A stretch of 64,000 nt of DNA from Neolentinus lepideus HHB14362 ss-1. Its lineage: Eukaryota > Basidiomycota > Agaricomycetes > Gloeophyllales > Gloeophyllaceae. The translations under genes and the position numbers were made by a program. The stretch spans positions 129,203 through 193,202 of the forward strand of contig KV425585.1 in the NCBI GenBank assembly GCA_001632425.1. The letters are read 5' to 3'. The notes under the pieces are model-generated. The model had not been told where the DNA came from. It was given only the letters and a program-made list of their open reading frames with translations, and made no database searches. Shown here piece by piece: positions 1 through 64,000 of the stretch (its first letter is position 1; each line of letters opens with the position of its first letter).

Positions 1-270
1 GTCTCTGATTTCCAAATCATCTCGGTCGTAGTCAGAGAGTCTAACGATGGTCGTGTTCAGTACGAGGACGGGGCGGGGCGGGCGGTCTTCGAGTTCGAGA
101 ACGCTCCACTCTTCCGTGTTGTGTTGGCCAACGGATTTGAGCAGGTGGAGCATCAATCTCGAGGACTGCTGTACCGTAAATGCCGAAACTCTTTACGGGA
201 CGTTCGGTGTACTCACGGTCACTGCATACGTCGCGGCCAACACGCTAAGAAGCAGAGAATGTTCAACATT
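1..270 (+). CDS. Possible 3' fragment of a gene cut by the window edge
   Basis: Frame 1 is open from base 1 to a TGA at 268-270 and encodes about 89 residues with ordinary protein composition (for example EFENAPLFRVVLANGFEQVE near bases 90-150). I do not recognise the family. The last third is Arg/Cys/His-rich and looks less like coding sequence, so an intron starting at a GTAAAT near 175 is possible and the true end may differ. The overlapping ORF in another frame (47-349) looks like noise. Low confidence that this is a real exon. Confidence 0.25.
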
Positions 271-2824
271 TGATGATGAGAAAAGGGATGGTGAAATACG
301 CACGCTTCCCCCACTATCACGGTGGGTCTATTCCACAAAGCAAGCATGATGACTAAATTGTACAGGGAGCTTGCTGCAGCGACATCAGCGACTGATGGCG
401 AGTGTATCAGAGAGAAATGTCACCGAATATGCTGTGCGGAGTTATGAGCATGTCTGCGCGCTATGCGGACAAGATAGATGCGCTTACATTAGGAAATAGA
501 ACGCCCCGTCATAGAGGAATAGGTGGAAGAGGGGCGCGACTGTTCGTGCCTCGAGGACGCTAAAGCCTTGGGCTCCGACTGTGCGCATGAACTTGCACAT
601 TGTGAGTCCGAAAAATATGGCTATAGTGTCACGTTATGAGATTCATGAGGGGGTCAGATATGGTCCGTCAGACATACCGTTGACCCCGACATGACACGTC
701 CTGTCATATATCAACAGTACTCAGCGTTGGTTGCAAATACTATCATGAGGAAATACTACCAGCCGACAATCACCAAACCGTTCCTCCTCGGCGGCGTCAA
801 GGTTAGAAAGCACCCTTGAACGGGGAAACCTGATGTCCGTGGAGTGGCACGCTCCGATGCGAGTGTTATGGAGGCGGTGATGATGCCGACCTGAAGAAAA
901 GCACTATTACGATTCTGGATGACAAGGTCAGAAAGCCCCGACTTGCCGCAGTCTCCACTAAATTCGATATATTAGCATAGACTGTCATAGGAGATAATGT
1001 GGGATTTTACCTAGATATAGGAAGCAGACGAGTACGAGAACTGAGACCGGCATCAATATATCCGAATCTCGACCATTACAAATACGAAATACATACTTTT
1101 ACGACTACACCCGTACAAAGCCCATATCCGCACTCCCAACAGCGCGCTCGCCAGCCAGGACGCGATCGACACTGTATCGCTGCGTTCATTCAGTACATGA
1201 ATCGATCTGCTTGACTAAACACGTGATTTTGCACTTACAATGCGTAGAACCGCATCCATTTGATACAGCTATAATTGGAAGCGCGAAATTTCAAAATCTG
1301 CGAGAATGAGAAGGACGCCGTAAGGACGAGACGTACAACTGAAATAATATTAATGAGAAGGTAGTTGACAAAGAAATTTTCGTGACGACTGACCTTCTCT
1401 GAGAGGTCTATCCTTGTGTTCACTACGGGGGTTGGGGTTGTTCGGGCGTGAAACTCGACCCGCCTCAAAAGTTACGAATGCACCTACCGATCAAATTGAC
1501 CCTGTAAGTCTAGTTAATGGTATTGTCTATGTAGTGGAGGGCCGGACTCACACCAATGTGACCACAACAATATACCTCAAGAGAAGATACAGGACTTTTG
1601 CGAAGGTCCACTTGGAGCTGACGAGCTCGCGTTAAGGGCACTCGACGAGGGGCTGTTACATGGTACTCTTACTTCCATACAGACTGAATCTCCTCGCTGA
1701 AAGTAAGCAAGATGTCGTAAGTCAACCAGGTCAATGCGGCAGCTTCAGTGTTGGAGGTCGTCAGTGTCGATCACCCGATGTAAATGGTAGATAACATACC
1801 GCTAACGTAGTTGACTGTTTGGATATCGCTCAGAACAAGGTCGACAGTCGATGTATTCATGAGGTTAGCCACGGGCGACACTCGTACAGGTCGGGAGAAG
1901 GGTCTGTCTTAGTACTAGACCATCGAGGAGAAGAGTAAAGAAGAGACGAGACGCCAGCTCTCTTGCTCTTAAATTCGAACCTCGAAGCGCAGGCCGGCCA
2001 GCTCCGTGCTGTGGAAGCCAGGACAGAGCGGCATGGAAGGACGGAGGCTCTCGAATTGGTTTGTGCGTCTAATCTCCAAGACAATACGAGTTCCTGCGGT
2101 CCTACGGAGGCTCCTGATGCCATGGAATATGTCATCTGGTAGACTGCAGTATGAGCAGGTGCGAGACTTCTGCTGTACTTGTCAATCTGCGAGGAGGCGA
2201 AATTAAATTGCGGGACCGAAAGCATCTTCGGATTATCAGACCCGCTGTAAAAAGGGTCCGGATGGTATTCTCGATGATGCAAACATTTTTGGGGTCGGTT
2301 TGACATCGTCAGACACGGGGAGGTCAAGCTGAAAATGCCGTACTCATTGCGGTACAATTTTATGCCATGACCAGGGCTTTGGTGAATGTTTTGATATTCT
2401 GATGGAGAGCGCGATGGCACCAATCCAAATATTCACCGAGTTATGTTAAGCACAAAGACAGATGGCTGTTGGGATAGACGTGTATGCTAAGATGTCAAGT
2501 CACGAAGTAAGCGTAACGGCGGTGAACGTGACGCGACGCGACTCATTTCGGCAAGACCCCCAGTAGTAGTTAGTCAACTTGGGGGACTTCATTTCGGTAG
2601 CCTGTGCATAGTCTCATAGTCTCATGATGAATATAAGAAAAGCATCGGTGTACAGAGCCCAAGCAACGGTCGTGTCTTGCAGCCAGAATGAGTGTCGAAT
2701 GGTTGCCAAGTTACCTGCTGCTCGAGGTCCGCTGCGGATGTATTAGTATTGCCTAGTTACGGACATTCAAGTTGTCGCTTTCGTTCTGTTCTATTGCTGC
2801 TCCCCCTTTGGTCCACAAACTGTG
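271..2824. other. Gene-poor stretch, nothing recognised
   Basis: About 2.5 kb with only short ORFs on both strands. The longest is a 188-codon minus-strand ORF (1857-2423) without a recognisable motif and with an antisense ORF inside. Stops are frequent and no convincing chain of exons could be built. It could be decayed gene sequence or an intergenic region; no terminal repeats, transposase motifs or tRNA-like T-arm were seen. Confidence 0.5.
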
Positions 2825-4603
2825 ATGTCTGACTCCCCTTCTCTGTCCCTCCTCCCCCCCTTGCCCCCCTCCTCTCATGGCTCTCCGCAAACACCGTCCA
2901 GGGATGTTGACAGCGTCCCAACAAGTCCCACTGGTTACCCGACCCGTACAGTTGCAATCATCAAGACTCATGCTCTCGAACACCGGCTCGAAATCGAGCC
3001 TCATATACTCGAAGCCAGCTTCGAGGTTAGTTTGGCCTGCTAATTGCTGAATTAATAGACTCAACTCACTTTCCATGCGGATGCCAATGCGTAGATCGTG
3101 AAAGAAAGGCAGATGGAATTCGATATGGAAACGGACCCGGAGGCCCTCTACGAGCTATTCGGCGAAGACGCCAGATCATTCGCTGAGTCCGTTCATCTCC
3201 CGCCTTGGCTGTCAATTTATCTATAATAATAACCAATGACCTTCTGTTCGCGTGCCTAAAATTCATAGAGGACCCGTGTGGGTGTACGTCCTCGAACGTC
3301 GACGCGCGGTTGAAGTGTGGAAGACGCTCATGGGACCAGCGGACCCAGCGGAAGCACGCAAGACCGCACCCCACTCTCTGCGCGCGTTGTACGGCCTGTC
3401 GCTCGAGCAGAACGCCTTCATGGGCTCGCCCGACGTCGAGACCGCCGAGTTCCAGATCGCCTCGCTCTTTGTGTCCTCGCCGCCCTTCCCCCTCTCCGAC
3501 CTCCCCAGCGATGACCTCTCGCCTACATCCCAGTTCGCCTCGGGGTCTGTCCGATCTATCTCCTCCTCCGTTCTCTCCGCCCTCCGTAAGTCCACGTCCG
3601 AGACGAGCGTTACCAAGAACGGCACGTTCAAAGCGCGCGCGATCCCTGCGTCAGCGCTCGTGCCCTCCATTCAGCCCAGACAGAGCCGCGCTGCCCTGCT
3701 GCGCGCGGGCATACAGGTGGAGAAGGTAGTAGTCGGCAAGCGCGCGCCATTGAGCAAAGAACAGCTCGCCAAAACCTTCGCTGACGTCCCAGGGCACAAG
3801 TTCCGATCTGGCTCGATCACCGTCGCCTCCACCGCCCCTCCAGCCATTGCCCCGCGCATGACGCGCGCTGCCTCCCTCAGGATAGGCAAAGGCGGTAGCC
3901 CCGCCGCGACGCCGAAACCTATCAAGACGCGATCGGTGTCGAACGATGAGGCGGGAAAGGGCGCGAAGAGCAATGGTACTAGTACTGGTAGTGGGGGTAG
4001 TGGGCCGAAAAAGGATACGTTCGAGGGTGTGCCCGGTCATAAGCGCAGGGAGAGTTTACCCGTTGCGAGCACGAAGGCACCGACGGTCGCGCCGAGGATG
4101 AACAGGAGTGCTGCATTGCGCGCGATGAAGGAGTCTGCACCGCCGCCTTCGTCTTTCAACGGTGAGTTGTACTTCACTCCAATGTCTGCTTTGTTCTTAC
4201 GTGTTCAACCATCCTAGCTCGCGCCTCGTTAGACCTGCGCCCACCGCCATCCCGCAGCTCCTCCCGCCAATCACTGTCCGGTCCGCGCCCTTCGCTCTCC
4301 GTCCCCCGCCCGCCCTCCTCGGTCTCCCTCAACCAGGCCTCCGCGCTCCGCCCCAGCCCCTCGCGCACAACATCCCGGGACGCAGCCTCCCGCCAGAGCA
4401 TCTCCCGGCAGGACGACGTGCCTGCGGAGAAGCCCAAGCCCAAGCCGCGCCCGAGCAGTCTGCAGATGCCCGTAGTCGCCCCGAGGACGAACAAGAGCGC
4501 CCTGTTGCGTGCAGCGAAGATGGCCACCCAGGCAGCGGCGAATTCCACGCCTGTCAAGGTTGTCACTCGCAGGACGAAGCCGGCGAAGCCCGTCGCTGCT
4601 TGA
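2825..4603 (+). CDS. Nucleoside-diphosphate-kinase-like protein with C-terminal 15-residue repeats
   Basis: Four exons (2825-3025, 3095-3210, 3269-4161, 4218-4603) give 531 residues. Residues about 20-160 resemble an NDK fold: TVAIIKTHAL aligns with the family's TFAMIKPDAV and keeps the lysine, GPVWVYVLERRRAVEVWK aligns with the central strand-helix, and SLRALYG keeps the arginine. The catalytic-histidine motif NIIHGSDS reads NAFMGSPD here, so the phospho-accepting His is Met and the following Asp is Pro; kinase activity is not expected. The rest is low complexity with four copies of a motif like IAPRMTRAASLRIGK. The second intron uses a GTCAAT donor, chosen because it alone keeps frame into GPVWVY. 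A binding or scaffold role is only inference. Confidence 0.8.
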
Positions 4604-5067
4604 ACATAATCACAACTATATCTCACTTGACGATGATATACCCCCCAAGGACATCATATACGCTCCCCTGATATGTTTTGAAGTATGCATGCTTTATCGC
4701 GCGTGGCTGATCTTATGCTGAGTATATATGCTGAGTATATAGCACATTGCTTAAAGTTCAAACTATTCTTGCTTTCCGGGTTTAAGGCCCTATTTATCTT
4801 CTTCGTTTATTCATCTTGGGTGTTTGGGTCGTCGTATGATGTTGTACCATGAATTAGATATTTGAAGATATTGACAAGACGCATTGTGTCCCCAAGCAGC
4901 GTTTTTGCCTGAACGAACGGTATTTCAGTCTTGCAACGAGGAAAGCTCCAACAGCGAGCTGCAGTGACAGACATGCTGTTTCGTGCAAGCGGGCTGGAAT
5001 GAAGAATACAACGTCCGCATTGAAAGTAACAATATAGTTACAAGACAGCGAATAATAATTGAAAAAT
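4604..5067. other. Convergent 3' intergenic region
   Basis: 464 bp between the stop of the NDK-like gene (+) and the stop of the derlin gene (-). AT-richer than the flanks, with a direct repeat TGCTGAGTATATA at about 4717-4740. It probably holds both 3' UTRs; no gene seen. Confidence 0.6.
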
Positions 5068-5999
5068 CTAATCTTCGCCGAACAAGCGTCTTCTTCAGGT
5101 AACAGATATCAGTACCACCACATGCCGAGCTAGGACAGAGTGGAAATACGCACATTCTCTGCGGAGGCTCGCTGAACACCGTTGGGCCTCCAACCATTTC
5201 CCTTGTCCACACGTCCCTCAAGAACCACCCAATATGCCCGACCGCGCAGCCCACTAGGTCGCCCGCAGCCGCACGCCACGTACCGTTCAGCAGCCACGAG
5301 AAGCCCACGAGCGCGAGGGGGAGGTAGGGCGCGGTGATAGTGATCAGGCCGAAGAGGGAGATTGGGGTGGAGGGATGCCGGCGCGACCAAAGGTAGATGG
5401 GGATGAAAGCGAGCGGGGAGGAGAGGAAGGGGAGGTTGAAGAGAGGGGAAAGGGCCTGGATCAGGGAATAGTGGATGAGGAATGAGGGTAACTGAGGCAA
5501 TGTAGAGGACTTACAAGGAGCATGAGGGAGGAGAGGAAGAGGAGCCAGAAATAGTCTGCTTTGCGGTTTGCGAAGGAGGACTCTTCGAGCATGCGGCTGT
5601 ACCGCATGCTACAATGTGTGAGTCAGTGAGTGAAGCGTCGCTCGTGGAAATCGGACATACAAGAAGAACATGTGGAAGATGAAATCGAGAGACAACGTTC
5701 CGAAGTAGAAGAACGTGGTCAGTGCTCTCCAGGGCTTCAAAATGAATTAGTCGGGCGTGTCATTGTTGACTAAGATCATGCTACTCACCTGCACATTCAC
5801 AAACGCAGACTTGAAGCTAAAGTACAGCTGTAATGGAGTAACCAGCTGGCATTGCTACTCGAGTACTGGGTAACGGTACCTCTCACGATGAATGGGATTG
5901 AGGACTTACAACGGCCAAGCTGGTCAAGCATGATAATATTAGCCAACCTCTTGTTATTGGTGGTATCTGGGTTATCCAAGCTTCAATCCCGACTGGCAT
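5068..5999 (-). CDS. DER1: Derlin (Der1-like ER membrane protein)
   Basis: Six exons (5999-5910, 5827-5789, 5734-5661, 5608-5515, 5455-5154, 5092-5068) encode 207 residues, a normal derlin length. Derlins are multi-spanning rhomboid pseudoproteases that help pull misfolded proteins out of the ER for degradation. The N-terminal IPPITRGWLILSCLTSLAV, the QLYFSFKSAF...PWRALTTFFYFG stretch, the RYSRMLEE box and YLWSRRHPSTPISLFGLI followed by APYLPLALVGFSWLL and AVGHIGWFLRDV are family hallmarks. The last exon is 25 nt and supplies the ending IRRLFGED, which resembles family C-termini. Starting at the Met of MPVGIEAW keeps the frame open into the first conserved block. No rhomboid catalytic Ser/His is expected. 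Confidence 0.92.
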
Positions 6000-6050
6000 T
6001 GCGCCAGTAGTGGTCTACGTTCAGAGACAAGCAACTCGAGACGAGGCACG

Positions 6051-6077
6051 CGGTGGCGCGCGGTGGCGCGCGGTGGC
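6051..6077. repeat. Three tandem copies of a 10-bp unit
   Basis: CGGTGGCGCG, CGGTGGCGCG and CGGTGGCA follow each other directly. The repeat is non-coding in every model considered and lies just upstream of the derlin start. Confidence 0.9.
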
Positions 6078-6839
6078 ATAGGCAAGACGTGTCTGATCGA
6101 GTTACGTAACTAGGATTACATAGGAGCTCGCGGCAAGGCGGGAAGGGCAGCATCGCACTACCGAGGATTAGATCACGATATATATATCCATTCCCAATAT
6201 ACATTACATGCTATGGGATACCGAGAAACGATGGCATGAGCCACCCAGGGTTGCACCAGCCCGAATTTCATGGTCATATCCCTCATCGGCTCTTTGCTAA
6301 CTTCCAACCCCCCCGTATTGCCGGCACGAACTTCACTGAAGCGCGCCGGAAGCTTTGCCGCCAGGACGATCTTGGGTGAATGAGAAGTCGTCGGACTCTC
6401 ATGGCCTTATCGAGTGTGTCCTGCACGTCAAAATAGGTCCTGAGTTTCGTAATGCTAAAGAGAACGCCCCGCGTCCAAAAGCCTGGTGGCCGTGAATATC
6501 AGCAAGCGGTCAAGCACATTGATGATCTGTACAACTCACTAGGTGATCAACACCAAACAGACCACACATAGCGCAGTGGATAGCGCATCCAGGGCTAGCC
6601 TGTTGTAGCACCAAGTGGCCCGCCTCGGGTGACTTAGTAAGATCTGAAACCCAGTTCCTTGGCTTTATTTGCATTCTCCTTCTCCAGATCCTCGTAACGA
6701 CGAACACCTGGAATCGCCGTCACCAGAAAGACATGAAGAGAATGTTGACCTGCAACTGTGTGGTGGTGCCAATTCGATCGAGGAGAAAACCAGCGGTCAG
6801 CGTTGGTAGATCGTTCTTGCAATAGTTAGGGTAACCAGA

Positions 6840-7200
6840 CCATGTAGGAGTGAATAGCAGGCGACTAGCAGTTGTTTGCAACCGACTCGCATTGTATAAT
6901 ATGATAGGCCGTCCTTGCGGTAGCTACACTAGGGCGACCAAGCCAATGTAGTGGGAGAGAGCAGTGGACAACCAACGACTGTCTTGGAACCTAGCGTTCG
7001 ATGATATGGTAGACCGTCTTCGTGGTAGTCAAACCACGGCAACCAGGTCAATGTAGTAGGTGAGAGTAATAGGCGACCAGCGCTTGCCAATGACTAGCGT
7101 TGGATGATGTAATTGGCCGTCCTCCAGGGCAACCAGGCTAATGTAGTAGAGGGGTGTAACAAGCGACCAGCGAGTATCTTGTTCGAAGGGGATAATTGGC
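6840..7200. repeat. Degenerate tandem repeat, period roughly 90-110 bp
   Basis: A block like GGCAACCAGGTCAATGTAGT, followed by a purine-rich run and then GGCGACCAGCG, recurs near 6832-6870, 6930-6975, 7038-7085 and 7125-7170. GACTAGCGTTGGATGATG-like text separates the copies. Unit lengths vary and copies differ by substitutions and indels, so this is an old array. It lacks the exact repeats and unique spacers of a CRISPR. Confidence 0.7.
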
Positions 7201-7639
7201 CAGCGATTAGGACAGAGTGGACAGAGAGATGAGGTCTTGCCTGAGTCCGACGACTAGCGTTGAAGGACGTGAACGACCAACCATCCAGATGGTGGCCAAA
7301 TCAGGGCAACCATACCAATACGGTTAGAGAGATCGGCCAGCAAAGTGTAGAGAGTGAGTAGTAGCGAGATACCGACGACTCGCGTCGGAGACTGTCATTC
7401 GCTGACAATCTAGGCAGTAGGCAAGCCAGGGCGAGGCAGAAGGAGCAGGAGCGGTCAGGGATAACGAGCGCAAGAAATGACGAGCGGCGAGAAATAACGA
7501 GTGACGGTGAAACGAGCGACAGTGCATAAGAGCGGAAGTGTTGACCAGGTCTTGCCTTGGTCGCGATAACTGAATAACAACGTCAGAGAACCATAAAACT
7601 TGCGAGCATTGAAAAAGCGAAGATGCCAACAAAAGAACG

Positions 7640-9058
7640 TGAGTATCCGAGCCGGCGGAAACGAGTGTCGAGAAAAGGAGCGGATCGGCGTTGATTAGAG
7701 TGGATGCTGCCTTGAAAGAACGTTAACTGACTTCGTGGACGTGGACGAAGGCAGTCGAGACAGATGAGTTCGTCGCGTAAGACGAGAGGATGAGAGGAAA
7801 AGTCGAGAGTGCGTGGGACTCGGAAGTTGTAAAGGAATGTGAGCGTCCGAATTGATTAAACGAGTGTCGATAAAATGAGCGGAGTAGCGTTGATTAGAGT
7901 CGATACCACGTCGACCAAAGGAGTGACAGTAGAGAATGGTTACCGACTGCGTCTTGGGGACGTGACCAAGGCATTCAGTAGGGTGAAAGTCGCCATATAA
8001 GACGGGCAAACGTCGAAAAATCCAGCCAGTCCAAGTCGCCAGAAAACTATCTGACTTCCGAGGATGTCGAGCGCAGGGCGGAAAGACACTCTAGAGCAAG
8101 GTGTTGTTGACGAATGACAACGTTGTTCCTGTAACACCCGCTTGTGACGAGAAATGAGGATCAGACAGACTACCGGTCCAGGGAAGAAGTCAGAGCTTAC
8201 CTTCGGATCCATTACGAGAGATCTTGATGTATGTGTTTTACTATTTTACTCCTTTTTCTTCTTTTCTATGCCTTCTCTGCCACTATCGTACAACACTTGA
8301 AAAACTTGAGTATACGCGAACCACAAATCAACAAGCGCCCTTACAAAACCTCGAGCATTAGAAACATACATAACGCACTACTTTCTGTCCGGTTAGTATT
8401 TGCCTCCAATAAATCCCAGAAAGACGCACCACAATGAATATCACACATGCCACCTATACCACCGATACCACCGATACCAATCAAAGGAAACAAACATGGT
8501 TGTGTTTTTGAGTTTTTCAAATTTTTTTTCGTGATTTTGACTTTATGAACTTTTTTCTTTGTTTTGTTTTGTCCTTTTCAATAAGCTGAACCAATAAATA
8601 GTGTATGTGGGGAAGAAGGGGTCCAAGTGCTAGCCGACGACTGCTCTGTCACGCCGACATCCGAGGAAGCTGCCATGGGAAGCATTTCAGCATGTGCAGC
8701 TCGCTACACAGAGGACGAGGATAAAGACTACGCACATGGTTCGAAAGACTTCAATGAACGCTGATGTTCGGAGATCCTGTGAGTATTGTAGGGCTGTAGC
8801 GGGGAGTCGTCATTGACACCAACCCGTTCTGAGGGACTGATGGTCGAAAGCCTTCCCAATCGAGCCGAAAGCTTGTCGACCGACGTCCTATCGTTGTCCT
8901 TGCGCAAAGTTACGTCCAAGGCCGACATTGATGACAAAAAGTGTAGATCCTGCGCTCGAGGACCGATGGCCTCTTCCCCCTTCGAGGATAAAGGAAGACC
9001 CCAGTCGGATAGCTTGAACGAAGGAAGGCTAGGAAGTACTTGCCGTACGAGATCCTGA
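7640..9058. repeat. Unit A of a large tandem duplication
   Basis: This stretch matches 9059-10590 in order and orientation. Shared blocks include GACGTGGACGAAGGCAGTCG, ACCACGTCGACCAAAGGAGT, the GGATCCATTACGAGAGATCT segment followed by a T-rich run, and finally the copied 3' end of the gene at 10140. Each unit also contains two related sub-blocks (about 7660 and 7858; 9065 and 9280) beginning CGAGTGTCGATAAAA-like, so the structure is nested. Unit A is the more decayed. Confidence 0.85.
8728..9057 (-). pseudogene. Truncated duplicate of the 3' end of the gene at 10140-12658
   Basis: The minus-strand reading gives ...SPSERVGVNDDSPLQPYN and SVDKLSARLGRLSTISPSER, nearly identical to the tail of the neighbouring 800-residue protein. 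Compared with that gene it lacks about 100 bp (the counterpart of roughly 10328-10440), has indels, and has no upstream exons. It is therefore a fragment left by the tandem duplication and probably not a functional gene. Confidence 0.8.
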
Positions 9059-10590
9059 ACAGAAACGAGCGTCGATGAAATGAGCGAATCGGCAATGATT
9101 ACAGTCGATGCCGTGTCGACCGAAGGAGTGTCTTGAAAGAACGGGAACCGACTTCGTGGACGTGGACGAAGGCAGTCGAGACAGCTGATTTCGTCGCATA
9201 AGACGAGAAGTTGAGAGGGAAAGTTGAGTGTGCGGGTCTCAGTTGTAAAGGAATGTGAGCGTCCGGATCGATTAAACGAGTGTCGATAAAACGAGCGGAG
9301 TGGTATTGATTAGAGTCGATACCACGTCGACCAAAGGAGTGACAGTAGAGAATGGTCACCGGATGCGTCTTGGGGACGTGACCAAGGCAATCAGTAGGGC
9401 GAAGGTCACAATATAAGACAAGCGAACGTCGAGGGGATCCCAGCCAGTCCATGTCACCAGAAGACTAGGATCCCGACCTCCGAGAATGTCGATTGCGCGC
9501 CTTTCAAGGGAGACGGGTTCCAGCGTAGGGCGGAAAGGCACTCTAGAGCAGGGTGCTGTTGACGGATGACAGCGGTGTGCCTGTAGCGCCCGCGTGTGAT
9601 GAGAAAAATGAGGGTCAGACAAACTACCGGTCCAGGGAAGAAGTCAGAGCTTACCTTCGGATCCATTACGAGAGATCTTGATGTAGGTGTTTTACTATTT
9701 TACTATTTTTTCCTCTTTTTTCTATGCCTTCTCTGCTACTGTCGTACAACACTTGAGAGACTTCAGTATACGGGAACCACTAATCAACAAGCGCCTTACC
9801 AAAACCTCGAACATTAGAATCATACATAAAGCACTACTTTCTGTCCGGTTAGATTTGCGTCCAATAAATCCTGGAAAGACACACCACAATAAATATCACA
9901 CATGCCACCGATACCACCGATACCAATCAAAGGAAACAAACATGGTTGTGTTTTTGAGCTTTTCGATTTTTTTTTCGTGATTTTGACTTTTTGAACTTTT
10001 TTCTTTATTTTGTCCTTTTTAATAATCTGAACCAATGGGTAGAGTGTATGGGAGAGGAGGTTCAAGCGCTAGCCGACGACCGCTCTGTCACGCCGACATC
10101 CGAGGAAGCTGTCATGGGAAGTATTTCAGCATATGCAGTTCACTTCACAGAAGGCGAGGATAAAGACGACGCACATAGTTCAGAAGCCTGCAATGAATGC
10201 TGATGTTCGGAGATCTTGTGAGTATTGTAGGCCTGTAGCGGTGAGCCGTCATTGACACCAGCCACCCGTTCCGATGGACTGATGGTCGATAGCCTTCCCA
10301 ATTGAGCCGAAAGCTTGTCGACCGAAGTACTAGATGCCGAGTAGACCTCGTCACTCAGAAAAAACGATGGTGGAGTGGACGACTGCAGATACTGATTTGC
10401 CTGTTGGACAGTGGAAGGAGAAGCGTCTTCATCGTCGTCCTTGTGCAGAGTCCCATCCAAGGCCGACATTGGTGACAAAAAGTGTAGATCCTGTACTCGG
10501 GGACCGGCGGCCTCGTCCTTCTTCGAGGGTAAACTCCAATCGGATAGCTTGAACGAAGGAAGGCTAGGAAGTGCTTGTCGTACAAGATCC
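9059..10590. repeat. Unit B of the large tandem duplication
   Basis: This is the partner of 7640-9058. Its right part (10140-10590) is the living 3' coding end of the minus-strand unknown gene; the rest is non-coding downstream sequence. Both units carry a minus-strand ATGGATCCGAAGGTAAGC (Met-Asp-Pro-Lys then a good splice donor) at about 9650-9666 and 8196-8212, but no acceptor exon could be assigned. Homopolymer T runs lie at about 9690-9722 and 9960-10020. Confidence 0.85.
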
Positions 10591-12658
10591 TGAACAGGAA
10601 CCAAGTTCAGCTGAGGAGGAGGAAGACCGAAAGCATCCAGCGTCTGTGGCCCAGTAGCGGAGGACTCGAGCACCTTGCGAGTGGCCAGCCCATCTTCGAT
10701 TACGTCGACAGTAGGCGTCTTCCGAAGCCAGAGCGGAGCCAGAGCCAGACCGCTGGGACGTTTCTCCGTAGGACTGTGTGCGCGAGTTGAGGGCTTCGGG
10801 GCAACGGAAGGCATTGACACAAAAGCAGAAGATTCCGCCGACCGAGGAGTAAGACCATACTTCTCAGTCATGGAGCGCAGAGGAGGACGAGCGGGGCGCC
10901 GACGTCCAGCACGTAGCTTTGTAGGTTCTCCCAGCTTCTGGCAGAGAACGTCATAAGTAGGTGAGTCGTCCAGCTGGGTCTCGCTGCCATGGAAGAATAG
11001 GTTGTCGACGATGGCCGCCGGTGTCGCCTCAGTACGACTAGACTTGATCGACCTCTTCCCCTTGACCTTCTGTGCACGTGCATGGCCGTTCTCCTTGCCA
11101 AAGAGACTGGACGGCACTCGCTTGATGGACTTGCGAGACGAATGCTTGGAACGAGGCGACGACCATTTGAGCGTGCTCTCCGGTTCGCAAAAGGGAACTA
11201 TCCGGGCGCAACTACGAGCGACCACGACGTCATTGAACGCTTCGCCGACCTCGTCGCTCTCAACATTCTCAACATTCTCATCACCTTCGACGTCCGCCGG
11301 CTTGATTGCCAATCCAAGCAATTGTCAGTGTCTTGGCGTCTGATGGATGATAGACTCATACCGTCAGCACCAGCCTGGGAATGCTCTCCGTGATACCCGT
11401 CGCTTCTTCTTCCTCGGCTTCTGGAATCGACTTGTATATCTCCAGGACGTCGCTGTCTTCTGGTGATTCTTCGGCGGCAGCTTCTTCCTCGTAATCGTCC
11501 CACTTTGGCTGAGACTTGCTCGGGTCCCAACCTTCCAGTTTCTCTTCCGGCGGCGGAAGCCAAGGAGGGTCCTCCTGTGAATCCCACGGGTTATGCTCTT
11601 CGACACTATTCGATGCAGACACGGCACTTCGAGTAAAATTATAAGGGACGATGGCAGCCAAAGAATCATTCAAGCCACCCGAATAATCTTGCAAGTCCGC
11701 AACTGATGTCTGGGAGCACTCCTGATTGGGACCAGCTTCTTCATGCAGCATGGCCAACAGCCTTGTAGCTACAGCCCAACGAGGAGGAGAGAAGGACTCC
11801 AACATGTCCTGCACAGGCTCAGGGATTTCATCGACTAGATGCGAGTTACTCGTCGAGGCTGCGCGGAGGGAAAAAAGGCTTGCATTCGATGGAACTGAGG
11901 CCTCCGGTGAATGAAAGGCACTCTCGTCATGGAAGAGCGTAGAAATGCCAGATAATGACGAAGATGCAGAGACCAGCGAAGTACTTGTCGAGAGTGGTGG
12001 CGCGAGAGACGGATGACAGTCTTCCGAAAGAAGAGAAGAGGCCTTGTGAGAAATGTTCGGCGCTCGTTCAACCAAATCACCACCAGGAATTGAGCAACTG
12101 AGCAACGACGAGGGACTCGACGACGGTAGGTCTTCCAGCGACGATCGGAGGTTGGCAAAGCTGTCCGAAGAAGACGAGAATTCCGGCTCATCCACGTCGA
12201 CGTCTTCCCGTACGTATATCTCTTCCGTAGAACGAAGGGAAAGGATGGAAGTGACCGACGAAGCTTGAACCAATAGTCCTTGTGTGCTGTCGTTGGGAGA
12301 GTGACGTAGAGCCAGGCAGGCAGGAGAGAAGGCCTAGAGACAATAACAATAAGAATTTGTACAGGTAAGCAATGAACGTTTGAGTGACCTTTCCGAGATG
12401 GACCAGGTCTAGGATCCCGCTATTACCAGCAGGTTCCTGCGTCGGAGGCTTGTTGGCACCTCTTGCGGCAAAGCAGGGCCTCTTCAAGGCCAGCCCGGGC
12501 AAGAGCTTCTGACCACCTCCACCGTAATATTGTCCTGGGAGGTGGCGAAGGAGAGGCCGTCGGCCAGGAGACGCAGACCAAGGCGGAGGACCAGAGGAGT
12601 AGGGCAAAGCCCGAAGAACAGATAGCATAGCAGATATCTTCAACGTGTTGACGTTCAT
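10140..12658 (-). CDS. Unknown protein, about 800 residues, Ser/Pro-rich and acidic
   Basis: Three exons (12658-12389, 12333-11362, 11300-10140), all joined in phase 0, give 800 residues. I do not recognise a domain. Residues 1-90 are Pro/Gly/Arg-rich. The middle is Ser-rich and predicted disordered, then comes a short acidic Trp-containing stretch (PWDSQEDPPWLPPPEEKLEGW) and an acidic run near residue 390. The C-terminal half has scattered basic patches (GRRRPARPP) that could be nuclear-localisation signals. The last 140 codons were duplicated downstream (see 8728-9057). The intron donors GTCACT and GTATGA are weak, so the exact boundaries are moderately certain. Confidence 0.65.
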
Positions 12659-12956
12659 CTTGAAAGTTCTTGATAGTTCGACAAAAGGGTCGTTCTGCCT
12701 TCGGACGCATCTTTATACCCTCGGAGGTGGCTGACCTGTATTGCAATGGCGGCTGGCAGGCTTGACGAAAGTCAAGAGGGATACTACGCCTTCCGAAAAT
12801 GGCAGGTTATAGATCGTAACATTTGTCACATCTCGGACAAGAAATTGCTACCCATCTCAAATTTGAGTACTACTACTAGTAGCTGGGTCGCAGTGTCACG
12901 AGGAAGACTCCAGAGAGAACGCAGACGCATTACGCCAAGCACAACATTATAGAACG

Positions 12957-15558
12957 CTATAGATTCTGCCCAACCCCACTGCTCGCACTCTCTTTCGATG
13001 GATGTCTGTGGTGCGCCTGCCCGACGCTAAAGCTCGTCGTCCTGCGTCCCGAGTCCCGTCCTATACCCCCCATTTGAACTGGCCTACTGTCCTCCGGCAA
13101 ACCATCAACATTCCCTGGTTGCTCAGTAATCGGCGACAACGTTGAGTTACGCCTATGCCGCGAACTCGCTCCAGAACCAAGGCCGCCTAGTGCCCACAAC
13201 ACTTGCAGTCCGCACTTTATGCTCCATAGCCATATGAGAACGAAGACGGGCGTGCTGACCAGGACGTTAAGTACAGGAAAGAGGTCGGGGTACCGCACTG
13301 GCGGAGTTAGGATCATCTCAAGGAAGTGAAGGAAGAGGAAGGAGGCATAGACGGCCTGGGACAATGACGTGAGTAAGGGTATTGTTAGTCTGGCAACCGG
13401 GTTGCTTACCACTGACAAGAATTGTACAAATGTCCGGTCTCGTATTTGGAATGGTTTGTATCCAATAAACCTATTCCACATGACGGTAGTAGCAATATAC
13501 TGGATGCCTAGACCATCCTTCTTCAAGAGAGGCCACATACTGCAACGCCGTCAGCCTTCGCCTCCAGAAGTCACCACTTGACTAACCTGAATACTGCAAC
13601 ATTATTAACCAACGCACACCACGCAAACGGCCCCGAATCCGGAGAGGCCCCAGACAAAAGTAATGTAACCGGTAACAGCGGCAATAAAATTGTCTTCTCA
13701 TGCACCTGGAATGAGAACAAGAAGAACGACATTGACGACGTCAACAGCGCATACGGCAAAAGCCTCAAAATTGGTGCCGGGGAACCGCCCTTTGTCCTCT
13801 CCTCAGGCTGCACTTGAGTTTTAACACCGCCGAGGATCAGAGTAGCCGCCCCAGGGAGAAATCCGAGAGCTGTGAGGACAGTTGATAGCCTGACGAGTGC
13901 GCCTCGGGAGAGCCATGTTCGCCATTTGAAGATAACATTGGAGGCACACCAGAAGTTGGCCACTTTATCTTCGAAAAGACCGCGGTTGAAGGGGAATATT
14001 CGAGTAATGGGGTCGAGAATTGCGGACAAAGGAGCGAAGGGGGGTAGCCACGGTAGGAATAACACGACGAACGAGAGAGAAGTTACGACTGCTAATCGGA
14101 TGAATAATCGCAAGCTGATGGAGGGGTTTTGGACGTATAAAACAGGTATGCATAGATAACACTCACCCATCTTGTCGTCCGAGGTAGATACATTTACCGA
14201 CCAAGTATGAACCGATAGCAGGTGCGTAGTAGAGCGCCATTTGCTTAAATCCAAGACTCAGCACGAAAAAGAACGCGCCAAGCAAGTCACGGCCTTTCGC
14301 AAAGCAGTTCAATGCAAGCAGTGTAAATCCTGGCGGGGCATGTTATAGCGAATGTGCCACATTCTCTCAGAAGACCCACCAAGCATGACGGAATTATACT
14401 GAAAGTGACCGAAGTCAATCAGTAGTAAAGCAGGTTGTAGGAGTAAAGTGATCAATGCTAAATTCTTCCGTATCATCGTCAGCGTATCCCCTCTCAGAAT
14501 TGGGTCAGCCAAGTACCTGGCTTCGCAGCGATCTGTTTGAATGCCACGCGCGCGTGAAGAGTATGACTGCCGGGATGTAGACTAGGACATCGAAGGCAAG
14601 GACTGTCGAGCGCATGTACAGCTTGCTGCCGGAGGTCTCAATTCCTCGAGATTTGTCAAGGGCGAACCATGCTGGGTTAATCCAGGCGCCACTGTAGATA
14701 CGTTTATCATGAGATTCGACATCGCGAGATACATGCGGCGAAGACAGCTCACACTATACCGCAAAGCCATGAAACATAGGCTGTCAATGGTGGGTAGTCG
14801 AGGCCCCAGTATTGCAAGTCGTATGTGTACCACTGTCGTGTAGGAAGGTGGATCGTCAGTTCCATCCAATGTCGTTGTGCCTCATAGTCGCCAAACATAG
14901 GCGGTGTACTCTGTCCTAATTCCCGTATATCAGACTCGCGTTTCATTCGCCTACAGGACCGAGTACGCACCAGAATACGACCCCAACCCGATACACCACC
15001 TCACCCACACCGACGCTACAACAAAACACGGCACAACCCACTCTCTCATCCCCTGCCTATGCATCCGCCTCACCCAACGCCTCCCCAATGCGTCCTCCTC
15101 ACCATTCTCCTTCTTGCCCTCGTACAGTTGAATGAGCGCATCGTGGTCCTGCAGAGACTTGAAGCTTAGCTGGGACGATGTCTCCTTCCGCAGTACAGGA
15201 TGACGGGGCGAGGTCGCGCGTGAAGGGGTGGGAGAGGGGGAATGCAACCAGGAGTGCGGCTGGTGCGGGCGTCGGGGTACGGGTGCGCGGATCTCGCGCT
15301 CGGTGATTGGGCTTCGAGGGTTATCAGCACGACCACCCCGCGCCTTAGCAAGTCAAAGCACACATACTTCTCTCGCGTCCTAATGCTACCAGATGACTTT
15401 CTACTCCGCAAAGTCGGCGTCCTGAGCCCAACCACGCTGCTGTCCGGGAGAGACGTGCCGCTCGAGTTACTATGAGACGCGAGCGAGGGCGTGCTCCGGA
15501 AGCGCTTGATTCTCTTGGGGGAGCTTTCTGGCGGGAAGTGGGCTAGGATCTCTTCCAT
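12957..15558 (-). CDS. ALG6: Dolichyl-pyrophosphate Man9GlcNAc2 alpha-1,3-glucosyltransferase (ALG6 family)
   Basis: About nine exons encode roughly 740 residues. ALG6 adds the first glucose to the lipid-linked N-glycan precursor in the ER lumen, using dolichyl-phosphate-glucose. Hallmarks are visible in order: [109 protein letters not shown] and [11 protein letters not shown]. Many hydrophobic helices separate them. The Ser-rich N-terminal about 150 residues and the Ser/Arg-rich C-terminal tail of about 70 residues go beyond the yeast-type core. The start at [12 protein letters not shown] is the only in-frame Met before the conserved region. Confidence 0.92.
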
Positions 15559-15758
15559 TTACAGGGTGTTGTATGAGACCGACCGCAATGACAAAAGGGA
15601 GTTCAGAGACGCATGTGGCGGCCGTTCAAGTCGATCGAGCGTGTACTCAGCCACGTGTGCCAGGAACGCGAGTCCGCTTTCAAAATTATAATTCTATGGA
15701 TCCCCACAAAATACAGCAGCAATGGTATAGTAGTCTAGGCGATCCGTAGCACCGAGGC

Positions 15759-16697
15759 TCACTCGTCATCCTTACCCTCGACCACGGTCTCGCCGTCTTC
15801 GGAGAAAGTGACGTTCCTCTGCAGACAATGCACAGTCCGACTCTGCAGCAAAAGACCAGAGAGACAGGACTCACCTCGTGCGTATTCGATTTGCCCACAT
15901 ATTTCGTATGATCTGCAAGGTCCCTTAATATTGTGCCATGAGACAAGAGAATGTCCTCACGTCCATATGCGACCAGATCGCCCTTTGCATTGAAAAAATC
16001 TACGCGCGTGAACGCGAGTGATTTTCCTGAGAACAGGGATATATTGAATGAGTTTGCGGTGGAATTGTACGAATGACTTGCTAACTAACCCATGGCCGTC
16101 AGAACACCGACTGCGTTCAGAACATCTCCAGGCTTTCCTGCTGGCCTGATGAAGGATGTACCGATGTCCGTGGACACCCCTGTCATGTATTTCCCGTGCG
16201 TAGCAACGGCAAGCGAGCCGACCGTGTCCGTCAATGAAAGGATCAAACCTCCATGCACTGTCTATCATCGTATCACTTTGGCACAAAAAACAGTGACGGA
16301 TGGTTACTCACCCCAACGCGGTTCACTTTTGTATAAATTATTCAGACATAAACCGTCAAGAAGGTGTAGAGGTCACGTACAGTTATATGATTCAATCGTC
16401 AAGGAACATTCCACCTTCCCCGGGGTAGCACGGTGAATCACGAGCTATTTCCCCGGCTGCGGTCAGGAGAAGAGGGAAAGATATGGTGGAGCACACTTAC
16501 ATTCGGAAAGCATAACTGGTCGTGGCCTGTCTTTCTGTGAGCGTGATGCCCAGACGCCAGAGATATAGAACCAACGCACGTACCCTTGTTCGCAACGAAC
16601 GACTGCCAAACCTATCAATATCTGTGTTAGAGTCTTTTCTATTGATTCTCCTGTTCAGTAAACGCACTCGCTTGGTGAATCGGAGACACGCCGCCAT
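15759..16697 (-). CDS. Acyl-CoA thioesterase, hotdog fold (ACOT13/PaaI type)
   Basis: The certain part runs from about 16500 down to the stop. It reads GHDQLCFPN, LVIHRATPGKVECSLTIESYN, LNRVG, then TVHGGLILSLTDTVGSLAVA and TGVSTDIGTSFIRPAGKPGD, then AMGKSLAFTRVDFFNAKGDL and a Lys/Glu-rich tail ending GKDDE. The HGG motif with a following Asp and the GVS...SFIRPA strand are hallmarks of ACOT13-like enzymes, which cleave medium- and long-chain acyl-CoA. At least five exons are joined by good GT-AG signals. The first exon is not resolved: ATG at 16697 is a candidate and 16781 is in the same frame. The gene is divergent from the acyl-CoA dehydrogenase at 17077. Confidence 0.8.
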
Positions 16698-17076
16698 CGA
16701 GTCCAAGAGCGCGATACCGGGCACTGAAGATGTCGGAGAAGGCGAAAGCGACAGCGTCGGGAGCGAGACCCGACCAGCCAATCACGATGCGAGGACCACT
16801 AATCTCGATCTTCCCCACGCGAATCTCAGATACAACTCATTTCCCTCCCGCATTTATTATTTCTTCTCGCAACCACAGCGTCTGCTCTGCTATTATGGCC
16901 CAACATGCCAACCAGTATCCTCGCCATAACATTATTCTTGTCTTGAGATGCAGCACACGAACCAAGTAGTGTCTCTGCAATATCAATTATCGGCAGCAGC
17001 ATGGGAATACGAGTCATGGTGTCATTTGGACTGATCACGGGTCATCCATTCCTTACCTCTACCATTTCCACCCGCA

Positions 17077-19357
17077 ATGCGTGCTGAAGAGGGTTTCCAG
17101 CAGGTACAGAGACTTGCATATCTCTGTCTAATACGTTTTGATGGTCTTGCATTCTATAGACACCTTACACGGAGGGTAACCCTTACGCAGCGGACCCTGC
17201 CCTACCCAGCCTCCTCCGCAGACTATTTCCGAGATCGTAAGCATTGTGGCATTTCAGATCTCGAAGATTAAGTGAGTCCGCTCTCATAGAATCTTGGAGG
17301 AGATCGAGCCAGACCTGAGGCGTTTCGGTGATGAAATACTGACCAGTACGTACCCCCAAGTTACCTTCCAATGTATAGTTTTTCTGAAATCACGCATATT
17401 GCATTCATTCAGCTGTTCGAAGTATCAGAGAACGTGCTGCATCACCTCAGTTAACCCAGTACGATCATTGGGGCCGCCGCGTTGACGAGCTCCATCTTTC
17501 GGAAGGGTGGCGCGAATTGATCGCCCTTTCGCAAAGAGAAGGCATCATCGGTATCTTCTATGAACGGCAATATGGGGAACTCAGTAGAGTTTATGGGTTC
17601 ACCAAGATGCTCATGGCCACGGGAGATACACAGACTGTAAGTATACTTGTTCTGTTTCAAACACGGAGGTGAATTGTGAAGCCGATAGGTGTTTTGTCCA
17701 TTGAGTATGACAGATGGATGCGCCCGAGGTAGGCAGCGCCGGCTCATCTCGATGTTCGTATGGATTAACGGTATCACTTAGTCATCGAATTGCAAGGGAC
17801 GTCAGCTATGAAGGCCGAGATATATCCTCGTCTCATTAGGTGAAATAATTGGCAAGTGACGAAATTTTGAGCTAATCAAGGCCAGTCGGGATCCATCGAA
17901 AGCATTTGTCAGCGGCCAATGGATGACTGAGGTCAGTTTACTCCTTTCCCAGCAGCAAAAACAGAGTCCGACATCTTACAGCGCTCCGGAGGTTCAGACG
18001 TTTCTCGAACCGAAACGGTAGCAACACCAGAACCTCGATCTTCAAACCCAGAATCAAGACTCGGAACCCCATACAGACTGGATGGCTTCAAGTGGTTCTC
18101 TAGTGCCACCGATAGCGATGTCGCCCTCGCCCTCGCCCGCACCGGCCCACCCGAACAGGGCACCAAATCGCTCTCGCTCTTCCTCGTCCCCCTCCGTCTC
18201 CCGCTACTCTCCGACTTCTCAAAGCCCTCCGACTTACCAAAGCCGTCTACTCGAAGCGCATTAAGCAACAGTATCCTCATCCACAGGCTTAAGAACAAAA
18301 TTGGGACACACATCCTTCCCACTGCGGAGCTCTCTCTGCAGCATGCTGGAGGATATCTGATTGGCTCGCTGAATGGTGGGGTGAAGGCAATTGCGCCTGT
18401 GCTCAACATCACGCGCGTACACTCCGCCCTCTCCTCCGTCGGCTATTTACGCAAGTCCCTTTCCATCGCCATTTCCTACTCGAAGGTCCGCGCTATCCAC
18501 TCCGGGACCCAACTCCTGTGTGACAATGAGATGCACATCGCGGAGCTGGCCGGAATCAGCCTCGTATACCGAGCAGTAGTGCATCTGGTGTTTGGGGTGA
18601 TCAAGCTACTGGGGAAGAGCGAGTGTGGGACAGCAAGCGATGAGGAGGAGAAGAGGCTGAGATTGTTGACGCCGGTGGTGAAGGCGTTTGCGGCGGAGAT
18701 GGCGTGTCGGGCGATGCCAGAGTGTATGGCTGCGCTGGGTGGGCAGGGATATATGGAGGAGACGGGGATTGGGCGGTGAGTACTTAGTTATGTTTTCCAA
18801 TGAAAGGCTTATAGTGAGAGTATCCAGGTGTATCCGGGACGGACTTGTAGAGAAAATATGGGAAGGCACGACGTCCGTGCTATCGTTGGATCTCCAGCGA
18901 GCGACTGTATCCGATCCCAATCTCAACGTATTCATACAGGTGAGCTTTGACTACTCTCTTGCAAAGCAAAGATTGACTTCGACAGTGGGCAAACAGCATC
19001 TTATCCTCATGTCCCGGTGCCATGGCCACAGAGGCAGTGGCTCTCCGCTCCGCAGTTGAAGAGCTCCAGGCCACCTATACGCCTCCCATTTCGCCGCTCG
19101 TGACTCGTCCTGCTCTATTCTTGTTTGGTTATGTTGCATCAGCGCTGTATCTGCTTGAGCACGCAGTATGGTCCAGTGCGACTTCGCAGCCGGAACGGGA
19201 GACGGATGTCGAGGTGTTCAAGAGGTGGGTGGCCGAGGGTGGTCTGCAGAGCTCTGTTGGAGCAGTACGGACGGCGAGGGCCGTAGCGCAGGGTAACAGG
19301 TCTAAGATGAATCGTGCGATTGTCTATTGGAGCACGTCTACAACAGCAAAGCTGTGA
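17077..19357 (+). CDS. Acyl-CoA dehydrogenase, AidB-like
   Basis: About ten exons give roughly 600 residues. Conserved blocks appear in order: NPYAADPALPSLLRRLFP, ILEEIEPDLRRFGDEIL, YDHWGRRVDELHLSEGW, AFVSGQWMTE, RSGGSDVSRTET, YRLDGFKWFSSATDSDVALA, RLKNKIGTHILPTAEL, LNITRVHSALSSVGYLRKSL, CMAALGGQGYMEE and LVEKIWEGTTSVLSLDL. The order matches AidB-like FAD-dependent acyl-CoA dehydrogenases, which are longer than the classical ones. One intron acceptor was set at the AG just before TCGGGATCC because it restores SRDPSKAF. The MRAEEGFQQ start precedes the first conserved block directly. Its natural substrate cannot be told from sequence. Confidence 0.9.
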
Positions 19358-19468
19358 CCTTGGGCCCTTGATAATAGGTATGAGATCTTTAAGATTTGAT
19401 ACATCAGAGCACGAGAGATGAACATCAAACTACAGTGCGAATCTTGTATGGATACAGTCAAGCCAGTA

Positions 19469-20247
19469 TTAAGATACGGAATAAGGAACAATATGGCAAC
19501 TGGAACAGTGTCAATTTGGGAGTCCAAGAGCTGTCGTACCAACAGACGTACCCTAGCATTCCCCGACCGCCCCAGCCTTTCCGGGGGGTGAAGTTAAGTG
19601 TGAGGTGCTCGGATGCCCGCAACACAAGAACCTTCAGTTCCCGCTGCGTAGGCTATTAGTGTTATCGCTTACGAATGGGAATAACTCGGATACTCCTTAC
19701 ATTCTCATTCAAAGAAACGAGTTCAGCGAGGGGTTGGAGTGACGTTAAACCAGTCAAACTTCCGAACTTCAAAATCAGGTCGTCTCGTTGTAGCCCCTAC
19801 GAAACCACCACAGTCAAGGGGTCTAAATCGGAATACAATGTAGAAACTACATACTGCTGTAGACGCCGGGCTACCAGGTGCAACGCCATCCACTCTGGCA
19901 AACGGTGCCAAGGGTGTCTGCTGCGTTGCAGGCACGGTTGACGTTGAAGAGCCGCTAGACAAGTTCGGGTCATAAACACCCTCGAGCGCCCTCGCAATTT
20001 GATCCATCAGAGCGGTCATGTCATTTCGCAGCTCAATTATTCGCACACGAGCATGTCGCACAGCCCAGACATCAATATCGGCTCGAGGGAAGCCTTCAGG
20101 GTCAAGCAAAGGAGAGTTCATCGTTGATTGGTTTGCCGACAGGATGGAGAATTGGGCATCTAGTTCAGCCTCAAGGTTCTCCTTCTGACCCATCAAGATA
20201 CGGGCCTGCTGAGCGGAACTGTGCGGTGGAGGAAAAGTCATTCCCAT
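19469..20247 (-). CDS. NAS2: Proteasome regulatory particle assembly chaperone Nas2/PSMD9
   Basis: The first exon carries the coiled N-terminal region (QQARILMGQKENLEAELDAQ), then LLDPEGFPRADIDVWAVRHA and RIIELRNDMTALMDQI, which are diagnostic of PSMD9. PFARVDGVAPGSPAST opens the PDZ domain, which continues through three short exons: GLQRDDLILKFGSL, RELKVLVLRASEHLTLNFTP and KGWGGRGMLGCHIVPYSVS. Nas2 binds an ATPase of the 19S base during proteasome assembly. The start at MGMTFPPP is chosen over an upstream Met (20337) because the family begins near the coiled coil. The gene is tail-to-tail with the acyl-CoA dehydrogenase, 111 bp away. Confidence 0.9.
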
Positions 20248-20494
20248 GGTAGTGTGTGGTCCAAGTTTCGTAGTTGAGATGATCAGCCTGGAGGAAGGAG
20301 CGCTAAGCCCGTAGCTCACGTGATTATCACGTTTCATTTGGGCAAATCGTGACGCGTAAACGAGATGTGTGCCTTCACCGTCGGATCAAGACAGAAGGTA
20401 AGTCTACATCTCAACTGATATGCTCTGGATAATCAGTTGATTTTTGACGTAGCAGCACACAAACTATTAATACAGCTTTTGTGAAATACAACAT

Positions 20495-21617
<1,123 letters not shown>

Positions 21618-21670
21618 GGTAGATCCTTCGGAGACCAGGATAAAGCTCATTTCCTGTCGATCCCTTGGGC

Positions 21671-21676
21671 TTTATA
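21671..21676 (-). promoter_or_regulatory. TATA box of THI4
   Basis: TATAAA on the minus strand, 54 bp upstream of the preferred THI4 start codon, in a position that leaves a short 5' UTR. Strong TATA boxes fit a gene that is switched by vitamin supply, though regulation itself is not visible. Confidence 0.6.
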
Positions 21677-22724
21677 GCAGACAGGACTCTCCGAACTCGG
21701 TATCCTTCCGGAAGATATTTGTGCCTGGAAGCATTGGCGTACACCCCCACCCCCACCACGAGTTATGGAAGTATCTACAACCAATGGCAAAGTCGGTGCC
21801 CCAAAGGATATGTCACAACTTATTCACGGGTGCAGCGTGACCTTCAACGAGCCAATGGAACAGTAGAACCGAGTCCTATCAGGATTATCTTTATCAGTCT
21901 GGGAGAAAAGAGACCACTCCACTCCACAAGAGATGGCGAGGCCCAGGTTTGAGTTCAGTATCCTTGATGCCTAAGAAAAGCGCGCGGTCCGCTCCGACAG
22001 ACTTGAGTGGGCCGTAGTATCTCCCGAGTCTGTATAAGCATCTGGGAATCGGCGTCTTTCGGCTTTTCAGAAGATTCTGTCCGACGTTACACCATGCCAT
22101 ATGCAACCAGAGGCGTGAGGAAGAAAGGACGAACCTGCACCACCAATACCAGTTGCATAGACTGAGGCTCCCGAGTCATGATATAAGACTGACCGTGAAC
22201 GTTTGAACGTTTGAACACGCATGGAATACACGATATCATGGAAAGCGCGAACACGACGAACACAAACCTGAAGCTCCAAGTTCTGTCGGCAACGCTGAGT
22301 CTCGCACCTGCTTGGTCCTTTCGTCTCCCAGCAAGACACTTGGACAGGTATATATAGGTATACGCTATCAGTCACCGTTTCAAACGTCCGCAATTTCGCT
22401 GCTTGCGCCTTGAGTTTCTGTATCAACTTCTTTCGATGCCTTTATCTGCTTTACCTCCGCGCTTGTTGTGCATCGTCTCTTCGCTGAGCCATATTCAATG
22501 CCTGTTAGAGAGATAGATGGGCCACGACGGAAGGATCCCAGTGCTGCAGCGAGTCTTGCGTCGGCGGTAGACAAAGTGTGGAGACGTGCGGGATAAAACA
22601 TTCAGTCGACTGACGCAGCAGGTAACACGATAATCACAACTTTACGTCCTCCTGCCAACTGAAGCGCTAAAGGTACAGAATTCTGGGCAGGTGGTCACTA
22701 TTATTATTGCTTCTCCGCTATCTG
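21677..22724. other. Divergent intergenic region between THI4 and chorismate mutase
   Basis: About 1.05 kb without a supported gene. Minus-strand ORFs at 22067-22426 and 22380-22601 have no recognisable features. It contains a small direct repeat GAACGTTTGAACGTTTGAAC near 22198 and presumably both promoters. Confidence 0.5.
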
Positions 22725-22732
22725 TATATAAA
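22725..22732 (+). promoter_or_regulatory. TATA box of chorismate mutase
   Basis: TATATAAA, ending 38 bp upstream of the ATG at 22771. Confidence 0.6.
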
Positions 22733-22770
22733 GGCGGCCCACCGGGTTAATCAGAGCAACTAGTGCTATC

Positions 22771-23927
22771 ATGCAGTCCAACTACTCTGTCGACGAGGAC
22801 CCGCTTTCGCTCAATAGGATCAGGTCTGTCCTGACTAGGCTCGAGGACACCATCATATTCAGTCTAATTGAGCGCGCACAATTCGCGCACAATCCCATGA
22901 TATATCAGAAGGGGGCTTTCAAGGAGTTGCGAGATATGGGGTTTGAAGGGAGTTGGCTTGAATGGTTCTTGAAAGAAACAGAGACCTTCCATGGTATGTG
23001 AGGTCCGTATCTGCGGCTGCGTTTTGCTCAGGTTTATCTTGCGCCTAGCGAGGGCACGTCGATACACCAGGTTGGTGATTTGCCTCGCAATTGTCCTACC
23101 CTTATTTATCGGTCGACAGCCCCGATGAATACCCTTTCACGCCTCTTTCTGATTTACCCTCTCCTGTGTTGCCACCCCTCGTGTTCAAGCCAATTCTGTA
23201 TCCGAACGGCGTCAATGTCAATCAATCGATTCTAGCTTTCTACACTAAGGCCATCGTTCCTCGCATAACGCGACAGGCAACCCTCAAGCTCGCAACGAGC
23301 AAGCGGGCCAAGGGCATCTCGGGCGCAGACGAATTTGAAGACGATGGTAATTACGGGAGTGCAGCAACGCTTGATGTGGAGGTACTCCAGGCGATCAGCA
23401 AGCGAGTGCATTACGGTATGCATCAACAATGTTATCACGGTGATTGACTGATGTTTTATTTTGCCTCCGACACATGTCCCAGGCAAATTCGTGTCGGAAT
23501 CCAAATTCCGCTCTGCCCCATGGGATTTTATCCCTCACATCCAGAAGCCCAACCCAGCCGCACTGGATGCTCTGATCGTCAAGCCTGAAGTTGAACAGCG
23601 GTTACTTCTCCGATTGCGCAAGAAGGCCATCAATTATGCTCGTGACACCACGGAGTCAGAACCGCCACCTTCACCCCCTTTGCCCAATGAGGCAAATGGT
23701 TTAAATGGGACGAATGGTGTCAATGGCTTAAACGGGAAGATCGACGTGGACGGAGTTGTGGAGCTGTACGAGAACTATATCATTCCTCTTACGAAGGAAG
23801 TCGAGGTCAGTCGAACCATACTCATACATCTATTTGCCCTTACCACGAATTTCAGGTTGAGTACCTCATGCACCGCCTTGATGGATTGTCTCAAGATGAA
23901 ATAGAAGAGTTAGCGAAGCGACAATAA
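22771..23927 (+). CDS. ARO7: Chorismate mutase (AroQ, eukaryotic type)
   Basis: Five exons. The enzyme turns chorismate into prephenate, the branch point to Phe and Tyr. The N-terminus [20 protein letters not shown] with [13 protein letters not shown], the [17 protein letters not shown] junction, the [18 protein letters not shown] helix, [30 protein letters not shown], and the ending [20 protein letters not shown] match the all-helical ARO7 family. The small second exon was placed with the acceptor TAG before CGAGGGCACG because only that keeps frame. The protein carries an extra loop of about 30 residues with repeated Asn-Gly pairs between the last conserved helices. Family members are activated by Trp and inhibited by Tyr; those sites were not verified. 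Confidence 0.93.
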
Positions 23928-24238
23928 TGGTTTGTATTTCGAGTCAAATGTATCCTTCGCCTTTCCTTGCCGTGTGTGATAGACCGAATGTTAGACCTGA
24001 GAACGTGAAGAGCGGGCGAACCCGCTAAAGTACAAGTTTTAGGAAAGGCAGGTAAGATCGCATTACAAGGGGAAGCACGATAATGTACAACCAGCCAGCA
24101 AATTCCGGCACTGAAATATGTAATAAAAACCTGAGAATGTAAGAGCGGAGTACAGCTGCAGTAAACGATGGTCAGAGTGGAGGGGGTATCAAATCCGGTG
24201 ATAGGGTTAATAATCCAGGCAAATATTAGAGAAAATAA
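23928..24238. other. Convergent 3' region
   Basis: 311 bp between the chorismate mutase stop (+) and the septin-like gene stop (-). AT-rich, with no ORF of note; probably both 3' UTRs. Confidence 0.6.
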
Positions 24239-26486
24239 TCATAATCCAAGATCTACGAACAGAATGTGAGTCAACAAGAACACCTAAATGAAGCGATATA
24301 AATGCACCTTCCAGCAATCGCTTTGTCTCGGTCTCACTGATATTGTGCGTTGCACGTCGCGCAAGCAATTTATCGGTCCTATACTTTTCATATAGAACTT
24401 CACGGGTGTGAATTTTGAGAACCTACAATCGGTCGCATTAGGGTCTAGGCAGCTGCACGAGGTCATTTAATTACGAACTTTCATATGGGTTGATAAAACG
24501 GCGGTACGCAGTGCAGCGAAGTCGCAATGATCTGGATTCAGAACATCGACCGTACCCCACCTGAACTTGCGGACAAACACGCCTTTGAGGTCTTCAGGAG
24601 GACCCTGCAAGTAAGGCATGCTTCGGGCCGAGACCGACGAATACGTGGACGGCGCAATCGGCGATGTCAAAGAATCAGTCACACTCATCGCATGCCCGTC
24701 TTCGGATGGGGACACTAGCTGACTGTCCCGCTCTGCGTCCGACGAGACATTGCGAAGGTGTCGATGGCCGCTCTCGGGACTGATCAATGCGAACGGCAGA
24801 AGTGATACCAGGTCGGTTTTCGCGACTACGTGCGCCGAAAACCGCACATTAGCCACGCTCTCTTTGTCTGTAAGATCCGGCGTCAAGGGCTCCCGGTCGT
24901 CCCCATCCTCAGAAGTTTCGTAACGTGAACGGGACCGGGAACGCTTCACTCTTGCGCTTCCGGTGCTCATTGATCGCAGTTTGATTATAGGCCGTGCTTG
25001 GCGGCCTGCGTTGTTCTCTTCCCCTTCATCCTCTTTACCATCTGCATTCTCGGAGAGCTGTCCATTGCCGTTCGTCGTAGGCACGAGACCATTTCCGTTC
25101 GCATGGCCATTCGTCTGGTGCACGAAACTGCTATTATCATCAGGGTCTCCTGAGGGCCCGAAAACTCCAAAGTCTAGACCGGCTTCGTGAAGACCCCGAC
25201 GAAGCGCTTTCTTGACTTCGGCCAGTTTCTCATCGGTGAGGGAGTCGGCACGAGCGATGACAGGTAGGACATTAACGCGTGCTGATAGACGCCTGATGAC
25301 CCTGAGGTCAGCAGGAGATAATGTTGGGCGGTCGTCTTCAGCTCCATCGTCGTCTGGCTCAATGTCCTCAGTCGTGATTGACAGGTCTTGCGCGCGATAA
25401 GTGATGGTCGTCTCGGAGCGGGTCTTTGTAGGCAGTGAAGACTGCGCTCTTCGGGCTGATACGGGAATGATAGAACTGGGGTCAACCATGTATATGCACC
25501 TGCGCGGAGGATTAATTACCAAAACTTGGAGAGCCCAGAAAGATAACATCACGTACAAGTGAATGTGATGATCGCCTTTGCTCTGCCGAACAACTTTTGA
25601 CTCCTGAAGCGAAGGGAGCAAAGTTTAATAAATCATGGAACAGGACCAGAATGTGGAACGGCGATGGAAGGAATCCAACAACACGAACCTCGTTCAAGGT
25701 ATCCGCAAATAAAGCGTCCACGTACTTCACAATTCCTGTCACTTGTCTGTCCAACTTCAGCTCGCGACCCTCTCGAAAGTCAAGACCTGGGGTATCAATA
25801 ACGGAGAATAGCACCCGGTCAAATCGGGACTCGCATATCTCGACACAGGCAGTCTGTATGTTTTGAGTAGACTTCAATTTCACATTCAAGAAACGGTCGA
25901 CGGCAGCCCTCTGGTCAATAGTGGCTGTTGGGGATATGTCTGCGGTCTCTAGAAGCAGTCTGAGCAAAGAGGTCTTTCCAGTTCCTTGGCCCCCTACAAC
26001 CTATGCTCATAGACATCGCCATTAGATTAGTCATAGGGATTTAATTCATCTGTAGCGCACCATTAGGTTGAACGTGGGCGGTAAACGGGGCTTCCGAACG
26101 CTAACTCTAGTTCTGCGTGGGGCATGACCGGGAGACCGCCAGCTGTCGAACGCAGAAGGTGGTGGCGGTGATGTCATGTACAAGGACGATATGGAAGCTC
26201 CTTCTTTCTGCACTGACCCTGGAGTACCATTTGACTGTCCTGGAAAGCCTCGAAACGGTTTGTGGAATGGAATGGGGGCGTGGTCGCCGACCGATAGAGA
26301 ACTTTTCACCGCACCTTGATGAGAACGTTCGGGGAGAGTACTTTGACGTATAGTATCGACATCGACTAGATTCTCGGGCCACGGTATTCCCTGAGACTTG
26401 AGCTCAGGCAGTGACGGCGAGGTGCGAACCGTGACGGTGTGGTCCTCCCTCTTAGAAGTGGATCTGCGACGGAAACCGAGGACCAT
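24239..26486 (-). CDS. Divergent septin-like GTPase
   Basis: Six exons (26486-26061, 26000-25689, 25603-25557, 25499-24479, 24422-24308, 24252-24239), all phases consistent, give 644 residues. After a disordered N-terminus of about 140 residues comes a P-loop GGQGTGKT (145-152), DTPG at 211-214, a septin-like ESKVVRQSKGDHHIHLCIYM, and VNVLPVIARADSLTDEKL with ARAD in place of the usual septin AKAD. About 200 disordered acidic residues interrupt the G domain before RWGTVDVLNPDHCDFAALRT, THMKVLKIHTREVLYEKYRT and a short C-terminal helix. The last exon is only 14 nt. A role with the septin cytoskeleton or membranes is inferred, not shown. It is a paralogue of the first half of the next gene upstream. 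Confidence 0.85.
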
Positions 26487-26878
26487 GGTGTCATAAATGC
26501 AATGCTCCAGGCAATGTGCAATAGTATAGAGACAAAACGAAAGACGGCTTAGACCAATGCAATAAACCAACAACCTAGTGAGTATCCAAGACAAGTGGCA
26601 AGAACCAAGTTAGCCTGTATCAAAACTCCTAATTTAGCCGACGGATACCGTTCGGCGCTTAAAGTCTCCGATCATGCCACACGCGTTCGACCTCGGAACC
26701 GTCGCGAAACGCTGAGGTGAAAGGAAAGGAATATATAAGTCAACAGCTGTGCAACCTTCAACAATACAGGACAATTTGATACAAAACATTCCAAAATCCC
26801 GGCGATAATCAAATGAAAAGTGTTTAGACACTGCAACCGTCAGACAGATGGGCGAAAGAGATTCTATAGTCCGATAAA
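26487..26878. other. Spacer between septin-like gene and fusion gene
   Basis: 392 bp between two minus-strand genes. It holds the promoter of the septin-like gene, with a TATATAA-like run near 26730-26737, and the 3' UTR of the upstream gene. No coding sequence seen. Confidence 0.55.
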
Positions 26879-29800
26879 TCAGTGGGGTTCAGGGACCATG
26901 TCCGGGCTGCCTTCGAGGCGCATTTTCTTTGGCGGGAGTTGTTGCTGAGCATCGTGAAGACTTCTCTTCAGGTCTATGTCACCCTCTCCGTGACTCGGTG
27001 GCGCCCTTTGACCGTAAGTCATATGAGGCGCTGAAGCAGGGGTAGGCGGAGGGGGTGCTTGAGACGGAGGAGGTGATGATTGTGACGCTTCCAAAGCGGG
27101 TGCCGCAATTTTTTTCTTCCGAACGGGTCCTGACGGACCAGTAGGGTCATTCACATAACTGCACTGCAGAGACCGGCGGGCGCAGCTGGAACACGAAGGA
27201 TGAGCGCCATCGCATTTGGTTTTGCGGGCTAGAAGGTACCAAATGAGTGAGCCGATGGAACGGGGAACATTCAAAAGGTAAACTTACCTCGACAGAAATT
27301 GCAGGCAACAACCTTGGGTCCGTATTTCAATGATCTGTGGCCCTTGCGAGGAGGCACAGTTGCCCTTCTCCTCGAGGGACTAGGCAAATCAGGCTCCGTC
27401 CGTATAGGTGGCAGAGTTAGATCAGCATGCGCTGAACTCGAGCTGGAGATGCCAGTGACAGGGGTGGGAAGGGCAGCTATATGCGCAGGATCGTCGGTCC
27501 TGTAACTGGCTGAGTGAGGGCCTGGAAGGTTCGGCTTGGGAAGTACCAACGCAGGTAATCGTGGGACGTTCTCCCGGCGGTCTAGAGAACTAGTCAGATG
27601 GCCAGACCCGGGAAGAGGTTCCGTTAGGAACATGTTCACGTTCGAGCCCTTCCTTGACATTGGTCTCGAAGGTATCTCTGGAGATTGTGAATCGTGGTCC
27701 AGCGATTGATCGTCGTCGCAACTAGCGGATTCGCTGTCAGAATCATCTTGCTTGCGAGGCTTCCGAACACCTCCTCGCCGCATGTTCGGCATGTAGTCGC
27801 AAGGGTTCGACCTTTTGACACATTGTCCGCACGCGGGCCGGCCACCGTCGCACTTGAGCTTGCGAGCTGTAGAAGAATTAAATCATAGCAAGACAGAATA
27901 AGGCTTGGGACACGTACATCGACAGAAATTGCAGGCCACCGTGATTTTCTTTGGTCGTTGTTTCTGCGATGTTCCTGCGCATGTCATTATGTTAGAAACC
28001 TATGCATAACATCGTGGCACTCCTGGCGTCGCCGGGGGAAAATGTGGTCGACCATGCAATTGTAAAATACTGACTTGTACCGGTTGCGATGGTCTTAGCA
28101 GACGAAGTAGAGATTACAGACTCTGGTCCCCTCATAGGACTGCGACGTGTGTCCACAGTCGGAGGAGGGAGTGCAAGCGAAGCATGCCGAATAGCAGCAG
28201 CCTGATTAGATGCCGTGTCTATAGCCAGGATCGGTCGCGAAGCCTGCGACATCGAAGGATTAGGCCGCGCAGGTGGAGGCAGTGAAATCTGTTGCAGTGG
28301 ATGGTATGTGACTTGTGGTTGGAGACTTTCCATAAATTTGCCCAGTAAATATTCTTTTGTGTAGTTATGTAACGTCTACCAGTGGTACGAGAGTTGCGAT
28401 AGGTAAATAGACGGGGAAACGATAGAATGAGGTGCTCACCTGCATGTGATGAAAGATAGCAGTCCGTAGGTACAAGAAATCGCTGTGATTAGGATCCAAG
28501 ACATCCAGAGAACCCCACCTGTAGCAGCGTGTGAACCTGCCCATTTCTATTTTACACGAGGGAGAGTGACCCTTAACGATTGCACGGTGATTTGAAGGAG
28601 TGTATTGATGTACAAGTTCATGCCGGGAAGGAGCTGGTCTGGCTACACCATCGTTGTGACAATAAATATCGGGAGACATGACAGCATAGGGCAGTCGGAG
28701 GGTAGCTGGCACAACCGGAGACCCTGGAGGAGATGATGTCGCGGAGGGACCATTCCTGTTCGAACGTGAAGCGAGCACGTTCGCCAAGTTACCGTTCAGG
28801 GGCTGTGAACCTGCATCCTTATGTTGCACGTACTGCGGATGAATATTCTGAGGGGACAGGGCCATATCGAAAATGCCAAACCCGATTCCCGCCTCAGCCA
28901 AATCCCTACGAATCGCCATCTTGACTGAAGCCAGACGTTCATTTGTGAGCGTATCAGCCCGCGCAACCACTGGAAGTACGTTGACACGAGCGGACAACCG
29001 CCGAATGGCATTGATATCCGCTGCGGGGAGCACTGGTCGGCATAGGTCGGGGTTCGTCGTGACAGGAGGGTCGAGAATAACCGGCTCCGCCTCAGAATGA
29101 GACAGGCTGTTCGTCCGAGCACGAGACACGACGGGCATTGGAGGAGTTGGGATAGACATGGGAACGATTACGTCGGGGTCCAGGAAATACACGCATCTGG
29201 TGGTTCAGGATGAGAACTAGGCGGCGAGGGAGGGATCAGAATACGCACAGGTGTACATGGTGGTCACCGTTTCGCGCCTTGTTCTCCTGGTCGGTCCGGG
29301 ACAGTATTATGAGCGCGCACGCGCCCTGAGAAGCGATAAGGACTCACGTCTTCCGCACTTTCCGCGAGCCTAGACTCTACATGCCGTTGAATCTCTGAGG
29401 TGAGCCTGTCTGATGCGGCCTCGTCGTCAAAGTCGAGGGAGGGCGTGTCGATGAGGGTGAGGGTGAGCGGGTGGGACGGGGCATGTTCTCCTGAATCATA
29501 GTCGACATCAATTGATACCGTTCTGATATTGCCCGTGTGGCCGCTGCAGCCTTGGACGAACTTGGCGACGGAGGTGAGCTGCTCGGACGTCGCGGTCTGG
29601 GCTACGAAGCTGGTATCGAGGAGGAGACGGAGAAAGGCAGTTTTGCCGGTGCGACGGCCAGCGACCATGAGGGTGTACCCGCTGTAGGGGTCGGTGGCTG
29701 GACGGGCTGTGATGGGGGTGAGGAAGAGAGAGGGCATGTGGTTGGGGCGGGCGTGGAGGGGGGGCAGCGGGGGGTCGCGGTCGTCGTCCTCTTGCTTTGC

Positions 29801-29905
29801 CCAGCGGTCCCCATGGTCCATGACGGTGGGCGTCGTCGATGGAGGCCGAAACGGGGCTCTACCGACCAGTCCGGGGAGAAGCGATTGCGGGGTCTGTACC
29901 GGCAC
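26879..29905 (-). CDS. Septin-like domain fused to two tandem Zn2Cys6 domains
   Basis: Seven exons (29905-29348, 29286-29249, 29196-28440, 28375-28081, 27974-27918, 27866-27288, 27228-26879) keep one frame and give 877 residues. Residues about 80-470 mirror the neighbouring septin-like protein, but the guanine-nucleotide motifs are weakened: AGRRTGKT at 82-89 lacks the first P-loop glycine and DTPG is DTPS (153-156); VVARADTLT stays. HHMQ/TLHNYTKEYLLGKF matches THMK/VLKIHTREVLYEKY of the paralogue across the same phase-0 intron, which carries the frame into the zinc-cluster part. Cluster 1 (about 564-592) is CNFCRSRKLKCDG...CGQC...C; cluster 2 (about 757-785) is CNFCRARKTKCDG...CSSC...C. The tail is disordered. 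Alternatively, two genes with a start at 28333; the shared intron argues against that. Confidence 0.75.
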
Positions 29906-30206
29906 GCGGGGCTAGAACGCACGGCATTCACGGAGAACAACAGCCAATCGGAGCCCGACGACAATCGCCCGGGCCTCCAGTTCCTTGCCCTATCCGCCGG
30001 TTTACCTAACAATCCATGATTACTCGACAGCCACACGCCACATGCCACAATTACTGTCCCCCGTAGCTAGATAAATTACATTAATACTGTAGATCTCTCT
30101 CGGCCACAATACAGATCGTCGCTGCGAAATGAACTTGTGTGGGCCGAGACGCTCAGCTCTGATCGCGAGGCAGCCAACAGCCCCCGAGATTCTCTTCGGT
30201 CCATTT
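29906..30206. other. Spacer upstream of the fusion gene
   Basis: 301 bp between the stop of the upstream zinc-cluster gene and the start of the fusion gene, both minus strand. No TATA motif or ORF stands out. Confidence 0.5.
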
Positions 30207-32131
30207 TTACCCTTGTCGAGTGGTGGGATGATCATCATTATTGTCCTGGTCCCGTGAACGCGGCGGCCTGCCACTCGCATGTCCCCGACGATCTTCTCCG
30301 GCGTACTCGAATCGTTGCTGCGCGTCCAAGACGTGTTCTGGTAGGCGTGGTGTGAAACCGCTCCGAGGCACGTTGGCCGATGTGGGACGTTGGCCGAGCG
30401 GATATCTTGACGGCCCCGGCGCGGGCAGCTGCAGCGGAGGGAATCGATGGCTGGGTGGCGTGATGGGCTCGCCGTGTATAGACATGCTGCTCAGTAGCGT
30501 AGGATCTACCGTCAGCGGAGGTGGCGTGTGCGCTGGCTGTTCCGTCGAGCGGCGCGTTGGGCGACCCGGCGGGTTGTAGAACGGATCGGAGCTGTCCACA
30601 GGCCTGAGCACCATGCGCGGATCAGGTGGCGTGTGCGAGGGAAGCGCCGACGTCGTCGACCGTGCCCGCGTCTGTTTCTTGCTCCCTTTCTTAGCTTTAC
30701 CTGGGCCTCGCCGTCGAGGGAACGGTTCGTACGTGCACTCCGCGGTAGTTCCGTCGGGTTCTGGCTTGCGTTTGGCGCAGTTGCTACAAGGTTTCTTCCC
30801 ATCACAGCGAAGCTTCCTATCTGTAGCGTGAGACGGAGCGGAACACGTCGATTGGCGTCCAAAATTAGGAATCGTTTGAAATGGAAGAAAGTCTACAAAC
30901 TCACGCCTACAAAACCAGCACGCCACTTCTGTTTTGGTTTTCCGGGCCTTCGTGATTGGTGTTACATCGGGATTCGTAGCTAGTGCTTCATCGTCGTTGT
31001 CGTGTTGACGTCGTTTCCCCTTGCGCACGCTGGAAGATGCCTCGGTTGAAGGCACGGTGACTGGACTCGGCCCTCGCGCAGTCGAAGGATCGGATGTCCT
31101 AGCGGCCGAGTCCTCTGGCGTACCTTCACGGTCGTCAGTCTGTGAAGGGCCCTCGTTGGGAAGCCATAGTTCTGGATACAATGTGGCCGATGGCGAACCC
31201 ACCGAGCTTGCGCTACTCGGTACCGGCTCTGCACCATATTCTGACCTTCCGCTGGTAGACGAACCTTCGTGTGGAATCGACCTATGTCGCTGCATAACCA
31301 ATGCAGAAGTAGTGCGACGGCGCACTGGGCGTGATCCGCTGGCCTCTCCGGTATTTGGGAAACGATCGTAGCCAGCCGGAGCCTCTTCATAGGGGCGATC
31401 AGCAGCAGCTAAACCGAATAGTCCCTGGACAGCTTACCGCGAAAGGTATCATGACCGTACCTCGACGAGCTCCCTTCGACGAAATCCACCGGAGACAGAA
31501 TAAAGGACCCCTGCGCACTGTAGCGAGGGCTGCTGTCAGAACTACCGGCCCGTCGCTCTGTGTAGAGTCCCATACTCCCAATGTCTGTTCTGATCGAAAG
31601 CACGTCCGAGCCATAGAGGTCAGGCTGACGAATGCGGCTTCCCTGGCTGGTTCCAAGGTCGTAAACCTGTCTGTCACCCGGGGGGGACGCCGATCGCTCT
31701 CTGCCTATGGCCCATGACCGAACTGGTCGAAGCCTCGCCTCTGCAGTAGGTGCAACCGACATGGACCCAGGTCTATAAACATAGTTACGGGGATCGGTCA
31801 CACCAGCCGTGGTGGCACCATGGTGAATGGAAGAAGAAGAAGACCCCTCCACCTCCAGACCCTCGATTCCCGGACCCGCGCCTGTCGAATGAGGTCTGTA
31901 CGACGGGGGTCGAAAACTAGCAAATCGTAAAGGAAAGGTGGGTGGCAGATCGGCCGGAGGGGTTCCCTGCGGTTCGACGGGCGTGGTAGGGATAATGTGG
32001 CTGCCAGAAGAGCGCGCACTCGCACCGGATCCTGGTCGTGATTGCTCTGGTTGATGTGATGCCATGACTATGTGGTCGTGTAAGCTATCTGGGAGACTGC
32101 TCGGTCCCCCGCCTCCTTGCTGCCTATCCAT
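30207..32131 (-). CDS. Zn2Cys6 DNA-binding protein with an elongated last zinc loop
   Basis: Three exons (32131-31438, 31384-30905, 30820-30207) give 595 residues. The first 380 residues are Ser/Pro/Arg-rich and look disordered. The cluster begins at about residue 387: CWFCRHRKLRCDGKKPCSNC, then 13 residues before the sixth cysteine instead of the usual 6-8, then YEPFPRRRGPGKAKKGSKKQ, a basic linker. The intron splits the cluster after the CxxCR codons in phase 1, exactly as in both clusters of the neighbouring fusion gene. No fungal-specific transcription-factor middle domain is recognisable. The start at MDRQQGGGG is chosen because upstream in-frame sequence is Cys-rich and unlike the protein. 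Confidence 0.8.
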
Positions 32132-33292
32132 CGTGAATATCGACCTTTTCCTGCGCCCCACCTGTCGAGGAGTTAATCGCGAGGCTCGTTCGGCGAGTCC
32201 AGAAGCAGCTAGCAGCGGGATGTCGCAAGAAAAACGGAGACAAGGGTCGCAACACGCCAGGCGTCCCATACGTCGCTAATGGACTTGTGGCAAGATGAGA
32301 ATTATCTCGTTCCAAATTTTCACGGCGCAGAACAAAGGTCCGTCTGTGATCGCGGTCCGTGGCCAGGGGGCTAGCATGGACTGAATAAGACACTCCGCAT
32401 ATTAGGTTTGGATCCGGTGTGGGCGTCGGGGGGCGCAAAAACAAATCGCGCGACAACTGTAGTGAACGAGCCGACGACGACGAGAGGTCCCCCGATCCTT
32501 CCGGGATTCACAATTGAGTCCCGCGAGCTGCAAAGGGATGGAGGGCGAGAGACAGGCCCCCTAATCTCGTCGGTTTACGATTATTTTGATCTCGACCGAC
32601 CGGCTTCTTCCCGCCAACAACGTGTGGGCACTATTTGATGTGTTGCTATTCGGACTTGTTGCGAATACACGAGGCTCTCAGTCTACACGTTTTGGCACAT
32701 CACTTTGTCTGCATTACTTGTAGGTGCTCCTGATAACATCCGCCACAAGCACTGGCCGGTGGTTGCATAACCACCTCCGAAACACGATCGGGTCAGCAGA
32801 TCTTTTAGGCAGCTAATCTTTACTTAGATAGCCCCTAAGCTCCCCAATATGTGCAACCAGGTCCCATCTGCCGGTAGCGTCCGTCCGTCCCCATCATATC
32901 GCCTCTGCCCGCCTGCCACGTTTTTTACATCTGCAATGCGGTCTTTAAAATATTCTTTCAACATAATAAAATATTTCTTTCTCAACCACACAATAAATAT
33001 TTCTTTCTCCACCGCCCATCCCGACACATCCATTACCCACCCGTGCCCTCGATCCACTCAATTACAGTTCCTGCTCGACCGAAACACATGGCCAATTTTC
33101 TGCACCCGAAACATCCTCCCAGAGAATTTCCAACGCAGTGCTACGGAGAAGGCGCCGACCGCTATCGGGCCTGCCAATCATAGCCCTGGGAATTTCGACA
33201 CAGACCCGCCCGAAAAGTGTATTGCTGACTAAGCGAAAAGTGACTCTAGGTTCGCGCAGTTGCTGAGAATCCAGGACTCGGTCTCGTCCAGG
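32132..33292. other. Divergent intergenic region upstream of ILV3
   Basis: 1.16 kb between a minus-strand zinc-cluster gene and plus-strand ILV3. It becomes AT-rich around 32930-33010, with repeated AAATATTTCTTTCTC-like text (about 32967 and 32993). No gene could be supported. Confidence 0.5.
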
Positions 33293-35666
33293 ATGCCAGT
33301 CATGCGCCCAAAGGCTGTATTGCGGGCATGCCACTGCGCAAACGGCCCAGCATCACGATGTTTCAGTACAGGTGCTCCTGTCTCCGATGGGAAACCCATC
33401 ATGAATCGGTACAGTAGGATTGTAACGCAACCGAAAAGCCAAGGAGCTAGCCAGGTATTGTTCCGTGTGTCAAGCGAGATCTGGGGTTGACACGACCGAT
33501 ATTAGGCCATGCTGTATGCGACCGATGGTATACAGAGCGATGACGACTTTAACAAAGCTATGGTTGGGGTTGCCAGTGTGTGGTGAGTGACACCCAGCCG
33601 GAAATTCAGAGCGCCCTCATTAGCTGCGCTAGGTACGAAGGGAACCCGTGAGCAACCACTTTGCATCGGATCTACGTCCTCGCATTCTCAAAGTGCCACA
33701 GTTGCAACCGCCACTTGCTGGGCATCGGTCAGCGTATAAAAGCTTCTCTAAATGAAGCAGGCCTCATCGGTTACCAGTTCGGTACTGTCGGTGTCAGCGA
33801 TGGTATCAGCATGGGCACCAAAGCCATGTCCTATTCTCTCCAGTCGCGCGACCTCATTGCCGACCAAGTCGAGACGGCCGCTGGAGGGCACTGGCTAGAT
33901 GGCATGGTCGTCGTACCAGGCTGTGATAAGAATATGCCGGGTGTCCTGATGGCATGTTAGCCGCCCTTCCCTCATATGCGTCACTCGATAGCACTTACAA
34001 CTAAGCTCTGTAGTGGGACGCCTGAATAGACCTAGTCTGATGGTATACGGCGGAACAATACGACCAGGTTCGTGCGGCGGTGGCACGTTGGACATCGTCT
34101 CTGCTTTCCAGGCATACGGAAAGTATCTGCAAGACGGTAAGACGTCTCAAGCCGAACAAGAACGTTACAACACGATCCGGCACGCATGCCCAGGTCCTGG
34201 AGCTTGCGGTGGTGTAAATGTCTCATTTATTTCCAGACACCGAGAAATTGAAATTAGTCGCCTAGATGTACACGGCGAACACCATGGCGAGTGCGGCCGA
34301 GGTGATGGGTATGACCCTGCCTGGATCCTCTTCGTTCCCGGCCGAGTATAAGGATAAGCAGGACGAATGCGATACTGTCGGCGCGGCTATGCGTAACCTG
34401 CTGGAGAAGAATATTCTTCCCAGGGATATCATGACTCGTTCCGCATTCGAGAATGCTATGGTACACACGAAATCAATCTATTGGAGGCCAATACTCACGA
34501 AGATCTGGTTGTGTAGGTACTCACGATGATCTTAGGCGGCTCCACAAACGCTGTTCTGCACTTGATTGCCATCGCCCACTCTGTAGGCATCGAGCTGACC
34601 CTTGAGGACTTCCAAAACGTCTCGGACCGTACGCCCTTCATCGCCGACCTCAAACCCAGCGGCAAGTACGTGATGGAAGACGTCTCCACGATCGGTGGTA
34701 TCCCTAGTCAGTGCCTGCTTCCTCCAAGGACTTGTTGTGACGTATTGAAGATCGCGTCTGTCAGAAATCCTGGCATATCTCCTTGAGAAGAAGCTAATCG
34801 ACGGCAATAATATGACGGTTACTGGCTTGACGCTTGGCGAGAACCTTGACCGGTGGACCCACAAGTATGGCAAGCTGTCCTTCACGGAGCAGGACGTTAT
34901 CCGGCCTTTGGAGAAACCGATTAAGGAAACCGGGCACATTAGGTGAGCGGTCTACCCAAACCCCTCTGTAATGACCATTATACCGACAGGCTCCTATAGA
35001 ATATTGAGGGGCAACCTTGCCCCGGGTGGCGCTGTTGCAAAAATCACAGGCAAGGAGGGACTCGAGTTCACCGGTAAGGCCCGCGCATTCGACACCGAGG
35101 ACGACTTCGTCAAGGCCGTCGAGAGCGGTTCCATCAAGAAGGGCGAAAAGACTGTCGTCGTTCTCCGCTATCTCGGCCCGAAGGGTGGACCAGGTACATT
35201 CTCCGTTCCCTCTCCTCCTTTCAGCTCCTATACGTTAACCCCCACGTTTGTAGGAATGCCTGAGATGTTGAAGCCGACGAGTCTTATCATGGGCGCTGGT
35301 CTCGGTCACGATGTTGCCTGCCTGACGGATGGGCGGTTCAGCGGCGGGTGAGTGGTGATATTATGTTTGCTTTAATTCAGTTCAGTGTGCATGTATGTAC
35401 TCACCGACGATAGATCCCACGGGTTTGTGATAGGCCACGTCGTGCCTGAGGCTCAGGTTGGCGGCCCTATTGCGCTCGTTCAGGACGGTGATGTTATCAG
35501 CATTGACGCAGTCAAGAATTCGATTGAGGTCCTTGTCTCGCAGGAAGAACTGGAAAAGAGACGCAAGGCCTGGGTCGCCCCGCCACTGAAGGTCAATCAG
35601 GGGACGCTTTACAAGTACGTGAAGGTCGTTGAGGACGCTAGTCATGGATGCATCACAGACGCATGA
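33293..35666 (+). CDS. ILV3: Dihydroxyacid dehydratase, mitochondrial
   Basis: About eleven exons, roughly 600 residues. ILV3 dehydrates dihydroxy acids in the third step of valine and isoleucine synthesis in mitochondria, using an Fe-S cluster. The start [18 protein letters not shown] looks like a mitochondrial presequence; the ORF upstream has no ATG. Conserved text: [114 protein letters not shown] and [14 protein letters not shown]. The cluster cysteines in PCNRH, GCDKN and GACGG are all present. One internal exon is only 15 nt (33633-33647), needed to encode W-YEGN-P. Confidence 0.95.
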
Positions 35667-35900
35667 CAACCGGCCGATGACAACTCTTCCCCCTGTGGTC
35701 GATGAGAGGGAAGCTCGTGATGGAAACGGAATTGAATTGAAAAGTATACAAAGTGCTAGATCTCGTCGTAATCGAATACAGTCTGCTCACGCCTATCGCT
35801 ACAAAATTCTAGTTCGATCCTGCGCATACATAGGAAGAAAGTGGTACCGATATTTTTACGTCCGACGGCTGACGACGCCCGCCATGATACAGATCGTAGC

Positions 35901-38073
35901 TCATTTGGCACCTCTTCGAGTAGCCTTGATTTTTTTCTTCTTCTCCGCCTTGGGTATCTTCTGCTGGCGTCTCTCGCGCGCTTCTGCCTTGACAGCTTTC
36001 TTCCGTTCCTGGATATCAGAATCACAGACGTCAGCTCGTGCGTCGCAACGGATGTGCAGCCAGCAACAATAGAGTTGAGATCAAATGATAAGTGGGTGAT
36101 GTGATGTTCCACTCGGTGGCTGCGCTAGTGGCAAGACAGGGGAACGGAAAACTTACCTTCTTCGCTTCCTTGTCCTCGTGCCGGTGGCCCTTCGGGGCTC
36201 GCTCCTGGATCGTCTTCCCGTTCTCTTTGTCCGCATCGCCATTAGTGTACTCATCGTCATCGGCATCGCTCTCACCCTCCGATGTAGTGCCGCCGCTGTC
36301 CTCATCCGCAAATCGGACACCCGCACCTTTTTTGGTGGTTGGCTCGTCTTGGGTTTTCTTGAGCGCGGGTTGGACAAGCCCAATAGTGTCGGCATAGATG
36401 AGCTTGTCGCCCTCTCCGCGGTTGAGGATGTCCAGATCGCGCTCGGGATCCTTGACCTCCGTCAACGTCCGCGGGATCCAGGACTGCATGAACACGGCAT
36501 CTTCATGTGCCGCAGCCTTGTCCTGACCAGCCTCACCCGCGTGCTCCTCATCGTCGTTGCCTTCCACAGCTTCGTCAAACCACTTTGCAAGTACCCCCTC
36601 CGGCTGACCGCCCAGATCTTCCTTGGTCACAAACTCGAACGCCTTTCTAACGCCAAGGACCTTTACGCCGTTCCGACCAAAGTGCTCCTCGACATTGTTC
36701 ATGTCGCTCCGTAGAAAATCAAAAGCGTGCGGGTGATCATGCTCGACGCTCTGACCGACGTCGATGATGTAGAGGTGGGAGTTGTGGTAGATGATGTTGT
36801 ACTCGGAGAGGTCGGCGTGGACGAGCTTGCACGTCTGGAACATGGTGCGCACCGTCAATAATAGCTCTTTGTATAGTGTGGAATATTGTTCTGCTACGAT
36901 ATCGGCGTCCTTTAAGCGTGGGGATGCCCTGATGATACCGTCAATAAAGGATGTTTTAAGACAGAAGTAACTTGCGCATATAAGCCGATAGTCAGGTGTG
37001 TTACTCACCATCCTTCCCCATCGCCTAAGAATTCCATGGCCAACACGTTCTCCCTTACCTCAACAGGTTCAGGACACCGTATGTCAGCGTTCCTCAAGCG
37101 CTTGAGATTCCGCATTTCCTTCTCGGCCCAAAGCCGTACCATCTTTCTCGGATTGTGTCTTGAATATCCTCTGCGGAAACGATGCTCGCCTGAGACATAC
37201 CGGTCACGATCCTTGAAAATCAATATCGACGTCTTGTAGATCTTCAGAGCGAGATGAGGGGGAAGGGGTGGCGACTCAGTTGCTGGTGTGCCGGAGAGTG
37301 CATGATAGACGTTAGCCTGTAACAGGTAAAATGTATTTGTGCATGCTTTAACACGTAGAGATATACACGTACCTCCTTACCGCTACTTACGCACCCATTA
37401 ACCTCTTTGACTAAGCCCCTTCCAATCATCTTGAACAAGATCAATCTCGTCCGATCATCCAACACCTGCTCATTTGTCGCACGATCGCTCTTGTCCTTCA
37501 TATTCGCGATTGCACTTGGACCTTTTCGGTTCACGCCAACCCATGGCTGATTGATATCCGCTAATCGTGAGGAGAATTTTGATAGGGAGTGCAGCTGGTC
37601 GGCGGTTTTATCGCGCTGCGTCGTAGGATTTAAGGAGGGGTTGGACTGTTTAATACGGTTGAGAGCCGGAAGGGGAACGGTGGTGGAGGCGGATGTGGAA
37701 GTGGAAGGTGTTTGAGAGGGCTTTGTCTGGCCTGTGCGGACGGCTACACGCTGACGAAGACGGTTATACTGCTTTGTGAAGTCTGTAACCTTTCGTGGTC
37801 AGCGCTGTCTTATCCCGTCCCATCCATGCTTGAAAATGGCGAACCTCGCTCGGCGATCTCCCAATCCTCATCCTCTACTCTTTGATCCTCGTAATCGTCT
37901 TCGTCTGGCTCAAAGTCTTCTTCCTCCTCCTCTCGCTCCTCGTCTTCTGACCATTGCAGCAGCTCATCATCTATGCGAGCGTGGCTCTCGGGAGCACTTG
38001 GCTGGACAGGTACACTGGACAATTCGTGCTCTGGTGCATCGTCGAACTGGCCTGGAGCGATTTGTGCATCCAT
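35901..38073 (-). CDS. RIO1: RIO1 atypical protein kinase
   Basis: Five or six exons, about 600 residues. RIO1 acts in late 40S ribosomal subunit maturation. After an acidic N-terminus ([18 protein letters not shown]) and a Ser/Thr linker come [18 protein letters not shown] text, the glycine-loop equivalent [50 protein letters not shown], the catalytic [10 protein letters not shown] and the metal-binding [13 protein letters not shown] with [10 protein letters not shown]. The C-terminal tail is acidic, then strongly basic ([15 protein letters not shown]). Start chosen at MDAQIAPG because it opens the acidic region; an upstream in-frame Met at 38124 is possible. Confidence 0.94.
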
Positions 38074-38555
38074 TCTAAAACGCAAAGGACTCTGGATGTA
38101 TACCTGTTCGATTTCAAGTTTCAAAGATCGATTGTACTGGAACGCCGCTGAGATAAACTAGACCGTCGGCTAAGTGAAGAAGCGTCTTCAGAATCGGAGA
38201 TGTATCGAAGAGTTGCGACGGGAAATGTATTTATCGATGCTCAGAGTGGCAAGACGGTTCCAATAAACTCGACGCCCAGTGAATGGACCTCGACTATGAA
38301 GTGAATGTGGCGAGGCGCGCAGCCTGTTCGGGAGAAAATGAGGCCGACGGCTGTCTATCGTCCTCTACCTCGGCCAAGATTGAGCTTGAGCAATGGAGCA
38401 GCTGTGAATACGACATCCGTGGTGCGAGCCATGCAATAAATAAGCCCGTGTGTACTCTGGACTCTTCCTAGCTCACTTTTCGTTTCCATCTCAGCAGATC
38501 CCAACACAGCCCTTTCCCCAAGTTTCCCTGCGTTCCGCTGCTACCAACGTACGGA
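38074..38555. other. Divergent promoter region RIO1 / Ser-rich gene
   Basis: About 480 bp between two divergent genes. Short ORFs only; no recognised element apart from the TATA box at its right end. Confidence 0.5.
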
Positions 38556-38561
38556 TATAAA
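38556..38561 (+). promoter_or_regulatory. TATA box
   Basis: TATAAA 28 bp upstream of the ATG at 38589, in a stretch without other coding signal. Confidence 0.6.
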
Positions 38562-38588
38562 GGCAAACGACAGCACGCGACCCACAGC

Positions 38589-39524
38589 ATGGCCCAGTAC
38601 TACAATTCGACAGCTTCTACCTCTCTGAGCCGTCTGAACAGGGATACCAGTTCTTCCTCGTCTCAGACTCCAGTACTGAATGAGGATGATCTGAACCAGT
38701 CGATTTACATCTTTCCGGACCCTTCTGCGAGCAGAAGTCGCAGCTCATCGATCTCACTCTCCATCCCCCCGTCCTCGCCTTTCAGTCCTGCTTCGCCATT
38801 TTCGGGCGCGAGTGATTACTGGGCAGGAAGCGTTGCGAGTCCGAGCAGCAGACTCGCCAGCGTGACTGGCGGTGGCACTCGGGAGAGAACGATCAGCGTC
38901 AGCACTGCTGCGGAATCAACCGAAGTGGAGGTCTGGACCTGGGAAGAGGATGAAGAGGACATTTCCCGTCAAAATTCAGAGAGGGGGTCGCGCTGGGAGA
39001 TCCTAGGGATAGCTGGGTCCTCTCGCCACCTACGGACGGACAGCAACGCCTCTCCGTCCAGTGTGTCCTTCTCGGGAACGCTATCTTCACTTTCCCCATC
39101 AGCCCTTTCTCTCAGGTCTCCTATTCGTGGTCATTCGCATCACTCCCGGAGCCACAGTGAAATTCAACGTCATGATATCCCAGCGCCTCATCCGGCGATC
39201 CGAATACCCTTGCTATCGTTTTTGTCCTCGTTTCTATCAATAGACGAGTCCACGTTGCACCTACTGCGGCACACACCATCAACATCTGCCTTGTTCCCTG
39301 ATTTGCCTCGCCGTCAGGCAACCGAGCTGTCTTCTTCAGAGGACGGTGCGCTGCCTGCGCATGGATTACTGAAGTTGTTTTTGTGCTCCGCGTCAGAAAA
39401 TGATCCCTCTTCTACTTTGATTAAGAGTCTTAACGTCATGTACGAGAAGGATGAAGAGGAGCGAGTGGAGGAACGCACAGACTGGGTCGTCTGGAGCTGG
39501 TTGCGCTGGGCCATTGGTCAGTGA
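38589..39524 (+). CDS. Unknown Ser-rich protein, single exon, 311 residues
   Basis: An uninterrupted ORF with a TATA box 28 bp upstream. The first 220 residues are Ser-rich and low complexity with a short acidic Trp patch (EVEVWTWEEDEEDIS). The last 90 residues look folded: PAIRIPLLSFLSSFLSIDES, a DLPRRQATELSSSE stretch, LPAHGLLKLFLCSASEND and a C-terminal helix ending DWVVWSWLRWAIGQ. I know no family for it. The neighbour 235 bp downstream is on the same strand. Confidence 0.7.
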   Translation: MAQYYNSTASTSLSRLNRDTSSSSSQTPVLNEDDLNQSIYIFPDPSASRSRSSSISLSIPPSSPFSPASPFSGASDYWAGSVASPSSRLASVTGGGTRERTISVSTAAESTEVEVWTWEEDEEDISRQNSERGSRWEILGIAGSSRHLRTDSNASPSSVSFSGTLSSLSPSALSLRSPIRGHSHHSRSHSEIQRHDIPAPHPAIRIPLLSFLSSFLSIDESTLHLLRHTPSTSALFPDLPRRQATELSSSEDGALPAHGLLKLFLCSASENDPSSTLIKSLNVMYEKDEEERVEERTDWVVWSWLRWAIGQ

Positions 39525-39758
39525 AACTGGCGTTCTCATGAATACTTGTGAGGGGAGCACTATACCCAAGGATCGTTTGTTCAATTCGTTCGAGAAATAT
39601 TGTAGCATACTTGCGGATAGTTTATTGAGCGCATTCTGGTATTTATAGTCACGTTCTGCATCAGACCTTGGATCACATGAGCGATTCGAATCAGTCACGG
39701 GTTTGAACAACTGCCACTCGGCACTTGCCGACGTCCCTGTCCTCCAGACGCTCATACA

Positions 39759-41378
39759 ATGAGTTCCTCTTCACCGTCTACAATATTATCAGAGGCTCTC
39801 TCCGCCTTCTCTAGGAGCGCCAACCTTGCTGTGAGTGTCTCTGCCCTATATTACCCCGATCATTCTCATATTCAATCTATTCGTTGCGTGAATCAGGTTA
39901 GCGCAGCAGTAAGCGAAGAAGCCACACGCGCGAACGCGCGCATACACGAACTAAGGAAGGAGCGCGATGATGCTATCCAGAAATCGTACGATGCTGAGAT
40001 GGAGATTGAGAGATGGAAGACGTCGGTGAGTGACACGCGTATAGACTTTGGTGGGGGAGGTTAAATCCTTTGTCAGGTTGCGAAGGCCGAGTTGACTGTG
40101 CGTATTGTGGTAACTCCCTGTTTATGCTATATCTCTGAACACCTGCTCCCGAATCCCCTTCATCTTACCTTTGACTCTGCCTATGCTTTCGCACCCGTGC
40201 TTTTCACGCAGGTCTCACACCAAACCGAGACGATCACCCAGCTCACCCGTGAGATCCAGCAATGGCAGGATCAGACCCAGACTTGGCAAGAACAGTCTCA
40301 GCACTGGCAGACGCAATGCCGTCACCTTTCAGAAACATCTCGACTGGAGATTCAGGGCTGGAAGGAACAGTATCTCCAAGCTGAGAAGGAGCGAGTGAGG
40401 CTGATGGATAGGTTGGACGATCTGATCAAGTCGCACGAGGTGGTGAGTTTCTAATTATCTTGCCTTGTTTACTGCCAATGTATAATTTGTCTGTTGAATG
40501 CAGGTAGCACAACGTCGCCTTCAAACCCCTCATTCCCACACACCTAACCCGAAAACGCTCTACCCTACTCCTCGTGTAGACGGGACAGGCTCATCGACGT
40601 CAATTAACAGACGGATGTCGATGTCCCACTCCGCTGTGAACTCGTCATCCGAGAGCACCCTTGCTCACGAATCGCCAGAAGACATCCACGCAGCAACGAA
40701 AGTCGTCGCCCAAAGCTCAAAACGTGTCCAGAAACCCGCTCTTCCAAGCTCAGCAAAAGGAAAGCAGATAGCAACTACTCAGACTGCGCCTAACACTCGA
40801 ACCACACAAGCTACGCCCAATGTCCGACCATCCCGCCCAGCACAAGCCGCTCCTCGAACCACCTCTGTCGCACATCCTCAGCAACAGCCGCAACAGCCCT
40901 CTCAGCCGCGAACGCAAGTCATCCGCCGCGTCCAGGCAGTCGTCGAAATCCCCATCAAGGAAGAGAGCGACGACGGCGGTGAGGACAGCAGGCCGAGTTC
41001 TTCCTCAGGGTCCGTGGCACAACCTTCCACGTCCACTCGCGTGAATGTCACTGCAAAGGGTAGGTCTCGTCAGCCGGCAAAGGGAGCACCGCAAAATGGC
41101 AACGCACATCGCGAAAACGGGGATAGCGACCTCGACGATCTAGGAAGTGATGATAGTGCAGACAGTGATTACGGGGATGAGGATGAGGATGAGTTGATGC
41201 TGGGCGCTGAAGTGAGTGCTATATTCCCTGTTTCTTCTGATTTTCTGTTTGACACCGCGGCTAGGATGACGATCAGGACGACTTTCGCATGACGGCGAGC
41301 AAAAGGAAGAGGAGGAGAAGCCTCGCAATCCCTAAGGGTAACACAGGACGAAGTGCTCCCAAACGGCGGCATCGGTAG
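39759..41378 (+). CDS. Coiled-coil protein with Trp heptads and a basic C-terminus
   Basis: About six exons; the introns were placed by frame. Residues about 25-150 form a long coiled coil (EEATRANARIHELRKERDDA, then TITQLTREIQQWQDQTQTWQ). Within it Trp recurs every seven residues in QWQDQTQTWQEQSQHWQTQC. The middle is Gln/Pro/Ser/Thr-rich and disordered, then comes an acidic run of about 30 residues (DLGSDDSADSDYGDEDEDEL), and after the last intron a basic tail with SKRKRRRSLAIPK that resembles a nuclear-localisation signal. Family not recognised; a nuclear scaffold role is speculation. Confidence 0.7.
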
Positions 41379-41780
41379 GAGGAGCACTGTGCTAGGGTCA
41401 CGTCATGCTATCATTATTCAGGAGTTTGTACTTCCATGTACTTTGTATGCTGTAAACCCAGTGTAATAATACCCTGAGGACGTCGCAAACCAGTGGACAG
41501 GATGGCACATTAATGTACATCGCTCTGAGTTATTAGCTATCCACACAACGCTATATATGATTGCAAAATCACAAGTTTCAGCTGTTAACGCAGTTGCGAA
41601 CACCAAAGTATTACTATTATCTACATGTCTCCATTGCTGAGATATACAATTTTTGCGACTGTCCTTGGGCCGAAGGAAAAGATAATTGATACATGCAAAG
41701 ACGAAGCTACCTTTCAGTCGCAATTCGATCCAAGGGTACTCCGAGCCGCGTCCACCGGTTCTATGTAAACCTCAGCCTGA
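41379..41780. other. Convergent 3' region
   Basis: 402 bp between the coiled-coil gene (+) and the DUF6534 gene (-). AT-rich, no supported ORF. Confidence 0.55.
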
Positions 41781-43652
41781 CTAGACAGCGTCGTGCTCGC
41801 ATGAGAGCTTCTTCTTCTCCGGGTCACGTGGACTTGGGAGTGGCGAGCCTGCCACGGTAATGCTGCCGGCCTCTTCGCCATAGGAGTTGTGGGTTTTCCC
41901 ATCCATGTCCACCATTTGGTGCGACTCCACATGTACAAAGACCTAGATGGACAATTCAAGAAACAAGTGTGAGATCCAAAAGATCAAACGACCGAGATCG
42001 CAGTAGAAAGACGCGAAGAGTTGAGGGTAGCGGAGAGGAGAGCGGACTGGTCAATGTACGTATCTGAGTACATCGAATACATGGACGGCGTACCTCGGGC
42101 CTGCTTTGCGAAGTGGGAAGTTGCACAACCTCGCTCTACAGCCAGTTAGTACAGATCAGTTAAGAATTCAGGGGCAACGTACCTTTCGGATATCCCTTGG
42201 TATAGAGATATGGTTCGGGACGTCCTCGCTGTGGTCCGTCGTCCTGCTATACTTGCCCCAGCCAGATCTTGAGTTCAAGGTGGACATGAGCGAATTCGTG
42301 TATAATTTGGATAGGGGGAAGTTGAATGACAGGTGGCTATGGTGGTGTTAGAGCAATGCCCTGCCGGCATAGAGGATAAAAGAACCTACAGTCCAGTAGA
42401 CTAACAACAATGAGACTGGCGAAAACGACGAGAATCATCTGAACTCACAGTGCCAAGGAACATTCCCAAGTCGATTACGGCCACAATTGCGGTGATCATG
42501 CCAGTTTGGACGGTCACTAAACATGTGACCTGTAAGCACACCAGTAAGCTCGGGGGTCCCATCTGTGGTCACGCACATCGTATGATCTTGTTGACGACGT
42601 CGTCAGTAGCAGGAAAGCCGGTTTTGTGCCTTCTCTGGGCATCTTCGTGAACATTTCATGCATGCCTAAGTATAAAATGACACACCAAGTGCCAAGTCAA
42701 TGCTGCAGTGATCGCGATATCGCAGATGCAGGTCGTGAGCAGCCACATTATAACGATGACCTGGAACTTCTGAAAGTGGACGAATTGAGGTATGATGCCT
42801 ACTGCAATGGATGTTCCTAGCCCAGACACTAGTGAACGCATGAGGGAGGGAACGGCCTAATTGATCTAAAGACTCACGTCCTGCGACGATCGACATGAAT
42901 GCTATAACGAGTGCGAGTGGGAGTCTTGCAGTAAGGACTCTGACCCGCCACGCGAAGAATAGTTGAACCATTGTGGAGATGATACCCTATACGCATGCCT
43001 TGTCATCAGAGAGCCACAAAGTGTGAGCACGGTGAAAACTACCGTCATAGCAGGGTCTGTCCAGTGAGCAGAGGGTATCAAGATGAGAGAATAGACGACC
43101 ACACTAGGCATACGTACCGGTCCCGAAAACTGTTAATAAAGGTTTGCATGTCAGCTGGACGCAACACATCCGTGGACGTTAACTCACTCCAATCAGCCGC
43201 TGCAAGGTAAGGTGCGTTCCCTGTCGAACAACCTGGTCAGTCAGGTGGCGTCAGGGAACCGCGCAAGCCACACCGAAGTTGACGATAAGAGACTGATATA
43301 TCCAAACGCAGTCAAAGACAGAATTCAATGTGTCCGCGATGAAAAGGACCATGACCTGCGAAATTTCGATGAGAAGTGACTTGCAAGGATCCTCACAACA
43401 GTTCCTACAAAGATCTTCATCCACAGCCGGTCTCTACGGCGTGTCGTGTAAGTCACGCAGCAACAGATCGAAAGCGGGTATTTACTTTTTAAATGTGTTG
43501 TAGTACAGAAAGGTCTGAGTGATCATGATACCGTATAGAAGGATGTTGAAGAAGAGCCCTATCAAGGCTGGGCCATGTCTGCGGACGTCGGTCAGAGAAG
43601 TAAACACAGAGGGTCTTGGAAATACTTACGCTACCTCAGCTGGGTTCAACAT
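41781..43652 (-). pseudogene. DUF6534 seven-helix membrane protein with an apparent 1-bp frameshift
   Basis: At least ten short exons follow the DUF6534 pattern of Agaricomycetes: MLNPAEVA, HGPALIGLFFNILLYGIMIT, FLYYNTFKKDRLWMKIF, VMVLFIADTLNSVFDCVWIY, NAPYLAAADW, IFGTDPAMT, GIISTMVQLFFAWRVRVLTA, GLGTSIAVGIIPQFVHF, LTTCICDIAITAALTWHL, RHKTGFPATDDVVNKIIR, LTVQTGMITAIVAVIDLGMF. The conserved LSFNFPLSKLYTNSLMSTLN that should follow lies in another frame from the NTTI text before it (about 42330-42341), and no splice choice I tried repairs this. A long, intact tail (RPEVFVHVESHQMVD...) follows. The upstream exon at 43118-43129 is only 12 nt. Either a recent pseudogene, a sequencing error, or an unusual splice. 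Function of the family is unknown. Confidence 0.7.
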
Positions 43653-44932
43653 GATGTTCGAAGTCTTCCAACGAACAAAATGGAGTTGGAAACGGAGACG
43701 GGAGGGGCGCAGACGCTGTGAGAAGGGGTAGAAGGGAGTCGCAAGGAGGGAGTGATCTGCGGAGGGGGGCCATATATATGCGCACAGAATTAAATTGGTG
43801 AATAAGAAATGGTGAAGAGCGGATCGGACGTTTTGACGGTGACATGCACTCAGCCAGGGAGACAGTGCAGTCGCTGCCTCGGAAGGTACGCAATCATGCC
43901 CTAATCAGGCAAATGCGCTACCCTTTCCGGATCACACGCCACAGAGCTGGTTCTACGGGGGTCGCCTGTACATATCGCTCTACTACAGCAATGTTAATAT
44001 TAGTTGTCGCAAAGAGAGGATGAGACATACCACACTCCGTAACAAGGATGGTAGTGGCGACCGGCGCCTTCTGCTCAAGTCGCACTCGATTGTCGTCTTG
44101 TCAAACGATGGTTGCCGTCTATCGGTGACTGAATGTCGGTAGATCGCAACATTCGAAGAACATGTCATGATCTGGGGAAATGGGACATACTGCTTGTATT
44201 ATGGCTGACGGGGCGCAGACGATGCATCCCGATGCCCTCGGAAGACATGCCAGTCGAATGGCTCACCTGCGAAGACTTGGCATCTAAACTCTTGATAGCG
44301 ATCACAAGGAAGGCATTCAGGTAGATGCCAAGCAAACTGTGGTCTTGTAACACGCCGCCGCTCGCAGCGGCCGTACCTTTGTCCAGCGAGACGTGCAAGT
44401 CGAAGCAGCAGTCATCCTTCCTTGCGGGGCTTACAAGCAACAAGTCGAACTACCTCCCGGGACGCAAAGGCTGACAGCGAGGAGGTATATGGAACGATCA
44501 AGTCAGCAGGTAATCGCGCGGACGAGACAACCTTCACACAATCGCCGACATGGTCGTAAATGTACTGTCACCAACCCAATCAGCAATACATCTGTTAAGG
44601 ATTTGCAGGAGCCAACCTATATATCTGGTAAAGGGGAGAGGGTCCTGTCCGACAAGGAGTGGCTACTTCTACTTCGGCCACCCATGTCCCCTGGTGTCAC
44701 CCAGTTCGCGGACCTTCTGATTCATCGCATTTGCACCGAGAGATAACGCCTTCGAGTTTGTGCTTGTAAGTCGGTCATTGGGTGATGCCACAGGGTTCTC
44801 GAGAGCGGAACACACACCCCAAAGCCATACACGAACTCAATTCCGTTGAGGAATGCAGGTTTACAAACCAGACGTAACCCGTGGATCTTCCATGGAATCT
44901 GATCAAACGTGCTACCATCGCTCGCTGCTGGG
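43653..44932. other. Intergenic region without a supported gene
   Basis: About 1.3 kb. The left end holds the promoter of the DUF6534 gene (TATATATG-like run near 43771-43779). A minus-strand stretch near 44165-44443 encodes HSLLGIYLNAFLVIAIKSLD, hydrophobic enough to suggest a remnant of a membrane-protein exon, but no neighbouring exons could be joined. Confidence 0.5.
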
Positions 44933-44938
44933 TATAAA
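44933..44938 (+). promoter_or_regulatory. TATA box of the GMC oxidoreductase
   Basis: TATAAA ends 35 bp upstream of the ATG at 44974. Confidence 0.6.
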
Positions 44939-44973
44939 AGGGCGGCCTGGCTTGAACTGTCTGCAGGTAGAGA

Positions 44974-47700
44974 ATGTCCGGGTTCACTTACGATATCATC
45001 ATCGCCGGAGGTACGACGCTATCCTGCCATCGGAAGCAAGGGCTCCATAGCACCTTGTTGCTCAGAGCAACAACGAAGTGCTCTGCATCCCGCGCTTCCT
45101 GGAGGGTCCTGGCGCAATTGTTTGATGCTGACGATATTCCATCTCGCAGGCGGAACGGCAGGCTGTCTCATAGCCTCCAGACTCTCAACCGCATCCCCCT
45201 CACTCAGGATACTCGTCCTCGAAGCAGGCCCGCACACCCGGAACGATCTCTTCCACACCCAGCCAGCACGTTTCCTGTACCACCTCCGCCCAGACAGCAC
45301 AACTGTGAAGTTCTACGTCGCAAAGGAGAGTGAGGAGCTTCTAGGCCGACAGCTGGTAGTGCCTTGCGGTCAGTGTCTCGGCGGGGGAAGTAGCGTTAAC
45401 TGTACGTACTTACGATCCGAGGCAGGGATATTTCTTACATGCTAATTTGAATGAACAGTCGCAATGTACACCCGAGCGGCAGCCTCCGACTATGACGATT
45501 GGGAGACCGTCTATGGAAATGAAGGCTGGGGTTACAAAGACTTGCTTCCTCTCTTGAAGAAGGTAATATTGATAAAAGCTTTCCATGCTTCCCTGACACG
45601 TTGTTCTTTAGACGGAAACGTACCAGGTTGCGAAGGATAAGGAGACTCACGGATATACTGGCCCTCTTAAAGTCTCTTATGGAGGGCACTTTACAAATAT
45701 TGGCGAGCAGTTCCTGCAAGTGGCAGAGAAATATGACAAAGCGCGGAGAATGACGGAAGACATCAACGACACCACCGAAAAGAGCTTGGGATATGGACGG
45801 TGGCAGAAGTGAGGATGCTCTCGATAGTACCCCACAGAACTGGTCTGACCAAGTCGACGCGCTGCAGGTGGATTGATGCCACAACAGGACACCGATCTGA
45901 CGTCCCACACCACTTCATCTATGCGAAAGAAGCTGAGCATCCAAACCTCGAGATCCGGACAGGTTGTCTTGTAAAACGAATCATCTTCGAGTGAGTTGTC
46001 CATTCGCACAAACGACCATCTATACTTGACTTCGGTCAACTAGAGGCGACCGTGCGACTGGAGTGGAATACACCCTTAATCCTCGTTTCCATCCAAACGA
46101 AGCAGACGCCGGCACGAAGATCCTGACTGCGAAGGCGTCGAAGCTTGTTGTCCTCAGTGCCGGAACATTCGGGTCTCCGCAAATTCTGGAGAGGAGCGGG
46201 ATTGGTCGAAAGGATGTGCTGGATCGGGTAGGCATTGACTGCCGTGTCGAACTGGAGGAGGTAGGAGAGAACTATCAAGGTGCGTCCAGCTCGTTTCTGC
46301 AAGACTGCAAGAGTGACATGATGCGTATGGGTAGATCATAATGTGATCTTCGCGCCATACCTTGCGGCAGATGATGCTGAGACTTTGGATGGAATTTCGA
46401 GGAACGACACCGAGGAGATAACGAGTAAGTATCAAAGTCATTTTCTAGTGCGTGGCGATCTGATCTCTTGACTCCAAGAGTGGAGTGAATTATGGTGTAC
46501 GAAAGGCACTGGACTGATGGCGCACAAGTGAGGCTAACTGACGATTGTATGTCGGGTTCTTCGATTATGAGAGTCCTGTAGCGCCATAGATTCCGGGCTC
46601 AAGTTGCGACCCACGGCCGAGGAGCTGAAAGAGATCGGACCAGACTTCGAAGAACGCTGGAAGGAGTACTTCGAGAGTGCACCTGATAAGCCTATCCTGT
46701 GGATCGGCACCGTTTCCATGTCGAGTCGCTCCAATCGAAGATGGAAACCGGACTGAAATTTGTTTCCCTAGGTTCGTCGGGGAGCCTTCAACTGTGCCGC
46801 CAAGGAAATACTTCAGTGTCAGTTATTACACCGTATGTCTACACTTTGCTCAAAGAGTGCGGTGAAGCGAAATTGACGAATGTAACAGGAATACCCCGTG
46901 GCCCGCGGATATGTCCACATCACGGATAAAGACGAAGTCGACGCTGCGCCGGAATTCGATCCCAGATACTTGACCAAGTAAGATTTTCCTTGAATAAAGT
47001 ATGACGGCTAATCAGATGCCTCTAACAGTAAAGCGGACCTGGCGCTGATGAACTGGGCTTATAAGCGGACCCGGGAGTTCGCCAGAAGAATGACATCGTA
47101 TAGGGGAGAATACACGCCCCGCCATCCCAGATTCAGCCAAGAAAGTCAAGCGTTGGCGAAGGACACAGGTGAACCCGTCCCAGTGGAAGCAGAAGACATA
47201 CATTACACGGAGGAAGATGGCAAAGCGGTCGAAAGATATACGAGAGAGTTTGGTGCGCTGGTATAACGACTCTTGAGAGGACCACACCCTGACAAGAGTT
47301 CCAGTGGCTACTGCATGGCATTCGGTATAACGTTGCCTCTTCTCTATGAGCGAGTCTCCGATATAGCTGACTTCGGCAGATTGGGACATGCGCTATGAAG
47401 CCCCGGGATCAGGGCGGGGTTGTAGATTCAAGGTTGAACGTATATGGCATACAAGGACTAAAGATTGCCGGTATGTGAGAGCCTGTGATAGGTGCTGATG
47501 CCTACACTCACTATATTAAAAGACATGTCCATATGTCCTGGGAACGTGTGTGCGGTCAGTAAATATAGTACCGCTGATCCTGTGAAGACGGGGCTACTCA
47601 CCTTGGATGGTTTGGTTAGAATACGTATTCGACGGCCCTTGCAGTGGCGGAGAAAGCAGCAATGATCATCGCAGACGAGTTGGGCATCGAAGGAATATAG
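44974..47700 (+). CDS. GMC oxidoreductase, alcohol oxidase-like (AA3_3 type)
   Basis: About thirteen exons. The FAD loop is split by the first intron: MSGFTYDIIIAGG then GTAGCLIASRLS. Further blocks: ILVLEAGPHTRND, LVVPCGQCLGGGSSVN, FAMYTRAAASDYDDWE, HGYTGPLKVSYGG, TGHRSDVPHHFIY, LVVLSAGTFGSPQILERSGIG, ARGYVHITDKDEVDAAPEFD, LALMNWAYKRTREFARR. The catalytic His lies in TAWHSIGTCAMKP and the second active-site residue, Asn, in GNVCANTYSTAL. The KVSYGGHFTNIG and RGYVHITDKD text matches methanol/alcohol oxidases rather than aryl-alcohol or glucose oxidases. No secretion signal is seen, fitting an intracellular or peroxisomal H2O2-producing enzyme, but the C-terminus DELGIEGI is not an SKL-type signal. 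Confidence 0.9.
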
Positions 47701-48293
47701 ACAATCGGAAGACGCCTGGGTATTGATGTATACAGAATTCTTGCCTAGATTGGGGACCTTTCAGTACTTATGACTGTTCAGGACAGCAAGATTCGGGAAA
47801 GGTATTCAATCCGGGAACGTATGAGGATCGACGGAGTCGCATGCTTGCAATAATTGTCGATGAATTGATAGTACTTGCACACAACTTGCACAGACCAGTC
47901 CAAACCGGGCGCTTCCGGGACGAAAGATACCTGAGCTAATTATACTGCTAGAGCGATTCTCAGAGTTTGCCCGCGACCGTGTACACGCCATATTGCCGTT
48001 CTGCGATCTTTCAGGAGTCTTGATTTTTATTCTTTTCGAGGAACGATCGTGTGATTGACACGTTTTCAGGTCCGGATCACCGCAGTGTGCTTGCAGTGGA
48101 TTATGGACAGGCAATCGAAATGAACCTTCTGATTCATCTTGGTATTGATACTCAACTGTGTCACGAAGTCCCATATCGTACTTCTCTGCTCTGTGATTTT
48201 GGATTGTCGCACGTACATATCTTCACGCACAACATGACATTGCAGATGCTACTCTGTGCATGTCTATTGCGACTCCATATTCTTCTTGTTAAC
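47701..48293. other. Convergent 3' region
   Basis: About 590 bp between the GMC gene (+) and the aldolase gene (-). Only short ORFs on either strand; probably 3' UTRs and spacer. Confidence 0.55.
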
Positions 48294-49629
48294 TCAAGCA
48301 CTAAGCACACCCTTCGCTGCATCATGACACGCCTTCGCCCGGCCCTCGAACGCAGCCTTCGCACCCGCCTCATCGCCCTTGACCCACTTTTTCATCGCAT
48401 CACCCTGCAGGCCTCTGCCGAAGGAGAAACTCAGCGGCGGGAGACGTGCGAGGCACGATGGTGCATTGGAGGAGTTGACAAGGCTGTTGAGCTTGCTGAG
48501 ATAGAGAATAGAGTCTGAGTCGGAGAGACCGCCTACATACGAATAAGATAATTAGTACCTCCGTTGCAGTGGCGATCTAAGAATGAGACGTGCCTGAGAG
48601 GAAGACAACGCCCGCTACAGCGACGGGAACAGACCGTGCGAGGACAGTGGCAGTCGCGAGGGCGATTTCCTCCGGAGTGGTGGTCGCGCGAGAGGGGTGC
48701 TTCAGGCCAGGCTGCGGGAAAGATGGCTTGATCAATGAACCTGAATATGACACACATCAGCGACTGTCCGCATCATTTTGGCAAAGAAAAAGTACCCTCA
48801 AGCAATACACCATAAGCCGCGCATCGTGCATAGATCATGCTAATGATCTTTACATGCACCTCCACACTCCTCTTTAAGTCAGCATCTTCCGCAAAGTCCA
48901 CATCGGGCTCGACAATCGGGACCAAGCCCGCCTGCTGGCTAATCGCCGCGAACCGCGCGAGGGCCTCTGCCTGCGCCTCGAGTCCAGCCTGCGTGGGCAA
49001 GCTCCCAGCGGTCGAAGTGCACAGAATCGGTGCGCGCCACTTGGTAAAGCGCGCGCCGGCAATGCGGGCGGCAGTCAGGCGAGGCAAAAGGTCGTCCAGG
49101 CCTTGGGTGGAGGGCTCTAAAGGAGAGATAGGAAGCGGGTGGGAGTCGGTGTCCACGCGAATGCCGGGGATGATGCCTCGGTTGGCCAGGAGTGGGCCTA
49201 GTTGGAAGTCAAGTAGGGTCTCTTGGTATAATATTACACCAGAGATATATTCTAGGTGACGGGAACTTTGAGTTGGTGAGGGCTGTGAGGAGGCTTCCTG
49301 AACTCACGTGTTGGCAGAGACTCGAAGAGACATTCGCGGAATCTCCGTCGCTTCTCTCTTTTCTCTGCATCTGTCCACTTGACATCTTCGCCCAGGGCAG
49401 CAACCAAGCGAGCTTCGATGCCTTCGGGAGTCTCGTCGGTGGCATAGATACCCTTTCCACGCGGGTAGACAAGAGCCTGAGCGGTATGAATTAATTGCTT
49501 CGCAACCGCGGTAGAGTGATACGGGTAAAGATAGGTATCGCCGTCCGTGGGGCTGGGAGAGATGCTGGCAACAGCATTAGCAGGTGTAAAGCCATATCCA
49601 GGAGTACTCGTCGCGTTTAGATCAGCCAT
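48294..49629 (-). CDS. Class I fructose-bisphosphate aldolase
   Basis: Five exons, about 350 residues, usual for the class I family. The enzyme splits fructose-1,6-bisphosphate by a Schiff base on lysine, without metal. Family text is clear: GKGIYATDETPEGIEARL, YISGVILYQETLLD, IIPGIRVDTDSHP, GARFTKWRAPI, AISQQAGLVPIVEPDVDF, LLEGSLIKPSFPQPG with the Schiff-base lysine (rabbit LLKPNMV), PVAVAGVVFLSGGLSDSDS and LSFSFGRGLQGDAMKKW. The loop after WRAP lacks the VLK lysine of animal enzymes, as plant enzymes do. One intron is GC-AG (donor at 48593-48592). Fungi usually rely on the unrelated zinc class II enzyme, so this may be an extra enzyme. Confidence 0.9.
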
Positions 49630-50287
49630 GGCTCCTGAGTCCTGGTCCAAAGAGAATTTCTATGGTAGTGCGAGGATTTTCAGTAGCCTTCCTGTAGCGC
49701 GGTCCCATATATATGCCCATGGACCTGCTTGGGCCGTCAGATGACCGGTTCCACGAGAAGTTACGGCACGGAGGACCGCACCGAGGGTAAGGCCCGACGG
49801 AGGAGAATGCCCTCCATAACACGCAGATGATAAGCCGTACGTAGAGTACAGTTATTGTCGTGTACACGAGAACACGTTCGTAGCTGTCAGATACAAGTTA
49901 GACCCTGTGAAGATCCAGAAATAAAGCTGGAGAAATTGACATAGGTTTGGCCTCCAGAGGCATTCAAAACGATGACTAACACTCACAGAACTGCTATACG
50001 CTAGCGATGTCCGACATATATGCCACATGTCTGGAAGTCTTGGTGGTCGGACGACAAGGACTTGGGCGAGCGTCGGCAATGACCGAGCAACGGAGTAGGC
50101 TGCGCGGTCACTACGCGTAGTCGGGGCTCGGTGGAGAGCTTGACGCTGTCGAAGACGCTGACCCCGCCACATTACCCTCAGCGCTCTCCCACTTGACATC
50201 GGCATGACGTACTCTCCCTCTCGCTGCCCATATATTGCTCGCCGTCGCAGTACACAACCACCAATTCACCACCCATAAGCAATAACC
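49630..50287. other. Divergent promoter region
   Basis: 658 bp between the aldolase (-) and a small plus-strand gene. A palindromic CATATATATG run at about 49706-49715 lies 80 bp upstream of the aldolase start and may be its TATA element; a weaker CATATATTG lies near 50230 for the small gene. No ORF supported. Confidence 0.5.
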
Positions 50288-50641
50288 ATGTCTGGTGCTA
50301 CCGACGAGAGCATGACCTTCAAGAAGGCAACTCAGGAGATCAATCGTCCTGCGACGACGGACCACAACATCAACGACGAGTACATGCGCGACCCTCCGAA
50401 CGTGAGTGTTCAGACCGGTAATTGATCAACTTACATCTGACAGACGTGCTTTTAGAACCTCGCTTCTGGAGATGTACCAACGACAGACCGCACCTCGAGA
50501 GGACAGAAGGAGGGAGCATACGACGTCAACCCCGACCCTCAGGGTGTCATTGGCGAACCCGGCAAGGGCAGACCTAAGAAGGACGAAATTATGAGGGAGG
50601 CCATTCAGGGTTCCGAGTCTGACTCGATCACGAGCTCGTAG
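50288..50641 (+). CDS. Small unknown protein, 97 residues
   Basis: Two exons joined after PPN at a GTGAGT donor. The product starts MSGATDESMTFKKATQEINR and contains TTDHNINDEYMRDP, TSRGQKEGAYDVNPDPQG and GKGRPKKDEIMREAIQGSES. It is hydrophilic with no Cys and looks disordered. The well-formed intron and composition support a real gene. I do not recognise a function. Confidence 0.65.
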
Positions 50642-50941
50642 TACTTGGCTTGGACAGTCGCTTGGGGAGTGTATGATACAGCAGTATAATCAAATCCAGC
50701 CATATAGCAAACAGCCTTGATGTCATGCATATTTCGATTTCTCGCACCGCGTGAACGAAGAGCTCGGTTACTTGTCAGACCCTCGACGTTCCCATAAAAT
50801 AGAGTATTACCGTTAAGACCTTCACGCGAAGGTTCTGGACGTCGATAGACATGTTAGATGTATCCATAATGTCGGGACAAGCAAACCTGATAATGATAGT
50901 TCCTACCCATTACAAGCATCACAACACCAATGCTAGAAGTT
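50642..50941. other. Convergent 3' spacer
   Basis: 300 bp between the small gene (+) and ERV46 (-); no ORF of interest. Confidence 0.55.
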
Positions 50942-52843
50942 TTACATCAGCTTCCCGTGTCCGTAGACCCCGTTCCCATTCACGCTGGGCGAGGCCCCGC
51001 CCGACTTCTTCAATCGTCGGCTCGCCTGGAACAACATACTGTCCACTATCGACGCAATGGTGAGAACACCTCCCACGATTGCACAGGTCCTATGGCGCGT
51101 TGGTAAGACGCGCAAAAGAAGACATCAGTCGCCGTGCATATGCGAGAGCAACAGTGGAACGGGGAGGAGTGAGATGTCCGGAAGAAGGCGAAGAAACGTA
51201 CGACGTGAGGAAATGTGCAAACGATTGGCGGGTTTCACTATGCACCACTAGTATCGGAGAGATTTCAAAGTTGAAGAATGCGCCTGTGATACGAATGGGT
51301 CAGACTGTTTTCTTGCGTGGAGAGCAAGAGAAAAATAAAAGGACCACAGCCCCTGTATGACTGTAGGTGTGCAATATTCCACTCACCCGGTAAGCCAGTC
51401 GTTCCATGCTGAACGTGTAGCCCATCTCCTGTGCTTCCTCGCTGACCTTGTGATAGATCACGCTCGAAGTGCGTTGCACTGAATTGGTGGGTATTGACCT
51501 AAGTCCGAAAAACCGATATCAGGAATGTCAATGAACGTGAGTACAATCAGTCCCAGTGAACTGGATACCAGAGGTTATGGCTCGCTACATACCGTTCTGC
51601 CGCTCAGATCGACAAACCGTGTCTTAACGATCTTCAGGAAATATTGGAACATGTATTGGTGTTTCGCGGCCTGTGAACCAAATTCATTTCCTCTTTTTCC
51701 CAGAACTCGAAATAGTGCACGCACAGTAGCGACTTTATTGTCAAGAGGCTGATCCAATAGCCCCATCTTCAACCGCATTTCCTTGCCAATCTTGGCTTTG
51801 TTAATATCGTATTCATCATCCCCCGCGAAGCGGAACTCGTGGATAACATGACTGAAATCATGCTGGTTCCCATCCTCTCGCAGGTACGGTACAAAGTCGT
51901 AGACATTGGCGGTACCCAGGCTCCCAAATGAGCGGCCCGGAGAGAGGTGAATGTTCCCTACAACCTTGTTAACGCGAAGCCGACCAGCAACGTTGCACCC
52001 CTCCGACGCCTGATCTTTCAGTTTCTCCGTCCAGTGCTCGGATACGCACTGCAGGCGAATACGGCTGGGTAAGTAACCGAAGAAGTATAGGACACCGCAA
52101 CAATCGGATTCGCACCTGCTCGATCGCGTCTGGGTTCCCAAAACTCCATCCCCGAATCACGTATGCCTGCCGGACACTGTCACATGTATTACAGCATTGC
52201 TCACCCTCCGGCGGGTCTGCGCCATAACAACTTCCACAATATCCGTCACTTCGTTGCTCGTGCATCTTGTCTACTTCGTTTCGCAGGTCAGAAGAGTGCA
52301 CCCCAGTTATGCGGGCACCGGAGTGATCGATGCGGGACTTTACGATGCTGTGGGAGATGTCGCGTTGCTGTTCCCCGGAGATGTCCATAATGTCTACACT
52401 AAGCACTAAGAATGACAGAGAATTATTCAATTGAAGACCTTTCAGCGAGAACACAGAAACTCACGGTAGCATGGCACCTTAGGGAACGTCACATTCATAT
52501 TCAGCGTCAATTTCTCGCCTCGACTCCGGTCCACAACAATTGAGGTGTCGACGTATACACGTCGGTAGTCAATAAATTCCATGGTTGTAAAGGCCAATAT
52601 AATGGCGGCCGATAGAATAGTCACTAGAACGGTGAATGAGAACGCCCTAGTCGCACACGTCGATTATGCGAGTACACTCACGGAAAGCACCGGTGCGTGT
52701 CTTGACCTTCACATCTTCCATAGTCTAATACAACCCATAGCACCCTCTGTCATCAGATACAAACAGAGCATCAGACGGAACGCTTTCACCTTGCCAAAGG
52801 CATCAATGCCCTTGAGCCCACCGAAAAGCCCCTTCGCTGGCAT
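50942..52843 (-). CDS. ERV46: ER-Golgi vesicle protein Erv46 (ERGIC3)
   Basis: About nine exons. Erv46 is a COPII cargo receptor subunit working with Erv41 between ER and Golgi. Conserved order: GLFGGLKGIDAFGK, MEDVKVKTRTGAF, the first transmembrane helix LSAAIILAFTTMEFIDY, NMNVTFPKVPCY, LSVDIMDISGEQQRDI, the cysteine cluster CGSCYGADPPEGEQCCNTC, EGCNVAGRLRVNKVVGNIHL with SPGRSF, DFSHVIHEFRF, VNTHQFSATHFERDL, AFFNFEISPILV, FAHFLTS and the second helix CAIVGGVLTIASIVDSMLF. The start MPAKGLFGG lies directly before the conserved N-terminus. It stands head-to-tail with VPS45. Confidence 0.93.
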
Positions 52844-53152
52844 CGTCAAAGTGTCGCCCGCAAAACCCGACAGGAGTAAGAAAAAAAGAAAGAAAGTGGG
52901 AGAAGTGAAATAGATGTGGGTTACGGAACGGAGCGCTGACACTCGGTGCAGGCCCACGCGATCGGTGTCGACGTGTCCCCATCACGCGTCTCGACTCTCG
53001 CAGGTGAATTGACGCCGAGCACTGTTCCGTGTTTATCGCGTGGCGCTGTCGCCTGTGGCGCACAGCCCTCAAATGGCCGCCATGTCCATGTCCATCATTA
53101 TTACTAGCAAATTACCAAGGATATCAGAGAATACAGATGGAGGGTAAAACAA
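52844..53152. other. Spacer between VPS45 and ERV46
   Basis: 309 bp between two minus-strand genes; contains the ERV46 promoter and VPS45 3' UTR. No ORF supported. Confidence 0.55.
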
Positions 53153-55640
53153 TCATGGAAGTCCAATGCGGTCAACGCCCTGCTTCACTTTGCCCAGGAG
53201 ACTTTTCACACCGTCTCGAATGCCATCCGCTTGCACACCAACGTTGTCCCCACTGCTCCTGTAAACACCAGGTGTGGACCCGCCGAGACTGACGTTCATA
53301 CTTCCGAGGTTTATATTTAAAGCCGGCATGCTGGATGCACCTTCGGGTGGCGGCTCGTAGACTGACGATGGAAACGAGGCCGCGGCAGACTTGATCATTT
53401 CGACATAACTGCGTACAGTGGACTTGAGTAACAGCATGGTGACTAGCAAGATAGCTGAAGAACACACCTCGACGAATTATGTACACATGTACCTCCTAGT
53501 AGAAGTCTTGTCCCAGCTGCTAATGTCAAACCAGTCTGACCGCCTCCAGCAGCCAGCTCCTGGTTGAGAAGGGCGATTGTTCGCGCCTCCTCATAGGTTG
53601 TCCCGCCAATCATGAATATGATAATATCCTGAGGCCTGTATACAGTCTGTGAGATGGATCCTCATATGGTTTTAAGATTTTACCGTTGTAATCCAGCGTT
53701 GGGGCTCGCACCCTCCATGAAAGGATAGCTCGTCTCTTTCAGTCGACCCTTGAAGAGGTTTTCCAGGGTCTGAGACAGCCGAGGCGTATGTTGCATGTAT
53801 ACGTTCTCGATACCCTAGACCGACCGTTGTCAATGACGATACCGTTGTAGACAGACGGGACCAACCTTCAGGCCCTTCAACGCCGATCGACCTTTGGCAA
53901 GCAATGATTCCATAGAGAAAAGTTCATCCTGTCTCTGATCTGAACCGGCGATATTCAAAAAGACATATACAAGCTGGAAGAGTCAGATTCAGGGTTCGAT
54001 GTCAGCGATTATAGAACAACTGACTCGTGCATCCTCGCGACTAACACCGTTCTCCAACATGAGATTGATCAGAGAAGCGATGTTATTCGCTTGGCTCTTT
54101 TGGTATCGCAAGGCATAGAGGATGACTAGACGGAGTTTGTTCCAGGCAGTGACAGAAGGGTTCGTAATGAGAGCTTGCACACTCTACAAATTCTATTCAG
54201 AGAATGGACTTCCCATATGCGAATATTCCTTGCCTTCAGATCTGCTCCAGATCCCGTTGCTAGACCCTGCTCAACCTCACCGACGTCTAGTAATTTATCT
54301 CTCTCCACCAACCGGCTCAGTTCACCAACCAGCGCGACATGCTTGCTGACGTTACCGCCGAGCTTCTTGAATTCTGGGTATTCTTCCACAAATCGCTTCA
54401 TGTCCGCGATAGAGTTGATCGATGACGGCGCATGAGCAAGCGATTTCGACTGATACGATTGCACATGGTTCTTCAGGTGCTCTCCAAGATCGCCGAAAGT
54501 GACTAAGTGATGCTCTTGGAAGAAGGGGTCGGTGGTGGTTGTCAAGGTCACTTCCTATCAAAACGCGCAGCATGAGTTGAAGCGAGCAGAAACACAAGGG
54601 CTACGCACACTAAGCTCTGACGCAATTCCAGGGACTGTGCGTAAGTCTACGCGACCGTTTTGAATCCCGAGAAGTTCATGCACCATAGCCTGGTATGTCC
54701 ACTGGCACAGAAGAGGCGTGACGGGGTCGTTCCGCCGGTCCAGGATTAGTAACAAGGGTGGAACTTGGGTTAACCGGAAATCGAATAACGAGGATTCCGA
54801 TTGAATCCGGTGCTGTGGTCCGCCATGAGTCTTCTTCATTCATAGCTCTGATCTGCACCTCACCTGTATCTCGACCCCTAATTTCCTTGCCATGCCGCTC
54901 ATTTTCTCATAACGAATGACAGGCTTCTTCTTGAGACTAAGCAAGACAGCAGTGATTCCATCAGCCGCACGCTCCAAGGCCTTCTGGTCCCATGAATTCG
55001 GTGACGATCCATATAGCGGTGTTGCAGCGGAGGGTACGTGATTTATGGAGAAAAGTGATGGCAGTAACGGTGCATAATCGGCAAAGTATTCCTTGATTCT
55101 GAGTTAGGACCAGTCGAGCTAGGACACATTGCAATCGAGGTACCTGCACTTCCCGGACCACCTCATACTCATCCACCTCCGCTAAGCGCTCAATAGCGGT
55201 TTTGCTCAGGACGTTGCTGAAGTCTAAGAAACAGATCTATTAAGTCCAGAGACATGGACACGCCAACAGTGGGCTAGAAATTCACCAACTAACACAGGTA
55301 GTACTCTCCGTACTTGGGTTCCTTCAGCTCGCCCTCCAGAGCCTCTAGGCTCTCTTCGTTGTTTTGGAGAAAACAGACGCATTTCATATGCGGAAGCCGA
55401 TCTCGTTTCCGGTTGTCAATCCTGTCCGTCAAGTAGACTTGATGAGATAGAAGACTTGACTGGGTAGATGCCAACGAAACAATGGGTGTCTTTCATGTGC
55501 GCAGCAAGTTGAGCTTCGCGTCAAACACGTCATTTATTGAAGCGACTGACAGTATGAGAGTCCAGCAGTAACACCTTCATGGCAGAAGGTATAGAAACCA
55601 TTTTTGTGACATAGGTTTCGACCGCTTTGATGACATCCAT
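53153..55640 (-). CDS. VPS45: Vacuolar sorting Sec1/Munc18 protein Vps45
   Basis: About eleven exons. Vps45 is an SM protein that controls a syntaxin at the trans-Golgi/endosome. It starts [20 protein letters not shown], then [105 protein letters not shown] with [76 protein letters not shown] and a C-terminal tail of about 90 residues rich in Ser, Gly and Pro. All are Sec1-family landmarks. Confidence 0.93.
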
Positions 55641-56017
55641 CCCGGTACGTATGCTAGAGAGCGGAACAGTTGATATGAAATACCAAAGCAATCAGTCCCC
55701 AGAGCGTCGTGACCCAAGGAGATGGATCGTTTATCAGATATCCAACGGCAGGTAGGATCCGCGAAGCAATGTGTGTAAGGATATGAGTAAGTTGATTGAA
55801 TACGCCGAAGCTGGACCGACGAGATACTTCCGAGATTGAAGTTCGTTCATGTATTCATTTACAACGCGACAAGAACGGCACTGCACGGCCCGTTAGGTAC
55901 TTCCCGGTGGCGGCAACGAAACTGTTGCCGTTTAGCGGGGCCGACGCATGGGCATGCAGGTATCGTAATCTGATAACTTGACAAGAAAGTACAAAAATAT
56001 ACCGGGCTACCCAACAG
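55641..56017. other. Spacer between VPS45 and the dehydrogenase gene
   Basis: 377 bp between two minus-strand genes. ORFs on both strands here are short and antisense to each other; none supported. Confidence 0.55.
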
Positions 56018-57491
56018 CTACTGGTATACACCGATATCACGGAGGATGGTCAATGTTGTCGAATACAACTCTTCGTGCAATGCAGGGTCTCGTGCAGGCT
56101 TGTTGGCCTCATTCACCCTTCCAACTGGATGCAAGTACGCTCCCTTGTATTTTTCAGGATTGGCGCGAACAGCAGACGCCGTAGCTGCGAACGCAGAATT
56201 GAAAGCCCCAACTGAGGGTGTGACGAAAATGAACTTGAATAGCCATGCTAGATAGTATTGGGACAAATATCCGATGCCGTATTCTTTCGAAACAGTCAGC
56301 AGGGTCGGGTGTCCCATGTGAAGTGGCAGGCTTACCGGTGTTCACACCGCCTGGATGGACAGCCATTGCTATAATGGACGAACCTTCGGCATCTAGACGC
56401 TTTTGTAATTTTTTCATCCATATGCAGTTGGCAAGTTTTGCTAGACCTGTGAAGGAAAAGAAAGATGATTACAAAGGCGCACAATCGCCGACAGCAAGGT
56501 TCCACTTTACCGTAACGGTTCATGGAAGGATACCATGTGTCTTTGAAATCTCGGTTGAAATCATTAACATCTCGGAATCGTATGTCGTTAGGCATAAAAA
56601 GAAGGGCATCCGAAGAAAGCTATGGAAAGACGGAGGTGAAAATCGATATGGGTAAGAGTCAAACGACCACGTGTGAATAGTGTGCTTACAGTCACTATGC
56701 GCACGTCAGCACCTGGTAGCTGAGATGTCTTCTTCAGAAGCGGAAGCAGCGCTTCAGTGAACACAAACGGGCTGAGATAGCTGTAAAGACTTGGCGTTAG
56801 AGTATCCACACCTTGCCCGAAGCGAATTAGCAGACGAACTCGACCACCATGACTTGCTGGATCCCTGATTTCGGGCATGGTTACAAAGGCGCGCTGCGAT
56901 AGTCTTTCATTTTCTCACCATCAGCTGTCTTCTCATAGGGGACCATCAGTCTGGTGAGCACAGAATGAGCACGAAACTGTCTCAATGGCGATGAGTGTGA
57001 TGCTCACATAGCGGCATTGTTCACTACACCACGCGCAAGGAGAGATCAGATCGTAGTACACTTGGAACGACAGGAGTATATGATGACATACCAAGGACAT
57101 CGAGCCGCGACTCCTTCGCTACGAAATCCTCGGCCGTCTTCTTCGCCTTTCGAGGATCGCTTAGGTCAAGGTTCAGCCAATGAATTTCCCCAAATCCTGG
57201 TCCCACTCCCTCAGCCTTGAGGCGTGCGATAGCTCCAGTGGCTTTCGATTCATTTCTAGCTCCCATGTAAACCTTCGCACCTCGTCGCACGAGATGCTGG
57301 ATGGTTGCGAAGCCAATGCCAGTGCTGGAATATGTACATAGACGTAATGTTCATCAGCATTTTAGTGTCGGGCGCGACCACCTGAACAATCAGAGAACTC
57401 ACTTTCCTCCTGTAACGACGATGACCTTGCCCTTGAGATCAGGTATGTCCCTAATGGGGTCAAAGTCTATGCTAGAGAAGAGCCCTCCCAT
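56018..57491 (-). CDS. Short-chain dehydrogenase/reductase (retinol-dehydrogenase-like)
   Basis: Several exons, about 320 residues. The NAD(P) loop crosses the first intron: KGKVIVVTGGNTGIGFATIQ, that is TGxxxGIG. YMGARNESKA, the split VNNAAM (a variant of NNAG) and LSPFVFTEALLPLLKK follow. DVRIVTVSS supplies the catalytic Ser region, and the YxxxK motif is split by an intron as NRYG then LAKLANCIW. IIAMAVHPGGVNT is the usual PG motif. The C-terminal part (YLSQYYLAWLFKFIFVTPSV) is hydrophobic, and ends ILRDIGVYQ. Substrate cannot be told; this subfamily is large in wood-decay fungi. Confidence 0.88.
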
Positions 57492-58030
57492 GGCAAATCG
57501 GATTCACAACTTTTGAGAGGACAGCGAGCCACGTCAGGCTGCTTGGTTAGTTGAGAGGAGTTATGAAGGCATGAATTCTAAAATTACGTTAAAGGGCACG
57601 CACCCACGACAGCTCGGACATGATTCCATTTCATCAGCGCGAAGTGTCAACTAAGATATGCAGCGCACGATAGCCTTGCCACCGAGGAGGACCCTCGAGA
57701 AGGCGTACATCACTAGCCAAGGAGTAACCCTCGAGTGTGTGCATGCAAGATCTCCATCTCGGTACCATGGAGTCGACACTTTCATACGCGACTTGGACGC
57801 CTGCGAGCTCGCCACAAAGCCCAATGCTGCGGCAACCAATGACACGAACTCCAATCTTCCAGCTTTTTCCCTTGGCTACACATTTCGCCCTCCAAGCCAT
57901 GACTGCACTTCACATACAAGAAAGACTACCGCAGACATTTAAAAATCCAATGTTCCGTCAGGGGGGCGTGCGTTTGTATTCCGGTTTCCGCAGGAGAAAC
58001 AAAAGACCAGGTCCTGCCAGCCTGATATCG
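57492..58030. other. Divergent intergenic region
   Basis: 539 bp between the dehydrogenase (-) and a GSKIP-domain gene (+). An ORF runs upstream in frame with the latter from 57737 but has no protein-like features, so it is taken as 5' flank. Confidence 0.5.
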
Positions 58031-58384
58031 ATGTCGCAACCTCCCTCCTTTTACCGAGATGAACTCCGGAAGATACTCAGTGAACAGTCCTTCGGTGTCT
58101 CTTCATTCGACATCACCGGGTATAGTGCGGAAGACGCAACCGCGTCGATCAGGCTTTTAGAGGACAGGAATGTCACGGTGGTATTAACAGCGAGAGGCTA
58201 TCAGGTAATGCCAGCATGCACATTTAGCCTTTCGCGACGTCCACCACCTCACACTTTGCAGGTTTCCTCCTCGGCGTCCATGTATGAGTCAATAGAGAGT
58301 CTCCTACAGTGCATCAGCCCCATGTATACACGCAAATATCAAGAAGTCCTCGTATCCAAGCTCGGACAACTCTCGAAGGATTAA
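58031..58384 (+). CDS. Small GSKIP-domain protein
   Basis: Two exons joined at CAG/gtaatg...cag/GTT give about 98 residues. The first exon has FYRDELRKILSEQSFGVSSF and ATASIRLLEDRNVTVVLTAR, the second SMYESIESLLQCISPMYTRK and a final helix EVLVSKLGQL. The strand VTVVLTARGYQV followed by YESIESLL.SPMY matches the GSKIP fold, named after the vertebrate GSK3-beta interacting protein. No direct evidence for a GSK3 or PKA contact is visible. The Met at 58031 is chosen over a far upstream one because sequence before it is unlike protein. Confidence 0.7.
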   Translation: MSQPPSFYRDELRKILSEQSFGVSSFDITGYSAEDATASIRLLEDRNVTVVLTARGYQVMPACTFSLSRRPPPHTLQVSSSASMYESIESLLQCISPMYTRKYQEVLVSKLGQLSKD

Positions 58385-58696
58385 TAGCGCGGTGAGCGAG
58401 GCTGTCGGTGTACATGTCCGAAAGTGTCCGGTGGCTAATTCTGTCCAAATTGACTACAGCTACCGAGCCGAGGGCATTGGTCAAAAGGAGCAGTGTACCA
58501 TTTCTAGACAAATCCCGGCCTACCATAATGTGCAAATAGCACCGACGATACCCTCCATAGACATAAGCATGTACGAACCCTGTGTTTATCTCACTATCTC
58601 GCTTGCTTCGAAGCGGGAGTATTCTGCGATGACGTCGCTGTTGATAGCTTCCGACTGATCACAGGTAAAAGTCTCTCGCTACGCGGTCGCAACTGT
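58385..58696. other. Convergent 3' spacer
   Basis: 312 bp between the GSKIP gene (+) and the OGFr-like gene (-). No supported ORF. Confidence 0.55.
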
Positions 58697-59584
58697 CTAC
58701 GGCCCACCTAGCCTGCCCGTTGTTCTTCGTCTCTCTAAAGCTTCCTCGTACGTTTCTCTCGAAAACACAAAGTCCGAGCGTGCCCTCACTTTCCGGGTTA
58801 CACCTGCGATCCACGACCGCTCGTCCTCGTTCCGCAGGCAATTTGCCCACCACCTGTCCATGCTGCTTTCGATCATAGAGGAGCGGAGATGCCCATGCTC
58901 GCTTTGTTCGCTGAGGACATGGAGAAGGAACCCGGTGTTCAGCCGTTCCAAGCCGACCTCAGAAAGACACTTTAAGATGCGAGATATTCGCAAGTTGTTA
59001 TGGCTCGAACCTGCCGCGATGGAGGGTTAGCTACATAGACCCGCCACATTTGGATTCTAATTTATACGAACGGACGAGGTTGGCGTATCGAGGCGCAAAA
59101 TCTGAAGGAGAGGATCTGCTCAAGAGTCCTGTCTCTTCAGACTCGAGGCGCATCCCGTAAAAGTCCAGCATGAGTCGGTAAGAGTGGATTATGCGGTTGA
59201 TGATCGTGGCATCATTCTTCATGGACTCGAGTTCGTGAGTTTGCAAGGGCTGCGACTCGTAATTCATGCCGTATTCTCGGATGGGGAATCTAAAGTGGAT
59301 CAGCGGCCGTAACGTCGGATCCTTACAGCCATTGTATAAAGCCATGTTTATACTCTAACCTTTGATAGTCTCCAAACCACCTAGACAAATCCAGCTCGCT
59401 TCATTGCTCCTAAAATGCATTGGGACGCGTACCGCTCGTGTATTTCTTCGATCAGCAGGTTATCTGGGCGACACCGACGTCTATTCGAGTAAAACTCGAG
59501 ATTCGCGTTCATGGACGCATCATCTTCCTGGCCAGGGTATCCTTCCAAGAATTCGACAATATCTCTGGGCAATCGAGTGGACAT
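58697..59584 (-). CDS. Opioid-growth-factor-receptor-like (OGFr N domain) protein
   Basis: Four exons, about 250 residues. Start MSTRLPRDIVEFLEGYPGQE. The family signature is spread over introns: NLEFYSNRRRCRPDNLLIEE, HERWFGDYQRLEYKHGFIQW, then LFPIREYGMNYESQPLQTHE, MKNDATIINRIIHSYRLMLD, FYGMRLESEETGLLSRS, PRYANLV, and RSSHNNLRISRILKCLSEVG. IQWLFPIRE..GMN.ESQPL and LMLDFYGMRL are diagnostic. The tail is basic and lacks the vertebrate repeats. In fungi the function of this domain is unknown; despite the name no opioid signalling is implied. Confidence 0.88.
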
Positions 59585-61237
59585 GGTAGACAGAGCTTTG
59601 TGTGGCGAGAATCGACAGTCGAGATGAGATGCCAAGATCTGCGGCGATCGCAGCGGGAAGCAACAAAGCTGTGCAAACACGCGCGCGGGGAGCACGCCAC
59701 TGGCAGTCGGTCCGTATGGGTGCACGACTCGGATGACTATTGGGTGGGGGGAAATTTCAAGCAATTATACGGCACGAATAGCTTCTCAAGGACGAATTCT
59801 CGAAGCAAAATCCAGTCTATAGTATGCCCGCGGTTTGCGGTACTTGTACGTCAAACTGGGCATGCTGTTGGGATCCTCTCAAAATCAAGTACCATAGGGT
59901 AGGACAGCATGCCGCAGGTAGTGTGGAACTGGGACTTGTGAGGCATCATGCTTAGCAAGGCAGTTGTATACGTACTTGATGAAATTTCGCAAACAGAGGT
60001 CAAAGTAATAGGCCATGTACAGCACAAGCAGATGCTCTAGACTTTGACTGCAGGCCAATGACAACCACAGGATATTTATCACATGCAGCTTAAATAATGC
60101 CGATGGTAGATGGGCTGGAGATGAAGCGGCGGATTTAAAGGACAAATCAATATTGGCTTAGTCTGCCAGGGAAGTACCCGAATGCTGATGGCTGACCATC
60201 AATGAGTCGGAATTACCTTGATCAGGGGACCATATGCCCCAGTATCAGATCTTTATCAGGGCAAGTGTAAGATGATTATTAGGAGTCATAGATTGTCAGG
60301 AGAACAATGACTTGGACGAGCATTCAGGTAACGTCGAACGGGCAGTGAAAGATTCGGGAAAAAGTGAGAGGGACTCGGACGGATCTATATTTGCTGTGTA
60401 GTAAGAGATTTGATTGGGCAGTATCGCAGTGATGTCGGTTGGATGCTGTTCGTGTGTGGTATGGAATATGTATGGCCCGTAGGGAACCGCCGTGCAAATT
60501 ACGGGTAAGGGTGCCGACGAGAAGGGGTCGCACGGAGACCCGTCAGACGCCCTGTTTGCGACACTCGCCACGCTCAACCGTACACGCTTTTGAAGTGCGC
60601 CTGTGTCGTACCCGTCAGCGAGGACACCCGAGAGTATGCCGTGGCGTTGGCTATGTATGGGAGGCGTTGGTCGGGTGGAGCCAGTGAGCAGGATCGATGT
60701 TGCTTTAACGGAGTAGGTGGAACATGACGCATCACGAACGGGGACGATGATCAAAACAAGGCAGCGTGCGCGGGTTGGCTAAGCAACCTGGGGAATTACG
60801 TTGGGACGAAAAGGGAAGGCGGCGAGCAAACATCGGCAAGGCGATAAGGCTTGGGGTGGGATTTGCCGAGACATGTCCGGGATAGACTTACTAGTGGTGT
60901 CTGTGTGTGATTCATACATAGTGGCCACCTACTACGATTAAAGTGACTTACTGGAGTACGGTGCTGGCTAAACAACACAAGAAATCGAGCAGCCAATAGG
61001 TGGCGGGTCCAGGCCTCGACGCGATTGGACGGGGCTGGGACCAATAGCGGGAGTGCTGCGGTGGTTACGGAAGCGCCTGTTTAGGCAATGACGTGGGATG
61101 GGTCGTCGGGCAGGCCGCGCCGGGTCGCAAACCGCGGCTCGGCTCAGGGGAGTCACGTCACGGCGGACGGGGGTTGATTAGCTAAATAAAACGACGGCGA
61201 CCTGTGCTCTGCCTTGTCCTGTCCCCCAGCCTCTATA
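59585..61237. other. Long intergenic region, no supported gene
   Basis: 1.65 kb. Minus-strand ORFs of 86 (59885-60145) and 152 codons (60296-60754) have no recognisable features and no intron-linked partners; a plus-strand ORF (59420-59902) is antisense to the OGFr-like gene. The right end is the promoter region of the Ecl1-type gene. Confidence 0.5.
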
Positions 61238-63187
61238 ATGGACAACTCCCTTGACTCGGTCCTCGACACTTGCTGGTGTCCCGTCTGCGACCGCCAGATC
61301 CTCCCCAAACGCTATCTCGTCCCGGCTGCACAACACCCGCCAGCCACACCCGCCCCGCCCCCCAGTTCTCCCTCAGACTCTCGTAAGTACCGCAGCGTTT
61401 CCGTGCTCGAACACGCCCTGACCGCGCCCGCAGCGAAAAACAACAACTCTCCAGACGCTCCCATGCCTCAACAGCAACGGAGACCTGCTCCAACGCGCAC
61501 CCGCACTGGCGGCTTGGCCCACGGCACAGGCCGCATCAAACCCAACGGCGCCGTCAAGCCCATCAAAAAGCCCTCGCCAGCCCCCTCCCAGTCGCCAGAT
61601 CCACCCTCGGCGCCTGTCAAACACAGGACAGTCATCGACCAGTCTCCTATACCCCTCTACTGCTCCGACGAGTGCAGGATGAAGGACATCAACAACATTA
61701 CCGGCGCGCTTGCCTACGACTACAACCCCGAGCGCTCATCTCCACCCATGCCACCTGTCCCCCATAATTCCTTCAGTGGACTTGTCCATGAAGAGAGCGA
61801 CTCGAGCGACGCCGCGACGTCATCGTCCTCTCTCGACTCGGAAGTCTCCCCGACGTCCACTCAGCCTGCAGGGACCGCTTGCCTGCCAAAGCACATTGCT
61901 ACCCTCTCCAAGCTCTACAACTTTCCCCCCATCCCGCCTGCTCCTCCTCTGCTCTCACCCGTGTCTCCCACATCCGTACTCTCTGCATCCCCTTCAAACT
62001 GCGACTCTTACGACTCGGGTATCATGATGGCCGCTCGCCGCATCACCGAGACCCTCAAGCCGTCCAAGCGATCCACCAGCAAGTCCTCGCGTGCAGACCT
62101 CCTGCAGCGCGAGCGCGAGCGGAAGCCGATTCCGGGCTGGACGGATGGCAGTGACGCATGGCGCGCCGACGTCTATTCCTTTGCCAAGCCCAAGGATCAT
62201 TCCACCAGCAGCTACCGCGCCGAGGAAGACGTCGAACGCGCTTATGGCGGGTTCGCTGCGAGTCCGCACAGGAGCCGTGGCGTCTACTCCACTCTCAGCG
62301 ACGCGGGCATACCCGATCTCAACGCGTCCACCCAGAGCCTTCAAGGTGTTGCGAGGAAGACAGTCGACGAGTTGTACGAAAAGTACCCGCTCAGCTACTC
62401 GAGGAGAAGCGAGAGTCGGATGTCACTCCAGTACAACCCGTCCTCTGCGAGCCTGTGCTCTTCGACGAGCGCGATCGAAGATTCCCTGCTCGGCAGCCGG
62501 AGCTTGCCTTCAGCCGGCGTCCGGAGGAAGGAAGTCAAGCTGGTCAAGCCTGGCGCGGAGGGCAAACTGTTAGTGCCCGACGTGAAGATGGTTTCTCGCT
62601 CTCCCCCTTCGTCGTATGCATCCTCAACAACCACTGCCTCCTGGTACCCTTCGAGCTCGAGAAGAAGTGTAGCCTCGATCCCCAGCTTACGTAGCCCGCT
62701 CAGCCGCCGTGCTAGTGAGCTCACGATGGACGATTTGCAGGAGGAGAGCGAGCTCGAGGACAATGCGAGCGAGCTTGGGTGGCGCAGCGAGTGCACCCGG
62801 TTCAAAGGCAAGGAGGAGAGAGAGCGGGAGCGCAAGGAGCGACTCTTGGTGGGTGGTGGCTCGCATATAACCACGGGCCTCGCCTGCGGCAGTGAGAGTG
62901 GCAGCCTGCCTGCGCCGAAGCGTCCGACAGTTGAGAGTGAGTCATCCTTTACGCTGTTCTGTTGGCTAAGGGCGGGAGCTGACTATATGCGGTTCTGCTG
63001 CGCAGCTCGGACGTGGTCCTACGACAATCTTCTGACGTACCCTGCCATGCCGCTGCCTGTGAAGAAGGTGAAGAGGAAGGAGAGGCGCGTCGTCGATGGG
63101 GAGGAGCGGGAGGTCGAGGTCGAGGTGGACGTGTGCGAGCCGAAGCGACTGTTCTTGTTTCCTGGCAAGGAAGTCGTTCGTGCGTGA
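61238..63187 (+). CDS. Ecl1-type (life-span regulatory factor) zinc protein, long basidiomycete form
   Basis: About 650 residues in a nearly uninterrupted ORF. Cys pairs WCPVCDRQILPKRY at residues about 12-25 and LYCSDECRMKDINN about 145 form the zinc-binding pattern of the Ecl1/2/3 family, which in fission yeast extends chronological life span. Here the two halves are separated by a Pro/Lys-rich insert of about 110 residues, and 500 Ser/Pro-rich residues follow, so the protein is much longer than the yeast ones. A 69-nt segment (62937-63005) starting GTGAGT and ending GCAG is in frame and stop-free, so it may be a retained intron. The tail MPLPVKKVKRKERRV is basic. The start is the ATG at 61238. 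Confidence 0.85.
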   Translation: MDNSLDSVLDTCWCPVCDRQILPKRYLVPAAQHPPATPAPPPSSPSDSRKYRSVSVLEHALTAPAAKNNNSPDAPMPQQQRRPAPTRTRTGGLAHGTGRIKPNGAVKPIKKPSPAPSQSPDPPSAPVKHRTVIDQSPIPLYCSDECRMKDINNITGALAYDYNPERSSPPMPPVPHNSFSGLVHEESDSSDAATSSSSLDSEVSPTSTQPAGTACLPKHIATLSKLYNFPPIPPAPPLLSPVSPTSVLSASPSNCDSYDSGIMMAARRITETLKPSKRSTSKSSRADLLQRERERKPIPGWTDGSDAWRADVYSFAKPKDHSTSSYRAEEDVERAYGGFAASPHRSRGVYSTLSDAGIPDLNASTQSLQGVARKTVDELYEKYPLSYSRRSESRMSLQYNPSSASLCSSTSAIEDSLLGSRSLPSAGVRRKEVKLVKPGAEGKLLVPDVKMVSRSPPSSYASSTTTASWYPSSSRRSVASIPSLRSPLSRRASELTMDDLQEESELEDNASELGWRSECTRFKGKEERERERKERLLVGGGSHITTGLACGSESGSLPAPKRPTVESESSFTLFCWLRAGADYMRFCCAARTWSYDNLLTYPAMPLPVKKVKRKERRVVDGEEREVEVEVDVCEPKRLFLFPGKEVVRA

Positions 63188-64000
63188 GCATCGTCTGCTG
63201 CTGAAGAATCCCGTCGTCTCGCGTTTCGGCTTCACTCTCGTTTCTCTGCTTACCATCGCGACACCGCACGCATAATACCGCACTGCATGATACCCTCTCC
63301 CGGCCTCCATATGGATCTCAAGCACGCGCGCCATCGTCCTATCTATCATCTCCACGCATATAACGCATCATCACGCATCCACGTCATCGTCTCAATCATA
63401 CCTCACGCAACGATACCTTACTTATTGTCACTTATCCTCTGCACGACGTACTCTCTGGGCTTTTACGACTTACGCTTAATGGATGATGGATGGTCGGCGG
63501 AGGCTTCGGTCGGCTTCTTTAACCCCGTCCTCCCACCCCCGGGTTCTGTGGCGCTCTCATTGGATGCAACCAGCCCAATCAAAAGTTTTAACCTGTTTCG
63601 CCCCCTCTGTTCCTTATGTCTCGGTCGCCAACCAACGTGTATACTCTGTACTTTTAGTCATCAACATTACCTGTACTACTACCTCAACATTTTTTCTCTC
63701 GGGGGGCTTCTACGATATTGGACCTATTAGTTTGGATTTCTTTTGTTGTTCGCAATTGAAGGACGTGGTCTTGGACTTTAAACTCGTGTCTTTACGGGGT
63801 CCATAACACTGATGTCTATTGTGTTCTTTTTATTCGTTGTGTTTGTTGTCGCTGTACGCTTTCGTCGTTTGTACGTTTTGAAAAGCCCAATCCTAGTCGT
63901 CGCACGCCATACTCTCCTTTGCGCATTATTCCGTACATCCTTTGGGCTCTCTAGTTTACGATTATCGATAGGTACGAGGTTAATCGCATTTGCTTTGTCA
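63188..64000. other. 3' flank at the window end
   Basis: About 0.8 kb after the Ecl1-type stop, rich in pyrimidine runs on the plus strand. Overlapping ORFs at 63287-63730 and 63483-63806 have atypical composition. Probably 3' UTR and spacer; no gene supported. Confidence 0.5.

What the first reader, a model, noticed from the sequence alone, without database searches (positions are those of the whole stretch)
26879..29905. Gene joining a degenerate septin-like domain to two Zn2Cys6 DNA-binding domains
Seven exons keep one frame from a septin-like G domain into two zinc clusters (877 residues). The join rests on a phase-0 intron (28376-28439) with a homologous counterpart in the adjacent septin-like gene: HHMQ/TLHNYTKEYLLGKF against THMK/VLKIHTREVLYEKY. 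The downstream exon reads through the Met at 28333 without a stop. I know of no described septin fused to a fungal DNA-binding domain. It could mark a regulator tethered to or derived from the septin system.
Basis: partly seen in the sequence, partly recalled or inferred. Interest (0 to 1): 0.88.

Follow-up and report, generated by a model that had tools for sequence, protein, structure and literature searches.

The report
Mushroom septin fused to DNA-binding domains
A single gene in a wood-rotting mushroom joins a worn-down septin (a cell-skeleton switch protein) to two DNA-binding zinc clusters, and the same joined gene is found in several orders of mushrooms, so it is probably an old, unusual gene regulator whose function still has to be tested.

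Summary
The join is real. A seven-exon, minus-strand gene (29821-26879) in Neolentinus lepideus (Gloeophyllales) encodes one 851-aa protein: septin-like G domain plus two Zn2Cys6 clusters. Of 196 relatives found, the 120 listed all carry both domains, at 42-84% identity. Septin homology and predicted septin fold run past the questioned intron into the next exon. Two relatives lie on contigs too short to hold six such introns, so they look like spliced mRNA. The P-loop is kept but the G3 glycine is lost (Ser/Ala in 120 of 120 rows with a letter); the adjacent septin-like paralogue's family keeps it in 121 of 121. The gene order Zn2Cys6 gene, fusion, septin-like gene recurs in distant relatives. 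My reading: a pseudo-GTPase transcription regulator whose septin domain dimerises or anchors it; DNA binding, localisation and partner are inferred. It may have arisen when a [Zn2Cys6][septin-like] pair duplicated in tandem and the middle genes fused. The architecture is not new to print: PoZCP55 of Pleurotus ostreatus was noted in 2020 (PMC7295025). I found no account of its conservation, synteny or motif loss in the open papers searched.

The parts
26879..29821 (-). Whole fusion gene, coding part, seven exons, 851 aa
   Evidence: Splice model; Pfam Septin + Zn_clus; 84% identity over 99% to Heliocybe P0001
29348..29821 (-). Exon 1: start, P-loop (AGRRTGKT) and altered G3 (DTPS)
   Evidence: motif counts
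29249..29286 (-). Exon 2 (septin-like G domain)
   Evidence: same flanking intron positions and phases as neighbour
28440..29196 (-). Exon 3: G4 (ARAD), inserts, septin unique element up to HHMQ
28376..28439 (-). Phase-0 junction intron, splitting the last septin helix
   Evidence: counterpart 24423-24478 in neighbour gene; homology on both sides
28075..28375 (-). Exon 4: end of last septin helix (TLHNYTKEYLLGKF) and linker
27918..27974 (-). Exon 5: first half of zinc cluster 1
   Evidence: splice agrees with 10 of 11 relatives printed
27288..27866 (-). Exon 6: second half of zinc cluster 1, linker, first half of zinc cluster 2
26879..27228 (-). Exon 7: second half of zinc cluster 2, C-terminal tail and stop
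24207..26486 (-). Neighbouring septin-like gene (unfused paralogue); 3' end approximate, as the record P0121 ends differently from my last exon
   Evidence: Splice model; 640 aa 100% identical to P0121 of N. lepideus HHB14362; tail of P0121; Pfam Septin 154.9 bits
30207..32275 (-). Upstream gene with one Zn2Cys6 cluster (about 30953-30687, intron 30904-30821); ends of gene approximate
   Evidence: ORFs; spliced cluster; Zn_clus 41.3 bits; merged gene models P0012, P0066

Best explanation
An old Agaricomycete gene encodes a single protein in which a septin-family pseudo-GTPase domain is joined to two Zn2Cys6 DNA-binding clusters. Shown from sequence: one gene, one frame, conserved architecture, P-loop kept, G3 glycine lost, residues of the septin G interface kept, zinc-cluster cysteines kept. 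Inferred: it is a nuclear transcription regulator; the septin-like domain binds GTP or GDP without a working switch and serves to dimerise the protein (with itself or with the septin-like product of the next gene), so that paired zinc clusters sit on DNA. No Fungal_trans domain was found, so the septin domain probably stands in for the normal dimerisation and regulatory part. Origin, inferred: tandem duplication of a [Zn2Cys6 gene][septin-like gene] pair gave Zn-sep-Zn-sep; the middle sep and Zn fused, and the zinc cluster doubled.
Against: No expression, localisation or DNA-binding data were available. admits only lengths of 0.55-1.75 times the query, so split gene models are under-counted. 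Split models exist: Grifola P0310 starts at the Met of HHM/QTLQKYT, and P0250 and P0251 start just after cluster 1. 13 of the 120 relatives have only one cluster by regex. No fused protein of N. lepideus itself was listed although its neighbour was. In one search the fusion branch is long (2.61) and attaches beside Rickenella inside the septin-like rows, so the duplication is not dated and may be an artefact of long branches. The zinc-cluster tree is unresolved, and other zinc clusters in this genome also seem to be cut by an intron at the same place (matches starting at profile position 7), so the zinc origin from the upstream gene is a guess.
Confidence: 0.62

Rival explanations
1. The protein is a tethered regulator: its septin-like domain docks on the neighbouring septin-like protein or on septin filaments outside the nucleus, and release lets the zinc clusters act on DNA, linking septation or cell shape to transcription.
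For: The septin-like gene stays linked to the fusion across orders (61 of 64 species that I picked from both listings have both on a contig of the same length; 4 of 6 serial locus-tag pairs are consecutive), and residues R394, W398, H408 are kept.
Against: No interaction data. Gene linkage can persist for other reasons. [quoted passage not shown]
Confidence: 0.2
2. Two adjacent genes (septin-like and double zinc cluster) wrongly merged by gene prediction.
For: Some annotations split it: P0310, P0250, P0251. Gene merging does occur at this locus: P0004, P0005, P0103 (with the septin-like gene) and P0012, P0066 (with an upstream cluster) are merged models.
Against: Septin homology continues after the intron, in frame with the zinc exons; contigs of P0077 and P0096 leave no room for the introns; all 120 listed relatives carry both domains.
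Confidence: 0.03
3. The zinc clusters no longer bind DNA; the protein is a cytoplasmic septin-like scaffold and the clusters serve as metal or protein-binding modules.
For: Two clusters at the C-terminal end and no Fungal_trans match is unusual for a Zn2Cys6 regulator.
Against: Cysteines and basic residues of both clusters are nearly invariant; cluster 1 matches Gal4 and Cyp1/Hap1 chains and cluster 2 Ppr1; a basic KKMR motif near the C-terminus is part of the family consensus.
Confidence: 0.1

Closest known systems
PoZCP55 of Pleurotus ostreatus (PMC7295025)
   Same: Septin domain matches followed by two zinc cluster domains at the C-terminus; a separate clade in that paper's zinc-cluster tree.
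   Different: The paper's main text names it three times (architecture, place in the tree, C-terminal position); no family-wide conservation, paralogue, synteny or motif loss in the passages I read. Its sequence was not compared here; P. pulmonarius P0053 is in the family.
Septins (Pfam PF00735), core Cdc3/Cdc10/Cdc11/Cdc12 and Group 5
   Same: G-domain fold, P-loop, septin unique element residues, last helix.
   Different: G3 glycine lost, G4 lysine mostly arginine, long inserts inside the domain, zinc clusters in place of a C-terminal extension.
Zn2Cys6 zinc cluster regulators such as Gal4, Hap1/Cyp1, Ppr1
   Same: Six-cysteine cluster with basic residues; sequence matches to solved chains.
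   Different: Two clusters per chain, in the C-terminal half, no Fungal_trans match, a GTPase-type domain at the front.
Neighbouring septin-like gene family (P0121 and relatives)
   Same: 36% identity over 272 columns, three shared intron positions.
   Different: No zinc clusters; keeps the G of DTPG in 121 of 121 and ends with the septin YRTEKL-type end.

Membership tests
Septin family (PF00735) | Match to the septin profile over cut-off | tested here: met
   97.4 bits against cut-off 26.2; 60 of 60 relatives rescanned match at E up to 0.001
Septin family (PF00735) | Septin G-domain fold | tested here: met
Septin family (PF00735) | GTPase motifs G1, G3, G4 intact | tested here: not met
   G1 kept; G3 DTPG is DTPS or DTPA in 120 of 120 rows with a letter; the Lys of G4 AKAD is Arg in 97, Cys in 16, Lys in 6, Thr in 1
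Septin family (PF00735) | Assembly into hetero-oligomers or filaments | not testable with these tools
   Residues R394, W398, H408 kept; assembly itself needs experiment
Core septin paralogues Cdc3/10/11/12 | Groups with one of the four core septins of the same genome | tested here: not met
   Fused and septin-like rows form one side, the four core septins the other, 100/100; the four were taken as core septins from their Pfam matches and not named one by one
Group 5 (AspE-like) septins | Groups with Group 5 sequences | not tested
   No Group 5 reference sequence was in hand
Zn2Cys6 zinc cluster proteins (PF00172) | Six-cysteine cluster over profile cut-off | tested here: met
   71.7 bits against 21, two stretches; a regex finds two clusters in 105, one in 13, three in 2 of 120 relatives
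Zn2Cys6 zinc cluster proteins (PF00172) | Sequence-specific DNA binding and transcription control | not testable with these tools
   Needs experiment
PoZCP55 type | Septin domain followed by two C-terminal zinc clusters | tested here: met
   Same order and number as the text of PMC7295025; sequences not compared

The most novel reading that the evidence does not exclude
A septin-family domain has been turned into the sensing and dimerising half of a transcription factor, which pairs with the septin-like protein made next door. The three-gene cluster would be a conserved Agaricomycete module that reports the state of septin-like assemblies (septation, hyphal or fruiting-body shape) directly to genes.
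Probability: 0.2. Interest if true: 0.85.

Novelty: new member of a known kind. Interest (0 to 1): 0.52.

Why it matters
Septins are known as cytoskeletal proteins; a member fused to DNA-binding domains and kept in several mushroom orders could be a direct route from cell architecture to transcription. The fused state, the paired neighbour gene and the family-wide loss of the G3 glycine give concrete predictions that can be tested in Coprinopsis or Pleurotus. It also shows that gene models at this locus are split or merged in some public genomes.

Tried and rejected
Two-gene reading: rejected because septin homology runs past the intron and two contigs leave no room for the introns. Longer variant keeping part of the intron 28074-27975, as in the Heliocybe annotation P0001: rejected because 10 of the 11 relatives printed, including the 80%-identical P0003, lack the extra residues. 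Origin of the zinc clusters from the upstream gene by tree: 44 usable columns, unresolved. Unfused double-zinc homologues: (344-aa query, so hits of limited length) gave 109 hits; 4 carry both domains; of the 5 hits with an organism name and no septin domain three (P0250, P0251, P0310) look like pieces of the fusion and P0327 and P0341 were not assigned; the other 100 I did not sort. Spread beyond the orders named: cannot tell, because only the best 120 of 196 are listed and the three protein searches are used. Contigs behind P0077 and P0096 were not fetched (metagenome scans capped at 0), so their reading as cDNA rests on lengths alone. Literature: searches, 58 of the open PMC library (one search was for the species only); PMC7295025 is the only paper in which I saw the architecture, and not every returned paper was opened. 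Main-text passages were seen of PMC4035324, PMC4624876, PMC6323724 and PMC7295025, plus abstract, outline and section 11 of the last; the rest were seen as listings only. Rfam at gathering thresholds and ARAGORN found nothing in the window.

Full report
What was checked. The gene lies on the minus strand. Splicing at GT-AG sites gives seven exons from the ATG at 29821 to the stop at 26879, 851 residues in one frame. Pfam finds Septin (97.4 bits, three stretches) and Zn_clus (71.7 bits, two stretches) and no other family at E up to 0.01. The organism is Neolentinus lepideus HHB14362 ss-1, because the next-door protein is 100% identical to a record of that strain over 640 residues (P0121); that is Gloeophyllales.

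Is it one gene? One search found 196 homologues and listed 120. All 120 listed carry both Pfam domains, from 84% identity in Heliocybe sulcata down to 42%. Looked-up lineages of listed examples cover Gloeophyllales, Jaapiales, Atheliales, Russulales, Boletales, Polyporales and Agaricales. The search only considers proteins of 0.55-1.75 times the query length, so short split models would be missed. A search with the zinc part alone gave 109 hits, of which 4 carry both domains. Among its hits with organism names, P0310 of Grifola starts at the Met of HHM/QTLQKYT and P0250 and P0251 start just after cluster 1: these are split models and count against the fused reading in those annotations. No fused model of N. 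lepideus itself was listed, although its neighbour protein was.

What the domains look like. The P-loop is kept (Lys60 in 116 of 121). The glycine of G3 is gone: DTPS (117) or DTPA (3) in the 120 rows with a letter. G4 keeps its Asp (120 of 120) but the Lys is Arg in 97 and Cys in 16. In the family of the adjacent septin-like gene (120 listed relatives and this one) the G3 glycine is kept in 121 of 121. By analogy with other GTPases (recalled, not tested) loss of this glycine should impair the switch and hydrolysis, so I call it a pseudo-GTPase. Residues that by spacing correspond to R360, W364 and H374 of Cdc3, described as conserved across septin groups in PMC6323724 (passages), are kept: R394 and W398 in 121 of 121, H408 in 110 with Gln in 11. 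The mapping is mine. A stretch inside the G domain (residues 181-226) is unusually conserved (mean majority share 0.80, against 0.72 for residues 47-180) and holds RARTNS-type serines; I have no explanation for it. The twelve zinc-cluster cysteines are each present in 117-120 of 121 rows; a stricter regex finds both clusters in 105 of 120 relatives, one in 13 and three in 2.

Neighbourhood and origin. Downstream on the same strand lies a septin-like gene without zinc clusters (26486 to about 24207). It shares three intron positions and phases with the fusion and 36% identity over 272 columns. Upstream on the same strand lies a gene with one Zn2Cys6 cluster. This order recurs far away: P0004, P0005 and P0103 are predictions that merge fusion and septin-like gene, and P0012 and P0066 merge an extra upstream cluster with the fusion. 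Of 64 species that I picked out of both 120-row listings, 61 have the two proteins on a contig of the same length; in the other 3 (Serpula, Dichomitus, Lentinula raphanica) the two rows may come from different strains or assemblies. Four of six pairs with serial locus tags readable in both listings are consecutive; the Amanita pairs AX17 and AX15 are 2 and 12 apart. A tree of 18 fused, 18 septin-like (both chosen by me) and 4 core septin rows puts fusion and septin-like rows together, apart from the core septins, at 100/100, but the fusion branch is long (2.61) and joins beside Rickenella (96/98), so the septin-like rows are not a clean group and the long branch may mislead. The simplest history is tandem duplication of a Zn-septin pair with fusion of the inner two genes. 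The zinc-cluster tree does not resolve this, and other zinc clusters in the genome appear to be cut at the same place by an intron.

What is known. The searches returned one paper in which I saw this architecture: PoZCP55 of Pleurotus ostreatus, described as three septin domains with two C-terminal zinc cluster domains and as a separate clade (PMC7295025, passages and section 11). A record named 'Zinc finger transcription factor' of Volvariella volvacea is in the family (P0052). I saw nothing on function, family-wide conservation or the linked paralogue in the searches listed under Tried and rejected, but subscription papers and supplementary files were not in reach.

Verdict. Real and conserved across several orders; a transcription regulator with a septin-derived pseudo-GTPase module is the best reading, with function untested. 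The architecture is already in print for one species, which lowers novelty; the family-wide pattern keeps it interesting.

Noticed in passing
window 33652-35351 (+): Exons of a dihydroxy-acid dehydratase (ILV3-like) gene; three ORFs match Pfam ILVD_EDD_N or ILV_EDD_C.
   Followed up: partly
window 22732-23904 (+): ORFs that read like a fungal chorismate mutase (recalled; the two single ORFs scanned gave no Pfam match).
   Followed up: no
residues 181-226 of the fusion (within 29196-28440): A highly conserved insert inside the G domain with RARTNS-type serines, more conserved on average than residues 47-180; possible regulatory or phosphorylation site.
   Followed up: no
G000:C48:107846-107941 and C131:4161-4256 (L018, L019), and C89 (L032): Two Zn2Cys6 cluster stretches identical in protein over the part compared, on different contigs, and a near relative on C89: recent duplicates or one repeat assembled twice.
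   Followed up: no
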